NCBI GenBank assembly: GCA_016744475.1
Contig: JADGEH010000020.1
Coordinates: forward strand, 1 to 58,494
Direction of reading: 5' to 3'
DNA: 58,494 bases
DNA from: Thiotrichales bacterium
GTDB taxonomy: Bacteria; Pseudomonadota; Gammaproteobacteria; Beggiatoales; Beggiatoaceae
Each line of letters opens with the position of its first letter. The stretch's first letter is position 1. The notes beneath the pieces are model-generated. The model was not told the DNA's origin and made no database searches. It worked only from the letters and a program-made list of their open reading frames with translations. The position numbers were made by a program, and so were the translations under genes. Shown here piece by piece: positions 1 to 58,494 of the stretch.

Positions 1-105
1 TATATAGCTAAAGTACATCATTTGTAGGCTTGAGATAGAGCCAAACCCAAGACTGCCAGTCCTTGAAAGAGTGACAGTCTTAACAACTGACATAATTTTT
101 CTATA
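1..105 (-). mobile_element. CTATAG-type palindromic MITE, inverted copy
   Basis: A near-complete copy, in reverse orientation, of the ~105-bp element seen at 9968-10072 and 11918-12022. It starts with the TATAGCTAAAGT terminus and carries the central AAGACTGCCAGTCC arm. The second arm is degraded here (GAGTGACAGTCTT), so this copy is older or mutated. It ends in CTATA at about 105. No coding capacity. Non-autonomous (MITE-like) status is inferred from size, terminal inverted repeats and copy number. Confidence 0.8.
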
Positions 106-270
106 CACCTATCGACTAAGAAGAATACAAGAAGAGACACGAAAAAAACTGATACTAACTTGATACTAATTTACGTCTTTACCTACGTTATTATCCTTTC
201 GGAGTAAGCAGTAAACCTATTTAATCTCAACGTAAAGTTAGCGTGCCCAATTTGAACGCGAGGGGGAGAA

Positions 271-678
271 ATGAGTAAAACAAGAATTCATATTGACGAA
301 AGAAAAGTAAGAGAACTCAGGTTTGAAATAAACCTAACTCAAGAAGAAATGGCTGATATTAGCTTAAATAGAAACTGTTATATATCTATCGCCACCATTA
401 AACGGATTGAGTCTGGTCACCCTATATCACAGAAAACATTAAGAAAATTATGCCAGTTTTTTAATGTAGATAAGAGTGCTGTGATTAAAAAAGATGAGTT
501 TTATAAAAATCAACTTCTCTCTCCCTGGAAAAAAACAACCATTAACTGGGGGATGATTACAAACTTGGATAATTCAGCTGAGCATAAAAAAATATCCAGT
601 ATATGCAATGAGCTTCATTCATTGCTCAATGAAAATACTGAAGATGAACAGGTTAAAGTCATCTTCCAAAATGCATAA
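271..678 (+). CDS. XRE/Cro-type helix-turn-helix regulator
   Basis: A 135-residue protein that starts at an ATG preceded by a strong GGGGGAG ribosome binding site. Residues ~10-70 resemble an XRE/Cro HTH: an acceptor helix with TQEEMADIS, a probable recognition segment around ISIATIKRIESG, then SQKTLRKLCQFFNV. The C-terminal half is unlike anything I recognise. The gene is followed after 13 bp by a LuxR-type response regulator, and both precede the R-body genes, so the pair probably forms an operon that controls them. The HTH call is good; the target is inference from position. It could instead serve the flanking repeat-rich region. Confidence 0.75.
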   Translation: MSKTRIHIDERKVRELRFEINLTQEEMADISLNRNCYISIATIKRIESGHPISQKTLRKLCQFFNVDKSAVIKKDEFYKNQLLSPWKKTTINWGMITNLDNSAEHKKISSICNELHSLLNENTEDEQVKVIFQNA

Positions 679-691
679 AAGAGGAAAAGTT

Positions 692-1366
692 ATGGATATT
701 CTTATAGCTGATCAATCAGAATTAAGTATTAGTGCCATGTCTTTTATATTAAAAGATATATTTTCTGGGTGCTTAATTTACACATGCAGTAACTGGAATG
801 ATGTTGAAAAAAAGCTCAACTTAAACCATTCAGATACCCAACCTATAAAAATAGATCTGGTGATATTAGATATATTCATCTTAAGTCAAAACTACCATCA
901 AGACTGTGAACAAAAAAAATGGTATGAATTACTGGAGGGAGTAGTTAGAAAATATAAGCATATACCTGTTTGTATTATTTCAGATTCAGCCGATAAACCT
1001 TATTTACAAAAAGCATTTTCGGCGGGTGCAAAAGGGTATTTATTGAAAACGGAGAGTGTTGAAAAAATCAAAAAAAGATTATTAAACCTTCATGAAGGAA
1101 AAATCCAATATCCAGATCAACTTTTACAGTCTTCCGATACAAAAAAAACCGCTTCAACATTAACTTTGCGCCAACAGGAAATCCTGAAACTGGTGGCTAA
1201 AGGCTATCCCAATAAGACCATTGCAAAACAGTTGGGGCTAACTGAATGCACGGTAAAACGGCATGTGCACAACATCTTTAAGAAGCTTGATGCAAAAAAC
1301 CGGATTGATGCGGTCAATATTGCCAATCTTAATGTCATGTTGTCTGAGCAGCACAGAAGCATGTAA
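692..1366 (+). CDS. NarL/FixJ-type response regulator (REC-LuxR HTH)
   Basis: A 224-residue protein. I chose the ATG at 692 because GAGGAAAAG sits just upstream; a longer reading frame begins at 608 but overlaps the preceding gene. Residues 1-125 form a receiver with phosphoacceptor Asp60 (VILDIF) and the late GYLLK lysine; the usual paired acidic residues near the start are reduced to Asp6. Residues ~150-210 are a LuxR HTH (LTLRQQEILKLVAKG, NKTIAKQLGL, TVKRHVHNIFKKL). No partner kinase is next to it. R-body loci elsewhere are often accompanied by regulators of this kind, so control of the reb genes 226 bp downstream is likely but inferred. Confidence 0.85.
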   Translation: MDILIADQSELSISAMSFILKDIFSGCLIYTCSNWNDVEKKLNLNHSDTQPIKIDLVILDIFILSQNYHQDCEQKKWYELLEGVVRKYKHIPVCIISDSADKPYLQKAFSAGAKGYLLKTESVEKIKKRLLNLHEGKIQYPDQLLQSSDTKKTASTLTLRQQEILKLVAKGYPNKTIAKQLGLTECTVKRHVHNIFKKLDAKNRIDAVNIANLNVMLSEQHRSM

Positions 1367-1407
1367 CACCTATTTGTATTTTTTGCCCCATGCTACCGAA
1401 AATTTAC

Positions 1408-1431
1408 TACTTAAGTATGAGCTTTACTCAT
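1408..1431 (+). promoter_or_regulatory. Tandem palindromes upstream of the first reb gene
   Basis: A perfect 10-bp palindrome TACTTAAGTA (1408-1417) runs directly into ATGAG-CTTTA-CTCAT (1417-1431). A longer-range pair AGAGACT (1458-1464) and AGTCTCT (1494-1500) lies between here and the reb start at 1593. LuxR/NarL-type regulators bind palindromes, and such a regulator ends 41 bp upstream, so this is a candidate operator. That role is inference. Confidence 0.3.
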
Positions 1432-1592
1432 TTTGATGAATTTCCATAGCGTTCACTAGAGACTAAACTGCCTCTCAAGTTATCGCTCTTGCCAGTCTCT
1501 AAATGATTTAGTAAAGGCTATTTTATTAAGTGGAGTCATAGTGAATTTTCATTTAAAGAACCGTGTTCATCATTATTTGTAAGGATTAACTC

Positions 1593-1817
1593 ATGCCGAA
1601 TTCTACTGTGAATGACCAGATTACAGATTCAGTCACACAAACCAATGTCAATGTTGTTGGTGATGCGCCAGCACAAGCATTAGGTACATTATATCAAGTG
1701 GCTGGTCATGCTAATGGTTTAGCCATGCAAAATGCAGTGGCTAATCAACATAATCTAAATCAGTTAAATTCCGTTATTGTTGCTGATGCCATTACTTTAT
1801 TAAAGGCCGGGAAGTAA
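1593..1817 (+). CDS. rebB: R-body subunit, RebB family (short paralogue)
   Basis: A 74-residue protein of the RebB (Pfam 'killing trait') family. Visible family signature: VNDQITDSVTQTNVNVVGDAPA near the N terminus (shown here as separate parts DQITDSVTQTN and VVGDAPAQA), then a GTLYQVAGHANGLAMQNAV helix and NLNQLNSV. RebB-type proteins polymerise into R-bodies, coiled protein ribbons that extend telescopically and can burst membranes. It is shorter than the paralogues at 4275 and 4671 and lacks their C-terminal TTQGxMQ segment. AAGGA precedes the ATG. First structural gene of the cluster after the two regulators. Family confidence is high; whether this paralogue is structural or assembly-related cannot be told. 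Confidence 0.85.
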   Translation: MPNSTVNDQITDSVTQTNVNVVGDAPAQALGTLYQVAGHANGLAMQNAVANQHNLNQLNSVIVADAITLLKAGK

Positions 1818-1869
1818 GTCACACCATTCATAGTGTCATTTAAGCATGAGAATCATATAGGAGAAAGAA

Positions 1870-2349
1870 ATGCCAACTGTACCACCTGGCGGCAGTCCTT
1901 CTCAAGGAGAGCCTAAACCTGAACACAGTGTTTCAAAACCTGCCACTCCTGGAGCGAAAACACCCCCTCATGGAGCAAATCCAGCTGGCGGGGGGGCAAA
2001 GCCTGCTGCTAATAGTGCAAAAACAGGACATTATGGACATAAAAAACTGGTGTCTGCACAACATAAAACAGCGAATGCTAATAAACATTACGATGTAAAA
2101 GCAGAGGATGTTGAAACTGATTCACAACCATTAACCAATCCATTAGCCGAACAAGCCGCAGCAATGATGCTGGAAGATGTGCGTAGTTTTTCTCAAGGAG
2201 CAGAACAATTATTACTGATAGCGATTGCTAAAGGTTTAGCGAAAGTAGACGCTGGAGATAAAAATGGTGTTGAATTATTAAATCAATGTAAAAACCTCAT
2301 GGAAGAGATTCCAAAATTTGCAAAAAATATAAGTAGTGTTTCAAGTTAA
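1870..2349 (+). CDS. R-body-cluster protein with Pro/Ala/Lys-rich N terminus
   Basis: A 159-residue protein starting at an ATG preceded by AGGAGAAAG. Residues 1-60 are low complexity, rich in Pro, Gly, Ala and Lys. Residues ~90-150 are predicted helical (NPLAEQAAAMMLEDVRSF, EQLLLIAIAKGLAKV). The gene sits 52 bp after a rebB gene and 20 bp before the next gene, in the same direction, so it is very probably in the reb operon. I do not recognise a named family. The bipartite form would fit a linker or assembly factor for the R-body ribbon, but that is inference. Confidence 0.7.
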   Translation: MPTVPPGGSPSQGEPKPEHSVSKPATPGAKTPPHGANPAGGGAKPAANSAKTGHYGHKKLVSAQHKTANANKHYDVKAEDVETDSQPLTNPLAEQAAAMMLEDVRSFSQGAEQLLLIAIAKGLAKVDAGDKNGVELLNQCKNLMEEIPKFAKNISSVSS

Positions 2350-2369
2350 ATTACAAAGGAGTTTATGTC

Positions 2370-3149
2370 ATGCCTAGTAGTGATGAATTTAAATTAGCTC
2401 GTTTATTTGGAGCCCCAACTCTAGATGAAATTAGAAACTTATTTGCTCTAATCGAACAATCAGAGTCTCACGATGAACACTCTGTCAGAAAATCAAAAAA
2501 TAACGGAAAGAAAAATGGCAGTGAAAATTCTAACTCAGTTTACTTAATTGAAACGGATGAGGATATTCGACCGGCCTTTAGAAAAGTAGAAGTCAATGAT
2601 AAATCAGACTATGAGTCGTGTATTCTAGAGTTATCCAGAGATGATCCAGGTTTAATCCTGATGATGAGAAAAGTACATGATTCCAGCGTATCTTCATGTA
2701 TCCGTATATTACCTTTTGCAAAACTCAATGAGATAGCTAAAAAATCAACAGATAACAATAAAGTACATATTACCCTATCTAGCAAAGAATATATTAAGTT
2801 AGATATTTCAGTTAAACCATCATCATCGTATGAACCCCTTTATTCAGTCACAGCTTCAGATAGTTCAAGCATTAATAACATTTCTGACGAAACCAAACTC
2901 ATACTAAAAAACCATCTAGAACAATCAATAGCCCGGATGATTGGACATTATGAACTCCACACATTGACAGAGAAATTTACCCCGGCCAAGGAAAAAACAC
3001 TTGAGGAGAGTCTTAAGACCCAAAAGCAAATCATTCTCACCATGATAGTGGCAGCTTCACTCAATGATATTTTTGACACCATGACCGATAGAGATGGCAA
3101 AACAATCCCTCAGGCCGCTTTAACAGCATTAGACAATTGGCCCATATAA
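2370..3149 (+). CDS. Unrecognised 259-aa protein in the R-body cluster
   Basis: A 259-residue, mostly hydrophilic protein with no signal peptide or membrane segment. AAAGGAG lies upstream of the ATG. Residues ~40-60 are a Lys/Asn/Ser-rich linker. The rest has mixed helix and strand character, with a helical C-terminal half that contains ETKLILKNHLEQSIARMIG and KQIILTMIVAASLNDIFD. No family recognised. It lies 20 bp after the preceding cluster gene. Immediately downstream (3171-3196) is a small hairpin with arms CCCAGT and ACTGGG. Function unknown; its location suggests an accessory role in R-body formation. Confidence 0.65.
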   Translation: MPSSDEFKLARLFGAPTLDEIRNLFALIEQSESHDEHSVRKSKNNGKKNGSENSNSVYLIETDEDIRPAFRKVEVNDKSDYESCILELSRDDPGLILMMRKVHDSSVSSCIRILPFAKLNEIAKKSTDNNKVHITLSSKEYIKLDISVKPSSSYEPLYSVTASDSSSINNISDETKLILKNHLEQSIARMIGHYELHTLTEKFTPAKEKTLEESLKTQKQIILTMIVAASLNDIFDTMTDRDGKTIPQAALTALDNWPI

Positions 3150-3246
3150 AAACCAAAAGACAGAGGTATTCCCAGTGAATAGGTTTTATTACTGGGTAGC
3201 TCTCCAGAATTAAAGGCATATTCTTTATCTAATAAAGAGGCATAGG

Positions 3247-3840
3247 ATGAACATATCAACAGAAAAAACCACAGAAAATCTGATGGCTGAGCATATGAAA
3301 AAAACCGAGCAAGTAATCTCATCTGTATTAACCGAAAAAGCCTCAAAACAACATGAAGATGGCACTAAAACGGTGGTGCATTCTCAAGGTTCCGAAATTC
3401 ATCAAGAAGATAAAAAAGAATCAAAAGAACATCCTACAGCAGATATGGGCTATCAAGACATAATGCTTATTATCAGAAAAGAAATACGCCATGTTATATC
3501 AGAAGATGTCACGCCATTACTAAAAAGTATTCATGGCTCGATACAGGAGGGGGATAAGCACATAGCGATGCCTACAGCCATGACTGATTCTATTCAACCA
3601 GGTATTGATGTGGATGATTTAAAAAAACAAGTATGCTCAGCTGTCATGGATGAAATTCTCCCCCTATTAGAATCATTAGAAAAAGCCGGAAAAGAGCAAG
3701 CTCAAGAACAGGCTCAAGCAGCCTCTGCACCGTCAACAAAAAAAGCCACAAGCTTAGAAGAATTGTCTCAAGAAATGAACAACAAAATCAATCAAAAAAT
3801 CGCCCAACGTCGTGATCGCATTATGTCACTCATTGGCTAA
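3247..3840 (+). CDS. Unrecognised coiled-coil-type protein in the R-body cluster
   Basis: A 197-residue, highly charged protein (Glu/Lys/Gln-rich) with no membrane segment. The ATG is preceded by AAAGAGGCATAGG. Residues ~1-60 and ~125-195 are strongly helical; the C-terminal part (EELSQEMNNKINQKIAQRRDR) looks like a coiled coil. Its stop lies 19 bp before the RebB-like gene at 3860. A hydrophilic coiled-coil protein beside R-body subunits could be a scaffold or regulator of ribbon assembly; this is inference. No named family recognised. Confidence 0.65.
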   Translation: MNISTEKTTENLMAEHMKKTEQVISSVLTEKASKQHEDGTKTVVHSQGSEIHQEDKKESKEHPTADMGYQDIMLIIRKEIRHVISEDVTPLLKSIHGSIQEGDKHIAMPTAMTDSIQPGIDVDDLKKQVCSAVMDEILPLLESLEKAGKEQAQEQAQAASAPSTKKATSLEELSQEMNNKINQKIAQRRDRIMSLIG

Positions 3841-3859
3841 TAAGAATCAGGAAAAAAAC

Positions 3860-4102
3860 ATGTCAGAGAAAAGCACAGTATCTGAAGGGGTTGTAGAAGC
3901 GGCCCCCGCTATGGGCACAGGACAAACCATGATGAGTATGAGTCACTCTATGGGGCTTATGTTTGAGTCTGCTGTTTCTCAACAGCATTTAGATAATATG
4001 ACGACATTAGCCACGACAACCAAAGGTGTTTGTCAATTTTTAGATGTAGATGAACTAGAAAAAGCGAAGCAACTTGTGGAGAGTATGCGTGAAAAAGATT
4101 AG
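3860..4102 (+). CDS. RebB-like R-body protein (divergent)
   Basis: An 80-residue protein. I take the ATG at 3860 (AGGA upstream); a longer frame opens at 3812 inside the previous gene. It matches the RebB family in VVEAAPAMGTGQTMMSMSHS and GLMFESAVSQQHLDNMTTLA, followed by a TTTKGV segment, but lacks the N-terminal DAVTQTN motif of its neighbours. The GLMFE(N/S)AVSxQ block is shared with the 4275 and 4671 proteins. Probably an R-body subunit or assembly variant. Family assignment is good; it is the most diverged of the four. Confidence 0.78.
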   Translation: MSEKSTVSEGVVEAAPAMGTGQTMMSMSHSMGLMFESAVSQQHLDNMTTLATTTKGVCQFLDVDELEKAKQLVESMREKD

Positions 4103-4274
4103 TAAAAGTAATAGTTTTTTTCTCTAAACTGGAATGCCAGGCCGTCTAGAAAATTGTTATACAAGGAAGCGCAGACAAAGAATTCAGTTTTATTATGTTC
4201 TAAAATACTGAGGACATAATCACTGATAAATGGGGTGACACCCAATATTTTCATTATTTATTAGGAGAAGTATC

Positions 4275-4544
4275 ATGCCAGATCACGTCAACCAACAAGT
4301 GACCGATGCTGTGACTCAAACCAATGTCAAAGTCGTTGCAGAATCTCCTGCAATGGCAATGGGTTCGGTTTATCAAACTGCCGCTCATTCTACAGGCTTA
4401 ATGTTTGAAAATGCAGTCAGCAATCAAAACTTACAAAACATGACAGCACAAGCCTTTACGACTCAAGGCATCATGCAAATATATAGTGTGGATACCATCT
4501 CAGATGCCATCGCTATCGCACGCATGTTAAAACAGTCTAGTTAA
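4275..4544 (+). CDS. rebB: R-body subunit, RebB family
   Basis: An 89-residue protein with a full RebB signature: QQVTDAVTQTNVKVVAESPA, AMAMGSVYQTAAHSTGLMFE, ENAVSNQNLQNMTAQAFTTQ and a C-terminal GIMQIYSVDTISDAI. The ATG follows TTAGGAGAAGT. Members of this family assemble into the refractile ribbon known from Caedibacter. It is very similar over its whole length to the protein at 4671, so the two look like a tandem duplication. 172 bp separate it from the upstream reb-like gene, and a strong hairpin (4567-4598) separates it from the next copy. Confidence 0.93.
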   Translation: MPDHVNQQVTDAVTQTNVKVVAESPAMAMGSVYQTAAHSTGLMFENAVSNQNLQNMTAQAFTTQGIMQIYSVDTISDAIAIARMLKQSS

Positions 4545-4566
4545 TCACTAAGGCTGAACCAAAGGT

Positions 4567-4598
4567 GCTTGGGTTAAGTACACATACTTAATCCAAGC
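4567..4598 (+). promoter_or_regulatory. Intercistronic 14-bp hairpin between rebB copies
   Basis: Arms GCTTGGGTTAAGTA (4567-4580) and TACTTAATCCAAGC (4585-4598) pair fully, with one G-T wobble and a CACA loop. No T-run follows, so it is not a classical intrinsic terminator. A structure of this kind between two structural genes could set the subunit ratio by RNA processing or 3'-end protection (inference). Confidence 0.55.
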
Positions 4599-4670
4599 TG
4601 CATCAAACGCGTGTCAAAATAATTAATACTGTGTATGTTCATCGTTCCCCTAGATTGGAGTAAAAATCAA

Positions 4671-4937
4671 ATGCAAAACGTCAATGAAAGTGTAACGGAT
4701 GCCGTTACACAAGCGAATCTTGAAGTAGTCGCTGATGCCCCCGCCATGGCAATGGGTTCGCTATATCAAACCTCAGCCCATTCTACAGGGTTAATGTTTG
4801 AAAATGCGGTGAGTAATCAAAATTTGCAAAGCATGACGGCGCAAGCGTTTACCACGCAAGGCGTGATGCAAGTTTTCAGTGTGGATACTATTTCTGATGC
4901 GATTGGCATCGCACGAATGTTGAAAGCGAGCAGTTAA
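4671..4937 (+). CDS. rebB: R-body subunit, RebB family (second tandem copy)
   Basis: An 88-residue protein if started at the ATG at 4671 (GGAG 11 bp upstream); an in-frame ATG at 4635 would add 12 residues unlike the family. It shares with the 4275 protein the blocks SVTDAVTQANLEVVADAPA, AMAMGSLYQTSAHSTGLMFE, NQNLQSMTAQAFTTQG and the end VDTISDAIGIARMLK. The near-identity points to recent duplication, and different copies may be different ribbon subunits, as RebA, RebB and RebD are in Caedibacter. Last recognisable reb gene; a 13-bp hairpin follows at 4983. Confidence 0.93.
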   Translation: MQNVNESVTDAVTQANLEVVADAPAMAMGSLYQTSAHSTGLMFENAVSNQNLQSMTAQAFTTQGVMQVFSVDTISDAIGIARMLKASS

Positions 4938-4982
4938 CGATTGGTTTATCCCGTCATCACTTACGGCTAAATCATAAAATAC

Positions 4983-5018
4983 GGAGTCATTTCATTCATA
5001 AGCACATGAAATGACTCC
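4983..5018 (+). terminator. Perfect 13-bp hairpin ending the reb cluster
   Basis: GGAGTCATTTCAT (4983-4995) and ATGAAATGACTCC (5006-5018) are exact inverted repeats with a 10-nt loop. There is no clear T-run, so rho-independent termination is not certain. It lies 46 bp after the last rebB gene and 38 bp before the reverse transcriptase, so it could end the reb mRNA or be a structured leader for the reverse transcriptase. Confidence 0.5.
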
Positions 5019-5055
5019 ATGCTTCACTGGCTTTTGAACCAGGCGACTGAATACC

Positions 5056-6066
5056 ATGCATTGGATCGAACAAATCGTCGCAGCGGATAACTGGCAAGCG
5101 GCTTGGAAATGGTTAGAAAGCCGACGTAAAAACAGCCATTACAACAATGACTACTGGCATCTACGTCACCATCGCCAACGCTTGGAGCCGCAAATTATCG
5201 AACAGTTGCGCACGGGCACCTATCACTTTAGCCCCTGCAAGCAATACGATGGCTGTTTAGTCTGGACAGCACAAGATGCTCTAGTACTGAAAGCCATCAC
5301 ATTGGTTCTCACCAAACAGCTCAGCCCACAACTCAGTCAACACTGTTTTCATTTAGCCGGACACGGTGGATCTAAAGGCTGTGTCAGAGCCGTCAATCAG
5401 TGCGTCGATGAGTACCGTTTCGTCTGTCGCAGTGATGTGAATTCTTACTATGCCACCATCAATCACAAGCTATTGAAAAAGCAACTGGCAGGTTTAATTC
5501 CTTGTGACATCGTGTTGGATTTGATCAGCAAAATGCTGGATCGACTGGATGATGTACAGGGCATATTACATAGCGTGGACATCGGCATCAGCAAAGGCAA
5601 TCCGCTGTCGCCCTTATTAGGCGCAATCTATTTACAAGGCTTAGATGATGCTCTGAGCCAATATTGTGATACCCGCGATTTGTTTTATGCGCGGTTCATG
5701 GATGACTGGGTAGTTTTATGTAAAACCCGGCAACAACTACGCACCGTCGTGCGCATCATGAATCAGGTGCTGGAAGCTGTGGAAATGACCAAGCACCCCT
5801 ACAAAACCTATATCGGACGCATTAAGGATTCAGGGTTTGATTTCTTGGGGTATCGCATGGGCCATCGATTAAAACAAGGTTTAACTCTCGCCTGGAAAAC
5901 CTGGGCTAACCATCAAGCAAAACTGCACCAGCTTTATGAGCAAGGTGTTTCGGCAACGGACATTGGGCAGTATGTGAAACGGTGGAAGCGTTGGGTGGAG
6001 AGCGGGGTCGAGGTGTGTTTGGGGTGGGAATTGGAATTTGATCGGGTGGAGCCTCTGTCGGGTTGA
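5056..6066 (+). CDS. Orphan group-II-like reverse transcriptase
   Basis: A 336-residue RNA-directed DNA polymerase. Palm motifs in order: SDVNSYYATINH (~134-145, motif A metal-binding Asp), GISKGNPLSPLLGAIYL (~180-196, motif B; SP rather than the SQ of diversity-generating retroelements), YARFMDDWVVL (~215-225, YxDD-type box as FMDD, catalytic Asp pair) and GFDFLGYRM (~262-270). The N terminus has the FSP...WTAQDALVLKA block of group-II-like enzymes. It lacks an HNH endonuclease and a long maturase domain, and no intron domain V was seen around it, so it is not obviously a mobile intron ORF. No template/variable repeat pair was seen. It lies directly downstream of the reb genes in the same direction. 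Role unknown. Confidence 0.85.
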   Translation: MHWIEQIVAADNWQAAWKWLESRRKNSHYNNDYWHLRHHRQRLEPQIIEQLRTGTYHFSPCKQYDGCLVWTAQDALVLKAITLVLTKQLSPQLSQHCFHLAGHGGSKGCVRAVNQCVDEYRFVCRSDVNSYYATINHKLLKKQLAGLIPCDIVLDLISKMLDRLDDVQGILHSVDIGISKGNPLSPLLGAIYLQGLDDALSQYCDTRDLFYARFMDDWVVLCKTRQQLRTVVRIMNQVLEAVEMTKHPYKTYIGRIKDSGFDFLGYRMGHRLKQGLTLAWKTWANHQAKLHQLYEQGVSATDIGQYVKRWKRWVESGVEVCLGWELEFDRVEPLSG

Positions 6067-6217
6067 TGTAAAGGGTTCGGGGTACGTTTCTTACGTAGTG
6101 CATGGTGATTGGGAAAGATGCCAAGACCGGACGCTGGTCCTTTGTGGGACTGCAATACTTAGTTGGGGATGAACCTTGCCATTCTGACACAATTAGGCTT
6201 GTCCAGAACCCAAGCTA

Positions 6218-7157
6218 TTAAAGAGTACAATTATTTTTCAGGTTAAACAGGCACGCTGCGGGGCGTATCACATCGTCCTTAATGAAAGATGATTTGTTCC
6301 TTAATTTTATCACAAGAATTTGAAATCGTTTCATACCACCAATAGCATTTTCAACATAAATACGCTTTTTACTAATTGCTCTATTTTCTGATTTTTGCTC
6401 TTTCGGTAATTTTGGTTTATGGCTTGTCTTTGATTTTCTAGGCTTCTTATGGGGTATCGTAATATTGTGGCTGGATTGATAATCTATTTTTATTCCTTGA
6501 TACCCTAAGACAACTAATAGATGAATAAAACAAATGAATCTTGTGTAGTTGAAAGCTCTTCTTTTAATATCTTGTAATCATGGATGGTGCCTATAACAGG
6601 TTTCCCCATGAATGCGATTTTCTTATCGGTTAAATATTTAACTGTATTCTTTGGTGTGTCGTCTTATCGTTTTCCACTAAAATGTTTTTTTGGGTGTCAT
6701 AATCTTTGGGGCAATAGTGGGACCGCTCTGTTGCGTCAGCTATAATATCTGAATTATCAGCGATGTGACCCAGTTCGTCTGGGTTTATATGTCGTCTTTA
6801 GGTAAAACTTTTAACTGTTCTTGAGATGCATGGAAAATTGGTGAGTCTATACTTACATAGATATCTGCCGTAGAGTTTCCCATGTGGAAATTGAATCCCA
6901 TTACATCACGATGGCTGATAACTATTCATCTAATAAAGTCTAAACACAAGCTTATCTGCATCAGGCTCGAGAAACTCTGGACCGCCTTGACTTAAAATTA
7001 CTTTTCATTTTTCTAAGTTTTTTTGTTTTTTAAGGAGTTTTTGTTCGTTTATACATGATCAGCACGCCTACGATAATTTTTTAAATTCTTCTTTAGTTGC
7101 ACCTACAACAGCAGATAACTGGCGCACTGGTGTAGGTCGGTTTAGATATGTGCTCAT
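6218..7157 (-). pseudogene. Decayed IS5-type (DDE_Tnp_4) transposase
   Basis: Reading the minus strand from the ATG at 7157 gives MSTYLNRPTPVRQLSAVVGA, then frameshifts and stops. Farther on, recognisable DDE_Tnp_4/IS5-type pieces appear in different frames: DATERSHYCPKDYDTQKN, FMGKPVIGTIHDYKILKEE, and the C-terminal KRIYVENAIGGMKRFQIL, ending with a TAA at 6218. The protein cannot be made as one chain. Clear terminal inverted repeats were not found. It is a fossil insertion sequence separating the R-body/reverse transcriptase block from the orphan gene at 7258. Confidence 0.8.
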
Positions 7158-7257
7158 ATTTAATTTTCATTGGTTTGTTAGTTTAACAAAGTTATATTTT
7201 ATCCAAAAATATTAATGGGCATAGTCTATTGATCAAACTGCACAACAGGACGTAATT

Positions 7258-8739
7258 ATGAAACAAACATTGGAACTACTTGGTGCTCTGAAGGCGACAG
7301 TGAGAGAGCACACATACACACAGGAACAACTACTACATACCAACACGGAATTACTAAAACTCATTCAACATCTAAAGGGCATCAGCATGGGGTCACCACC
7401 TCACAACGCCCCTAGACCCAGTGGGCCTGGTAAAGATAACCTACGCCTTTTCCGTTTTACGCCCAAAGCCAACTCCGCAAGGCACTGTCGTCCTATGATA
7501 AAGCCACATGACACACGCTGGGCTCACGCTAAAAGATACTTCACCTCTCTCAACCGAGGGGGGTCTCCAGCACCACGTGAAGACGAGCCACCTCTCAGGA
7601 CGACTGCTAGGCCCGTGCATCGACGTAAACGCTACACCTCGACTGGGACTGGATTCAAATTCTCTTCTCTGCGCCGCTTTCACTCGGTAATAAAAAACAC
7701 CCGCGACGCGGGAACCATGACCGAGCGCCACGTCAAGCCTGACGACCTTCTAAACGCCGAAGTAAAGATGGGGCGAGCACTTAAACAGATCAAAACGAAC
7801 AAAATCTACCTCAAGGATTTACTATTCCTTTATACCACCTCAACCATACACGATAATGACGACCTGCACACGCCTGGAAACCTACGCTCTAAACACAGTA
7901 TCGCACGACTATTAATCCTTTTAGAGGCCATCCGTAAAAGGGACGGGTTCCTGGTGCTTGTAGATCAGACGGGCACAGAAACCAAATATTTGCACCCCTT
8001 CGAACTGATCCTCAGTGCCTTAGCTCAACTAAAAATCGACTCCACATCATGCTCTTTTGCTTGGAGTGACATGCTGATCGGCATATCCCATATGGGGTTC
8101 GGCTTCTCTCTCTTGATGACCGACCCCAAAACGGGGCAGCTAAACTCTGCAGGCATGACTGGTGCCCTCGCCAGCTCCGTGGTCAGCTCCATAGGCTGGG
8201 CACTTGCTGAAGGGACCTGGCTTGGTAGACTCAAAGCGGCGTTGCCCACCCTGCAGGCATTTGCCTTGGCACTAGTGAGCCTTTCAGGCATGGGGGACAA
8301 CTCAGTCCTGGTGCGTCAATTCACCGTTCAACTAATCATGATCTTCCTTGTGTACGGGGGCGCATCGGCCATCCACTTCGTGGGGGCACAACGCCAAGTC
8401 AAACGATACACATCGAGACATCAAACTCTAGAGGACAAGGTAAAACCTTTGCGATTCATCAGGAACTACTATCTTCCTGCCGACATTCTGGCTCTCAATA
8501 AGTCTAAACTTACCCGGCGAACGAAGAGTGCGGGCAACCGCCGAAAACGGTTGTGGGCGTCTGACAAACGTAAGCTCAAGTATCGGGAAGAAACTATAAA
8601 AGACATCGCGTTTGACAACTTTCCCAAGTTCTTCTACCGCGCGGAACTCCCTAAATTACAAGAACATCTAGCTAATGAAAAAGCAAGGAATACCCTTGAG
8701 CACATGGAGGCAGGACCGCACCGCATCTTACCCAAGTAA
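7258..8739 (+). CDS. Unrecognised 493-aa protein with hydrophobic centre
   Basis: A 493-residue protein of no family I recognise. Residues 1-50 look like a short coiled coil. Residues ~60-180 are basic and low in order. Residues ~260-375 hold several hydrophobic stretches (MLIGISHMGFGFSLLM, ASSVVSSIGWALAEG, LQAFALALVSLSG, FTVQLIMIFLVYGGA) that could cross the membrane. The C terminus is very basic (LTRRTKSAGNRRKRLW). Base use is visibly richer in C and G than in the AT-rich reb genes, suggesting another origin. There is only a weak ribosome site. It lies alone between a dead transposase and a gene-poor stretch. The length of the open frame argues that it is real; function unknown. Confidence 0.5.
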   Translation: MKQTLELLGALKATVREHTYTQEQLLHTNTELLKLIQHLKGISMGSPPHNAPRPSGPGKDNLRLFRFTPKANSARHCRPMIKPHDTRWAHAKRYFTSLNRGGSPAPREDEPPLRTTARPVHRRKRYTSTGTGFKFSSLRRFHSVIKNTRDAGTMTERHVKPDDLLNAEVKMGRALKQIKTNKIYLKDLLFLYTTSTIHDNDDLHTPGNLRSKHSIARLLILLEAIRKRDGFLVLVDQTGTETKYLHPFELILSALAQLKIDSTSCSFAWSDMLIGISHMGFGFSLLMTDPKTGQLNSAGMTGALASSVVSSIGWALAEGTWLGRLKAALPTLQAFALALVSLSGMGDNSVLVRQFTVQLIMIFLVYGGASAIHFVGAQRQVKRYTSRHQTLEDKVKPLRFIRNYYLPADILALNKSKLTRRTKSAGNRRKRLWASDKRKLKYREETIKDIAFDNFPKFFYRAELPKLQEHLANEKARNTLEHMEAGPHRILPK

Positions 8740-9967
8740 TAAACGCACGCTCTCAACTTCCACTACCTGATCTATCAGCTCATACGCACTAGTCGCCATC
8801 CATTTGCAGTCAACACAAAGGCATACCGACTCATGCACTTCTGCCCTCGGCGGCTCCGGGAATTCTGGCGACACTCTTCATTAGGTTTGGTTGGAAGCTA
8901 CGACCCTAGTGCGCTGAGCTGGATCGCTCGCACTTTGGGCCTGGATACCTGTATCCGGTGGCGTGTGTCTTCATGACCGGCACGTGGCGTTAGGTGGTTA
9001 ATGTTTATCATGCACGAATCTCCTTGAATTTAGTGTAGGGGTCATCAAAAGCCAGAAACAAGACTTAACTGATGAACAACTGAGGAGCAGTCTTCATTAT
9101 ATAACTCCTCATGACACGCTCACGGTAGATCATAATATCTCTTTATATACAAACGACGTGACGCTCACTGCATCATCGTGCCAGTCGCGGACTGCTCTTA
9201 ATCTATAGGAGGCCGTCCTTGGGCGCGGGAACATCCTTTTTTAGTGAATTTTTGCAAGTGAGTCATTGAGACTCAGTTTCAACAACCGACATACTTTGTG
9301 TAATGTCACTGCTTCATTTGCGACATGCGACATAACAAAGTGTCAGGGTTTCGGGGTACCGTCATGGCGGATGGCGGAGAAGACCAGACACATTATGAGT
9401 CAGCCATGACATTTCCTGCAGGAGCCTATCGGCTGGCGACGAGATACCTTCAGCGAGAGGAAACCTACTCCGACATATCTGGGGGTTACACGGCCATTCT
9501 GCGCGACCTCTTCACTGTAGTTGGGTTTTGCCCGAAGGTGACTATGAGGATACGGGGTGGCTGCTAACTATCACACGACACCTTTCAAAACATCTTCCTG
9601 CTACAGAGCCTCTGTCTGTCAAACGCAGGCCTCGTCATGAGTGCAGCATCTGACCACGCCGAGTCTAGGAAGCCCCCTTCGTGAGGGCTACGATGACATC
9701 CCTCCTGTCGATAATTTAGCCTATACCCCCGTCTCACTGGATGGGGTTAAACACCCGTGCCATTGGGTGTTTGCGCCCTCCCCCCTCTATCTGCTAAACC
9801 ATAGGGACACCGCCTATAGGGGCGCAAACGCCACTTCAATCAATGGAGGAATGAGGGGAAATATCATCGTACAATCCATCGTGAAAGAGGAAATACTTAA
9901 ACACGCAAAACGATTGAATCCAATCGCCTTTCATGCACAGTCTTCGATACTCTCCAAATTTTACTTT
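8740..9967. other. Gene-poor stretch, no convincing gene
   Basis: About 1.2 kb without a supported gene. Open frames at 9325-9567 (80 aa) and 9641-10051 (136 aa) lack good ribosome sites or family resemblance, and the second runs through the repeat at 9968, so I leave them out. A small hairpin AAACACCC/GGGTGTTT lies at 9749-9772. The composition resembles the orphan gene at 7258, so this may be decayed foreign DNA. Confidence 0.5.
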
Positions 9968-10072
9968 TATAGCAAAATTAAATCCGTTGTTAAGACTGCC
10001 AGTCCTTCAAGGACTGGCAGTCTTGGGTTTGGCTCTATCTCAAGCCTATAAATGATGTACTTTAGCTATATA
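9968..10072 (+). mobile_element. CTATAG-type palindromic MITE
   Basis: An intact ~105-bp copy: TATAGCAAAATTA at the left, a perfect AAGACTGCCAGTCC / GGACTGGCAGTCTT stem in the centre (about 9992-10025), and ACTTTAGCTATA at the right. It is the inverted partner of the copy at 1-105, so the two bracket the R-body block. No coding capacity. Confidence 0.85.
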
Positions 10073-10110
10073 GGGACATGATCTCAGTTATACGACTCAA
10101 GTAATCCAGT

Positions 10111-10470
10111 TTAAAAGGCAACGCAAACGGCGCAAGAGACGCAAAGAACGCCAGCATTTCAAAACGATGTTTTACTCGTTCCCATACGGGGCGGCATCCC
10201 TATAGCCCAAGGCAACGCCCTGGGTTCGGTCGATGATACCCACCCAGCCCTGAAAGGGCGCGATACAAGGCGGCGTGCGCTTAATGTCGCCCTTTCGGGG
10301 CTAAGCCCCTTCTATTCGTTTAACCTAGGGCGTGGCCCTAGGCTATAAATATGATGCCCCTTTGGGGCTTCACTGAAGAGCCATGATGCGGCGCATGGGA
10401 ACGAGGTCAACATCGTTTGAACACGCGGGTGTTCTTTTGCGCCTCTTGCGCCGTTTGCGTTGTCTTTTAA
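10111..10470. mobile_element. 360-bp inverted-repeat element with a nested inner element
   Basis: The outer termini form a ~39-bp inverted repeat with few mismatches (left begins TTAAAAGGCAACGCAAACGG, right ends CGTTTGCGTTGTCTTTTAA). Inside is a second inverted pair (CTCGTTCCCAT near 10177, ATGGGAACGAG near 10397) enclosing several GC-rich hairpins such as CCTAGGG/CCCTAGG and GGGGCTAAGCCCC. This looks like one small element inserted into another. A short relative of the outer element is at 17388-17485. No coding capacity. Confidence 0.7.
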
Positions 10471-10553
10471 GGGCTTAAAGCGGATGGCTTGAGTCGTAGA
10501 AATGATTCATGTGGTCTATATACCTTTCCTGCCTCATTATTTTTCATTGCAAC

Positions 10554-10621
10554 ATAGCTAAATTATATCCGTTGTTAAGACTGCCAGTCCTTCAAGGACT
10601 GGCAGTCTTTAGTTTAGCTAT
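10554..10621 (+). mobile_element. Short CTATAG-type MITE (internal deletion)
   Basis: A 68-bp version of the palindromic element with perfect 9-bp termini ATAGCTAAA (10554-10562) and TTTAGCTAT (10613-10621), and the intact AAGACTGCCAGTCC / GGACTGGCAGTCTT stem. It lacks the ~35-bp right-hand segment present in the 105-bp copies. Confidence 0.8.
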
Positions 10622-10822
10622 AGGTCACTTTTGTAGAGTCTATAGCACTTAAGTTGTATTTAATACTCCTTATGAAGAATAGTGTGCCCTAAACTATTCA
10701 TCTATACTTATTTCTGTGGTCTTTATACCGACTCACACCTTAATTTAAATAGGCTTTAATTTATATTAAAACTATTTAAATCATTATTAATGATGAACTA
10801 ATGAATAGTAGGAGATAAACAC

Positions 10823-11413
10823 ATGAGTACGGCTAGCTATAACACTAATCAAAGTGCCTGTGAGAATATAGTTCAAGCATGTGTCGATACCAACGAAGGT
10901 GCTAACACAGTAGAACTAATCAAAACACTATGTGAAACCTTGGCGGAGGATAAGGAAGTAGCCATAAAAAGGCGTAAAAAGACGGAAAAGGAGATCAGTG
11001 AGTACTATAAGAATGCACTACGGGATTTTGTTCATGGTCTTTATAAAGATGTGGAACAGCAGTATCGGGGGGACAAGTCAAGGAAAATCAATATTCTCGA
11101 TGATATTGAGAACTTTGACCGCAAGCTCCAGGGCGAGTTGGTCGCCTGTGATGACCCGGGTACGCTTCTCACTGAGATTATTAAAGACATTGATAACGAG
11201 GTTAAAAATGGTAAGTTAAACCCTAATCTTAATAATACCTGTGATATTTTAAAGGAAAGATATAGTTATTTGGGCATTAAGTTGAAAGAAAAACAGTACT
11301 TGGAAGCTTGGCAACGTGGTTTGGGTGAAGTGAGGATGCTCAGTAGAGAGTTTTTAATGAAAGAATGCCTTGATCAGGAATGCCTCCCCTGCGTCAATAC
11401 TTCCACCAGCTAA
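10823..11413 (+). CDS. Unrecognised 196-aa charged protein
   Basis: A 196-residue hydrophilic protein with a good ribosome site (TAGGAGATAAACAC before the ATG). It is predicted almost entirely helical, with charged stretches (KRRKKTEKEISEYYKNAL) and a short Cys-containing tail (ECLDQECLPCVN). No signal peptide or membrane segment, and no family recognised. The helical, AT-rich style resembles the R-body-cluster proteins at 2370 and 3247 more than the orphan at 7258, but no shared motif was found. It stands alone between repeats, with an IS1-type remnant downstream on the other strand. Confidence 0.6.
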   Translation: MSTASYNTNQSACENIVQACVDTNEGANTVELIKTLCETLAEDKEVAIKRRKKTEKEISEYYKNALRDFVHGLYKDVEQQYRGDKSRKINILDDIENFDRKLQGELVACDDPGTLLTEIIKDIDNEVKNGKLNPNLNNTCDILKERYSYLGIKLKEKQYLEAWQRGLGEVRMLSREFLMKECLDQECLPCVNTSTS

Positions 11414-11539
11414 CTCAGTCTGACCTTGGGACACCTTAGCTATCACACGACGCTCCGCGGACCGGGGCGATGGGTTGCCACGCAGTGGGCGTGGCCACTA
11501 CATATAGGGATGATCTTTTATCATCCATTCGTGGCACGG

Positions 11540-11651
11540 AAGGGGCTTCTGCGAACCGTCTGCATCTGTCTATACATTTGAATTTTTGTTTTTTGTTATG
11601 AATGCTGCCATTTTTTACAATAGGCTCAGACCCACATTTTGGATATTTCAT
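11540..11651 (-). pseudogene. IS1-type InsA N-terminal fragment
   Basis: On the minus strand the frame opens with MKYPKCGSEPIVKNGSIHNK followed by KQKFKCIDRC and RRF. This is the zinc-finger N terminus of IS1-family InsA proteins (CPxCGS...VKNG...KCKDC). The family pattern breaks off at about 11545 and the rest of the frame is unrelated, so only the first ~35 codons survive. The following 11652-11917 holds no recognisable gene, only a short open run near 11700-11850. Confidence 0.7.
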
Positions 11652-11917
11652 GACACCTCACTGTAATGCATTAAAAAATATAACATTATAAAGTGATCAC
11701 TACTTGCGCAACTCGACCAAACAACGATTCGATACGCCCACCGCCGTAGAATTTTTCCAAGGAAAATGGCCAGAAATTCATCGCATTGTCGATGTTCTGA
11801 TAATTAAACTGGCGGCCAGAAATGGACAATGTGTGCATAGAATTCCATAGATATGTTTGCTGCCCTTTTCTTAAATCTGAGCATTAATACTGGCTGTCGA
11901 TAGAGCGCTGCCACCCA

Positions 11918-12022
11918 CTATAGCAAAATTATATCAGTTGTTAAGACTGCCAGTCCTTCAAGGACTGGCAGTCTTGGGTTTGGCTCTATCGCAAGCCTAT
12001 AAATGATGTACTTTAGCTATAG
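11918..12022 (+). mobile_element. CTATAG-type palindromic MITE downstream of pstB
   Basis: A full 105-bp copy from CTATAGCAAAATTA to ACTTTAGCTATAG with the perfect central AAGACTGCCAGTCC / GGACTGGCAGTCTT stem (about 11943-11975). It ends 10 bp past the pstB stop codon, so in the pst transcript the stem lies just after the coding region and may act as a 3' end or stabiliser (inference). Confidence 0.85.
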
Positions 12023-12032
12023 CCCCCTGCAT

Positions 12033-12887
12033 TTAGCCGTAACGCCCGGTGATGTAATCTTCGGTTTGACGGTATTTCGGGGTGGTAAATAGTACGTTCG
12101 TGCTGCCAAATTCAATCACTTGTCCCATATACATAAACGCGGTGTAATCCGAAACACGAGCGGCTTGTTGCATATTGTGGGTGACAATGGCAATGGTGAA
12201 TTTTGCTTTTAATTCATTAATGAGTTCTTCTATTTTTAAAGTCGAGATAGGGTCTAAGGCGGAGGCGGGTTCATCGAGTAGCAATATTTCGGGTTCTATT
12301 GCAATAGCACGCGCAATGATGAGGCGTTGTTGTTGCCCGCCGGATAAACCGAGAGCATTTTCTTTAAGCCGATCTTTGACTTCATCCCATAAACTGGCTG
12401 CTCGCAGAGACGTTTCTACGGTTTCATCCAGACGTTTGCGTTGTTTAATGCCTTGAATACGCAACCCATAGGCGACGTTTTCGTACACAGATTTTGGAAA
12501 GGGGTTGGGTTTTTGGAAGACCATACCGACTTTGCGACGTAAATAAGCCACATTGGTTCGCGGCTGATAAATATCTTCTCCATCCAATAAAATTTGGCCT
12601 TCGGTGCGGCTATCTTCAATCAAATCATTCAGTCGATTAAAACAACGCAATAAGCTGGATTTACCACAACCACTGGGCCCGATAAAAGCCGTCACGCGGT
12701 GTTTTGGAAGGCTGAGATTAATCGACTGCAACACCTGTTGTTGTCCATAAAACAGATTCAAATCTTTGGTTTCCAAGAAAATATTTTCATCTTCAAGGCG
12801 GTATTGATGATTACTGCGCCCAAATAAGTTGAGATCGATGAAACTGCGAGCCGTGGTAGGGGGGAGCTTGATATTCATATTCATCAC
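12033..12887 (-). CDS. pstB: Phosphate ABC transporter ATP-binding protein PstB
   Basis: A 284-residue ATPase that powers high-affinity phosphate uptake through PstC-PstA. Walker A is GPSGCGKSS (residues 70-78), the signature is LSGGQQQR, Walker B is [12 protein letters not shown], and a switch-region histidine is in [10 protein letters not shown]. Length is typical of PstB with a ~35-residue N-terminal extension. The start overlaps the end of pstA by four bases (ATGA), so translation is probably coupled. No phoU follows; a palindromic repeat lies just downstream. Identity is secure. Confidence 0.97.
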
Positions 12888-14539
12888 ATCGTCTCAAGTG
12901 ATTTATACCGCTCGCGTAAACGTGCGCGTATCCAGAAAGCCGTGAGGTTTAACACCAATATCACTAACACCAAAAGGAAAGCGGTGGCGTATACCAAAGG
13001 GCGAGTGGCTTCTACATTAGGGCTTTGAAACCCGACATCGTAAATATGAAAACCTAGGTGCATAAATTTTCTGTCTAAGTGCAAAAAAGGGGCGTTATTA
13101 TCAAGCACTAATGAAGGTGCTAATTTCACCACGCCGACTAACATGAGGGGCGCTACTTCACCCGCAGCACGGGCGATGGCTAAAATTAAACCCGTCATCA
13201 TGGCAGGAGTGGCCATCGGCAGTACGGTATAGCGCAGCACTTCATATTGAGTGGCTCCCAAGGCAAAACTACCTTCGCGCAGGCTGCGCGGAATGCGGGC
13301 TAAACCTTCTTCAGTCGCCACGATGACCACGGGTAAAGTCAGTAAGGCTAAGGTCAAAGAAGCCCATAATATGCCTGGCGTACCAAACACGGGCGCAGGC
13401 GCGGCTTCAGGAAAAAACCAAGCATCAATATTGCCGCCAAGTAAGTATACAAAAAAGCCGAGACCAAACACTCCATACACAATGGACGGTACACCCGCGA
13501 GATTATTCACTGAAATGCGGATGAGTTGCGTCCAAAAACCGGGTTTGGCGTATTCCTGCAAATACACCGCCGCCATCACGCCTAGCGGAGTGACGATGAT
13601 CGACATGATCAAGACCATCATGACGGTACCGAATATGGCGGGAAATACGCCACCTTCGGTATTCGCCTCGCGTGGATCGGAGCTGACAAAGTGCCACAGC
13701 CGGAGTCCATAATAATGGAGTTTTTCCATCCCATTTAATCGGTTTGGCTGAATGATTTGTACCACTTTCGCCAGCGGAATCACGATATGTTGCCCCTGCA
13801 TCTCGCGCAACAATAAGCTATCGCGCTGCATGGCTTGATGAAGCACCGCTAATTGATCGTGTAATTGTTGGGATAAAGCCTCTTGTTCACGGCGCTGTGT
13901 CTCGAACTCAGCGATTTTTTCAGGCGTGAGGCGATGTTGTAAGCTGAGTTTACGGGCTTGTAAACGCAGTTTTTCTAGTTGGAAATGAATACGGCCTAAT
14001 GGTTGTTTTTCAATCTGTTTAATCTGCTGGCGTAAATCACGGGTGCGTTGCAAACGCGATTCAAGCATCTCCCACACCGCTTCGCCTTCAGCAATAGTGA
14101 CCCCGTTTTCTTGCAAAGCCTCAATATCGCCATAAGCGTTTCCCCATTCTAAACGCTCCACCACCGACAGCGTGGGCGGATACTGAATATCTTGTAAATG
14201 CGCCTTCAACACCCAGCGAAAATCTAAACCATAATGTTCACGATTACCGACTTTAATCAGATAGCGCGTGACTTCTTGATGCGCTGCAAAAGGCGCTTGC
14301 CAAGCTTTTGTCAAACGCGATACAGGCACTTCGTCTTGATGGTAAATTTCGCCCACCAAGCGCGTGGGGGCTGTGCCTGGTGTGTGGTGCATGGCCTGCA
14401 TAATCGGTGCGGGCCAAAAAAAGCCCAGCCCTTGTACGGCGATGAACGCTAACAAGCTAAACACCATCAACAAACACAGCGCCACCGTAGAGGCCGCCAG
14501 CCATACCCAAGGTTCTCCACTACCCCACCAAGCCTTCAT
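12884..14539 (-). CDS. pstA: Phosphate ABC transporter permease PstA (large form)
   Basis: A 551-residue inner-membrane permease, about twice the length of E. coli PstA. One membrane segment lies at ~13-40. A large periplasmic insertion follows (~60-290), with a coiled-coil-like stretch rich in Gln, Leu and Arg. Then come the conserved permease segments, including [16 protein letters not shown] and the cytoplasmic EAA-type loop [20 protein letters not shown]. The long insertion is known in PstA of some gammaproteobacteria. Both ends overlap neighbours by four bases (pstC TGA/ATG and pstB). Identity is secure. Confidence 0.95.
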
Positions 14540-16797
14540 AAGGTGCTGTAGTTTTTGCGCAAACGGTGTCGCACAATTTCAGTTACAGTGTTGACACAAA
14601 AGGTAAAAACAAATAACACCAAGGCCGCCAAAAAGAGCACGCGATAATGGGTATTGTTATATTCGGATTCCGGCATCTCAATCGCAATATTCGCCGCCAA
14701 GGTGCGCATCCCTTCAAAAATATTGAAATTCATAATCGGCGTGTTACCCGTCGCCATCAGCACAATCATGGTTTCACCCACCGCACGCCCCATTCCAATC
14801 ATAATGGCTGAGAAAATGCCTGGGCTGGCGGTGAGAATCACCACGCGCAACAGGGTTTGCCAAGGGGTTGCTCCTAAAGCCAGCGAACCCAAGGTTAAAT
14901 GTTTAGGCACGCCCATCACCGCGTCTTCGGTGATGGAAAAAATAGACGGAATAATCGCAAAGCCCATCGCCACCCCCACCACTATCGCGTTTCTTTGATC
15001 AAACGTCACCCCGATGCTGTTCAGCCATTGCCGCATATTGCCTGCAAACAGCCCTTGTTCTAGCGGCTCACTTAAACTAAACGCGCTCCACACCAGCAAG
15101 GCGACCACGGGTAATAACAAAACCACATGCCACCCTTCGGGTAAGACGCGAGCCGTCAAGCGATGCGGTAACTGATGCCATATCCAAGCAAACAACAACA
15201 CGCCTAACGGCACCATGAGCAACACCGCAAACACCCCAGGCAGGTTTTTTTCTACCAACGGTGCCATCCACAATCCGGCTAAAAAGCCCAAAATCACAGT
15301 CGGCAGCGCTTCCATCAATTCGATGCCCGGTTTGACTAAACGGCGTAAACCAGGAGCCATGAAATGTGCGGTGTAAATGCCGCCGATGACCGCCAACGGC
15401 ACGGCAAACAGCAGCGCATAAAAGCTGGCTTTTAAGGTGCCTACGGCTAAGGGCGTGAGGCTGAATTTAGGCTCAGCATCTTCGCTGGCGGAGGAAGATT
15501 GCCATAAATACTCCGGCTGGCTGTGACTTTCATACCACACCTTACGCCACAGTGATGACCAAGATATTTCAGGATGCGGGTTGTGAATCTGCCATAAAGA
15601 TAAGCCCTGCGCATCTTCCAGTAACACATGATCGGCGCGTGCTGATAACGCAAGATGATGCAAGGGCTGAAAACTTAAGCGTGAGACTTTCAATACGCGA
15701 TGTGCGGTAGCGTGATACAAGCCCACGCTACCATCAGCCGCTCTAGCCAAAAAACCTTTGCGGCGCTGTTCCGGGATAATCTCAGTAATCGCCGCAGATT
15801 GCGCATGAAAGCTGCGAATGGCTTGTAAACGCATCACATTATCCGTTTCATCGCGCACCGGAAACCATTGGCTGATACGTCCATTGTCCTCTCCCACCAT
15901 TAAAGAAATGCCGCCCAAGAGCATATGCATTTGTGTGATGCGGGTACCCGCATCGAGTTGATGGGTTTGTAATAAGGCTATGTTGTCTGGATCAATCAAG
16001 CTGTATTGATACAAGCGCCCTGCATCATCGGCTAAATACAAATAATCCTGCATACCATCAATAGCCATATGCTGAATAGAGGCATGAGACTCTAGGTTTA
16101 ATTCAAAATGGCTGTCTGTCAGTTCAACTTCATCAGTAAGAAAATGGGTGTTTTTCGTATAAGTGCGTAATAACAATCGCCCCGTTTTTGTAAAGGTCGC
16201 TAAGCTAGTTTTTTCTTCATTACTGTGTAGATGAATGAGTTGAAGCGCTTCTTCTTGCACCAGGTTAAGCAAAGATTTACCTAAAGGATACGTTAAAGTA
16301 GGCGTAATCACGGGCTGATTGTCCACATAATGAAAACCATAATGATTTTGCACAACCAATGCTTGACCATTATCAAATCCAAACACCGCAATGCCTTTTT
16401 CGCGCAAGAAATAATGTGTGCTTAGTTGCGCTTTATCAGGCCACAGTAATTTTTGTGTTTGACGAATATCGCCTGTTTGCGGATCAAAATAAATGACTTC
16501 GCCGGAACGAGTAAAACGTGCGGCTAATAAAGCGCGTTCTTCTAAATCCAGAATTAAAGTGTCACCACGGGTGGGGGCGGGCAGCGAAAACTGTTGAATC
16601 TTGTTGAGTTCAACAGGGCTTAATAAGGGAAAGACGATATACAGCAGATAAAAGAAGATCAGCGCAATAGCCAACAAAACACTCATGCCGCCAATGCGCG
16701 TGGCATAACCCAACACATTATTCAACCATAGGCGTTTACGACTGTTTGCATCATGCTCAGATGAGACGGGAGGCGGGGAAGAGGTGAAAGCGCTCAT
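14536..16797 (-). CDS. pstC: Phosphate ABC transporter permease PstC (large form)
   Basis: A permease of about 753 residues from the ATG at 16797; an in-frame TTG at 16866 would add 23 residues with no better ribosome site. A membrane segment near 30-50 is followed by ~400 residues of periplasmic, strand-rich, propeller-like sequence. The typical PstC permease half comes after it (GTLKASFYALLFAVPLAVIG, EALPTVILGFLAGLW, SLALGATPWQTLLRVV). It is first in the pstC-pstA-pstB operon. No pstS or phoU is adjacent, so the phosphate-binding protein must be encoded elsewhere. The enlarged form is known in some gammaproteobacteria. Confidence 0.95.
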   Translation of the reverse strand: MSAFTSSPPPVSSEHDANSRKRLWLNNVLGYATRIGGMSVLLAIALIFFYLLYIVFPLLSPVELNKIQQFSLPAPTRGDTLILDLEERALLAARFTRSGEVIYFDPQTGDIRQTQKLLWPDKAQLSTHYFLREKGIAVFGFDNGQALVVQNHYGFHYVDNQPVITPTLTYPLGKSLLNLVQEEALQLIHLHSNEEKTSLATFTKTGRLLLRTYTKNTHFLTDEVELTDSHFELNLESHASIQHMAIDGMQDYLYLADDAGRLYQYSLIDPDNIALLQTHQLDAGTRITQMHMLLGGISLMVGEDNGRISQWFPVRDETDNVMRLQAIRSFHAQSAAITEIIPEQRRKGFLARAADGSVGLYHATAHRVLKVSRLSFQPLHHLALSARADHVLLEDAQGLSLWQIHNPHPEISWSSLWRKVWYESHSQPEYLWQSSSASEDAEPKFSLTPLAVGTLKASFYALLFAVPLAVIGGIYTAHFMAPGLRRLVKPGIELMEALPTVILGFLAGLWMAPLVEKNLPGVFAVLLMVPLGVLLFAWIWHQLPHRLTARVLPEGWHVVLLLPVVALLVWSAFSLSEPLEQGLFAGNMRQWLNSIGVTFDQRNAIVVGVAMGFAIIPSIFSITEDAVMGVPKHLTLGSLALGATPWQTLLRVVILTASPGIFSAIMIGMGRAVGETMIVLMATGNTPIMNFNIFEGMRTLAANIAIEMPESEYNNTHYRVLFLAALVLFVFTFCVNTVTEIVRHRLRKNYSTL

Positions 16798-16900
16798 CAA
16801 GGCATTGTAACAAGCTTGTGTGACAGCGCAATGAAAAGGCCGAAGCTTTGGTAAAAAGCGGGGCAATAAAGGGATGTGTGAATGAATAAAATGATTTTTT

Positions 16901-16935
16901 GCATACCATTAATTTATAGTTATTTTATGGTATGC
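16901..16935. other. 9-bp hairpin between the PilZ gene and pstC
   Basis: GCATACCAT (16901-16909) and ATGGTATGC (16927-16935) are exact inverted repeats around an AT-rich loop. It lies between the stop of the PilZ gene (16942) and the pstC start, both on the minus strand. In that direction an A-run rather than a T-run follows, so an intrinsic terminator is unlikely; the role is unclear. Confidence 0.35.
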
Positions 16936-16941
16936 GTTGAA

Positions 16942-17319
16942 TCAATTGACGCGATGAACTTGCGTGGCTTGATTAAAACCTAAAGCCTGTCCTACCCGTT
17001 GTAATAAATCACGATCAGCATCACTGATTTGCGTAAAATGACAACCTAGACAAAACAACTCAGGGTTTAGATTGTTTTTTTGCCAGACCACTTCAATTTG
17101 TAAGTCTATTGTTTGAGTTTGACTAAATTCTAAAGCGGCACTTTCAGGTAATTGAATTTGAATATCAAATACTTGTCCAACCGGTATATCTTGTGTCGTA
17201 ATCAACATCATACCTTCTAAAGATATATCTCCTAAATAGCCTAGGTTTTTTTGTGTTTGAATATCTATCACATCTAAATACACTAATAAGGGTGTGCGGT
17301 ATTCCTTTCTATGTTCCAT
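16942..17319 (-). CDS. PilZ-domain c-di-GMP-binding protein
   Basis: A 125-residue single-domain PilZ protein. The ATG at 17319 has GGAGACTGTC upstream; an upstream in-frame start at 17406 would add 29 residues outside the domain. Both c-di-GMP-binding motifs are present: RKEYR (RxxxR, residues 4-8) and DISLEG (D/NxSxxG, ~30-35), then PilZ barrel strands ending with FCLGCHFTQISDADRDLLQR. Such proteins transmit c-di-GMP levels to motility or surface machinery; the partner is not evident. The GGDEF/EAL protein at 41603 is a plausible source of the ligand in the same cell. Confidence 0.88.
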   Translation of the reverse strand: MEHRKEYRTPLLVYLDVIDIQTQKNLGYLGDISLEGMMLITTQDIPVGQVFDIQIQLPESAALEFSQTQTIDLQIEVVWQKNNLNPELFCLGCHFTQISDADRDLLQRVGQALGFNQATQVHRVN

Positions 17320-17387
17320 GACAGTCTCCAGATGCTTTGATTGAATGTTTGTTCTCATTGATGAGTAAAGTAAAATAACCTCAGTTG

Positions 17388-17485
17388 TAAAAGACAACGC
17401 AAGCATTTAAGAGCCTATACGAAAATGGGATGTGCTTAGCCAGTATTTTGAATTAAAAGCCTTTTTCCGTTTGCGTTGTCTTTAA
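17388..17485. mobile_element. 98-bp element with GACAACGCAA termini, containing a stray GAGCCTATACG end
   Basis: The termini TAAAAGACAACGCAA (17388-17402) and TTGCGTTGTCTTTA (17472-17485) are inverted repeats related to the outer ends of the 10111-10470 element. Inside, at 17411-17432, is a solitary GAGCCTATACGAAAA end of the 159-bp palindromic family, preceded by TAA. This suggests one element inserted into the other and then lost most of itself. It lies immediately before the CAP-protein stop codon. Confidence 0.6.
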
Positions 17486-17489
17486 AGAA

Positions 17490-19544
17490 CTAATAAATCG
17501 CGTCAACACTCACAACAGCTAATCCAGGCGCATCCTTAGAACCCAGCACCAGGGTATAAACGCCCGCTTCTAAGTCCCGCAATAAGCCTGCATCATTACC
17601 ATTACGATCCTTTAATTGCAATGCGCTGGACAGTTGACTCACTTGAGCGGCTTGACTGTCTTGCTCCCATTCATCATTGCTGGCAATAGTTTCAAACACG
17701 CCGTTATTGAGCTTTAACAAGGTTAATGTGGGGTCAACGCCACTGCCTGCTACAGCCGCCACGCCGCGCAACATGACTTTTAAGCTGCCCGTGCCTTGAA
17801 TGACAAAACCTGCAAAAGCATCATTTTCTCCGCCACTCACATGCGCACGGGTGCTGATATTGATAAGTTGCGGCAAGCTGTCATTCAGCGCGTCCACACT
17901 AATATTGGTCGCACCTCCGGTGCCTTGGCTGCTCAGTTGTGCGGTGTAAACACCTGCGCTTAAATCGCGTAACAAGCCCGCATCATTGCCATTGCGATCA
18001 GGCAGTTGCAGATTAGAAGCTAACTGGCTCAAGGCTGTAGCATTAGTATCTGCTTCCCATTCATCATTTTCTGTCACTGTCTCAAATTGGCTGCCATTGA
18101 ATTTGAGGAGTGAGATTTTAGGATCAACGCCGGCCTTGTCTACGCCTGCAATACCGCGCATCAACACGGATTGCGTGCCTGTGCCATCAATCACAAATCC
18201 TGCAAAAGCATCATTGTCTCCGCCGCTAATATTGGCGCGGGTGCTGATGTTGGTGAGTCGTATGCTGGATGTCGGTGCGGGGGTATCAGGTGTGGATGTA
18301 GGCGTGCCAACAGAACAGGTCTCGGCGGGTAAGCTTGCGGTATCGCTGGTGACCAGTTTGAAAGAATAAAGGCTACTGCCACCCGTTAATTCAATATCAA
18401 TGGTGGCATTTCCTGCAATACTTTCTGTGGTAAAGATCAAGGTATTATCATCTTCCTGTTTAATTTGAATATTGGAGAAAGTAGAGTTAAAAAATCTAAA
18501 TTTTTTTGCGAGTGTTTCAGGGCTATTAAAGAACACGGCAAAGGTTTGATGGCCTGAAGGAATATTCAGTGTTTCGCCTGTGCTATTTGAATAAAGAATG
18601 GGAATGCCTAAGCATTGAGTGGTGAATTGCCAATCCAGAGTGCCGCTGTCTTTATTGGTGATGTAATCGGCTTGCACGCGATAAGTAGTACCCCATTCCA
18701 AATGTTCTAAAGGAAATAAAGCATATTGCAAGGCTGAGAGTTTATTGTTGGGATCATTGGCTTGGGTTAATAAATGGGTATTGCTAATGGCTTGGTTATC
18801 CGCCGCACGAAACAATTGAAAACGGGTCATTTCGCTGGATGTATATTGCATGTCGTTAAACTGAATGGAAATGGGGTATCCACTGACTGCCCCATCTACA
18901 TACCCTATAGCAGATAAAGGATAAGGGTTTTCAGTATAAAATGCGGGCGGTATATTTTGACCATCTGCCGCAGGCCATTGGATGATGGCGGGATTGGTGT
19001 TTTGTATCAGAGAGGCTTGATTGACACTTTGAGAACCCATGTCATAGACCAGTGCGCTATGGGTCGATGTGCTGTTGTTAGCATATGGGCCTTGTGCCAA
19101 ACCCACGCCTACTTCATCAAAATAGAGATGTAAAAAACCAAAGCGGTGATAAATCGCCGCCAGCAAATCATCAATCGAGCTTTGAATGCTCATCACGCCG
19201 CCGCCAGAGCTGATTTGAGTGGAGACATTTTCTCCCACGCTATAGGCGCTGTAGCCAGCAGCAGTGGCGCGGTCAAAAGGAGCTACGCCAGTGAAACCTT
19301 GAGGAGACTGGGTTTGATCTTGATAATGCCCGCCCAAGCCGTGCGTAATCAGATAAACAGCATGATCTGTCGCGGCAGTTTCAAGTGCGGTGTTTTGTTG
19401 TAAGAGACTCATCCCCGCTTGAGTGCGTATTTGATCTAAATAACGATAAGCGGCTTGTAAGTCCTCGTTGCTATAAGCGTACAGCGAGGGCGATAAACAA
19501 AGGCTAAATAGTACGGCAAAGAATGCTTGAAATGGATGTTTCAA
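17490..19544 (-). CDS. Secreted CAP-domain protein with two C-terminal repeat modules
   Basis: A 684-residue exported protein. Residues 1-23 are a signal peptide (FFAVLFSLCLSPSLYAYS). Residues ~25-180 are a CAP/SCP domain with ALETAATDHAVYLITHGLGG, SVGENVST and a HRFGFLHLYFDEVGVGL segment typical of the CAP cavity. The middle (~210-420) is Ig-like strand-rich. The C terminus has two ~120-residue tandem modules, each beginning NISTRAxxSGGxNDAFAGF and ending DRNGNDAGLLRDLxAGVYT, then SVDAxx. The modules are very similar and look duplicated; they may bind the cell surface or calcium (inference). Monocistronic, with AGGAGGAA before the ATG. Confidence 0.85.
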   Translation of the reverse strand: MKHPFQAFFAVLFSLCLSPSLYAYSNEDLQAAYRYLDQIRTQAGMSLLQQNTALETAATDHAVYLITHGLGGHYQDQTQSPQGFTGVAPFDRATAAGYSAYSVGENVSTQISSGGGVMSIQSSIDDLLAAIYHRFGFLHLYFDEVGVGLAQGPYANNSTSTHSALVYDMGSQSVNQASLIQNTNPAIIQWPAADGQNIPPAFYTENPYPLSAIGYVDGAVSGYPISIQFNDMQYTSSEMTRFQLFRAADNQAISNTHLLTQANDPNNKLSALQYALFPLEHLEWGTTYRVQADYITNKDSGTLDWQFTTQCLGIPILYSNSTGETLNIPSGHQTFAVFFNSPETLAKKFRFFNSTFSNIQIKQEDDNTLIFTTESIAGNATIDIELTGGSSLYSFKLVTSDTASLPAETCSVGTPTSTPDTPAPTSSIRLTNISTRANISGGDNDAFAGFVIDGTGTQSVLMRGIAGVDKAGVDPKISLLKFNGSQFETVTENDEWEADTNATALSQLASNLQLPDRNGNDAGLLRDLSAGVYTAQLSSQGTGGATNISVDALNDSLPQLINISTRAHVSGGENDAFAGFVIQGTGSLKVMLRGVAAVAGSGVDPTLTLLKLNNGVFETIASNDEWEQDSQAAQVSQLSSALQLKDRNGNDAGLLRDLEAGVYTLVLGSKDAPGLAVVSVDAIY

Positions 19545-19626
19545 TGAATATTCCTCCTAATGAATCACTCATCTGACACAAACTGCGCGACATGAGTGAA
19601 CGGAACAAAAAAATAGTGGATGATGG

Positions 19627-20226
19627 TTATTTGCCCATTTTTCTTTTGACACTGCGCATAATGAGCTTAAACAACGCAGGTTTGAGTAGATAAAAAAATA
19701 CTACACCCCCTGCCACGCCTAATCCAACACTGACCAGTAAAAACCAGAATACATTCACCAAAAAAGGATGAATGTCAGCCAAAGGCATCCACACGGGAGC
19801 CAATAGCTGCTGAATCTCTTGATTCACCTCCACCAATAAAGCAGATAAAGTGCCGACAAGACTGCCTACCATTTGGGTAATGCGCAGACCTATTTTACGT
19901 ATGCCATCTAATTCTTGATAAAACTGACGCACGGCTAGGAAATGCTGCGCGGCATATTCTTGCAGTTGGGTATCCCATTGAGGATCATCGGCAAATAAAT
20001 CGGGATCAGGAAGAAAGTTAATGACATCGCCATCTAGTTGAATACTGGTGCGGTATAAAATGTCGTGCTGGCTGTGATCGGGGGCTTGGTAGGTATATTG
20101 AGTTTCAATAGACATACCGCCTTGCTCTACAAATTCTCGCGTATAGCGGTGAATACGATCTGGCAAGGTGAGGAAGGCTTTAGCGGCCTTCATCAATTCT
20201 TTGAATTTACGCTGCAATGCGTTCAT
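19627..20226 (-). CDS. Unrecognised 199-aa protein with C-terminal membrane segment (DGDV family, member 3)
   Basis: A 199-residue protein. Residues ~55-68 contain TSIQLDGDV, a motif shared with its two upstream neighbours (VIQADGDVTT at 20239 and NLLDGDITT at 21365). Each is followed 30-50 residues later by a hydrophobic helix ending in a (M/L)xxSL-type segment (here ITQMVGSLVGTL). Only this member has a strong C-terminal membrane helix (VFWFLLVSVGLGVAGGVVFF) and a basic cytoplasmic tail. It starts 12 bp after the preceding gene's stop. No named family recognised. The three genes look like a small operon of paralogues, with this one the membrane anchor (inference). Confidence 0.65.
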   Translation of the reverse strand: MNALQRKFKELMKAAKAFLTLPDRIHRYTREFVEQGGMSIETQYTYQAPDHSQHDILYRTSIQLDGDVINFLPDPDLFADDPQWDTQLQEYAAQHFLAVRQFYQELDGIRKIGLRITQMVGSLVGTLSALLVEVNQEIQQLLAPVWMPLADIHPFLVNVFWFLLVSVGLGVAGGVVFFYLLKPALFKLIMRSVKRKMGK

Positions 20227-20238
20227 GAAGAGGGTTCT

Positions 20239-21099
20239 TTAAGGCTTTAAGGAGCCGTTACCAAACAGACTTTTTGCCATGTTGCCAATGGTATTGACCA
20301 ATTGCCCCCAGAAATTCACCGAATTATCCACCGCTTGATTATGCAGTTTAAATAAAGTTTCATTAGGCGCATAAATCAAACGTTCTGCAATTCGAGTGGT
20401 GACATCGCCATCAGCTTGAATGACGGTTTGTAACATGATGCGTTCAGTACCAATTTCTGAGATTTTACGTAATAAACTAATTTGTGCGGCATTTAATTCA
20501 AGATCAGGAACGCGATGCATTTTGTTACGGGGTAAGTCATTATTCCACGGATAAGACGCTTCATCATAAGCAGAAAATTCTTCAACTTCCGCACTTTCCA
20601 CCCGCTCTGCCATGGTTTCGCGGTATTGTTCCAAATCAAAATACGCATCAGGGATGATATGAGCCGTTGAAGGTTTAGAGGGTTTAGGCGATTTTGCTTT
20701 TTTAGGTGTGAAGTGTTGTTCACCCAATTGAATAAACATCGTCACAATCTGCTCACATTGGCCTTTAATGCGGCGCAACATGACGAGCTTTTCATTTAAG
20801 ATTTGGATGCTGAGGGTATCCAATTCATCACTATTGTGTAATTCATCGTCAATATAGTGGGTGCCTAAACGTGCGCGTTCGCGTAATTCTAAAAAACCCA
20901 TGAGTCCGGCAGAACTCCAGATAATAGGTTCACGGCACTGTAATTCCTCTAATTTGACATGATAGGTTTTATAGATTTTCAACAATGCCTCGCGCCGATT
21001 TGCAGGCATTTTGCTGCCCGTCATATCAGCTTTGACAATGGTGTTGATTTCCAGGGAAAGCAGGTCTTCTGCCAGGGTTTTTATCGAGAAACCAGCCAT
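20239..21099 (-). CDS. Unrecognised 286-aa protein (DGDV family, member 2)
   Basis: A 286-residue soluble protein. The N terminus (TLAEDLLSLEINTIVKADM, ~8-26) matches the N terminus of the 21365 protein (AMSNLVNLDIRTIVGEYDY). Near residues 220-235 is VIQADGDVTTRIAERL, the motif common to all three proteins of this cluster, followed by FWGQLVNTIGNMAKSLFGNG. Between them is a helical core and a Pro/Lys/Ser-rich linker (KAKSPKPSKPS). There is no signal peptide. It is the middle gene of the cluster; a 159-bp palindromic element separates it from 21365. Function unknown. Confidence 0.65.
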   Translation of the reverse strand: MAGFSIKTLAEDLLSLEINTIVKADMTGSKMPANRREALLKIYKTYHVKLEELQCREPIIWSSAGLMGFLELRERARLGTHYIDDELHNSDELDTLSIQILNEKLVMLRRIKGQCEQIVTMFIQLGEQHFTPKKAKSPKPSKPSTAHIIPDAYFDLEQYRETMAERVESAEVEEFSAYDEASYPWNNDLPRNKMHRVPDLELNAAQISLLRKISEIGTERIMLQTVIQADGDVTTRIAERLIYAPNETLFKLHNQAVDNSVNFWGQLVNTIGNMAKSLFGNGSLKP

Positions 21100-21155
21100 A
21101 ATTTGAATGTCTCAAGCAAAGTCAGGAAGCCAAAAAAGAAGCCCTGGGTTCAATA

Positions 21156-21314
21156 GACTGGTCGCAAGGGGTATCCATCGACTGCAAAGGCGTGGATGTT
21201 GGCCTGTTTTTCCGCTTTTTATCAACAAATAGCCCGCTATTCGCCTCAAAAAACCGAAAAAACCGCCTCAAAACCACATCTTTTCGCTACGATGCCTACC
21301 CCTCGCAACAAGTC
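21156..21314. mobile_element. 159-bp palindromic element, GACTGGTCGCAAGGGG type
   Basis: Termini GACTGGTCGCAAGGGG (from 21156) and CCCCTCGCAACAAGTC (to 21314) are imperfect inverted repeats. The interior carries the core shared with the other ~159-bp elements here: CCGCTTTTTATCAACAAATA, then GCCCGCTATTCGCCT and AAAAAACCGAAAAA. It is flanked by TA on both sides and separates two genes of the DGDV cluster. No coding capacity. Confidence 0.75.
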
Positions 21315-21364
21315 TAATACGCTCAGGGCTTTAGGGGCAGTACCCCTAAAAATAATGTCAGGAT

Positions 21365-21745
21365 TTAACCCAGACTGGAGGTGCCGATATTGTCTTCTGT
21401 ATCGGATTTACCCGCCGTCCGTTTTTCTTCCTGTGCCAGCGTGCCGATTAAGCTGACCATTTGTTGTAAGGCACGAATATTACCTTGCACGATTTCCATG
21501 CCTTGACGCTCACGCAGGCCGTGAAATCCCCGCACGCTGTCTAGCGGAGCCTCTAAAAATTCTTCACTAAAAGCGGTCGTAATATCGCCATCGAGTAAAT
21601 TCATTCGCGTCACAATTTGTTTGGCATCCTGATTCGCTTTGATTTTGCCATCATGGGCGTAATCGTACTCACCGACTATTGTGCGAATATCCAGATTCAC
21701 TAAATTTGACATGGCACTTTTAATATCATCCAGTGAAACACTCAT
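21365..21745 (-). CDS. Unrecognised 126-aa protein (DGDV family, member 1)
   Basis: A 126-residue soluble protein with a strong ribosome site (AAAGGAG). It has the two blocks that define this small cluster: LVNLDIRTIVGEYDY (~14-28) and MNLLDGDITTAFSEEFLEAP (~48-67), then a helix ending MVSLIGTLAQE. It looks like the minimal form of the family, since the 20239 protein has the same blocks farther apart. It is flanked on both sides by 159-bp palindromic elements. No known family recognised; it may interact with its two paralogues. Confidence 0.65.
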   Translation of the reverse strand: MSVSLDDIKSAMSNLVNLDIRTIVGEYDYAHDGKIKANQDAKQIVTRMNLLDGDITTAFSEEFLEAPLDSVRGFHGLRERQGMEIVQGNIRALQQMVSLIGTLAQEEKRTAGKSDTEDNIGTSSLG

Positions 21746-21852
21746 GCAGCCAACTCCTTTGTTTTATGGGCTTATGGGAAATCAATAACGCAAACATTTG
21801 CGTCATAACTGCCCCACAGTTTACTGACTCGTTTCCAGCACGACAATGCTTA

Positions 21853-22011
21853 GAGCCTATACGAAAATGGGATCATCGGCTGCAAACCCGCCCTTTTGGT
21901 CAGTTTTTCCGCTTTTTATCAACAAATAGCGCGCTATTCGCCTTAAAAAACCGAAAAAACTGCCTCAAAATGGCGCATTTTCGCTTCGATTCCCCATCTT
22001 CGTATAGGCTC
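21853..22011. mobile_element. 159-bp palindromic element, GAGCCTATACG type, at the metY stop
   Basis: The termini GAGCCTATACGAAAA and TTTTCGCTTCG...CGTATAGGCTC frame the core CCGCTTTTTATCAACAAATA ... CTATTCGCCTTAAAAAACCG. It is flanked by TTA at 21850-21852 and TTA at 22012-22014, a 3-bp target duplication. The right-hand TTA is the metY stop codon (TAA on the minus strand). The GAGCC...GAAAA end and TNA duplication match what IS5-family IS1031/IS427-type transposases produce, so mobilisation by such an enzyme is likely (inference). Confidence 0.85.
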
Positions 22012-23277
22012 TTAAGCTAAAGCCTGCTCAATATCCGCCAGAATATCATCAATATGTTCAATGCCGATGGACAAGCGCACCATCTCTTGAGACACCCCGG
22101 CTTTAGCGGCTTCTTCGACAGACAATTGGCGATGAGTGGTGGTGGCAGGATGGCAAGCCAAGGATTTTGCATCACCAATATTCACCAAGCGCGTGATCAA
22201 ACCTAATGCATCAATGAATTTAGCCCCCGCTTCGAGTCCGCCTTTCACGCCAAAACTCATAATGCTAGAGGCTTTGCCACCCATATATTTATCGATCAAA
22301 GGCTTGCTGATGTTATCTTCTAAACCTGCATATTCGACCCACGACACGTTTTTGTGATTTTTCAAATATTCAGCCACTGCCATCGCATTTTCACAGTGTT
22401 TATCCATGCGTAAAGGCAAAGTTTCTATGCCTTGCATGATTAAAAAGCTATTAAATGGAGAAATCGCCGCGCCCATATTGCGTAAAGGCACTACACGAGA
22501 ACGAGTAATAAAAGCGGCAGCCCCTACATCTTGCGCGTAATTCATCCCGTGGTAAGACACATCGGGCTCATTTAACAAAGGATAACGTTCTGCGTTCTCC
22601 GCCCAAGGAAACTGGCCTGAATCCACGATAATGCCACCAATGCTGGTGCCATGTCCGCCCATGTATTTGGTGAGCGCATGAATCACAATGTCAGCACCAT
22701 ATTCAAACGGGCGACATAAATACGGCGTGGGCACTGTATTGTCCACCATCAATGCCACCCCGTGGCTGTGAGCCAGTTCAGCTAATTTGCCAATGTCCGT
22801 CACATTACCGAGCGGATTGCCGATAGATTCACAAAAGACCGCTTTGGTTTTAGCATCAATTAAACCGTCAAAACTATTCGGATCACGATAATCCGCAAAG
22901 CGGACTTCAATACCAAAACGCGGCAAAGTATGAGCAAACAGATTATAAGTCCCGCCGTATAAGGTGCTAGAGGTGACAATATTATCGCCCGCTTGCGCAA
23001 TGGTCTGAATCGCTGCGGTAATTGCTGCCATACCTGAAGCAAAGGCTAATCCGGCAATGCCGCCTTCAAGCTCTGCCACCCGTTGCTCCATCATGCCTGT
23101 CGTAGGATTCATGATGCGCGTGTAGATATTGCCTGGCACTTTTAGATCAAATAAATCAGCGCCATGCTGGGTGTCGTCAAAGGCATAAGACGTGGTTTGA
23201 TAAATCGGTGTGGCTACGGCTTTAGTGGTGGGTTCTGGGCTATAACCGCCATGAACAGCGATGGTTTCTAATTTCAT
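22012..23277 (-). CDS. metY: O-acetylhomoserine sulfhydrylase (Cys/Met PLP enzyme)
   Basis: A 421-residue PLP-dependent enzyme of the Cys/Met metabolism family. It has ETIAVHGGYSPEPTT at the start, the cofactor-binding MVDNTVPTPYLCRP (Asp179), Schiff-base Lys204 in HALTKYMGGHG, and the CHPATTTHRQLS substrate loop. It makes homocysteine from O-acetylhomoserine and sulfide, so it joins sulfide assimilation to methionine synthesis, apt for a sulfur-oxidising organism. The length and the YSPEPTT start favour MetY over MetB/MetC. The ATG is preceded by TAGGAGGATAAC. No riboswitch was recognised upstream. The stop codon is formed by the target duplication of a palindromic element. Confidence 0.93.
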   Translation of the reverse strand: MKLETIAVHGGYSPEPTTKAVATPIYQTTSYAFDDTQHGADLFDLKVPGNIYTRIMNPTTGMMEQRVAELEGGIAGLAFASGMAAITAAIQTIAQAGDNIVTSSTLYGGTYNLFAHTLPRFGIEVRFADYRDPNSFDGLIDAKTKAVFCESIGNPLGNVTDIGKLAELAHSHGVALMVDNTVPTPYLCRPFEYGADIVIHALTKYMGGHGTSIGGIIVDSGQFPWAENAERYPLLNEPDVSYHGMNYAQDVGAAAFITRSRVVPLRNMGAAISPFNSFLIMQGIETLPLRMDKHCENAMAVAEYLKNHKNVSWVEYAGLEDNISKPLIDKYMGGKASSIMSFGVKGGLEAGAKFIDALGLITRLVNIGDAKSLACHPATTTHRQLSVEEAAKAGVSQEMVRLSIGIEHIDDILADIEQALA

Positions 23278-23464
23278 TGTTATCCTCCTAGGCTGATGGA
23301 AAGCAAAAGTATATAGCAGGTACTAAGAAGCTGTCTGGCAAATATAAATCAAGTGATTTATTCCTCATATCCGGCGAGGACAACATTTCGATGACGCTCT
23401 TGATCAGGGTATGATGTCCGCCCTCTTTTGAACCTAGCCGCCTTTGCACAGATACAGATAAACC

Positions 23465-26400
23465 ATGAACTTCATCCATCTCCTCATCCACACCGAATAC
23501 TCTCTAGTTGACGGCCTAGTACGCATCAAACCCCTGATTAAAACCTTGGGTGAGCAAAACATGCCCGCTTGCGCCATCACTGACCACACCAACTTGTTTT
23601 CCCTTGTGAAATTTTATTCAGGCGCACAAAAAGCGGGCATCAAACCGATTATTGGTGCAGATATGATGGTGCGCGAAAATGATGAATTACACCGCTTAGT
23701 GCTGCTGTGTCAGGACTACGAAGGTTATTTAAACATCTCGCGTTTGATCTCTAAGGCTTACACCCACGGGCAAAAACTTGGCGTGCCGGCGATTTCTCGT
23801 GAATGGCTCAATGATTGGAACGAGGGCTTAATTTGTTTATCCGGCGGTGCGCAAGGCGATCTAGGTAAAAGCTTGTTATCCGGCAAAACCGATCAAGCCG
23901 TGGAGCAATTAAAGTTTTGGCGACAACATTTCCCTGATCGTTTTTATCTGCAATTACAACGCACAGGCCGCGAACAGGAGGAAGATTATTTACACGCGGC
24001 GGTCAATCTCGCGCTCGACACACACACACCTGTGGTCGCGGTGAATGACGTGCGTTTTCTCCAAGCCGATGATTTTGAAGCGCATGAAGTGCGGGTAGGC
24101 ATTCACGACGGCTACACCTTAGACAATAAAAACCGTCCGCGTCGTTACAGCCGTGAGCAATACTTGCGCAGTGCGGCGGAAATGATTGAATTATTTAGCG
24201 ATATTCCTGAAGCCATCGACAATACGGTACTCATCGCACAGCGCTGTAACCTGACCATGACGCTGGGCAAAAATTTCCTACCCAAATTTCCCACTGGCGA
24301 TCTCAGCACTGCCGACTATTTACGCGAAGAATCTAAAAAAGGCTTAGAAAAACGCCTAACATTTTTATTTCCGGGTGAAGAAGACAGCAAACGTGCGCCT
24401 TATGACGAGCGTTTAGACATTGAACTCAACGTCATCAACTCGATGGACTTTCCTGGCTACTTCCTCATCGTCGCGGATTTCATTCAATGGGCCAAAGACA
24501 ACGGCGTGCCTGTCGGGCCCGGTCGTGGTTCTGGAGCGGGTTCTTTGGTGGCTTATGCGCTGAGCATTACCGACCTAGACCCGCTGGCTTATGATCTGTT
24601 GTTTGAGCGCTTTTTGAATCCAGAACGTGTTTCCATGCCTGATTTTGACGTGGATTTCTGCATGGAAGGCCGCGACCGCGTGATTGATTATGTGGCGCAA
24701 CATTATGGACGCGAAAAAGTCTCACAAATCATTACTTACGGCTCAATGGCGGCTAAAGCCGTGGTGCGTGACGTGGGGCGCGTGTTGGGGCATCCCTATG
24801 GTTTTGTTGATCAAATTGCCAAGCTCATCCCATTTGATTTGGGCATGACTTTAGACAAAGCGCTAGAGCAAGAAGAACAACTGCAAGCACGTTATGACCA
24901 TGATGATGAAGTCAAAACCTTGCTAGATATGGCGCGTAAGCTCGAAGGTTTAACCCGCAACGCGGGCAAACATGCGGGCGGTGTGGTGATTTCTCCCACC
25001 GCATTAACCGACTTTTCGCCGCTATATTGTGAAGAAGGCGAAACCAATGTCGTCACGCAGTTTGATAAAAATGATGTTGAAGCTGTGGGCTTGGTGAAAT
25101 TCGACTTTCTCGGCTTGCGGACTTTAACCATTATTGATTGGGCTTTGGATAATGTGCGTTTATTGGATGGAAAAGAAAAACTAGATATTCTCACCATTCC
25201 TTTAAATGATAAACCCTCGTTTGATTTATTAAAAAGAGGCACGACTACCGCTGTGTTCCAATTAGAATCACGCGGAATGCAGGAGATGATTAAACGCCTC
25301 AAGCCCAGTTGTTTTGAAGATATTATCGCACTGGTCGCTCTCTATCGTCCCGGCCCTTTGCAATCGGGCATGGTGGATGATTTCATTAATCGAAAACACG
25401 GGGCTAAAGTAGAATACCCACATCCTGATGTAGAACCCATCTTAAAACCCACTTACGGCGTGATTTTATACCAAGAGCAAGTGATGCAAATTGCACAAGT
25501 CTTGGCAGGTTATTCTTTAGGTGGTGCAGATTTATTACGCCGTGCCATGGGTAAGAAAAAACCAGAAGAAATGGCTAAACAACGCGACATCTTCATGAAA
25601 GGTGCGATTGAGCGTCAAGTGGACGCAGGTCAAGCCACGTATATCTTTGATTTAATGGAAAAATTTGCCGGGTATGGCTTCAACAAATCCCACTCCGCCG
25701 CTTATGCCTTAGTTTCTTACCAAACCGCTTGGTTGAAAGTACATCATCCAGCCGCTTTCATGGCGGCGGTCTTGTCGGCGGATATGGACAATACCGATAA
25801 AGTGGTGATGTTGATTGAAGAATGCCGCAGTATGAAATTAGAGATTCTGCCGCCACATATTAATTCTAGCGATTACAAATTTGCCGTTTCAAGCACTCAA
25901 GATAAAGCTATTCATTATGGTTTGGGGGCCATTAAAGGAGCGGGTGAAGCGGCTTTATTGGTGATTGTTGAAGAACGTAAGAGCAAGGGTACATTCACCG
26001 ATTTATTTGATTTCTGTCAGCGGATTGATTTACGCAAATGTAACCGCCGTGTATTGGACAGTTTGATTCGTGCGGGTGCTTTAGATGATTTAGGGGATGG
26101 CTCATCGCCTAGTCGTGAAGTGCTCACGGCTTCATTAGATACAGCTTTAAAAATGGCTGAACAAGAAGCGCAAGTTCAATCGTCTGGGCAAAACGATTTG
26201 TTTGGAGGACTTTTTTCTGAACCCACCGCTAAAGTACAAAACACCGCATTACCTTATGCTAAGCAAGTGGAAATCTGGACAGAACATCAACGCTTAGCCG
26301 GGGAAAAAGATACTTTAGGTTTGTATTTGACCGGACATCCTATTGATCACTATTTAGAGGAATTAGGACATTTTAGTAAACGTTTGAATACGGTTAAACC

Positions 26401-26923
26401 CACAGGGCGCGGACAAAACATGACAGTGGCGGGTTTGGTGTTGGAAGTGCGGGTTAAAAACACTAACCGTGGCAAAATGGCCTTTTTAACATTGGATGAT
26501 AAAAGCTCACGTTTAGAAGTAAAAATGTATTCGGATACGTATGAAAAATATCGAGAACTATTGCAAAAAGATGAAGTGCTCATCATTGCCGGAGAAGTGG
26601 CAGAAGATCGGTTTAATGGGGGGTTAAATATGAGTGCTGAGACCATTCAATCAATGGGGCAAGCACGAGATAGTCATGCTAAACAATTGCGCCTAAACAT
26701 TAAGCATGATCAAACGCAAAATGATTTAATCTCCCGCTTGGAAACACTATTTAATGCTAATAAAGAAGGTCAATGTCCGGTGGTTATTGAATACCAGTAT
26801 GATGCGCGGCTCACAGCGGAATTAAGCTTAGGCAAAGAATGGTGCGTGAGTCCAGCCGAAGAGTTTTTACAAGATTTACGCAAAGAACTGGGGAAAGATC
26901 GAGTGCGTTTAATCTACAAATGA
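23465..26923 (+). CDS. dnaE: DNA polymerase III subunit alpha
   Basis: An 1152-residue replicative polymerase, close to E. coli DnaE (1160). Order: PHP domain ([20 protein letters not shown], then the ITDHTNLF motif), then the palm with [16 protein letters not shown] and catalytic PDFDVDF (Asp393, Asp395), fingers, tandem HhH ([20 protein letters not shown]), an OB fold (~980-1070, [19 protein letters not shown]) and a C-terminal tau-binding region. It stands alone, divergent from metY, and is followed by a partial palindromic element that may end the transcript. Identity is secure. Confidence 0.98.
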
Positions 26924-26938
26924 ATATCTATCATCTAC

Positions 26939-27000
26939 GATAGAGTCAAATCCAAGACTGCCAGTCCTTCAAGGACTGGCAGTCTTAACCACTGATGTCA
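26939..27000 (-). mobile_element. Truncated CTATAG-type element downstream of dnaE
   Basis: Retains GATAGAGTCAAATCC and the perfect AAGACTGCCAGTCC (26954-26967) / GGACTGGCAGTCTT (26973-26986) stem with a short loop, but lacks both TAGCTA ends. It begins 16 bp after the dnaE stop. With its 14-bp stem it could serve as the dnaE 3' end, although no long T-run follows (inference). Confidence 0.7.
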
Positions 27001-27026
27001 TCAAAGGTTCGCAGATGATCGAGAAC

Positions 27027-27467
27027 TCAGTCATCCGAACGTTTGTATTCCCCTTCAATGGTAGAATGGGGCGGCGAATGAGGTGAATGTGTATGTGGAT
27101 GCTGCGGTGTTCTCATTTGAATGTAGCGGCTGAAATAAGCAGCCAATCTTTGGCGCGTCCAGGGCAATAAACAAATAAAACCAATCGCATCCGTGAAAAA
27201 ACCGGGAGTCAGTAATAGCAGGCCACCAACAAGAATCATTAAACCTTCTAATAAAGCTTGCTGAGGCATGATGCCTTGTTCAAATTGGGTTTTAAACTTT
27301 TGTAATGTGGCGACGCTTTGACTGCGCAGCATGGTTGTACCGATGACTGCTGTCAGAACAATCAAAGCTAGAGTGGGAAAGATACCGATGTGTCCTCCAA
27401 CTGCAAACAGCAGATAGATTTCAATGATCGGGATGGTAATAAAAATAATCAGTAGACGTGTCAACAT
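27027..27467 (-). CDS. fxsA: FxsA-family membrane protein
   Basis: A 146-residue inner-membrane protein of the FxsA family. Hydrophobic segments lie at ~4-22 (LLIIFITIPIIEIYLLFAVG), ~27-45, and ~75-100 around LEGLMILVGGLLLLTPGFFT, the family's most conserved block (GxLLLxPGFxTDxxG). The C terminus is polar, with a His/Pro/Ser tail. In E. coli FxsA eases F-plasmid exclusion of phage T7; the normal role is unclear. It is read toward dnaE, convergent with it, and separated from the upstream Roadblock gene by a bidirectional terminator. Confidence 0.9.
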   Translation of the reverse strand: MLTRLLIIFITIPIIEIYLLFAVGGHIGIFPTLALIVLTAVIGTTMLRSQSVATLQKFKTQFEQGIMPQQALLEGLMILVGGLLLLTPGFFTDAIGFICLLPWTRQRLAAYFSRYIQMRTPQHPHTHSPHSPPHSTIEGEYKRSDD

Positions 27468-27475
27468 AGGCCATG

Positions 27476-27513
27476 AAAAAGCCGATCTTAAACATTTAAG
27501 ATCGGCTTTTTTT
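27476..27513. terminator. Bidirectional intrinsic terminator
   Basis: AAAAAGCCGATCTTAAA and TTTAAGATCGGCTTTTTTT form a GC-containing stem flanked by an A-run on one side and a T-run on the other, so it should work on both strands. It ends the Roadblock gene transcript (stop at 27535) ahead of fxsA. Confidence 0.85.
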
Positions 27514-27534
27514 ATTTAAGCAGAAAGAAAAAAA

Positions 27535-27942
27535 TTATGGGCACAGTGGGCCAATTTTATTTAAAGATTGACGTACTGCTACCCAACCCATACCTAGATT
27601 TACTTTTTTGCTGGTAATTAAAACCACTAAAGCATTGGGTTTATCAGGTACCACAGCCATGAAATGGAAGGTGTTTTCGGTGGTCATTTGTACTTCTTTA
27701 ATCAACTGCGTTTTATTATTGCCGCGCATATTCGCAATCATATCTTCTACAGCTTGCACGTTTTTACCGCGAAACATATCCACTGCGGCAGCGGCTACTG
27801 CGTCTAAGTAAGATTGGGTGAAGTAAGGAATATTGTGTGCTACACCCAATAATAAACCACTGTCTAAATCAACTACCGCACAACCGAGTGCAGAATCAAC
27901 TTGTTTTACAACATCACTGCAAATTGAATTAATGTCAGCCAT
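27535..27942 (-). CDS. Roadblock/LC7-like protein
   Basis: A 135-residue soluble protein with a Roadblock/LC7-like pattern: a helix, then the strands GCAVVDLDSGLLLGVAHNIP, a long helix with DAVAAAAVDMFRGK, and the strands ENTFHFMAVVPDKPNALVVL, ending in a helix. Bacterial Roadblock proteins usually regulate small GTPases such as MglA. The Roco GTPase at 38635 is the only GTPase visible nearby, and no link is shown. The ATG at 27942 has AAGGAGACAGC upstream. It appears to be its own transcription unit with a strong terminator behind. Confidence 0.75.
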   Translation of the reverse strand: MADINSICSDVVKQVDSALGCAVVDLDSGLLLGVAHNIPYFTQSYLDAVAAAAVDMFRGKNVQAVEDMIANMRGNNKTQLIKEVQMTTENTFHFMAVVPDKPNALVVLITSKKVNLGMGWVAVRQSLNKIGPLCP

Positions 27943-28148
27943 ACGCTGTCTCCTTGATCAAACATAAAAGTAGAAAACTTCGCCCTGTATGTGAACAGAG
28001 CCTAGAACAGGGCGATAGTGTTTTTTCAGGCACGAAAGGTACCAAAACAAATATTTTACTGGAATTTACCCACAAACCCAATGTGGATAGTTTTATCTTA
28101 AGCCATGATGAGCATGACTGAGTTGACCCATAGGCTCTAATGGTGCTA

Positions 28149-29189
28149 TTAGGGCAATAAAGCAATATGTTTTAAGCCTTCTGATTCAGGTAAATTAAAT
28201 AAGATGTTCATATTCTGCACGGCTTGTCCTGCGGCCCCTTTCACCAAATTATCAATCACCGATAATACCACTACGGTATCGCCCGCTTGCGGTATGGATA
28301 CCGCCATACGACAGCCGTTAGTGCCGCGTACTGTGCGGGTTTCTGGATGTGAACCCGTGGGGAGTACGTCAACAAAAGGCTCATTTTTATAATACTGTTC
28401 AAACTGAGTGTGTAATGCGGATGGACTGACATTGTGTTTTAAAGGCGCATATAAAGTCGCGTGAATGCCGCGAATCATGGGTAATAAATGTGGTACAAAG
28501 GTTAAACCCACAGGAGTTTGCTGAATAGCGCTTAAACCTTGTTTAATTTCAGGTAAATGCCGATGACCATCGGCTTTATAGGCTTTGAAATTCTCGCTGA
28601 TTTCGCCGAATAAGGTGCCGACAGCCGCTGCACGTCCTGCGCCACTGGCACCGGATTTAACATCGGCAATCAGACGATCTGTATCGACCCATCCGGCTTC
28701 AATCAAGGGCAAAAAGCCCAGTTGCACGGCGGTGGGATAGCAGCCAGGATTAGCCACCAGACGGGCTTTAGCGATGTCTGCACGGTGAATTTCTGGCAAG
28801 CCGTACACGGCTTCGGCTAATAAGTCCGGGCAAGCGTGTGGCATTCCATACCATTGCTCCCAGACTTGCGCATCTTTTAAGCGAAAATCTGCGGCTAAAT
28901 CAATGACTTTAACCCCAGCATCCAATAATTCAGGGACTAAGCGCATAGCCGTACCATTAGGCGTGGCAAAAAACACCAAATCACAGTCGCTTAAGCGCTT
29001 TACGTCGGGTTCGGTAAAACATAAATCGACGTGCCCGCGCAAATTAGGGAATAGTTGTGCAACAGGTATCTCTGCTTCTGAACGTGAAGTGATGACTTGT
29101 AATTCTGCGTGCGGATGAGCTGCTAGTAAGCGTAATAATTCGACACCTGTGTAGCCTGTACCGCCGACAATACCGATTTTTATGGACAT
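28149..29189 (-). CDS. argC: N-acetyl-gamma-glutamyl-phosphate reductase
   Basis: A 346-residue enzyme that catalyses the NADPH-dependent third step of arginine synthesis. The N-terminal Rossmann motif is [17 protein letters not shown] (6-22) and the catalytic Cys150 is in [25 protein letters not shown] and [13 protein letters not shown] are conserved in the C-terminal domain. Length is typical of the type 1 enzyme. It is divergent from thrB, and no other arg gene is nearby. Identity is secure. Confidence 0.97.
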
Positions 29190-29276
29190 AGTTTTGAAAC
29201 GCTAAGATTGAGTTGAACCAGCGCATAAGATTATCACAGACCTGTGCTAGAAAGGAAAAAGTAGTGTCATTGACTC

Positions 29277-29306
29277 CAGACAAGCTCGGCTAAAATCCAG
29301 TATAAT
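29277..29306 (+). promoter_or_regulatory. Candidate sigma-70 promoter of thrB
   Basis: A consensus -10 box TATAAT is at 29301-29306. A weak -35-like CAGACA sits at 29277-29282, 18 bp upstream. The thrB ATG is at 29340, leaving a short leader. The -10 is strong and the -35 doubtful. Confidence 0.4.
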
Positions 29307-29339
29307 CCGCCGTTTTGAATTTTCACTGGGAAGCTTCGC

Positions 29340-30287
29340 ATGTCCGTTTACACGCCTGTTGAGCCAGCACAATTGGAACATCTGCTGACGCATTATGCCT
29401 TGGGTGAACTAATTGACTATCAAGGTATTAGTGCTGGTATTGAAAATACCAATTATTTTGTCACCACCGATCAGGGTGAGTTTGTACTGACCTTATTTGA
29501 GCAGATGAGTGCGGAAGAATTGCCTTATTTTCTTGAACTTATGGCTTATTTAGCCGAGCACCAGGTGCCAAGTGCGCATCCTGAAGCTGATAACGAAGGA
29601 CATTATCTACGCCATTTTTGTGAACGACCCACCGCATTGGTGAAACGCCTGAGTGGACATGACGTTGAACAGCCCAATCCCGCACATTGCCAAGCCTTGG
29701 GACAAGCACTGGGGCACATGCACAGCGCGACTTCGGGTTTTCATCTCTATCGTGCGAATACCCGTGGCCCACATTGGTGGCGGGACACGGCAGAAAAAGT
29801 CTCGCCTTGTTTAGCCGCCGATGAACAAACTTTGCTCCAGGATGAATTAAATTATCAGTTGGCTTACAAAACCTTAGATTTGCCGCGCGGTGTGGTACAT
29901 GCTGATTTATTCCGTGACAATGCTTTGTTTGAAGGCGAACGTCTCAGCGGCATTATTGATTTTTATTATGCTTGCGATGATGTGTTGTTGTATGACGTAG
30001 CGATCACCGCTAATGATTGGTGCGTCAATCCTGATGGCAGCTTTGATACCACTCGCTTGCAGGCTTTTTTACAAGCCTATCATCAAGCGCGTAAATTCAC
30101 TGCCAGCGAACATACCGCTTGGCCGGTGATGCTGCGTGCTGCGGCTTTGCGCTTTTGGTTGTCACGGGTGCAGGACAAATGTTTTCCGCGTCCTGGCGAA
30201 TTAACCCATATTAAAGACCCTGATGTTTTCAAACGCATTTTGCAGCAACGCCATCAATTACCTAGCGATTGCGGTTTGCCTGAATAG
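29340..30287 (+). CDS. thrB: Homoserine kinase (APH-fold type)
   Basis: A 315-residue kinase of the aminoglycoside-phosphotransferase fold, the homoserine kinase form used by many proteobacteria instead of the GHMP type. Seen: QGISAGIENTNYFVTT near the nucleotide loop, the Brenner motif VVHADLFRDNAL (catalytic Asp and metal Asn), and the following GIIDFYYACDD. It makes O-phosphohomoserine for threonine synthesis from the homoserine pool that also feeds methionine. The next gene follows 3 bp after its stop. Confidence 0.93.
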   Translation: MSVYTPVEPAQLEHLLTHYALGELIDYQGISAGIENTNYFVTTDQGEFVLTLFEQMSAEELPYFLELMAYLAEHQVPSAHPEADNEGHYLRHFCERPTALVKRLSGHDVEQPNPAHCQALGQALGHMHSATSGFHLYRANTRGPHWWRDTAEKVSPCLAADEQTLLQDELNYQLAYKTLDLPRGVVHADLFRDNALFEGERLSGIIDFYYACDDVLLYDVAITANDWCVNPDGSFDTTRLQAFLQAYHQARKFTASEHTAWPVMLRAAALRFWLSRVQDKCFPRPGELTHIKDPDVFKRILQQRHQLPSDCGLPE

Positions 30288-30290
30288 CCC

Positions 30291-30983
30291 ATGCCTCCTG
30301 TCGATATTACTCACCATTTACACTTAGTGCGTACACACATTCTCAATGTTGCACGAGAATATCAACGCGATCTTAGTCACATCCAGCTCTTAGCCGTCAG
30401 TAAAACCCAACCCATCAGCGCTATCGAAACGGCGGTGGCGAGCGGACAAAAAGATTTTGGGGAAAATTATTTACAGGATGCGCTGGAAAAAATCACGGCT
30501 TTGCAGGGACGCGGTTTGCAGTGGCATTTCATTGGAGCGATTCAATCCAATAAAACCCGTGCTTTAGCGGAACATTTTGATTGGGTTGAAACTTTAGCCT
30601 CACTCAAACACGCCAAACGCTTAAACGAACAGCGCCCCGAACAGCTACCCCCGCTGAATGTGTGTTTACAAGTCAATATCAGTGCTGAACCGCAAAAAGC
30701 GGGAATAGAGGCTTCGCACACCTTGGATTTAGCCCAAGAAATATTAAGCCTACCGCGCCTGCGCTTGCGCGGTTTGATGTCGATACCCGCCCCTTCTACC
30801 ACCTTTGAGCAACAACGCTTACCTCATCGAGCCTTAGCTCAATTATTACAACATTTACAAGCGCAAGGGGTGGATGTGGATACTTTATCAATGGGTATGA
30901 GTGGTGATTTAACCGCAGCGATTGCCGAAGGCAGTACGCAAGTACGCATTGGCACTGCGATTTTTGGGGCGCGTTTGAAATAA
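30291..30983 (+). CDS. yggS: YggS/PLPBP-family pyridoxal-phosphate homeostasis protein
   Basis: A 230-residue PLP-binding protein of the YggS family. PLP lysine Lys38 lies in LLAVSKTQPIS. GENYLQDALEKI, WHFIGAIQSNKTR, LRGLMSIPAP, SMGMSGDLTAAIAEG and the final VRIGTAIFG are all family hallmarks. It has no catalytic activity known but balances PLP and amino-acid/keto-acid pools. It is probably co-transcribed with thrB. Its usual neighbours proC or pilT are absent here. Confidence 0.95.
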   Translation: MPPVDITHHLHLVRTHILNVAREYQRDLSHIQLLAVSKTQPISAIETAVASGQKDFGENYLQDALEKITALQGRGLQWHFIGAIQSNKTRALAEHFDWVETLASLKHAKRLNEQRPEQLPPLNVCLQVNISAEPQKAGIEASHTLDLAQEILSLPRLRLRGLMSIPAPSTTFEQQRLPHRALAQLLQHLQAQGVDVDTLSMGMSGDLTAAIAEGSTQVRIGTAIFGARLK

Positions 30984-31027
30984 AGCCTAGTGCTTCGTCA
31001 AGCCTACTTTTTAGGGTTGCATTTTTT

Positions 31028-31123
31028 ACCACGGAGACACGGAGAAGGCACAGAGCGCACGGAGAAAGACTGTTAATTTAACTCACCTCTGTGTCCTCCG
31101 TGTCACCTCCGCGCCTCCGTGGT
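31028..31123. repeat. CCACGGAGACACGGAG-type inverted repeat
   Basis: ACCACGGAGACACGGAG at the left (from 31028) and CTCCGCGCCTCCGTGGT at the right (to 31123) form a long imperfect inverted repeat. Copies of this ACGGAG-rich sequence are known scattered in many environmental bacterial genomes. No coding capacity. It lies between the YggS gene and the convergent 31160 gene. Confidence 0.7.
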
Positions 31124-31159
31124 GACATTTGACCACCTAATTCTTAGAATTGACAGAGC

Positions 31160-31681
31160 CTACAACTCTTGCGCTAAATGCTGCCAATCAATGTCTTCTG
31201 TTTGCTTGCGCAAGCGAGCCACGATAATGTTGAGCAAGTTTTTATAAATCAACATGCCTGTGCGATTGCTGCTATTGACGATTTTTTCAAAATGCGTGCG
31301 AGAAATTTTATATACCTCGCCATCATCTAAAGCACGAATGGAAGCAGAAGCGGGTTGTTTATCCACAAAAGAATATTCCCCCAGCAGCAAACCTCGCTGT
31401 TCTAACACACTTAAACGCACTTCTTCAGGCCGATAAAGATAATCGCTATCTTTAGGTAAAAACGCTTCCCAACGGCCTGTTGCCAGCAAATAAAACTCAT
31501 CTAAAATCTGACCTTCATACAGTAAAATATCGCCTGCGATCATTGATTTAGGCTCGAAAAAATGGAGCAAATAAAGGCATTCCTGCTGTGTAAAACCAAC
31601 AAATAAAGACGAATTGAACACCACAGCAAGTTTATGCTTCAAAGACATTTTGTGTATCGACAACGGCGCAGTTTTCTTCAT
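31160..31681 (-). CDS. Cyclic-nucleotide-binding-fold protein
   Basis: A 173-residue protein with a single CNB domain (~25-150) and no DNA-binding domain. It has FVGFTQQECLYLLHFF, then the jelly roll GDILLYEGQILDEFYLLATG and the phosphate-binding cassette LLLGEYSFVDKQPASASIRA. Glu102 is kept, but the Arg that normally grips the cyclic phosphate (PRSAS) is Ala111 here (PASAS), so binding of cAMP/cGMP may be weak or altered. It lies downstream of the cyclase gene in the same direction, 172 bp away, and is a candidate receptor for that signal. A protein-protein role is the alternative. Confidence 0.85.
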   Translation of the reverse strand: MKKTAPLSIHKMSLKHKLAVVFNSSLFVGFTQQECLYLLHFFEPKSMIAGDILLYEGQILDEFYLLATGRWEAFLPKDSDYLYRPEEVRLSVLEQRGLLLGEYSFVDKQPASASIRALDDGEVYKISRTHFEKIVNSSNRTGMLIYKNLLNIIVARLRKQTEDIDWQHLAQEL

Positions 31682-31853
31682 TTTAATGACCTATAGGAAT
31701 GAGAATTCAATAACTCCAGCGTCTAGCGGCGCTTTTACACACGACTCTACGTTGTCGCTTTGGTGACATAGAATCACTATGCGCCCGCAGCGAAGCCTTG
31801 ATTCGTGTGCAAAATCACTCGCTATACTGTCTGGTTTTATTAAACCCTCATTC

Positions 31854-33341
31854 CTAAGCATGGGCTATGGTGTCATTGGGGCCAGTCTCAGAGAGCCAGC
31901 GGGCCAATAAATCTTTAATCTCTGGTGGCACGGAAGTAAAAGTGATTTTGAACTCATAGATATTGTCATGAGCGGCTAATACTTCTGTCACCTTGGCATA
32001 TATTTCTGTACTCAGCACTTGTTGCTCAAGGTCAAATAAAGTGAATTTCATGTTACTTAAATGTACGCAGTGATGTGAGCTACGAATAATGGCAACGCGC
32101 TCGGCGAGTTGCACAATATGCCCCTCATGGCCTTCTTCGTTGCTGTATTTACCTTCTAAAACATAAAACATGATGGGCAAGGGAGGCGATTGTTCGTGCC
32201 AATGCGGGGTTTTATGTTGCGGCAGATGGATGTTGAATTCTCCAGTAATACCAATGGCTTCACTGACAGTAATGGGCGTTTGCATCCCCTTGGGCACCAC
32301 CTTGACTTGCTCGCCAATGTGCAAAATATCGCCACAAGCTTCGCGGGTGCTGTTAGACACCAAAACTTGCCCGCCTACGGTATAAGATTCAATCCGTGAA
32401 GCCAGATTAACATTGCGTCCCACTACGCCATATTTGGTGCGTTTGCTAGAACCCACATTACCCACCACCAATTCGCCCGTATTGATGCCAATCCCCATTT
32501 CCACTTCAGGATAACCCGCTTCTCGATTGCGTTGATTGACCTCTTGCATGGCTAATTGCATCTCCAGCGCACAGGCTACGGCGCGTTGTGCATCATTGTT
32601 GCGCTCAATCGGCGCACCAAAAATAGCCAAAATGGCATCGCCAATAAATTCATCAATAGTGCCTTGATGATGCAAAATAATATCGGTCATGATTTCCAGA
32701 TAATTATTAATCATCGCCACCACGCTTTCAGCGGGTAATTGCTCGGTCAATGCGGTAAACCCCCGTAAATCGGTCATCATCACAGTCACCACCCGCTTTT
32801 CTCCGCCCAGTTTCATACCACCGGGGGATTCTAAAATCGTATCCACAATATCATCGGACAAATACCGTCCAAAAGTGCTGCGGATCAGTCGATTGGCTTT
32901 TTCTAATTCTTGAATCGCTTCGTTACGCTCAAGAAAGTTGATATAGGCCGTGGAGTGATAACGAATGCGGGCAATAACTTCTAACTTATCAGGCAGTTTC
33001 ACCATGTAATCATTCGCACCCAGCGTAAAAGCTCGCGCTTTAATATCCGCCTCTTCTTTGCTGGAAAGTACGATTAATGGGACATTTTGCGTCGCAGGAT
33101 TGGCACGAAGATAACGCACTAAACTCAGCCCTTCGATTTCAGGCATGACTAAATCTTGCAAAATCACCGTGGGATGTATTTGATGGGCGTGCTGGATAGC
33201 TAGGGTGGGGTCTTGGCAATAATAAAAATCAATATCGTTTTCGCTGAGCAACATTTGCTGCAAAGCCTGACCAATAATGGCTTGATCATCAATCAATAGC
33301 ACGGTAATGCGGTGATGTGTCAGTCCCAAGGTTGAACTCAT
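31854..33341 (-). CDS. Receiver-class III nucleotide cyclase with PilZ-like C terminus
   Basis: A 495-residue response regulator. REC (~12-130) has Asp18/Asp19, phosphoacceptor Asp63 and Lys115. The class III cyclase domain (~180-345) has metal ligands Asp191 (MMTDLRGF) and Asp235 (FIGDAILAIFG), and transition-state Asn312 and Arg316 (VNLASR). The two base-reading positions are Glu231 (GTIDEFIGD) and Gly305 (YGVVGRN), not the Lys and Asp/Thr of adenylate cyclases; Glu here favours guanine. The C terminus (~390-480) ends YEFKITFTSVPPEIKDLLAR, like a PilZ barrel without RxxxR. Third gene of the signalling operon after two kinases. Substrate is inference. Confidence 0.9.
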   Translation of the reverse strand: MSSTLGLTHHRITVLLIDDQAIIGQALQQMLLSENDIDFYYCQDPTLAIQHAHQIHPTVILQDLVMPEIEGLSLVRYLRANPATQNVPLIVLSSKEEADIKARAFTLGANDYMVKLPDKLEVIARIRYHSTAYINFLERNEAIQELEKANRLIRSTFGRYLSDDIVDTILESPGGMKLGGEKRVVTVMMTDLRGFTALTEQLPAESVVAMINNYLEIMTDIILHHQGTIDEFIGDAILAIFGAPIERNNDAQRAVACALEMQLAMQEVNQRNREAGYPEVEMGIGINTGELVVGNVGSSKRTKYGVVGRNVNLASRIESYTVGGQVLVSNSTREACGDILHIGEQVKVVPKGMQTPITVSEAIGITGEFNIHLPQHKTPHWHEQSPPLPIMFYVLEGKYSNEEGHEGHIVQLAERVAIIRSSHHCVHLSNMKFTLFDLEQQVLSTEIYAKVTEVLAAHDNIYEFKITFTSVPPEIKDLLARWLSETGPNDTIAHA

Positions 33342-33343
33342 TA

Positions 33344-33500
33344 GACTTGTCCGGGTTTAAACGCCGTAGCGAAAAGCAGCGGGATTGAGTGGTTTTTTTC
33401 ATTCATTTGAGGCAAATAGTCACTCTATTTAACGAAAGTGAACGGGAAAAACCGCCAATATCCGCTGTTTTGCAGTCGGTGTTTTAAGCCCGGACAAGTC
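33344..33500. mobile_element. 157-bp palindromic element, GACTTGTCCGGG type, inside the signalling operon
   Basis: Termini GACTTGTCCGGG (from 33344) and CCCGGACAAGTC (to 33500) are perfect inverted repeats; TA flanks both sides. The interior holds a diverged version of the common core (AAATAGTCACTCTATTTAACG). It lies between the stop of the hybrid kinase (33508) and the start codon of the cyclase (33341), so the folded RNA would sit right before the cyclase and could hamper or tune its translation (inference). Confidence 0.75.
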
Positions 33501-33507
33501 TATATAT

Positions 33508-35526
33508 TTAATGTTGAATACTTTGTCGTAAAAAACGACGTAGGCGGGTTAAATCAAAATCAGCCGCAAGGCGATACAGTTCTTCACCAAAAGGTCTAAA
33601 CTTAGGCTCTGATTTTATTAAGCTTTGCGCCATGCGCATGACATCCGCCATATCCCCTAACTTAGCCATTTCATTGAGGTTTTCTAGCACAGGATAATCA
33701 GGAATGACTAATTCAACATCTTGCATCATGGCTCCAAAACCTTCTTGAGAGTCATTTTGGGCATACACCCATTGCAGTTCGTAGTGCTGCGGAATCAATT
33801 CAAATATTTTTTTGAAATCAATAGGTTTCGTCATAAAAGCCGTACAGCCTGCGTCATGACATGAGCGGTTTTTAGGCTCAAATAAACAGGTGGATATGCC
33901 AAAAATAGGTAACTGCTTAAAACGTGGATCGGTACGTAGTTGTTTCAAACAAGCTAAACCATCGACTCCGGGAAGTTTAAGTTCTAAAAACAACATATCA
34001 ATCGCTTGTTCTGTACCGCTTAAACGATCTAATTCATTTAATGTTTCTTGACCATCGCGAGTTTCTGTCACAACAAAGCCCAAACGTTTAAAGAGCCGTG
34101 TGAGCACAGTACGACTAGGTGCATTATGATCAGCCACTAAAATTGAAACAGGTGTGTTCACACCTTGTTTTTGATGTTGGTAGCCAATAATGTGCGGCAT
34201 TGATGAACGGGTTTGTAATAAACGTCCTTCATGCACAATGGTTAGATACAAGGTAAACCAAAAACGACTACCTTGAGTTGAACTGCTGACTTGTAATTGT
34301 CCACCCATCATTTCCACTAGATGTTGACTAATAGATAAACCGAGTCCTGTGCCTTCAATACTGTGATCGCGGTTACTGGTTTGTTCAAAGGGTTTGAAAA
34401 TCTTGTCTAATTCGTTTTCAGGAATGCCACAGCCTGTATCCTGCACAATGAAACTTAGACTATTATCAACCTGTAATTGAACGCTAAGTTGTACTCGACC
34501 TTCTTGGGTAAATTTGATCGCATTGCTGAGTAGATTTAGTAAAATTTGACGCAAGCGGAGTTCATCTGCATGAACTGTATCCGGCAAAGGTTTATTGGCA
34601 TCTAATAGATAATCAAAAATAATATTTTTTTGCTTAGCTTTCATTTTAAATAAAGCTACGATTTCTTTCAAAAAACTGGGTAATTCAAAATCTTTATTCT
34701 GTAACTGTAATTTCTCAGATTCAATTTTAGACAAATCCATCACATCATTCACCAAAGTCAGAAGATGTTCTCCACAACTATAAATAACACGAATATTTTC
34801 TTTCTGCTCTTGGTTTAAGCGTACATCATGATCTAATAACTGTGCACAGCCTAAAATACCATTTAAGGGCGTGCGCAATTCATGACTCATATTGGCTAAA
34901 AAAGCACTTTTAGTACGGTTAGCGACTTCAGCTTGTTCTTTAGCTAGACTTAAATCTTTATTCTTATCCTTTAAGTCTTGCGTGCGCTCGGCGACTTTAT
35001 GTTCGAGCTCTTCATTATGGACTTGCAGACTGCGCTTGGCTTGACTGAGTTGTTCAATCAATTGAGCTTGTTCTTTATAAAGATACTCAAGTTCACGTTG
35101 TTGCCGATAATGTTGTAAAGCCGTATGAATACTTAAACGCATATCTTCCAACACCCAAGGCTTATCAATATAACGATACAAAGCCGCATGATTAACTGCA
35201 TTACGAATGCCTGTAATATTTGCTTGTCCAGTGAGCATCATGGTCAGTGTTTTAGGTGAGCGTTGATGAACCTGAGCTAATACCGCATCACCACTTAAAT
35301 CGGGCATTAAATAATCAGCTATCACTAAAGGTATTTCATAGCCTTCATTTAATAACTCATCCACCAGAGTTAAACCTTCGTATCCGCTTTCAGCAATTTC
35401 AACTAAATATTGGTGTTCTACAATGTCATACAACTCAGCGCGTAAACTGCTTAACACACTGCTGTCATCATCTATGCAAACAATCACGTAATGGGTTTTA
35501 GCATCTTTTTTCATATTGGCAACCAT
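33508..35526 (-). CDS. REC-histidine kinase-REC hybrid sensor
   Basis: A 672-residue soluble hybrid kinase. REC1 (~12-130) has phosphoacceptor Asp71 (VIADYLMPD). A coiled coil (~140-200) leads to HisKA with His215 ([10 protein letters not shown]). HATPase follows with [17 protein letters not shown] and [12 protein letters not shown]2 (~460-580) has Glu515 where the phosphoacceptor Asp should be ([10 protein letters not shown]) and keeps Lys567; it looks like a pseudo-receiver. The helical C terminus (~610-672) has no phosphotransfer His in a clear HPt motif. It overlaps the upstream kinase gene; an inner ATG at 35514 would give an ATGA overlap. Confidence 0.92.
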
Positions 35527-37004
35527 ATGGTAAAAGTGGTATCTCCTGGCTGACTGTGCAGGCTGATTATTCCTTGATGTTTTTGCACAATTTTACGCGC
35601 AATATCTAGCCCCAGGCCGGTGCCTTCTGGAGCGCTTTTAGTGGTAAAAAAGGGCTGAAAAATCTTTTCTTGTAGTGCTTCGGGTACACCACAACCGGTG
35701 TCATGAAAAATCACCGCTAAACCTTCCTGAGCTTGAGCATTCTGCGCAATATGAACAGCAATACTGAGTTCTCCTTGGTATTCCATCGCTTGTAAAGCAT
35801 TATGAATTAAATTAGTCCACACTTGATTTAATTCATCTGCGTAACCTGGAATCTCAGGTACATTTTGATAATCTTTATGGATGCTGACAGAATCGCGCAA
35901 TTGATGATTATATAAAGTTAAAACAGTTTCTAATGAAAAAATAATATTTACTTTCTCTTTTTTAGCACCTTGCGGCTCTTGGTGTACATAATTTTTTAAG
36001 GCCAGAATGATTTTTTGTGCTTGTTTGATGGCAAATTCCATCGTTTTTTGATTGCGACAGACATCTTCTAAGGCATGTAAATGCTGCAAAAAACTCAAAC
36101 CCTGCGGGCTGCGTAGAATATCTAATAAAGCCTCAAATTGATTTTCTAGTCCGATCTGTACCAGCAAATCCGCTTGAATATCGGCTTTTTCGATGTGGTG
36201 TGCGTGTAATTGCTGGCTAAGCTGACGGCGAATTTGACGGGCTTCGCGTGTTGAATAACCTATCGGCTGACTGGAGACCTCGGTGAGTAATTGCATAAAT
36301 TGCTGCGTTTGTTGAGGGTTAAGGGCATGAAGAAAAGCGGGTAAATGCGGCAAATAGCCACTTAAAAAATGTTTTAAGTGTTCTGTGGATGATAACAGTG
36401 CCGCCAATGGGCTGTTGATTTCATGCGCGATACCTGCAATTAATTGACCTAATGAAGCCATTTTTTCTGCGTGGACTAATTCAGCCTGCATTTTTTGCAA
36501 CTGCATAAAGGCTTCTTCAGCACTGCGTTTGGCTTGTTGTAACGCGGTTTCAGCCTGTTCACGCTCTTTAATTTCTTGTTTTAATTGTTGGTTTTGTGCT
36601 TCTAATTGTTGACGCAAACGGTGCAAACTTAAATGATTTTCTATTCTTGCCAAGACCTCCTGGTGTTGAAAGGGCTTGGTGATATAGTCCACGGCACCAG
36701 CGGCAAAGCCTTCTAATTTATCCTGTGTTTCTTCTAAAGCACTGATAAACAAAACCGGAATATGCTGTGTAGCAACATCCTCTTTAAGGCGGCGACAGAC
36801 TTCATAACCCAAAATATCGGGCAACATGATGTCCAATAAGATTAAATCGGGCGGCTTAAACTGCAATGTGCGTAATGCGGCGACACCATTATTGGCGACC
36901 CGCGTCTGATAGCCTTCGGTTTCTAAGATTTTACAAAGAATTTCAAGGTTATAAGGGTTATCATCAACGACTAGAATATTGGCAGAGCGCTTTTCAACGG
37001 GCAT
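35511..37004 (-). CDS. REC-coiled coil-histidine kinase
   Basis: A 497-residue soluble kinase with an N-terminal receiver (phosphoacceptor Asp58 in [10 protein letters not shown], Lys110 in YITKPF). A long coiled coil (~125-180) leads to HisKA with His194 ([13 protein letters not shown]). The C-terminal ATPase has [25 protein letters not shown] and [13 protein letters not shown]. It has no membrane segment and is likely driven by phosphorylation of its own receiver, as in networked kinases. First gene of the operon; the next kinase gene overlaps its end by about 4-16 bp. Confidence 0.93.
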
Positions 37005-37171
37005 GAATTTGACTCACCTTAATAGACTGGCTATGTGGATAGGCATGGGCTACAAAAAAATGTTGGATGTGACTACTCAGTCACATCGAAACTGATTGTA
37101 AAACAAGCAGCAATAGATTGCTGCAAAGAAAAAAGGCTGACAGCCCGTTTATGCATCGTTAAACTAAATTA

Positions 37172-37209
37172 GACGAGTGGCAAGGGGTCTTCATCGACTG
37201 CAACAAGTC
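37172..37209. mobile_element. 38-bp vestige of the GCAAGGGG-type element
   Basis: GACGAGTGGCAAGGGGTCTT followed by TCATCGACTGCAACAAGTC has both ends of the GACTGGTCGCAAGGGG element but almost no interior. TA follows on the right. It lies upstream of the 37279 gene and explains why a longer reading frame from 37177 is not a real gene start. Confidence 0.55.
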
Positions 37210-37278
37210 TATTTAAGTGGGTATTTGAGGAAATATCGAGTGCTGCCAAGCAGCGTTTCAAAATACAGGACAATGCAG

Positions 37279-37674
37279 ATGACAGATAAAATGTCTAAAT
37301 TACACGGTGGCCCTGGACGTTTTCTCATTGGGTTGGTGATGATGATCGGGGGCGGTTACTTATTCCTTGATGCTGTGCAGGTCACGCATCAGATGAATTG
37401 GGGAATGGCCTTATTTAATATGGGGGGCGTGAAGCTCACACCCGGTTTAGTGCTAGTGCCTTTTTTGTTTGGTATCGGAATGATTTTTTACAACCCAGAT
37501 AATGATTTAGGTTGGATTTTAGTCATCGCCACCTTGGTCATGTTAGCGATTGGGGTAATTAGTAGCTTAAGTTTCCACATGCGCCGCATGTCAGCTTTTG
37601 AATTGCTGATGATTTTAGGCTTGGCGATTGGGGGCTTGGGGCTATTTTTAAGCGGTTTACGGCGTATGAGATAA
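37279..37674 (+). CDS. Unrecognised small membrane protein
   Basis: A 131-residue protein. I chose the ATG at 37279 (AGGA 8 bp upstream); a GTG at 37177 lies inside a repeat vestige. There are about four membrane segments: GRFLIGLVMMIGGGYLFLDA, LTPGLVLVPFLFGIGMIFY, WILVIATLVMLAIGVISSLS and LLMILGLAIGGLGLFLSGL. The rest is short loops. It is followed after 10 bp by another membrane protein gene in the same direction, so the two are probably one operon. No family recognised; its place between the signalling operon and the Roco gene suggests no clear role. Confidence 0.7.
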   Translation: MTDKMSKLHGGPGRFLIGLVMMIGGGYLFLDAVQVTHQMNWGMALFNMGGVKLTPGLVLVPFLFGIGMIFYNPDNDLGWILVIATLVMLAIGVISSLSFHMRRMSAFELLMILGLAIGGLGLFLSGLRRMR

Positions 37675-37684
37675 GCGCTTGTTT

Positions 37685-38584
37685 ATGTCCATGTCTGTTA
37701 TGCTCAAAGGCTTAGCTATCTTATTGCATTCGGGGGGATTGGTGTTTTTTCTGGTGTTAATGTCCTTATTGCAAAACCCAGAAGCCCACATTCAATATCC
37801 CACTTTGGCTGGGTTTGTTCGTTCCTATGCGGCGGCCTATAATCTGGGCGGCTTTTTAGCCTTAATGACGCTGCTCAGCGTCGCTATTCCAAGCTTGTTT
37901 AATCCCCGCCTCCAACGTTGTGAAATCATTTCTTCAGGGCGTTTAGTGTTTTTAACCCTGATGTTACTCATCCTCTGTATGGCCTACAGCATACGCACGC
38001 CGATTCCTCCTGGCGGTTATTCTGATTATCTAGGCATTGGTTATCTGGCTTTATCTAAACCGGTGCAGTTTGCCAGCACTTATTTCATCGGGGTATGCAC
38101 CGCCATACTGGGTTTATTGGCGGTGTTTCGTATCTGGCCGCGTATGCTCATTATCTTGTCTATGATGTATTTGGTTTATTTCTTTAGCGGCGATATTTTG
38201 TTTAATACGGATTTAAAGCAAAACCTGCCCCTGTTACTGGCTTCGTTTGGTTTTGTGCTGCTCATGTTATCCATTGGTATTGTTGCCTTAGCGATATTAC
38301 GTCCTGCTGAGCCTAACAAGCCTGAAACCTCAGAGAACCCCTTATCGAATATGGGTGCGGCATCTGATATAGAAACACTGCCTATGGAACAGCCGACTAA
38401 TAGTGCCCAGGAACCCTTGCTGACAGAAACTTATAAAGCGCGAGAAGTTCTCGCACAGTTGCGCAGTGAAATCAACAACTTGCGCCAAGAACATTACGGT
38501 GCAGAAATGCAACGTTTGGAGCAATTAAACAGTGCCATTAATGATTTGCAAAAGCGCGTGGAAAATACCGCAAAGCGGCGCTAA
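37685..38584 (+). CDS. Unrecognised membrane protein with C-terminal coiled coil
   Basis: A 299-residue protein starting at the ATG at 37685 (a TTG at 37679 is in frame). Residues ~1-210 hold about six membrane segments (AILLHSGGLVFFLVLMSLL, LVFLTLMLLILCMAYS, FIGVCTAILGLLAVFRIW, MLIILSMMYLVYFFSGDIL, LASFGFVLLMLSIGIVALAI). Residues ~215-299 are hydrophilic, first acidic and Pro/Thr-rich, then a coiled coil (REVLAQLRSEINNLRQEH, AEMQRLEQLNSAINDLQKRV). It probably forms oligomers. Convergent with the Roco gene. No named family recognised. Confidence 0.7.
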   Translation: MSMSVMLKGLAILLHSGGLVFFLVLMSLLQNPEAHIQYPTLAGFVRSYAAAYNLGGFLALMTLLSVAIPSLFNPRLQRCEIISSGRLVFLTLMLLILCMAYSIRTPIPPGGYSDYLGIGYLALSKPVQFASTYFIGVCTAILGLLAVFRIWPRMLIILSMMYLVYFFSGDILFNTDLKQNLPLLLASFGFVLLMLSIGIVALAILRPAEPNKPETSENPLSNMGAASDIETLPMEQPTNSAQEPLLTETYKAREVLAQLRSEINNLRQEHYGAEMQRLEQLNSAINDLQKRVENTAKRR

Positions 38585-38634
38585 AAAGCTAAAACCTGCA
38601 CTTTTGCAGCCGATGCCTCCCCGCAACAAGCCGA

Positions 38635-41355
38635 TTACACCAAACCCAACAAAAGCCCTATTTTTGCTCCCAGTTCACCCAATTTCGCACCGCCGTCACT
38701 CAAATGTTCCAATAATTTATGACTGGCTGTTGCGCCTTTTTGCAAACGCTCGCCCAATTGGCTTAAACGCTTCATCCCCTCTTCTTTACTGTCCGGTGTG
38801 CTCAATGCTTGCGTGGCTTGTTGTGCAAGTTCTAACTCTTTTTGCGCTCGCTGCTGAGCTTCGCTATCCGCTTCCAGCGACACGTCATACAGCAAATCAT
38901 CTAATTGCTTTTGCACATCAGCAATGGCGGCTTCTATTTGCGAATGATCGCCGACCACCACATTTTCCATATTGCCGCCTGCCACCACTACATGATCAGC
39001 ATCTCCACCCACATAAACATGAGTCTGATGTCCTTGTTTCTCGTCTGACATATATTTCCCCAATACTTTATCTAAATCGAACCAATGACCTTGCCCGTCG
39101 GGAAAATGTTGCAGTTTCATGCGTTCATAATCGCGCAATAAACCCAACGGAATCTTGCTGATCGACTCATCACCGAAAGCCCGTTCACTCACCCGATACG
39201 TATCATCCAATACCACCGACGCTTGCATGTCCATCTGCGGCATATTTTCTTTTAATTCCAGCACATGATCACGCAATGCATAAAAATATTGCACCGCATC
39301 CGCACCACTGACCCACAGCGATAAACGGCGCAAATGATAACTCGCAGTGACCAAAGCACGGGCTTGATACGAAGTGCTTTGTAACTGCACACCGTTTTGC
39401 CACACCCGCTGCCCTGCTGTATCGCTAATGATTTCCTTATGATGCATGACGATTAAGCCCGGCATGATATGGCGCGGCAAAAAGCCCGTAAATGCCAACT
39501 CATACGCCAACGCCTGACGTTTATCAAAACTGTGCAAAGCGGTTTTATTTTCTTCAGGCAAGCGAGCAGGAATAATCAATTGATGCCTATCCAAGCGATA
39601 ACACAACTTAAAATACACCATCGCATCCAATAGAAAATCACATAAATCAGCGGGATACATAAAATGCGCAGGAAATCGAATAAATTTATTTGGCTCAAAC
39701 GCCACCTTTTTCGAGCCTAACATCTGTTCCACATTCGCCACACTCAAACGCCCGCCTTGCTGGCGGGTTTGCTGGGCATAAATCAGCGCGTATACCCCAT
39801 ACGTCAACCAATGCGGGTCTAGCACCAAGGTATTTCTAAACGCATGGCAGAGTAAACCAGGAAAGGAACTGGCAATGCCCAAATTATCCAGTAATTTCAA
39901 CAAACTCTCTGCACCCAGTCCGGTGGCTTGACTCACACCCTGTTTCTCGCATAAAGCTTCGTACTCACTTTTGGGCAACACCGGGTCGGTTTTCGCACGT
40001 TGTTCAAAGGCTTCAATGACTTTCAAATCCGCTGTCAGCAAAGCATGATGTTGTTGAGTATTAATCTGCTGCAATTGCGCATGAAACACCTCCATAAAAT
40101 CCGCAAACTGGCGTTGATAACGCGGCTCGGCTCGGCAATGTACACAAGACAAAGGATAAAATCCCACAATATTAGGATATTGCACTTGCAGCGTGGCTAA
40201 ATCCAAACGCACAGGTTCTTGGTCATCCTTATTGCCGACCAGTAGCACAGGGGCGTTATCGCCAAAACTGCGCACATGTTCCAGCCAATATTCTGCCTGC
40301 TGATTGGCTTCTACTTCGGCACGTCCACACAACAGCAACACATACACACAACTGCTGCGCAAGAAAAATTGATGCGTGGCATGAGCCACCACTTGTCCAC
40401 CAAAATCCCATAAATCCGCTTGCAAAATGTCGCTGACCGCATAATGGTGAATATCCACGCCCGGTGTCATGTCTTCCTTGCCTTCTGTGACAGGCTTGTT
40501 ATACACCGTCCGAATCAGCGAGGTTTTCCCCGCCGCACCATCGCCAATAAAAATCGCCCGCACACGGTTCAGTTTGCGCGTGGTTTTCGCGGCTATTTCT
40601 TTTAAACGGGCATTGATTTCTGTTGGGCTGAGCTTCAATACTTCTTCGGACAATAAACAAGAGTCTCGTGCCAACTGTTCGTCCCAATCTTCACCCCGCC
40701 AACGGGCCTCGAACCAATCCGCCCAATAATCAAAACCTGATGTACTTAACTGGCGTAATTCACGTAAAAAGCGTGTTTGTTCGGCTTGAAATAAATCGTC
40801 ATAAGACAAGGTTAAAAAATCAATAACACTTTGATTTTTTTCTAAAAAAACGATATAATCTTGCGCTTTAATTTGTGTACTATCGGTGTAGGCGTAGGCG
40901 GCGGCGGCGTTGGCGTTGGCGGCGTTGGCGGCGTTGGCGGCGTAGGCGGCGTTGGCGGCGTTGGCGTTGGCGTTGGCGTTGGCGGCGTTGGCGGCGTTGG
41001 CGGCGTTGGCGGCGTTGGCGGCGTTGGCGGCGTTGGCGTTGGCGTTGGCGGCGGCGTAGGCGGCGGCGGCGGCGTCGGCGGCGGCGGCGGCGGCGGCGCG
41101 AGCAGCATGCCCGATGTCCCGATCTTTCCATCGCGCTGCACTCCAAGCACATTGCCCAGCCCGTAGCACCTTCAGCAAATACTCTTCACGTCGTTCTGCT
41201 GTCCAAAACCACAAAAAATCTCGCCCCTTTTCTACATCTCGGCTTAACGTCGGCAGCATCAACAAGGCGATACGTGCAGCAAAGGCCGCACTCAGCCAAG
41301 GATCGTTTAAGGCTTTAAGGCGTTGTTTGATCTCTTCTCGACTTAATGTAGACAT
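38635..41355 (-). CDS. Roco (Roc-COR) GTPase with long Ala/Asn repeat
   Basis: A 906-residue protein from the ATG at 41355 (TAGGAGAAAAA upstream); the frame stays open to 41484 but without family support. Residues 1-83 are helical. Residues ~84-155 are an Ala/Asn (AAN, AN) repeat with a few Tyr. Residues ~265-440 form a Roc Ras-like GTPase: P loop GDGAAGKTS (271-279), DFGGQ (G3), NKDD (G4). COR follows (~440-760), with PGLLCHAFRNTLVLDPHWLT. The C terminus has a strand repeat VYVGGDADHVVVAGG, ENVVVGD, then a coiled coil and a hydrophobic end GAKIGLLLGLV. Roco proteins are switch GTPases; some bacterial ones may act in defence. Role here unknown. Confidence 0.9.
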   Translation of the reverse strand: MSTLSREEIKQRLKALNDPWLSAAFAARIALLMLPTLSRDVEKGRDFLWFWTAERREEYLLKVLRAGQCAWSAARWKDRDIGHAARAAAAAAADAAAAAYAAANANANAANAANAANAANAANAANANANANAANAAYAANAANAANANAAAAYAYTDSTQIKAQDYIVFLEKNQSVIDFLTLSYDDLFQAEQTRFLRELRQLSTSGFDYWADWFEARWRGEDWDEQLARDSCLLSEEVLKLSPTEINARLKEIAAKTTRKLNRVRAIFIGDGAAGKTSLIRTVYNKPVTEGKEDMTPGVDIHHYAVSDILQADLWDFGGQVVAHATHQFFLRSSCVYVLLLCGRAEVEANQQAEYWLEHVRSFGDNAPVLLVGNKDDQEPVRLDLATLQVQYPNIVGFYPLSCVHCRAEPRYQRQFADFMEVFHAQLQQINTQQHHALLTADLKVIEAFEQRAKTDPVLPKSEYEALCEKQGVSQATGLGAESLLKLLDNLGIASSFPGLLCHAFRNTLVLDPHWLTYGVYALIYAQQTRQQGGRLSVANVEQMLGSKKVAFEPNKFIRFPAHFMYPADLCDFLLDAMVYFKLCYRLDRHQLIIPARLPEENKTALHSFDKRQALAYELAFTGFLPRHIMPGLIVMHHKEIISDTAGQRVWQNGVQLQSTSYQARALVTASYHLRRLSLWVSGADAVQYFYALRDHVLELKENMPQMDMQASVVLDDTYRVSERAFGDESISKIPLGLLRDYERMKLQHFPDGQGHWFDLDKVLGKYMSDEKQGHQTHVYVGGDADHVVVAGGNMENVVVGDHSQIEAAIADVQKQLDDLLYDVSLEADSEAQQRAQKELELAQQATQALSTPDSKEEGMKRLSQLGERLQKGATASHKLLEHLSDGGAKLGELGAKIGLLLGLV
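40891..41106. repeat. GC-rich 9-bp/6-bp tandem repeat inside the Roco gene
   Basis: About 216 bp made of GTTGGCGGC and GTTGGC units (plus-strand reading), with scattered GTAGGCGGC and GCGGCG units. On the coding strand these read GCC GCC AAC, giving Ala-Ala-Asn and Ala-Asn. All units are multiples of three, so slippage would change repeat number without breaking the frame. The long open frames on other strands here are by-products of the repeat. Confidence 0.9.
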
Positions 41356-41477
41356 TTTTTCTCCTATCGGTGGCGTATGAGTACAGAGCCAAGCCCATTT
41401 TGACGCTGTACTATAGGTTAAGCTATTTATCCGCAGATGAGCGCAAATGAGCAATGAGGGAATTGAGGAGAGGGAGC

Positions 41478-41600
41478 AAAGCAAAAAGGTGTGGTTTTGA
41501 GGCGGTTTTTTGAGACGAATAGCAGGCTATTTTTTGATAAAAAGCGGAAAAACAGGGCGAAATCCACGCTTTTGCAGCCGATGCCCCCTGGCAACCCGTC
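41478..41600. mobile_element. Partial palindromic element, GCAAGGGG type, inverted
   Basis: Carries the shared core in reverse (TTTTTTGAGACGAATAGC, TTTTTTGATAAAAAGCGGAA) and an eroded right end (GATGCCCCCTGGCAACCCGTC to 41600). The left end is degraded beyond GCAAAGCAAAAAGGTGTGG. It lies between the Roco start region and the stop of the GGDEF/EAL gene (41603), again at a gene end. Confidence 0.65.
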
Positions 41601-41602
41601 TA

Positions 41603-44023
41603 TTAAACTTCCACATCTTTTAACCAATCCCCTGAACCTTTTTCGCGTAATTCACGTACAGCCAGAGGATATGAATCAATATTGCACTGCTGTTCTAGCA
41701 GTAGTTTGAAGGCTTTGGCGGGGATTGGTTTGCCTAACAAAAAGCCTTGTACGTAATCACATTGATGCAAGCGTAAGAAATCAAGTTGATGCTGGGTTTC
41801 TACGCCTTCTGCGACCACTTTTAATTTCAACTTATGCGCCATAGCAATGATGGCGGTGACTAAAGTGGTGTCGTCAGAATCATTGCCGATGTCGAAAATA
41901 AAGGATTGATCAATTTTCAGCACATCAATAGGAAAGCGTTTGAGATAGCTCAGTGAAGAATATCCCGTGCCAAAATCATCCACTGAAATTTTAACTCCCA
42001 TGTCTTTAAGCGCCCGCAAGGTTTCAATAGTTTCTTCGGCTTTGGGCATAATTAAACTTTCAGTCAGTTCAAGTTCTAAACGTTCTGGCGGCATTTGCAA
42101 TTCATCGCACAGGGTTTCAATTTTGCTCAATAAATCTTCTTGAATAAATTGTCGTGCTGATAAGTTGACCGACACTTCCAGCGGGGCATGTTCAGGGTGT
42201 GACCATAACATATTGTTTTCACAAGCAGTACGCAGCACTTTCTCGCCAATGGGAATAATTAAACCAGTGTCTTCCGCCAATGGAATAAATTGCGCGGGCG
42301 AGACTAATTTTTGTTCTGGACTACGCCAACGCACCAAAGCCTCTGCCCCCACCAAATGCCCACTGGCTAGATCAAAACGTGGTTGATACCACACTTCAAA
42401 TTCATCAAATTCTATGGCTTGACGTAGCTTGTTTTCCATTTTTAATCGGTTCGCCGAGGCTGAATTATCGCCTACGGTGTAGAACTGATAATTGTTGCGG
42501 CCTTGTTGTTTTGCCACATACATGCTGGTGTCTGCATTACGCATTAAGGTGCCTACGTCTCCACCATCTTCAGGATAAATGCTAATGCCAATGCTGGGAG
42601 TGACATATAAATCCTGCACATTAAAGCGAAACGGTGAGGCTAAAGCCCGCAGGATTTTGCCTGCCACAATGCCTGCGTTGAGTGGTTCTTTAACATTGCG
42701 CAATAGCACGGTGAATTCATCGCCGCCTAAACGCGCTACCAAGTCTTCAGGTTGACGAGTGCAAGATAATAGGCGTTTCGCCACTTCTTGCAGAATGCGA
42801 TCACCTGCGGAATGTCCTAAAGTGTCGTTAATGTATTTGAAATGATCTAAGTCGATGAACAGCATGGCTAGAGATTGTTCATGTTCTTTGGCGTGTTTGA
42901 TCGCCTGTTCTACTTGTTGAACAAATAAGGCGCGGTTGGGCAGGTTGGTGAGGGCATCATGGAAAGCTTGATAGGTGAGTTTTTGATTGAGCTTTTTGAG
43001 TTCAGCAGTGCGTTCTACTACTGTCTGTTCGAGATTTTCTCGGTGTTTTAGGAGTTCTTCATCGCGCGTTTCAATCGCACCTAGCATGGCGTTAAACCCT
43101 TGAGCTAGAATGCCTAATTCATCGGCGCTGAGGTAGTCACAACGCTGGCTATAATCTTTATCGTATGACACCTGGCGCATCAAGTGAGCCAAATGATGTA
43201 AAGGACGCACAACAATATTTTGTAAGCGAGAGGTGAGTAAAAAGGCTAAAACAATCGCTCCCAGCACAATGCTAAAAGCAATCATTAAGTACCAGCGAAT
43301 ACGGGTGTGCATGTCCATCAGGCTGGCGACTAATAGCAGGCTGCCCAGCGGTTTATCGAGTGTTTCTCCGGCTTCAGAATCCCACACTGGACGGGCTAAA
43401 AATAGGTGGTGAGCCTCTGTGCGAGAAATGCGTTGTAATTGCCCTGTATCCAACGTATCAGGAAGCAAACGCTGGTGTTGTTGTAATAAGGCTTGTAAAC
43501 GTTCAAACAGAGTTTTAGGCAAGACTAAACTTTTGTCTTGCAATAAAGCACTTAAGGTTTGACGTAATTCTTCAGTTAAAAAGTATTGATCTTGTGCTTT
43601 GAAAAAATAACGAAATTGTTCTTTTTGTTGTTCTGTAAAATGAAAATCTTGAGCCATTAAGAAATCCATCACAGCAAGTTTTAATTGATGGTAATCAGTT
43701 TGTTGTTGAGCATTACGACGATGATAACTCGCAAAGGCTTGACCATTGAGTTGATAAACTCTGGCGGCGATGATATGAGGATTGGCGTGTAAAGCGGCTA
43801 AGGCTTGACCCGCATATTCGGGATATTCAAATCCCAAAGGCCCCGAATTGTTATGCGCCGTCATTTTAGCGGTGACGTTGACATCATTCTGTAAATTTTG
43901 CTGCAAACGCAGTAAGTCATAAATAATAAAAGCAGCGCTGCTCAGTAACAAAATGCTGCCGCTAATCAGCAGATTAATCAGAGTCAGTTTGTAGCGAATC
44001 GACAGGTCGCGGAAATTGACCAT
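41603..44023 (-). CDS. YfiN-like GGDEF-EAL protein (CHASE8-HAMP-GGDEF-EAL)
   Basis: An 806-residue inner-membrane c-di-GMP enzyme. It has a membrane segment at ~15-36 and a periplasmic sensor (~40-245) whose start (NVTAKMTAHNNSGPLGFEY) resembles the CHASE8 domain of YfiN/TpbB. A second membrane segment (~245-265) and HAMP follow, then GGDEF (433-437, RLGGDEF) and EAL (EALVRW, Glu561; DDFGTGYSSL). Both active sites look intact; the product-inhibition RxxD is QPED. Unlike typical YfiN it carries a full EAL domain, so net activity could be synthesis or breakdown. Downstream of yfiR in the same direction. Confidence 0.92.
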   Translation of the reverse strand: MVNFRDLSIRYKLTLINLLISGSILLLSSAAFIIYDLLRLQQNLQNDVNVTAKMTAHNNSGPLGFEYPEYAGQALAALHANPHIIAARVYQLNGQAFASYHRRNAQQQTDYHQLKLAVMDFLMAQDFHFTEQQKEQFRYFFKAQDQYFLTEELRQTLSALLQDKSLVLPKTLFERLQALLQQHQRLLPDTLDTGQLQRISRTEAHHLFLARPVWDSEAGETLDKPLGSLLLVASLMDMHTRIRWYLMIAFSIVLGAIVLAFLLTSRLQNIVVRPLHHLAHLMRQVSYDKDYSQRCDYLSADELGILAQGFNAMLGAIETRDEELLKHRENLEQTVVERTAELKKLNQKLTYQAFHDALTNLPNRALFVQQVEQAIKHAKEHEQSLAMLFIDLDHFKYINDTLGHSAGDRILQEVAKRLLSCTRQPEDLVARLGGDEFTVLLRNVKEPLNAGIVAGKILRALASPFRFNVQDLYVTPSIGISIYPEDGGDVGTLMRNADTSMYVAKQQGRNNYQFYTVGDNSASANRLKMENKLRQAIEFDEFEVWYQPRFDLASGHLVGAEALVRWRSPEQKLVSPAQFIPLAEDTGLIIPIGEKVLRTACENNMLWSHPEHAPLEVSVNLSARQFIQEDLLSKIETLCDELQMPPERLELELTESLIMPKAEETIETLRALKDMGVKISVDDFGTGYSSLSYLKRFPIDVLKIDQSFIFDIGNDSDDTTLVTAIIAMAHKLKLKVVAEGVETQHQLDFLRLHQCDYVQGFLLGKPIPAKAFKLLLEQQCNIDSYPLAVRELREKGSGDWLKDVEV

Positions 44024-44187
44024 TAGGCCCTCCGTGGCTAAAAATTTGAAATACCATTTTTCATTGAGTCATTCCCTTTACACACCCTGTGAAACCCACG
44101 AAAACACCCCGTTTGTTTCATCATGTCGTGTGCAACACAGAGTCAATGTCAATGAGATCATGACAACAAGGTTTGATTTATACCTAG

Positions 44188-44346
44188 GAGGCTGTCCGAG
44201 AATACAAAACCTACTGCGAAAACGTGGGTTTTGGACAGCTTTTCCGCTTTTTTTCGTTAAATAGAATGACTATTCGCCTCAAAAAACCAAAAAACCTGTC
44301 TCAAAACCACGCTTTCTCGCTACGGTCTCTATTCTCGGACAGCCTC
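44188..44346. mobile_element. 159-bp palindromic element, GAGGCTGTCCGAG type
   Basis: Perfect termini GAGGCTGTCCGAGAATA and TATTCTCGGACAGCCTC, flanked by CTAG at 44184-44187 and 44347-44350 (a 4-bp target duplication as made by IS5-group enzymes). The interior has the common core (CCGCTTTTTTTCGTTAAATA, CTATTCGCCTCAAAAAACC). It splits the yfiR-like gene from its GGDEF/EAL partner. Confidence 0.85.
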
Positions 44347-44391
44347 CTAGCCTGTGCGCGGTATATCTCAATTAAAATGGGTTCTTATCAG

Positions 44392-44916
44392 TTAGTAGCG
44401 GTGGCTGGCGTGCTTGACTAAGCGATAACCTAATTTCAAACCTTGTTTTTGTGCCTGACTGCGATTCACTTCATAACGCACTTTGTTATTTTTGATAATA
44501 AAATTGATAATCCCGCCAAGACGGATAAAATCACTCTGTTCCCCCACCGTCAATGTATGTGGTGGTGCGGCTTGTAAAATCTTTTTGACCTGCTGAGGAC
44601 TTAAACGTTGGCTAATAAACAAAAGATGACAAGCTGTGACAGATTGAGTCGGTGTCAGTCGCTTGATCTGTAAACGACGACCGCCCACAGAATGCCCCTG
44701 CAAGGCTTGGTTAAGCGCCTTGCCAAATGGAGAGGCTCCGACAATACAAAGCTTTAATGCTTTGATTTTAGGCCATTGCACATGTTTGGCAAACTGATAC
44801 AAATGCTTAGCTTTAGCCTCATATTCAGCAGAGTCCGCATAAACTGTGCCTGCCAAGAGTAGTAAAATAACGCTAAGCAGCCTCCCAATCATGTCAAGAA
44901 ATGCAAGTTTTTTCAT
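44392..44916 (-). CDS. yfiR: YfiR-family periplasmic protein
   Basis: A 174-residue exported protein of the YfiR (DUF4154) family. There is a signal peptide ([17 protein letters not shown], ~12-28), then the hallmark [41 protein letters not shown] and [20 protein letters not shown] are family blocks, and [19 protein letters not shown] ends the protein. In Pseudomonas YfiR represses the diguanylate cyclase YfiN from the periplasm; here the GGDEF/EAL protein at 41603 has the matching sensor type and lies next downstream, so the two probably pair. Its start codon is only 21 bp from that of leuC on the opposite strand, with no clear ribosome site. Confidence 0.9.
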
Positions 44917-44937
44917 TGTTTTATAAGGATATATAAA

Positions 44938-46389
<1,452 letters not shown>

Positions 46390-46440
46390 GGCGGGTACTT
46401 TCTTTGATAGAAATGGCCTTCAGCGCTGATTTGAGGTGAG

Positions 46441-46483
46441 AAGCTATGGTTCCACAACAGCATGGTGGAACCATAGCTTTTTA
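46441..46483 (+). terminator. Intrinsic terminator after leuC
   Basis: AAGCTATGGTTCCAC (46441-46455) pairs perfectly with GTGGAACCATAGCTT (46465-46479) around a 9-nt loop and is followed by a T-run. It lies between leuC and the convergent 46488 gene. Confidence 0.9.
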
Positions 46484-46487
46484 GAGG

Positions 46488-47108
46488 TTACGAACAATTT
46501 TTACGTTGAGATAAGATTTGCATGGCGCGTATTTGCCCTGTTGGAATATGTAACACTGTAGGCTGCACATCGTGCATGTCTTCATGGCTGTAAAACAGCA
46601 ACGCTTTGCCCTGGTTTTCTAACAGTAAACGATAACAACCCGATGACAGGCTGTCCGCAATCGCTTGTAATTTCGTCTGTTCTGTCTCTTTACCCGATTT
46701 AAGCCAAATTTTAGCTGAAGGATAAGCGGCATAATGACTGTCTCGTTGAGCCAAAAAATCTTCCTTGGCCGACTCACTGGCCAGTTGATAAGCCCCCACA
46801 AATAACAGCAAAATCACGATGGGCATTAGGATGGCAATAATGCTTTGCAGGGATTGGGTATATTTACCCGATGCCCACCACACCGCTACTATCACTAGAT
46901 AGGCTACTGGCAACCACCCATGCTCACGTAATACCCCAAAGCCATACATAATGAAATATTGTCCAGGAATATTGACCGACAATAGTCCCAGATTGAAATA
47001 CTCAAAATAGTTGTAGGCATAACCCCAGCCTGTCACATAAATTAAACCCGTGGTGAGTGCGGGTAAACTCAGCCATTCCCACCAACGTAAATTATCTTGT
47101 TGAGACAT
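46488..47108 (-). CDS. Unrecognised membrane protein
   Basis: A 206-residue protein with probably four membrane segments (LPALTTGLIYVTGWGYAYN, GQYFIMYGFGVL, VAYLVIVAVWWASG, IIAILMPIVILLLFVGAYQL) and a ~85-residue soluble C terminus with strands and helices (CYRLLLENQGKALLFYS, LHIPTGQIRAMQIL). The final residues KNCS carry a lone Cys. It starts 8 bp after the stop of the exported protein at 47117 and appears to be the last gene of an operon led by the membrane kinase at 49202. No family recognised. Confidence 0.7.
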   Translation of the reverse strand: MSQQDNLRWWEWLSLPALTTGLIYVTGWGYAYNYFEYFNLGLLSVNIPGQYFIMYGFGVLREHGWLPVAYLVIVAVWWASGKYTQSLQSIIAILMPIVILLLFVGAYQLASESAKEDFLAQRDSHYAAYPSAKIWLKSGKETEQTKLQAIADSLSSGCYRLLLENQGKALLFYSHEDMHDVQPTVLHIPTGQIRAMQILSQRKNCS

Positions 47109-47116
47109 GATATTTA

Positions 47117-47464
47117 CTATCCTCGCGTAATAATGCCTGAGGGAGGACGCTCAGTCTGAGTGCAAGGCTTGCAATCCTCATCTTCTGCTGATAGTACGCG
47201 CCATGCTTTAGGGTTTTTTATCGGTTGTTTCTTGCCACTAAAATTAGAACATCGTAGAAGAAATTTAGAATCCTCTGTGCTGTTTTCTTGAGTACAATTT
47301 TTAACCAAATCATCTGTCAGTTTATGTAGTAAACACACGCAGGCGGGCTTGTTATTGGTCACATTGGGTACTGGGTCTTCGGGGGGCTTAGTCTCATCGG
47401 CTTGTAAATGAGAAAAGGGTAAAACACTGAGACTGGTGATTAAACATAGTTTTTTTAAAAACAT
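47117..47464 (-). CDS. Small secreted Cys-rich protein
   Basis: A 115-residue exported protein. The ATG at 47464 has AGGAGAGTCATT upstream and opens a clean signal peptide (MFLKKLCLITSLSVLPFSHL, cleavage near QADE); a frame start at 47500 would overlap the kinase end. The mature part is Pro-rich at first, then has several Cys (ACVCLLHKL, NCTQENS, LLRCSNFSG, DEDCKPCTQTE) suitable for disulfides. It lies between a membrane histidine kinase and a membrane protein, so it may be an envelope partner of that kinase (inference). No family recognised. Confidence 0.7.
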   Translation of the reverse strand: MFLKKLCLITSLSVLPFSHLQADETKPPEDPVPNVTNNKPACVCLLHKLTDDLVKNCTQENSTEDSKFLLRCSNFSGKKQPIKNPKAWRVLSAEDEDCKPCTQTERPPSGIITRG

Positions 47465-47492
47465 AATGACTCTCCTAAAAGACTTAAGTAGC

Positions 47493-49202
47493 TTATACAC
47501 TGGCTAATTCAAAACACACTTGTCCTGCTTGATTATGGCTAATGTGTAAACGATAGCCCGTATGAATGGTTTGTTTCGCTGCTTGATATAAACCAATGCC
47601 AAAACCATCGCGTGAAGGTACGGGTTGATTGAGCAATTGTTTCTCAATATCTTTAGACACCTTACTGCCGTTGTCGCACACCGTTAATTTCACCTGGTTC
47701 TCACTGGTTTCTAAAGCCACACGAATGCGTAATTCTGATTCCCGCTTACGTTTGTTTAAAGCATTTTCCAATAAATTTTCCACCACATTATCAAATAAAT
47801 CTTCAGGAATATTCGCATTCCACATAATGCTCATAGAGAATTCAATGCTGCGTTTGCGGTAGCGGGCTTGTAAATTATCCCACCAAGTACGAATAGGAAT
47901 ATTGGTATACACCGATTGTGTCGGTTGTTGCAGCTTGTCTAAGGTACGTTTCAAGCGTTGACTGAGATGCGGCAATTGCCCCTGCAATAAACGTTGCGTA
48001 TCACCAAAATGCTGCGGCTGAGCACCTTCGATAGCCGAAGTAATGACATATAAAGATTGCAGCAGATTTTTAATATCATGAGTGAGTTTAGCGCCCGTTT
48101 CATGAATGGCTTTTAAGTGTGCTTGTTGAGCAAAGGCTTCTTCACGGCGTTTTGCTTGATGAAAATGCTCTAACAACTGCACCAGCAACTTCACATGCGC
48201 ATAATAAGATCGACTAATGCGCGTGGGCGAATACACCGCGACATCTAAAGATTGCACAGCAATCATCGCCTTATGCTTGGATTCCTGCCCCAACGCACCA
48301 TGCCCATAAGGTGATTGCCAACCAATACCGCACAGCCAAGGAATACTGTTCAACTGCTGCAAACCTGATTCTAAAAATTGCTCAGGACTCAGCGTTTTAT
48401 AGGTGCCTGGTTGCGTCAAACTGGCTAACCATTGCTCAAAATGATGGCCTAAATTCAACAAATGCCGCGACCACAGTTGTTGTAAATTATCGTGCGCCGC
48501 AAAATTCAACCATAAGCCACTCAACATCAAGACCGCCAGCAGCAATCCTCCCGTGGCATATGACACCGCTTGCACATAGCTCAAGGCCATTAATTTCACT
48601 AAAAGCAATACGCCAAACAGCAAGTTTAAAGACAATAAAAAAGCACTTAAAGCATGAAAAAAATCCATGTTTTCACGCGGTTCAACGCTGTTATCCGGTT
48701 TCACTAAAAACACCACCACAGGCGCAATCAACATCAGATAACGAGCAATGTCTAAAATGTCGGGAGACCATAGTGTGAGTTCTAATAACAAAGGTAAGTT
48801 AAAGCCGAATACATCGAACAATAAAAAAGCCAACATCAATACATTCAACAAACGTGTGCGTAAATGGGGGGCATAACGCCCTGCTAATATTCCCAGTAAC
48901 ATCAATTTCCACAGAATAATCACGCCACTATGAAAAAACACCACCATCGCTGCCACCAATGGTAACAACAGCACATTATGCCAACGTTGAGTCTGCTGCT
49001 GCGTTTGAGGGTGGTTGTGGTGGCTACGCGACCACTGCCAGACAAAAAACAACACAAAATGTCCCAGCAATATTGCTTGAGCCACGATTTCAGACCATCC
49101 CGGCCACAATACTAAGTACAGCGTGAATAATAATAATGCCAATAAGCGGTGTTCATGATCGGCAAAATGCGTTGTGGCAGGTGGGTCGGGCAAATTCCAC
49201 AT
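47493..49202 (-). CDS. Membrane histidine kinase without receiver
   Basis: A 569-residue sensor kinase. Residues ~20-235 hold seven or more membrane segments. Residues ~265-345 look like a GAF-type linker (PWLCGIGWQSPYG). The phosphorylated histidine is His375 in KLTHDIKNLLQSL, an H-box of the DIKN type like that of PrsK. The ATPase domain has VVENLLENALNKRK, VCDNGSKVSKDIE (a weak N/D box) and DGFGIGLYQAAKQ. No response regulator is next to it; the following two genes encode a small exported protein and a membrane protein. Confidence 0.88.
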   Translation of the reverse strand: MWNLPDPPATTHFADHEHRLLALLLFTLYLVLWPGWSEIVAQAILLGHFVLFFVWQWSRSHHNHPQTQQQTQRWHNVLLLPLVAAMVVFFHSGVIILWKLMLLGILAGRYAPHLRTRLLNVLMLAFLLFDVFGFNLPLLLELTLWSPDILDIARYLMLIAPVVVFLVKPDNSVEPRENMDFFHALSAFLLSLNLLFGVLLLVKLMALSYVQAVSYATGGLLLAVLMLSGLWLNFAAHDNLQQLWSRHLLNLGHHFEQWLASLTQPGTYKTLSPEQFLESGLQQLNSIPWLCGIGWQSPYGHGALGQESKHKAMIAVQSLDVAVYSPTRISRSYYAHVKLLVQLLEHFHQAKRREEAFAQQAHLKAIHETGAKLTHDIKNLLQSLYVITSAIEGAQPQHFGDTQRLLQGQLPHLSQRLKRTLDKLQQPTQSVYTNIPIRTWWDNLQARYRKRSIEFSMSIMWNANIPEDLFDNVVENLLENALNKRKRESELRIRVALETSENQVKLTVCDNGSKVSKDIEKQLLNQPVPSRDGFGIGLYQAAKQTIHTGYRLHISHNQAGQVCFELASV

Positions 49203-49270
49203 GATGATGTTCCATATTAAAAACAGTGTGATTGAACTTTATTTGATGCAAAAGATGAGGTTTGGGTTAA

Positions 49271-49429
49271 GAGCCTATACGAAAACGGAATAATCGGCTG
49301 CAAATCCGCCCTTTTGGTCAGGTTGTCCGCTTTGGCTCAAAAAATAGCCCGCTATTCGCCTTAAAAAACCGAAAAACCTGCCTCAAAATAGCGCATTTTC
49401 GCTTCGATTTCCCATCTTCGTATAGGCTC
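49271..49429. mobile_element. 159-bp palindromic element, GAGCCTATACG type
   Basis: Termini GAGCCTATACGAAAA and CGTATAGGCTC, flanked by TAA at 49268-49270 and TAA at 49430-49432 (3-bp duplication). It has the same length and core as the copy at 21853-22011, with minor substitutions. It lies between the divergent kinase (49202) and glycosylase (49508) genes, where it could affect both promoters. Confidence 0.85.
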
Positions 49430-49507
49430 TAAACCCTTTAGTATAACGTGCTGCGTGTTATCATAATCGCTTTGCACATCCTCTATTGATGATCGAACCC
49501 CTCTGCT

Positions 49508-50449
49508 ATGTCAAATCCCCTGCCTTATCTTGATGCTCTTGGTATTACCCCCTGGCAACGGCGCGATAAACCGTTATCGTCCGCAGCGACGCACCTAGAA
49601 GAACCTGCGCCTGTGGTCGCGGCTGAAGCGCCGTCCACAACAGCGACTGCACTGCCTACATCCGTTTCCCACCCTCAAAACGAAACGCCCGTATCCACGC
49701 TTGTTGCGCCGCCACTTAAGACGCACTTTCAAGAAGAGATGCCTGCTCTTGATGCTCCCCCCGACTATTTAAATATCCCGGATACGGCATTTGATGATCG
49801 TTTTGAACCCTTATTACCCGAAGACGACGAACCCTATGTGCCAGAACCCATGCTTGATCCCAAACAAGTCCGCGCACAAAACATCCAACAACTGGATTGG
49901 GCAGGATTGCAGAAAACCGTAGAAGATTGCCGTGATTGCGCTTTGCACACCCACAGAACCCAGACCGTTTTTGGCGTGGGCGCGGTGCCTGCACGTTGGC
50001 TTATCGTAGGGGAAGCCCCAGGACATGATGAAGATTTACAAGGTGAGCCGTTTGTGGGACGAGCAGGACAATTGCTCAATGCCATGTTACAAGCGGTGGG
50101 AGTCAAACGTGAGCAGGTCTACATCGCCAATACCGTCAAATGCCGCCCGCCGCAAAATCGCAATCCAGAAGCCCTAGAAATGGAGACCTGTGCGCCTTAT
50201 TTGCAACGCCAGATCGCATTGATTCAACCGCAATTAATTGTGCTGATTGGGCGGGTGGCCGTGCAACAAATCCTGCACAGCGAAGAAGCCATCGGACGTT
50301 TGCGCGGCACATTACACCAACACGCAGAGACAGGCACCCCCGTGATCGTCAGCTACCACCCCGCCTATTTGCTGCGCCGCCCGACAGAAAAAGCCAAAAC
50401 CTGGCTGGATTTACAACTGGCTTATCGCACTGTCACGCCATTGAAGTGA
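49508..50449 (+). CDS. Family 4 uracil-DNA glycosylase with N-terminal extension
   Basis: A 313-residue base-excision repair enzyme. The catalytic domain (~125-313) has the iron-sulfur cysteines Cys141, Cys144, Cys212 and Cys228, motif 1 GEAPG (168-172), [14 protein letters not shown], and the C-terminal motif SYHPAYLLR (His284). It removes uracil arising by cytosine deamination. About 120 extra N-terminal residues, rich in Pro, Ala, Asp and Glu, precede the domain; such tails are seen in other proteobacterial family 4 enzymes. Ribosome site weak. Confidence 0.93.
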
Positions 50450-50586
50450 GGAACTCAATGCAGTACGTTACTGACCTACTGCCGTATTTAACCATTATGA
50501 GGTAGTTTGAAGTTAGAACGTGTTATCGAGAGAGGATGTGTTGAGGAAGAGAAAGCACAAGCGGAAAAGAAATCATTAAGTGTTTT

Positions 50587-50619
50587 AGGAATAACACCAC
50601 TCTAAGCGGTGTTATTCCT
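50587..50619. terminator. 12-bp hairpin between convergent genes
   Basis: AGGAATAACACC (50587-50598) and GGTGTTATTCCT (50608-50619) are perfect inverted repeats with a 9-nt loop, between the glycosylase gene and the convergent hemerythrin gene (stop at 50654). It lacks a strong T-run. A ~30-codon open run just upstream (50509-50607, ending in the loop) has a Glu/Lys-rich end that may be a gene remnant. Confidence 0.5.
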
Positions 50620-50653
50620 CAACTGATTAGAAAAGCCTACAAGGTATTCACAT

Positions 50654-51127
50654 CTATTTGTGATGCATAAATTCCCACACTTTACCGGCCCAACCACGGG
50701 TTGACCAAGCACCTTTCAAACCGCGTTGTAAGAAGTAAGGCCCATAATGCTTATCTTCAATCATAATATGGTTAGTCAACCAACTCCGTAGAAAATTCAG
50801 CAAGTCCATGCTGACAGTTTCTTCTCTTGCTTTCACTTTCTTTTGAATATCCAGCACTTGTGTAGTTAAAGCGAGGTGATGTTTACGATGTTCATCATAT
50901 TGTGGATAATCAAAAATCCGCATCAGGCTTTCTTCTACGGCAAAATGCACTACGGTATATTGCACCAGTTCAGCAAGAATGTTATCAATGACTACGGCAT
51001 CATTCTTTTGAATGATGGCTCCATATAAATCATTGAGTAGCTTGACCAACACTTTGTGTTGTTCATCAATTTCTTCTATGCCTACACTGAGTTTTTCATT
51101 CCATTCAACCAATGGTTTTATATCCAT
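50654..51127 (-). CDS. Bacteriohemerythrin
   Basis: A 157-residue four-helix O2-binding protein. All seven di-iron ligands are visible: His24 (EIDEQHK), His61 and Glu65 (HFAVEE), His80 and His84 (YDEHRKHH), His120 and Asp125 (NHIMIEDKHY). The start WNEKLSVGIEEIDEQH is typical. The C terminus (~130-157) is a longer Gly/Trp-rich tail than usual. Such proteins store or sense oxygen in microaerobic bacteria. The ATG is preceded by AGGGGGAAG. Monocistronic. Confidence 0.96.
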   Translation of the reverse strand: MDIKPLVEWNEKLSVGIEEIDEQHKVLVKLLNDLYGAIIQKNDAVVIDNILAELVQYTVVHFAVEESLMRIFDYPQYDEHRKHHLALTTQVLDIQKKVKAREETVSMDLLNFLRSWLTNHIMIEDKHYGPYFLQRGLKGAWSTRGWAGKVWEFMHHK

Positions 51128-51315
51128 AAACTTCCCCCTTTTTTAGCAAAAATGATGGTTTAATAGCAACACATGATACAGAATATTTTTTTGTGAAATT
51201 TATTTTGAATAACAAAAAACACTTCTATTTCATGTTTAATGTGATAGACGTACAAAAATAGCCAATGGTGTATTTCGACTCAAAGATCACAACATTGTGC
51301 TCAATATAGTGTAGT

Positions 51316-52053
51316 TCATTTGGTCAAGGCTGCTTCAGGTAATAAAGCCTCTGAAGTGAAGTCGGTTTCTTTGTGTGCTGTGGCTGGATGCTGGCGATAG
51401 CCTTTAGCACGCAACAGCAGTAAGACGAGAAAATCCAACACACAGTAAAACGCACCTGAAGCTAATGGCGGATTAGTATTGCTGAGTCCCCAATAGGGCA
51501 CGTCTGGTCGCCAAGTCCAATTACCTAACCAAGTACCGTAAATTTCTAAGCTGAGTGACAACAAAAACATGGTGGTGTATAAACGTCGTTCTTCGCCAGT
51601 CAGCCAACAGGCGGCAAACATCAAAAAGAGTACAAGTCCAAATTCATCAAAACCTAACCAGTAACCTGCAAAAATATAAGGTGTGACTAACAAAGGCACT
51701 AAGTAACTGACCCAACGAGGCAAGCTTAATGCCAGTACACTACCGACTAAAAATAGCAATACATGACCGGGAGGGACATAGTGCGGAATATTGAAAAAAC
51801 GGTAATCATAAAGTCCCCAGACTAATGAGCAAAACATTTCTCCCAAGGTGGCAAGCACTAAACAACTCATTAATAAAAACTGTTCCGCCTTATTCACTTT
51901 TTGATAAATAAATAAAAACAGTCCCCAGAAGAACACGCTAACGGCGATTTGTCCCCATACGGGAAAAGCAGCATCCAGATATAAACCGATGATCATTAAA
52001 ACGGTAATCACTCCAGCTTGTTTTGCATTTAATGTCGTGTGTTGTTTAAGCAT
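51316..52053 (-). CDS. Unrecognised multi-spanning membrane protein
   Basis: A 245-residue protein with seven or so membrane segments from ~15 to 215 (GVITVLMIIGLYLDAAFPVW, IAVSVFFWGLFLFIY, FLLMSCLVLATLGEMFCSLV, VLLFLVGSVLALSLP, YLVPLLVTPYIFAGYWLGF) and a soluble tail of ~30 residues. A conserved-looking motif GNWTWRPDVPYWGLSNTNPP sits near the end of the membrane part. No cofactor motif is evident. Stands alone; I do not recognise the family. Confidence 0.7.
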   Translation of the reverse strand: MLKQHTTLNAKQAGVITVLMIIGLYLDAAFPVWGQIAVSVFFWGLFLFIYQKVNKAEQFLLMSCLVLATLGEMFCSLVWGLYDYRFFNIPHYVPPGHVLLFLVGSVLALSLPRWVSYLVPLLVTPYIFAGYWLGFDEFGLVLFLMFAACWLTGEERRLYTTMFLLSLSLEIYGTWLGNWTWRPDVPYWGLSNTNPPLASGAFYCVLDFLVLLLLRAKGYRQHPATAHKETDFTSEALLPEAALTK

Positions 52054-52191
52054 TATCGTCCTTTATAAATCCACATCCAAAAAAACATATTTTCGGCATC
52101 ATTAAAAGTCTTGTTTTGTTTTTTTCTACTATCAGGTTAATGTATGTTTGCATAATTAATATCGTTGTTTAAGCAATGCAAGGAGAACTTT

Positions 52192-52374
52192 ATGAACACA
52201 GTTACACCTTTTGCAGCTACCTGTTCTTTACTCAATGAAGCCTGGAACGATTGGGTGGCTGCCGATAGAGAACAAGGCTTAGAGCAGAAAAATGGTTCAT
52301 TTTATCATTATGCGAATACCACAAGCGTGGAAAAATTGATGTACAACACACCTTTATTTCAACGCCGATGTTGA
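52192..52374 (+). CDS. Small protein overlapping the rarA start
   Basis: A 60-residue protein from the ATG at 52192 (AAGGAGAACTTT upstream, a strong site). No signal peptide or membrane segment; helical, with [17 protein letters not shown] and [14 protein letters not shown]. Its stop TGA (52372-52374) overlaps the first codons of rarA (52368), so translation may be coupled. No family recognised. The strong ribosome site and tight overlap are the main evidence that it is real. Confidence 0.6.
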
Positions 52375-53666
52375 CACCTGATCGCCTACAACCCTTAGCT
52401 GCACGTATGCGCCCGCGCAGCTTGCAAGAGATCAGCGGACAAAGCCATTTATTAGCGGCGAATAAACCGCTGTATCAAGCCATTGAAACCGGGCATTTGC
52501 ATTCGATGATTCTTTGGGGGCCACCCGGCACTGGCAAAACCACCCTAGCCCGCCTCATCAGCCGCTACGCACAGGCTGAATTCATCACGCTGTCGGCGGT
52601 GTTAGCCGGGGTTAAAGACATTCGTGCCGCGATGGAACAGGCCAAAGCGCACCAAGCGCTCCAGCGTGCCACGATTCTTTTTGTAGACGAAGTGCATCGT
52701 TTTAACAAGGCTCAACAAGATGCTTTTCTGCCCTATGTTGAAGATGGCACCATTACTTTCATCGGTGCGACCACTGAAAATCCTTCCTTTGAACTCAATA
52801 ACGCCTTGCTCTCCAGAGCGCGTGTATATCTTCTGAAATCATTGCAAAGCGATGATATTAAACAACTGTTACAACGCGCACTCAAAGCGGAGCAAGGTTT
52901 GAATCAAGCGGTGGACTGTGCGCCACCGCTATTGGACACGCTGGCACAAGCGGCTGATGGTGATGCCCGCAGAGCTTTGAATTTACTAGAAATTGCGGCT
53001 GATTTAGCTGAAGGTGACATCACTGAAGAAGTGTTGCAAGACGTGTTGGCAGGCGGTTCCACACGACGTTTTGACAAGGGCGGCGAAGCTTTTTATGACC
53101 AAATATCCGCCTTACATAAAGCGGTGCGCGGCTCTGCACCTGATGCCGCCTTGTATTGGCTGGTGCGCATGTTGGATGGCGGCTGTGACGCGCTCTACAT
53201 CGCCCGTCGCCTGCTACGCATGGCCAGCGAAGACATTGGCAACGCCGATCCTCGCGCCCTAACTTTAACGCTTAACGCCTGGGATGTGGTAGAACGCTTG
53301 GGCGCACCGGAAGGTGAATTAGCCCTCGCGCAAGCCGTGTTGTTCATGGCGACGGCTGCAAAAAGTAACGCGGTATACAAGGCATTTAAAGCTGCAACAG
53401 CGGATGTCAAACAACACGGCAGCCTAGAGGTGCCGTTGCATTTGCGCAATGCCCCCACGCAATTGATGAAAAAGCTGGGTTACGCCCAGCAGTATCGCTA
53501 TGCCCACGACGAGCCTCACGCTTATGCGGCGGGTGAGCAGTATTTTCCTGAAGCGCTCAATGGGCAGCAATATTATTTTCCTGTCGAACGCGGATTGGAA
53601 ATTAAAATAGCTGAAAAACTGGCTTATTTGCGAGCGCTGGATGCTCAAGCCGAGCAAAAAGTCTAA
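52368..53666 (+). CDS. rarA: Replication-associated recombination protein A (RarA/MgsA)
   Basis: A 432-residue AAA+ ATPase acting at stalled replication forks. It has [21 protein letters not shown] at the start, Walker A GPPGTGKT (51-58), Walker B FVDEVHRF (105-112), and a sensor/arginine-finger region with [20 protein letters not shown]. The C-terminal tetramerisation region includes [20 protein letters not shown]. Length is typical. Its stop codon TAA (53664-53666) is also the left target duplication of the palindromic element that follows. Confidence 0.96.
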
Positions 53667-53753
53667 GAGCCTATACGAAAACGGGATAATCGGCTGCAAA
53701 CCCGCCATTTTGAGGCAGGTTTTCGCTTCGATTTCCCATCTTCGTATAGGCTC
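53667..53753. mobile_element. 87-bp internally deleted palindromic element, GAGCCTATACG type
   Basis: Keeps GAGCCTATACGAAAA and CGTATAGGCTC but has lost most of the core, leaving a short hairpin. It is flanked by TAA at 53664-53666 and TAA at 53754-53756. The left TAA is the rarA stop codon. It lies just before mazG. Confidence 0.85.
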
Positions 53754-53792
53754 TAAACTTCACCTCTTTTTTTAATTCAAGGACATCACCTC

Positions 53793-54611
53793 ATGCAAGT
53801 CACCCCCACTGATCCGCGCCATAGTCTAGCTTTACAACGTTTATTGCAAATTATGAATGAATTGCGTAGCCAATGTCCTTGGGATAAAAAACAAACTTTA
53901 GAATCTCTGCGACACCTCACCATTGAAGAAACCTATGAATTGGGCGATGCAATTTTACAAAATGATTTAGAAGAAGTTAAAAAAGAATTAGGCGATTTAA
54001 TGCTGCATATTGTGTTTTACGCAAAAATAGGCGCAGAACAAGATGCTTTTGATTTTTCTGACGTGTTAAACAGTGTGTGTGAGAAATTAATTCACCGTCA
54101 TCCACATGTGTATGGTGATGTTAAAGCTGAAGATGAAGCCAGCGTCAAACGCAATTGGGAATTGTTAAAGCTCCAAGAGAAAGGCAATAAAGAAAAAGGT
54201 GTGTTAGATGGAGTGCCTCAATCCTTACCCGCTTTGATTAAAGCCTGGCGCTTACAACAAAAAGTGCATGGCGTGGGTTTTGACTGGGATAATATTGCTC
54301 AAGTCTGGGATAAAGTGGAAGAAGAAGTCAATGAGCTTAAAGAACTCATGAATACAGACAAACAGATTGATGATCACGCCGCCGCAGAACATGAGCTAGG
54401 CGATGTATTATTTAGTCTGGTCAACTACGCTCGCTTTGCTAAGCTTGATCCAGAAGCGGCATTAGAAAAAACCAATTTACGGTTTATGCAGCGTTTCAAA
54501 TATATGGAACAAGCGATTAAAGCGGATGGTAAAAATTTGCAAGATTTAAGCGTGCAAGATATGGATGTTTATTGGGAAGCCGCTAAACAACAAGAAATTA
54601 GTAACAAATGA
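53793..54611 (+). CDS. mazG: Nucleoside triphosphate pyrophosphohydrolase MazG
   Basis: A 272-residue all-helical NTP pyrophosphohydrolase. N-terminal MazG repeat: RSQCPWDKKQTLESLRHLTI with EETYELGDAI and LGDLMLHIVFYA. Second repeat (~165-250): GFDWDNIAQVWDKVEEEVNE with EHELGDVLFSLVNYARF. These give the metal-binding EExxE...ExxD pattern. It removes aberrant or stress-signal nucleotides; in E. coli it lowers ppGpp. Length is typical. It lies downstream of rarA with a palindromic element between, so they may be transcribed together. Confidence 0.96.
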   Translation: MQVTPTDPRHSLALQRLLQIMNELRSQCPWDKKQTLESLRHLTIEETYELGDAILQNDLEEVKKELGDLMLHIVFYAKIGAEQDAFDFSDVLNSVCEKLIHRHPHVYGDVKAEDEASVKRNWELLKLQEKGNKEKGVLDGVPQSLPALIKAWRLQQKVHGVGFDWDNIAQVWDKVEEEVNELKELMNTDKQIDDHAAAEHELGDVLFSLVNYARFAKLDPEAALEKTNLRFMQRFKYMEQAIKADGKNLQDLSVQDMDVYWEAAKQQEISNK

Positions 54612-54637
54612 ACACTAGCGGCACGAAAATATTAGAC

Positions 54638-57154
54638 TTATTTAGCATCTAAACGAGTCACGCCATTCCAGTTTTCTAGCGGTGGACTGTGTTGAAATGC
54701 TGCACAACGTTCTATATAAATCTGCACCACGCGATCATCAAACAACACTTGTTGTAATTCTTCAAACACGCTTTGTGCCGCCGACCATTGGCGTTCTTTA
54801 TAGAGTTCTAAGGCGTGTTCATACTGACTTAAAGTCTCTAATTTGCGGGTTTTGCGCGGTTCTGGATCAAGGTTAAACACGTCATAAATCGTGCTGGCCT
54901 GACTTTTCCCTTTGACCTGTACCGTGTCAACTTCTCGTACCAATAAATCCTCGGTTTGCGTCAAGCTTTGATAGGTCAGCGCAGTCATACCGAAATAAAT
55001 GCCATAGTGCTTGGTCAGGCTTTGCACCCGTGCTGCCATGTTGACCGTATCGCCAATCACGGTGGTTTCTAAACGGCCTTCAAAACCAATGGTGCCTAGC
55101 GTTAAAGCACCGGTGTGTAAGCCAATGCCGATTTTAATAGGGGCTTCTCCTTTCAACGTGCGGGTGTGATTAAAGGCATGTAATTCTTGCAAAATACCCA
55201 AAGCGCCCGCAACCGCATCATCGGCACTGCTGACACGATTACCCGCAAATAAGGCCATGATCGCATCCCCAATGTATTTGTCGATAAAGCCGCCATTGGC
55301 GACGATGCAAGGGCCGATAAATTTCAAATAATCATTCAAAAAATGAAACACTTCTTCGGCGGGCATGGGTTCTGACAAGGTGGTGAAATCACGAATATCA
55401 GAAAACAACACCGTCATATTTTCTAAGCTCGCATCCCCTAACTGAATATCTTCCATTGCATCTTTGCCTAAATGTTCTAAAAATTCAGTCGGTACAAATC
55501 GTTCAAAAGCCACATTCTGCGCTTTGATTTTTTCATAACTACGAGCATTTTCAATGGCCACTGCGGCTTGGCTGGCTAAGGCGCTGATAATGTCCATTTG
55601 GCTATCAGAAAAACGCATCGGTTGTTGCGTCTCTGGATTAATCGGATCAAGCAATTGTAGTACACCAATGGTTTGATCATGGCGATCTTGCAAGGGCACG
55701 ATCAACATATGTTCATCTGTGTCGTTATCTGTGATTTGAATGGGTAATTTATTATCCAATGAATTCAGGCTCACAACATCTTTGTTTCTGTTCTGATAAT
55801 CTAGAAATTTTAATTGTGCCGCTTGTGCCAAGGTTTGGTTGTTTAAATCGGTAGAGGTGTCACGCATAAACAAATTTTGCGAATGACTTTGCATAATTTT
55901 GAATTGTAGTTCTTTATTTTCTAGTGTGTATAAAGTGCCGCCATCAGCATGACTTAAATGACGTGCTTCAGATACAAAAATCTCTAATAAATTATTGAGA
56001 TTTTTCTCGCTGGATAAAGCATTGCCGACTCGCGTCAGAGTATTTACCGTGCTTTTTAAGACTTTAAAGAACTCCTCTAATTGACAAGCCATACCATTAA
56101 AAGCATCCGCCAGCACACCTAATTCATCCTGCATATCAAGCTTAATTTTGTAGGCTAAATCGCCGGAGGTAATACGCTTGACACCTTCTAGTAACTCTTT
56201 GATAGGGTTAAGAATGCTGCGTGCTAATGCAAAGCCTAACAGGGTCGCCCCAGCAATACACAAGAGCATGATGCCGAGCAAGTGCAAAGCTGCTTGTAAA
56301 GTGGTATCCACATATTTGTCCGCAGGCACACTGAGCGATAACACGGCTACTGGAGTATCGGTGTTATCGAGCAAGGCTTGATAAGCTAATAATTGCCCGC
56401 CGTATTCGATGTGGGCTTGTTGTAAGCTGCGATGATGATGGAGTTGTTGCAGAGTGAGTTGATCTAAATCAGGCAGGCTGTCTCCGCCTAATAATGATTG
56501 GCTGATGACTTGTTGATCGCGCAAAATCACTGCGCTCACGCCTAATAAATCCCCGATTTTATCCAGCAATTGACTGTTTTCATTAAGAATGTAACGCACC
56601 AATACCACTCCAAATAGCTCTCTCTCCATGCCGTCTTTAAAAATAGGCGCTACGGCGGTGATAGTCAGCAAGGGGGTGTCAGCATTGTCCAACCATTCTG
56701 TAGCCGTCTGACTTTGTTGGCTATCCAATACGGCTTGAGTCAGCGGATGTTGGGTGAAATCACGCTGCTGATCAGGATTTCCATATCGCTCATTGTAAGC
56801 ATTGCCGATGATTTGATGGCGTTTGCCGTCCAACACCAAGACTTGATCAATCCTTTCTCTTTGTAACAAGCGGTGTAAATAGGGTTCGAGTTTTTGCTGA
56901 ATGCCGAAAAAGCTTAAACTTTGCAGGGTGGAGTCATTGGATAAAAAACCCGCCATATCTTGAATTTTTGAGACTTGATTGGCGTAAATCAGTTCCGCTA
57001 CCTGCAAGTTATTGCGCATTTTATCCTGCGCTTCTTGCTGGATTTTTTCGGAAAAAAAGTAAATCGCATACGCCGTTGTAGCGATGCTGGCAATGCAGGT
57101 GATGAGAAACACCGTGGTGAGGAGTTTTGTTTTAAGCTTCAGATATTTAAGCAT
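54638..57154 (-). CDS. Membrane adenylate cyclase (sensor-HAMP-GAF-class III cyclase)
   Basis: An 838-residue sensor. Membrane segments at ~12-33 and ~287-311 bracket a periplasmic dCACHE-like domain. HAMP (~312-365), GAF (~385-535) and a class III cyclase (~575-760) follow. Metal ligands are Asp586 (LFSDIRDF) and Asp630 (YIGDAIM). Base-reading positions are Lys626 (GFIDKYIGD) and Thr698 (TTVIGD), the usual adenylate cyclase pair; Asn705 and Arg709 are also present. The last ~60 residues are helical, TPR-like. It contrasts with the Glu/Gly cyclase at 31854. Convergent with mazG. Confidence 0.94.
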   Translation of the reverse strand: MLKYLKLKTKLLTTVFLITCIASIATTAYAIYFFSEKIQQEAQDKMRNNLQVAELIYANQVSKIQDMAGFLSNDSTLQSLSFFGIQQKLEPYLHRLLQRERIDQVLVLDGKRHQIIGNAYNERYGNPDQQRDFTQHPLTQAVLDSQQSQTATEWLDNADTPLLTITAVAPIFKDGMERELFGVVLVRYILNENSQLLDKIGDLLGVSAVILRDQQVISQSLLGGDSLPDLDQLTLQQLHHHRSLQQAHIEYGGQLLAYQALLDNTDTPVAVLSLSVPADKYVDTTLQAALHLLGIMLLCIAGATLLGFALARSILNPIKELLEGVKRITSGDLAYKIKLDMQDELGVLADAFNGMACQLEEFFKVLKSTVNTLTRVGNALSSEKNLNNLLEIFVSEARHLSHADGGTLYTLENKELQFKIMQSHSQNLFMRDTSTDLNNQTLAQAAQLKFLDYQNRNKDVVSLNSLDNKLPIQITDNDTDEHMLIVPLQDRHDQTIGVLQLLDPINPETQQPMRFSDSQMDIISALASQAAVAIENARSYEKIKAQNVAFERFVPTEFLEHLGKDAMEDIQLGDASLENMTVLFSDIRDFTTLSEPMPAEEVFHFLNDYLKFIGPCIVANGGFIDKYIGDAIMALFAGNRVSSADDAVAGALGILQELHAFNHTRTLKGEAPIKIGIGLHTGALTLGTIGFEGRLETTVIGDTVNMAARVQSLTKHYGIYFGMTALTYQSLTQTEDLLVREVDTVQVKGKSQASTIYDVFNLDPEPRKTRKLETLSQYEHALELYKERQWSAAQSVFEELQQVLFDDRVVQIYIERCAAFQHSPPLENWNGVTRLDAK

Positions 57155-57348
57155 GGGAATTGTCCATCATGACAAGGTATGACAGCACTGAAAGTCATTT
57201 CCACAGCAGAGGCTGTTTGATAGGCGTGGGGTCTTTTTGAAGACGGGTGTCTGTTGTTTAAACAAGCACTCACAGATAAATGTGAATTAGCGTCTACAAA
57301 AAGAACAAAGAAAATGGATGCCATCAATGAATCCATTCATCATGAAAA

Positions 57349-58116
57349 TTACTTTTGCATGGCAAATCTTAATACTGCACGTTCTAATGCTGCGACTAAA
57401 GTCTGTTGATAAAAACGTGAGGATAATAAGACTTCTTCCTGACGATTCACAATGACTCCGCATTCCACCAAAATCGCGGGCATCTTAGCGTTTTTTACAA
57501 TCAGCAAATCATCAAAACGATGAATTCCCTTGTCTTCATCCAGAACAGGACGATGTTCTCCTGCTATAGGCTCGGCATGATGCAAGGTGGGTTGTAACTC
57601 AAGACTGCGCAGTTCTTCACCTAATACATGAGCAAATGCTAAACTACGTTCATATTGCGGATTTTTATTGGAAATAAATAAAGAATAACCTTGGAAACGA
57701 TCACTGTAATGATGAGAGGTTTTTTCATATTCCCAGGTGGATAAATAATGCGGTTGTACTGAATCATGATGAATAGAAATCAATAAGTCTGCTTTTTTTG
57801 CATTGGCTAAACTGGCGCGTGCATGTAATGGCATTTCGGGGTTAGCGGCTGAAATAATGAAGCTGTTATTAAACCCTTGATGCAATAAGCGTTGGTGTAA
57901 AAGAGTTGCCAGCGTTTGATTGAATTGATACTCCTTAATACCTCGTGCGCTAGTCGCGCCTGGATGCTTAGGAGAATGACCAATATCAATGGCGATGATG
58001 AGTTGTTTATCCATGCAATGTAACGAAGTGTCTTGTGCGCTGGCGGTGAGTATGAAGGCGGGGTTCCAGAAAAAGAAAAATAGACAATAAATGAGCGTTT
58101 TCATAGCTGGGTTCAC
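57349..58116 (-). CDS. N-acetylmuramoyl-L-alanine amidase (Amidase_3)
   Basis: A 255-residue exported zinc amidase that cuts the stem peptide from peptidoglycan. A signal peptide (TLIYCLFFFFWNPAFILTAS, ~7-26) is followed by zinc ligands His47 (AIDIGHSPKHPG), Glu62 (IKEYQFN) and His116/117 (SIHHDS), and the catalytic Glu in ILVECGVIVN. It is short, with only the catalytic domain and no AMIN or LysM region, so it may be activated or localised by a partner. It stands alone upstream of the cyclase gene. Confidence 0.93.
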   Translation of the reverse strand: MNPAMKTLIYCLFFFFWNPAFILTASAQDTSLHCMDKQLIIAIDIGHSPKHPGATSARGIKEYQFNQTLATLLHQRLLHQGFNNSFIISAANPEMPLHARASLANAKKADLLISIHHDSVQPHYLSTWEYEKTSHHYSDRFQGYSLFISNKNPQYERSLAFAHVLGEELRSLELQPTLHHAEPIAGEHRPVLDEDKGIHRFDDLLIVKNAKMPAILVECGVIVNRQEEVLLSSRFYQQTLVAALERAVLRFAMQK

Positions 58117-58240
58117 TTGGCGGTTGTTTAGAGACAGGGTTCATTAAGCGCCTTAAACAAGGCTTAATACCCAGCTACCTACAGGTTGCGTGCCAAATGA
58201 AATGAGCGGCTTAGTGTTTGAGGAATGACCTTCACAAGGC

Positions 58241-58276
58241 GATTTTTGTTGCAATACTCATTGCACAACAAAAATC
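58241..58276. other. Long hairpin upstream of the amidase gene
   Basis: GATTTTTGTTG (58241-58251) and CAACAAAAATC (58266-58276) are perfect inverted repeats. The stem continues inward with GCAAT/ATTGC, with a 2-base bulge. It lies 125 bp upstream of the amidase start. No T-run on either strand beyond the stem. Role unknown. Confidence 0.45.
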
Positions 58277-58336
58277 AACGTGACTGGGCGGAAAAACGCC
58301 TAACCCCAATTATTTACAGTGAGCTTATATAGCTAA

Positions 58337-58494
58337 GAGCCTATACGAAAACGGGAGCATCGGCTGCAAACCCGCCCTTTTGGTCAGGTTTTCCACTTTT
58401 TTTCGTTAAATAGCTCGCTATTCGCCTTAAAAAACCGAAAAACCTGCCTCAAAATGGCGAATTTTCGCTTCGATTCCCCATCTTCGTATAGGCT
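58337..58494. mobile_element. GAGCCTATACG-type palindromic element, cut by the window end
   Basis: Begins GAGCCTATACGAAAA after TAA (58334-58336). It has the full core (CCACTTTTTTTCGTTAAATA, CTATTCGCCTTAAAAAACCG) and runs to CGTATAGGCT at the last base, so only the final C of the 159-bp element is missing. Confidence 0.85.

Follow-up and report, generated by a model that had tools for sequence, protein, structure and literature searches.

A likely R-body gene cluster with three conserved partner genes in a probable sulfur-oxidising gammaproteobacterium

A cluster of seven genes in a likely sulfur-oxidising gammaproteobacterium, four encoding RebB-family proteins and three encoding conserved partners, likely builds a protein ribbon (R-body) predicted to break membranes. 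The cluster lies at the left end of the window analysed, a stretch of 58,494 nucleotides that is the entire contig C178 of a 5.3 Mb genome, and its four RebB open reading frames (ORFs) are the only ones found in that genome. An earlier sequence-only reading had interpreted the locus as an R-body (Reb) locus, and this holds at the gene-cluster level, with agreement in family, copy number, order and partners. SoxB and DsrA were above their cut-offs in a profile search of the same genome, in line with the "probable sulfur bacterium" of that reading. As protein springs, R-bodies are of interest to biotechnology; little is known of their accessory proteins, and a 2026 survey set aside 'hypothetical proteins' without Reb homology. 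R-body clusters of this kind are already known, and the useful part of the present locus is its conserved partner module, above all the proteins here termed P5 and P6. Partner families conserved across phyla with their order kept, together with a natural P5-RebB fusion, narrow the search for ribbon parts to a few testable candidates. The reb hosts also gain a likely sulfur-oxidising gammaproteobacterium from a family otherwise without reb in the sample searched; a literature search found no papers joining the phrases 'R-bodies' and 'sulfur bacteria'.

The four RebB-family proteins

Four same-strand RebB ORFs had been predicted at 1593, 3860, 4275 and 4671, and a search against the Pfam RebB profile (PF11747) recovered all four with significance (E 4e-12 to 3e-28), at 46 to 98 bits relative to a curated cut-off of 24 bits; the predicted starts of the second (3860) and fourth (4671) Reb are also the likely ones. 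P3 (1593..1817, plus strand, as are all ORFs described below; 74 aa; E 6.8e-22, 77.8 bits) is the first-position Reb, and P7 (3860..4102; 80 aa; E 4.1e-12, 46.4 bits) is a divergent Reb following P6 that aligns to RebB profile positions 12-66 and has no N-terminal Reb signature. The main Rebs are P8 (4275..4544; 89 aa; E 2.8e-28, 98.2 bits) and its in-cluster duplicate P9 (4671..4937; 88 aa; E 8e-27, 93.6 bits). Reb signatures comprise QITD, KxxxD/E and NAV motifs and few Cys or Trp residues (PMC13430693). P8 carries all three motifs (as QVTD, KVVAE and NAV), P3 (DQITD, NAV) and P9 (SVTD, NAV) are without KxxxD/E, and P7 has none of the three. A single Cys occurs in P7, none in P3, P8 or P9, and Trp is absent from all four. 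With four reb genes on one strand inside 3.4 kb, the locus has the three or more reb genes by which PMC13430693 delimits clusters.

The first-position Rebs of the window and of all 19 chosen loci (20 rows) form a single clade (100/100), and the P3-type first Reb is, as judged from sequence, a cross-phylum class of its own. P8 has 844 homologues and, among the best 120 of these, the top named ones belong to Bacteroidota (79-81% identity). P9 is sister to P8 in the tree (89/76), the two sharing 81% amino acid identity with a pN of 0.105 versus a pS of 0.72 (pN/pS ~0.15), and both are under purifying selection.

All nine ORFs at the locus (P1 to P9) are intact and preceded by a purine-rich ribosome-binding site, with successive intergenic gaps of 52, 20, 97, 19, 172 and 126 bp from P3 through P9. 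No ORF of at least 50 aa runs off the left contig end and the seven-gene core is therefore complete, so that the earlier description of a "complete-looking" locus stands for this core; because the locus lies at the contig end, completeness cannot be claimed for anything further left. Of 36 genomes searched in the family the window genome alone carries reb, with all 35 relatives lacking it, and the cluster was therefore likely acquired, as a block. GC content is 37.3% in the locus, 44.9% in the rest of the window and 40.5% in the lowest same-sized stretch elsewhere. Such isolated carriage and low GC would also fit a decaying, silent acquisition, but the intactness of all seven ORFs with their ribosome-binding sites and the low P8/P9 pN/pS make decay highly unlikely.

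Partner proteins and their recurrence

Three proteins called "unrecognised" in the sequence-only reading are indeed present between the first and second Reb and have no assignment above any profile cut-off, but profile searches recognise them as conserved reb partners. P4 (1870..2349; 159 aa) has a proline-rich N-terminus without predicted structure followed by a two-helix hairpin (modelled helices at residues 91-127 and 132-158; pTM 0.43, weak outside the hairpin). Its family resembles the known accessory protein HP1.2, and all 64 of its hits, one of them in an unnamed locus, stand directly after a Reb at a distance of at most 400 bp. P5 (2370..3149; 259 aa) is predicted by AlphaFold2 (pLDDT 82.1, pTM 0.83) to consist of a beta-rich domain and a tail of C-terminal helices; it has no Pfam family and no close match to the predicted fold was found among solved structures. 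Identity between the window P5 and its 32 aligned relatives is 18-28%; two of these relatives, in two Chryseobacterium genomes, are fused to RebB. P6 (3247..3840; 197 aa), with a variable N-terminus and a conserved C-terminal part, is the most distant of the three (best single-sequence E 4.9e-06).

Of 75 named reb loci, 63 have a relative of P4 next to Reb genes by profile search, 42 one of P5 and 51 one of P6 (absent from 12, 33 and 24, respectively). These counts are not independent, since similarity to P8 guided the choice of loci and Chryseobacterium contributes 46 of the 75. The order Reb-P4-P5-P6-Reb occurs in 39 of the 75, spanning Bacteroidota and Gammaproteobacteria (31/46 Chryseobacterium and 8/29 others, with three gammaproteobacterial MAGs and one Saprospirales MAG among the 8). 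Not every locus has a divergent Reb behind P6: in L043 and L045 a single ordinary Reb takes that place. All stand-alone hits (64 for P4, 43 for P5 and 52 for P6) are on the same strand as, and within 2.5 kb of, a Reb, a limited test as the 4990 ORFs searched come from reb-centred loci of a few to 14 kb each. Among 369 genomes drawn from the class (three draws of one size with the same listed handles), P4 and P5 are present in two, both reb-positive; neither was found in a reb-negative genome, nor by that search in two of the four reb-positive genomes.

Since the same order recurs in R-body clusters of distant bacteria, P4, P5 and P6 are probably parts of the R-body device. With its domain joined to RebB in two relatives, P5 is the strongest candidate for a head bound to the ribbon. 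The three genes could instead form a passenger module, such as toxin cargo or a regulator set, as their fast variation (seen in the P5 identities), their absence from many reb loci and the lack of a close solved match to the P5 fold might suggest. We regard this as unlikely given the P5-RebB fusion in two genomes, the Reb-like character of P4 via HP1.2, the position of all three genes between Reb genes with their order kept, and the reported co-localisation of RapA, classed with secondary Reb proteins, with RebP1.

Proposed function and relation to known clusters

We propose that the cluster builds a coiled protein ribbon whose sudden extension would, once the bacterium has been eaten, rupture the membranes of the cell that ate it. 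The duplicated main Rebs P8 and P9 would polymerise into the ribbon, P3 and the divergent P7 would serve as minor or assembly subunits, and P4, P5 and P6 would ride on the ribbon or assemble it. Ribbon formation and killing are here predicted from sequence, and a structural or storage Reb polymer with no action on any grazer would suit a bacterium that has no known host or grazer. However, the Reb family, copy number and partners resemble those of R-body clusters described as affecting eukaryotes (PMC8322103, PMC5527310), and we consider a storage or structural role distinctly improbable. Beyond the ribbon itself, we suggest more tentatively, and with somewhat less than even confidence, that this R-body type is a multi-part machine found from Bacteroidota to Gammaproteobacteria, comprising a cross-phylum first Reb, main Rebs that arose by separate duplication in each lineage (and are often preceded by a single divergent Reb) and three dedicated partners, P5 being the ribbon-bound head that would meet the target membrane and is sometimes one chain with RebB.

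The related cluster of Pseudomonas aeruginosa PA14 (rebD, rapA, rebP1, rebP2) is reported to make R-bodies (PMC8322103) and resembles the window in having a RebD, a RapA, two main Rebs and other genes of unknown function, apparently in the order rebD-rapA-unknowns-rebP1-rebP2 as read from gene numbers; architecture and position suggest that P3 belongs to the RebD class and P4 to the RapA class. That report places RapA in the insoluble R-body fraction alongside RebP1 and RebP2 and, in one strain background, lower amounts of PA14_27675; RebD was missing from what was detected there, and PA14_27650, PA14_27660 and PA14_27675 are described as not conserved (PMC8322103). The group 2/3/S4 synteny of PMC13430693 likewise combines main Rebs, a group 3 (RebD-like) Reb and a proline-rich S4 accessory protein, to which, from its text, P3 (group 3) and P4 (S4) would correspond.

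Chryseobacterium (among L015-L072) and Kordia (L025, L036) share the order Reb-P4-(P5)-P6-Rebs with the window, but full-order Chryseobacterium loci have 4-7 Rebs after P6 compared to three in the window, and the Kordia loci are without P5. Group 1 clusters, such as that on an Azospirillum brasilense plasmid (L089; PMC3583457), share main Rebs, a short Reb and an HP1.2 matching the P4 family, whereas their main Rebs stand first. Neither P5 nor P6 was found in group 1 clusters or the Ruegeria cluster, and the group 1 HP1.1 and 175-aa proteins show no similarity to either. The window is not filed as Group 1 because a profile of HP1.1 (about 360 aa; 4 sequences) has no similarity to P4, P5 or P6 (hhalign E 0.09-0.8). 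The RebB-family protein of Caedibacter taeniospiralis pKAP298 is 50.6% identical to P8 over 89% of P8; unlike the window, pKAP298 is a plasmid in a Paramecium endosymbiont, and it is the only source of RebC according to PMC3583457.

Upstream genes and transcription signals

As the sequence-only reading had it, a helix-turn-helix protein and a LuxR-type response regulator precede the reb genes. P1 (271..678; 135 aa) is an XRE/HTH_3-type DNA-binding protein (HTH_3 E 5.1e-08, 33.3 bits against a cut-off of 23), separated by 13 bp from P2, which follows on the same strand. P2 (692..1366; 224 aa) is a NarL/LuxR-type response regulator with GerE (3.7e-18) and Response_reg (1.2e-08) domains, scanned from a start at 608, although 692 is the likely start as judged by the ribosome-binding site; its best paralogues in the genome are 35-38% identical. 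Both adjoin the cluster, but the claim that these are its "own regulators" is positional, and they are best treated as candidate local regulators that probably hold the operon off until a signal arrives. The 226-bp gap ahead of the first reb gene (1367..1592, plus strand) is the probable reb promoter region, in which no plus-strand sigma-70-like site was found. Downstream of the last reb gene, a perfect 13-bp inverted repeat (4983..5018) is a possible transcript end; it is absent from the terminator scan list and is not a standard intrinsic terminator because no run of T follows it.

The XRE and NarL-type genes differ in kind from the regulators named for other reb groups (Crp/Fnr, sigma factor), and no sigma factor or Crp gene occurs among the ten ORFs at the locus. 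The Group 2 pattern comprises HP2.1/HP2.2 and, frequently but not as a requirement, a sigma factor and a Crp-type regulator (PMC3583457), and, unlike in the window, RcgA and the sigma factor FecI2 are reported to control the PA14 cluster (PMC8322103). Of the 75 loci, 40 have a NarL/LuxR-type response regulator no more than ~1.1 kb from a Reb, and 27 have one within 600 bp of their last Reb. Such an edge regulator within 600 bp is a feature shared by the window with 24/46 Chryseobacterium and both Kordia loci, where, in contrast to the window, it is downstream on the opposite strand and, in two scanned loci (L055, L036), is adjoined by a histidine kinase.

The reb locus and its host

Nine genes occupy one strand (+) at 271-4937: P1 (HTH_3, 271-678), P2 (a NarL/LuxR-type response regulator, 692-1366), the RebB-family (Reb) R-body protein P3 (1593-1817), P4 (1870-2349), P5 (2370-3149), P6 (3247-3840) and the Rebs P7 (3860-4102), P8 (4275-4544) and P9 (4671-4937). 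All four candidates that the sequence-only reading had assigned to the RebB family score above the cut-off of the Pfam RebB model (PF11747), and no Reb beyond these was found elsewhere in the window genome (5.34 Mb, 253 contigs, 99.99% complete), of which the window is one entire contig. A purine-rich ribosome-binding site precedes every gene, and P3 to P9 are tightly spaced. The earlier description of the host as a probable sulfur bacterium is reasonable because two sulfur-metabolism proteins encoded in the same genome score above their cut-offs, SoxB at 859 bits against 550 and DsrA at 580 against 393. The locus is a well-supported, ordinary addition to the known R-body gene clusters, and its host is unexpected; we infer ribbon formation, a trigger and a target for it.

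P4, P5 and P6 as a conserved module

The three proteins following P3 had been called unrecognised. Single-sequence searches of 5.8 billion proteins with P5 and P6 returned only these two themselves. Reb loci were therefore gathered with a profile of P8, P9 and 14 homologues; at least 592 stretches matched, 545 were confirmed and the best 80 were kept, giving 75 distinct named loci, a sample biased to P8 relatives and to Chryseobacterium (46/75, genera grouped from record titles). Iterated profiles over 4990 ORFs from these loci plus reb loci L005-L013 recovered 64 P4, 45 P5 and 52 P6 relatives, and the three proteins are thus not unrecognisable. P4 is present in 63, P5 in 42 and P6 in 51 of the 75 loci, and the order Reb-P4-P5-P6-Reb, scored on labelled plus-strand genes, occurs in 39 (31 of 46 Chryseobacterium and 8 of 29 others). 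Loci holding at least two Rebs almost always include P4 (63/65), and the 12 without it comprise nine single-reb Chryseobacterium loci and those of Tahibacter, Burkholderia sp. WSM2232 and Pseudomonas indica. In the Chryseobacterium loci L035, L064, L071, L073, L076, L078, L080, L084 and L085 a lone Reb occurs with none of P4, P5 and P6, and these loci share mostly similar surroundings peculiar to them. Every stand-alone match lies on the same strand as a Reb and within 2.5 kb of it (P4 64/64, P5 43/43, excluding two P5-RebB fusions tallied separately, and P6 52/52), and the gene immediately before P4 is a Reb in 64/64, a limited test because every sampled locus was centred on a Reb. P4 and P5 occur together in two of 369 genomes sampled from the class, both reb-positive, and the same search did not find them in the other two reb-positive genomes. 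One of the latter, G289, carries a group 1-like cluster whose HP1.2 is matched by the P4 profile (E 1.9e-4).

The P4 model comprises a two-helix hairpin and a Pro-rich tail without predicted structure (mean pLDDT 70, pTM 0.43). With its profile, HP1.2 from the group 1 cluster of A. brasilense is detected (E 4.8e-6). HP1.2 in turn, taken as a clean profile, is similar to the P4 family (91.7%, E 7.8e-7) as well as to Rebs (94.0%, E 1.4e-7), so that P4 probably counts as a distant Reb-like protein; compared directly, the P4 family and Reb match weakly (4.5%, E 0.009). P5 is modelled as a beta domain with a helical tail (pLDDT 82, pTM 0.83) and has weak fold matches; among 33 aligned family members, two match RebB in Pfam, one SdpI and 30 nothing. 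The two RebB-matching members are fusion ORFs that join a P5-like N-terminus to RebB at residues 237-288, in Chryseobacterium sp. ISL-6 (L047:11553-12455) and C. paridis (L026:11827-12729), and a normal reb cluster stands a few kb from each. P6 is conserved in its C-terminal part, and Pfam gives only weak single-member matches (11 families).

The accessory proteins HP1.1-1.4 and HP2.1-2.4 of group 1 and 2 clusters were defined in PMC3583457. According to the text of PMC13430693, RapA belongs to group S4 and hypothetical proteins lacking homology to Reb (HP1.1, HP2.2-2.4) were set aside; its secondary groups may thus include P4-like proteins and would leave out P5 and P6. An insoluble fraction with RebP1 and RebP2 contained RapA and, at a lower level and in one background, PA14_27675; RebD was not found in it (PMC8322103). 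No description of the P5 and P6 families, the fixed order or the P5-RebB fusion was found in the consulted text of R-body papers, figures and supplements aside; PMC3583457 gives the Kordia context only as a figure. What is added here is the placement of P4-P6: the cluster's previously unrecognised genes belong to a conserved module in which a Reb fusion occurs, and R-bodies of this type are therefore likely more than Reb polymers.

First-position and main Rebs

A tree of 72 Rebs from 19 chosen loci and the window (91 columns, rows of at least 130 aa excluded, many forks unresolved) places the first-position Rebs of all 20 loci, P3 included, in a single clade (100/100) spanning Bacteroidota, Alpha- and Gammaproteobacteria. 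The main Rebs mostly group by host lineage and so seem, from this tree, to have duplicated afresh within host lineages. P8 and P9 are sisters (89/76) with 81% amino acid identity (pN 0.105, pS 0.72); their dN/dS of 0.05 is a rough figure because synonymous sites approach saturation. P7 and several other post-P6 Rebs (Bacteroidota rows of 75-83 aa, L069, L087) are long-branched and uncertain in position, and the Reb after P6 in L043, L045 and L059 is an ordinary main Reb. Another same-class genome has as its sole detected Reb a 312-aa protein with a central RebB domain (L107:5959-6894, residues 122-188).

Origin, candidate regulators and neighbouring genes

Among 57 genomes of relatives, Reb was found in the window's own genome alone (0/35 other same-family and 0/21 further genomes), and the class sample yielded 4/369, again counting the window's own. 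The locus has a GC content of 37.3% compared with 44.9% for the remaining window, where same-sized stretches have at least 40.5%. Among the best 120 of 844 homologues listed, the closest match to P8, at 93%, comes from a contig of 540 bases, and the closest named matches are from Bacteroidota (79-81%). A tree of the P5 family puts the window row, on a long branch, with a 23-row Chryseobacterium-dominated clade (89/91, not firm). A lateral origin of the locus is likely, with the donor uncertain.

A gap of 13 bp separates P1 from P2, and one of 226 bp separates P2 from P3. In 40/75 loci a Reb has a P2-like response regulator within about 1.1 kb, and in 27 such a regulator stands no more than 600 bp past the last Reb (24 Chryseobacterium, two Kordia and one Saprospirales); those scanned in L055 and L075 are Response_reg+GerE proteins, and histidine kinases adjoin those in L055 and L036. 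Upstream genes elsewhere are AraC-type (L043, L045) or sigma-type (L069, L086), and reported reb regulators are PraR and the Crp/Fnr-type RebR in A. caulinodans (PMC5527310) and RcgA and FecI2 in PA14 (PMC8322103). The regulator thus differs from host to host and the core is constant.

A UG4-group reverse transcriptase, a candidate anti-phage gene, is encoded at 5056-6066 (+; PADLOC RT_UG4, 340.8 bits, E 1.6e-102), starting 118 bp past the last reb gene; a second copy, 64-67% identical and with an internal stop, is on contig C130 of the same genome. The interval separating the reverse transcriptase from the last reb gene holds a perfect inverted repeat (4983-5018) with 13-bp arms and a loop of 10 bases, which may mark a transcript end or be an element linked to the RT. 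Further along the window, 38635-41484 (-) encodes a 949-aa protein whose translation reads as a long Ala/Asn-rich repeat tract with a GTPase-like middle.
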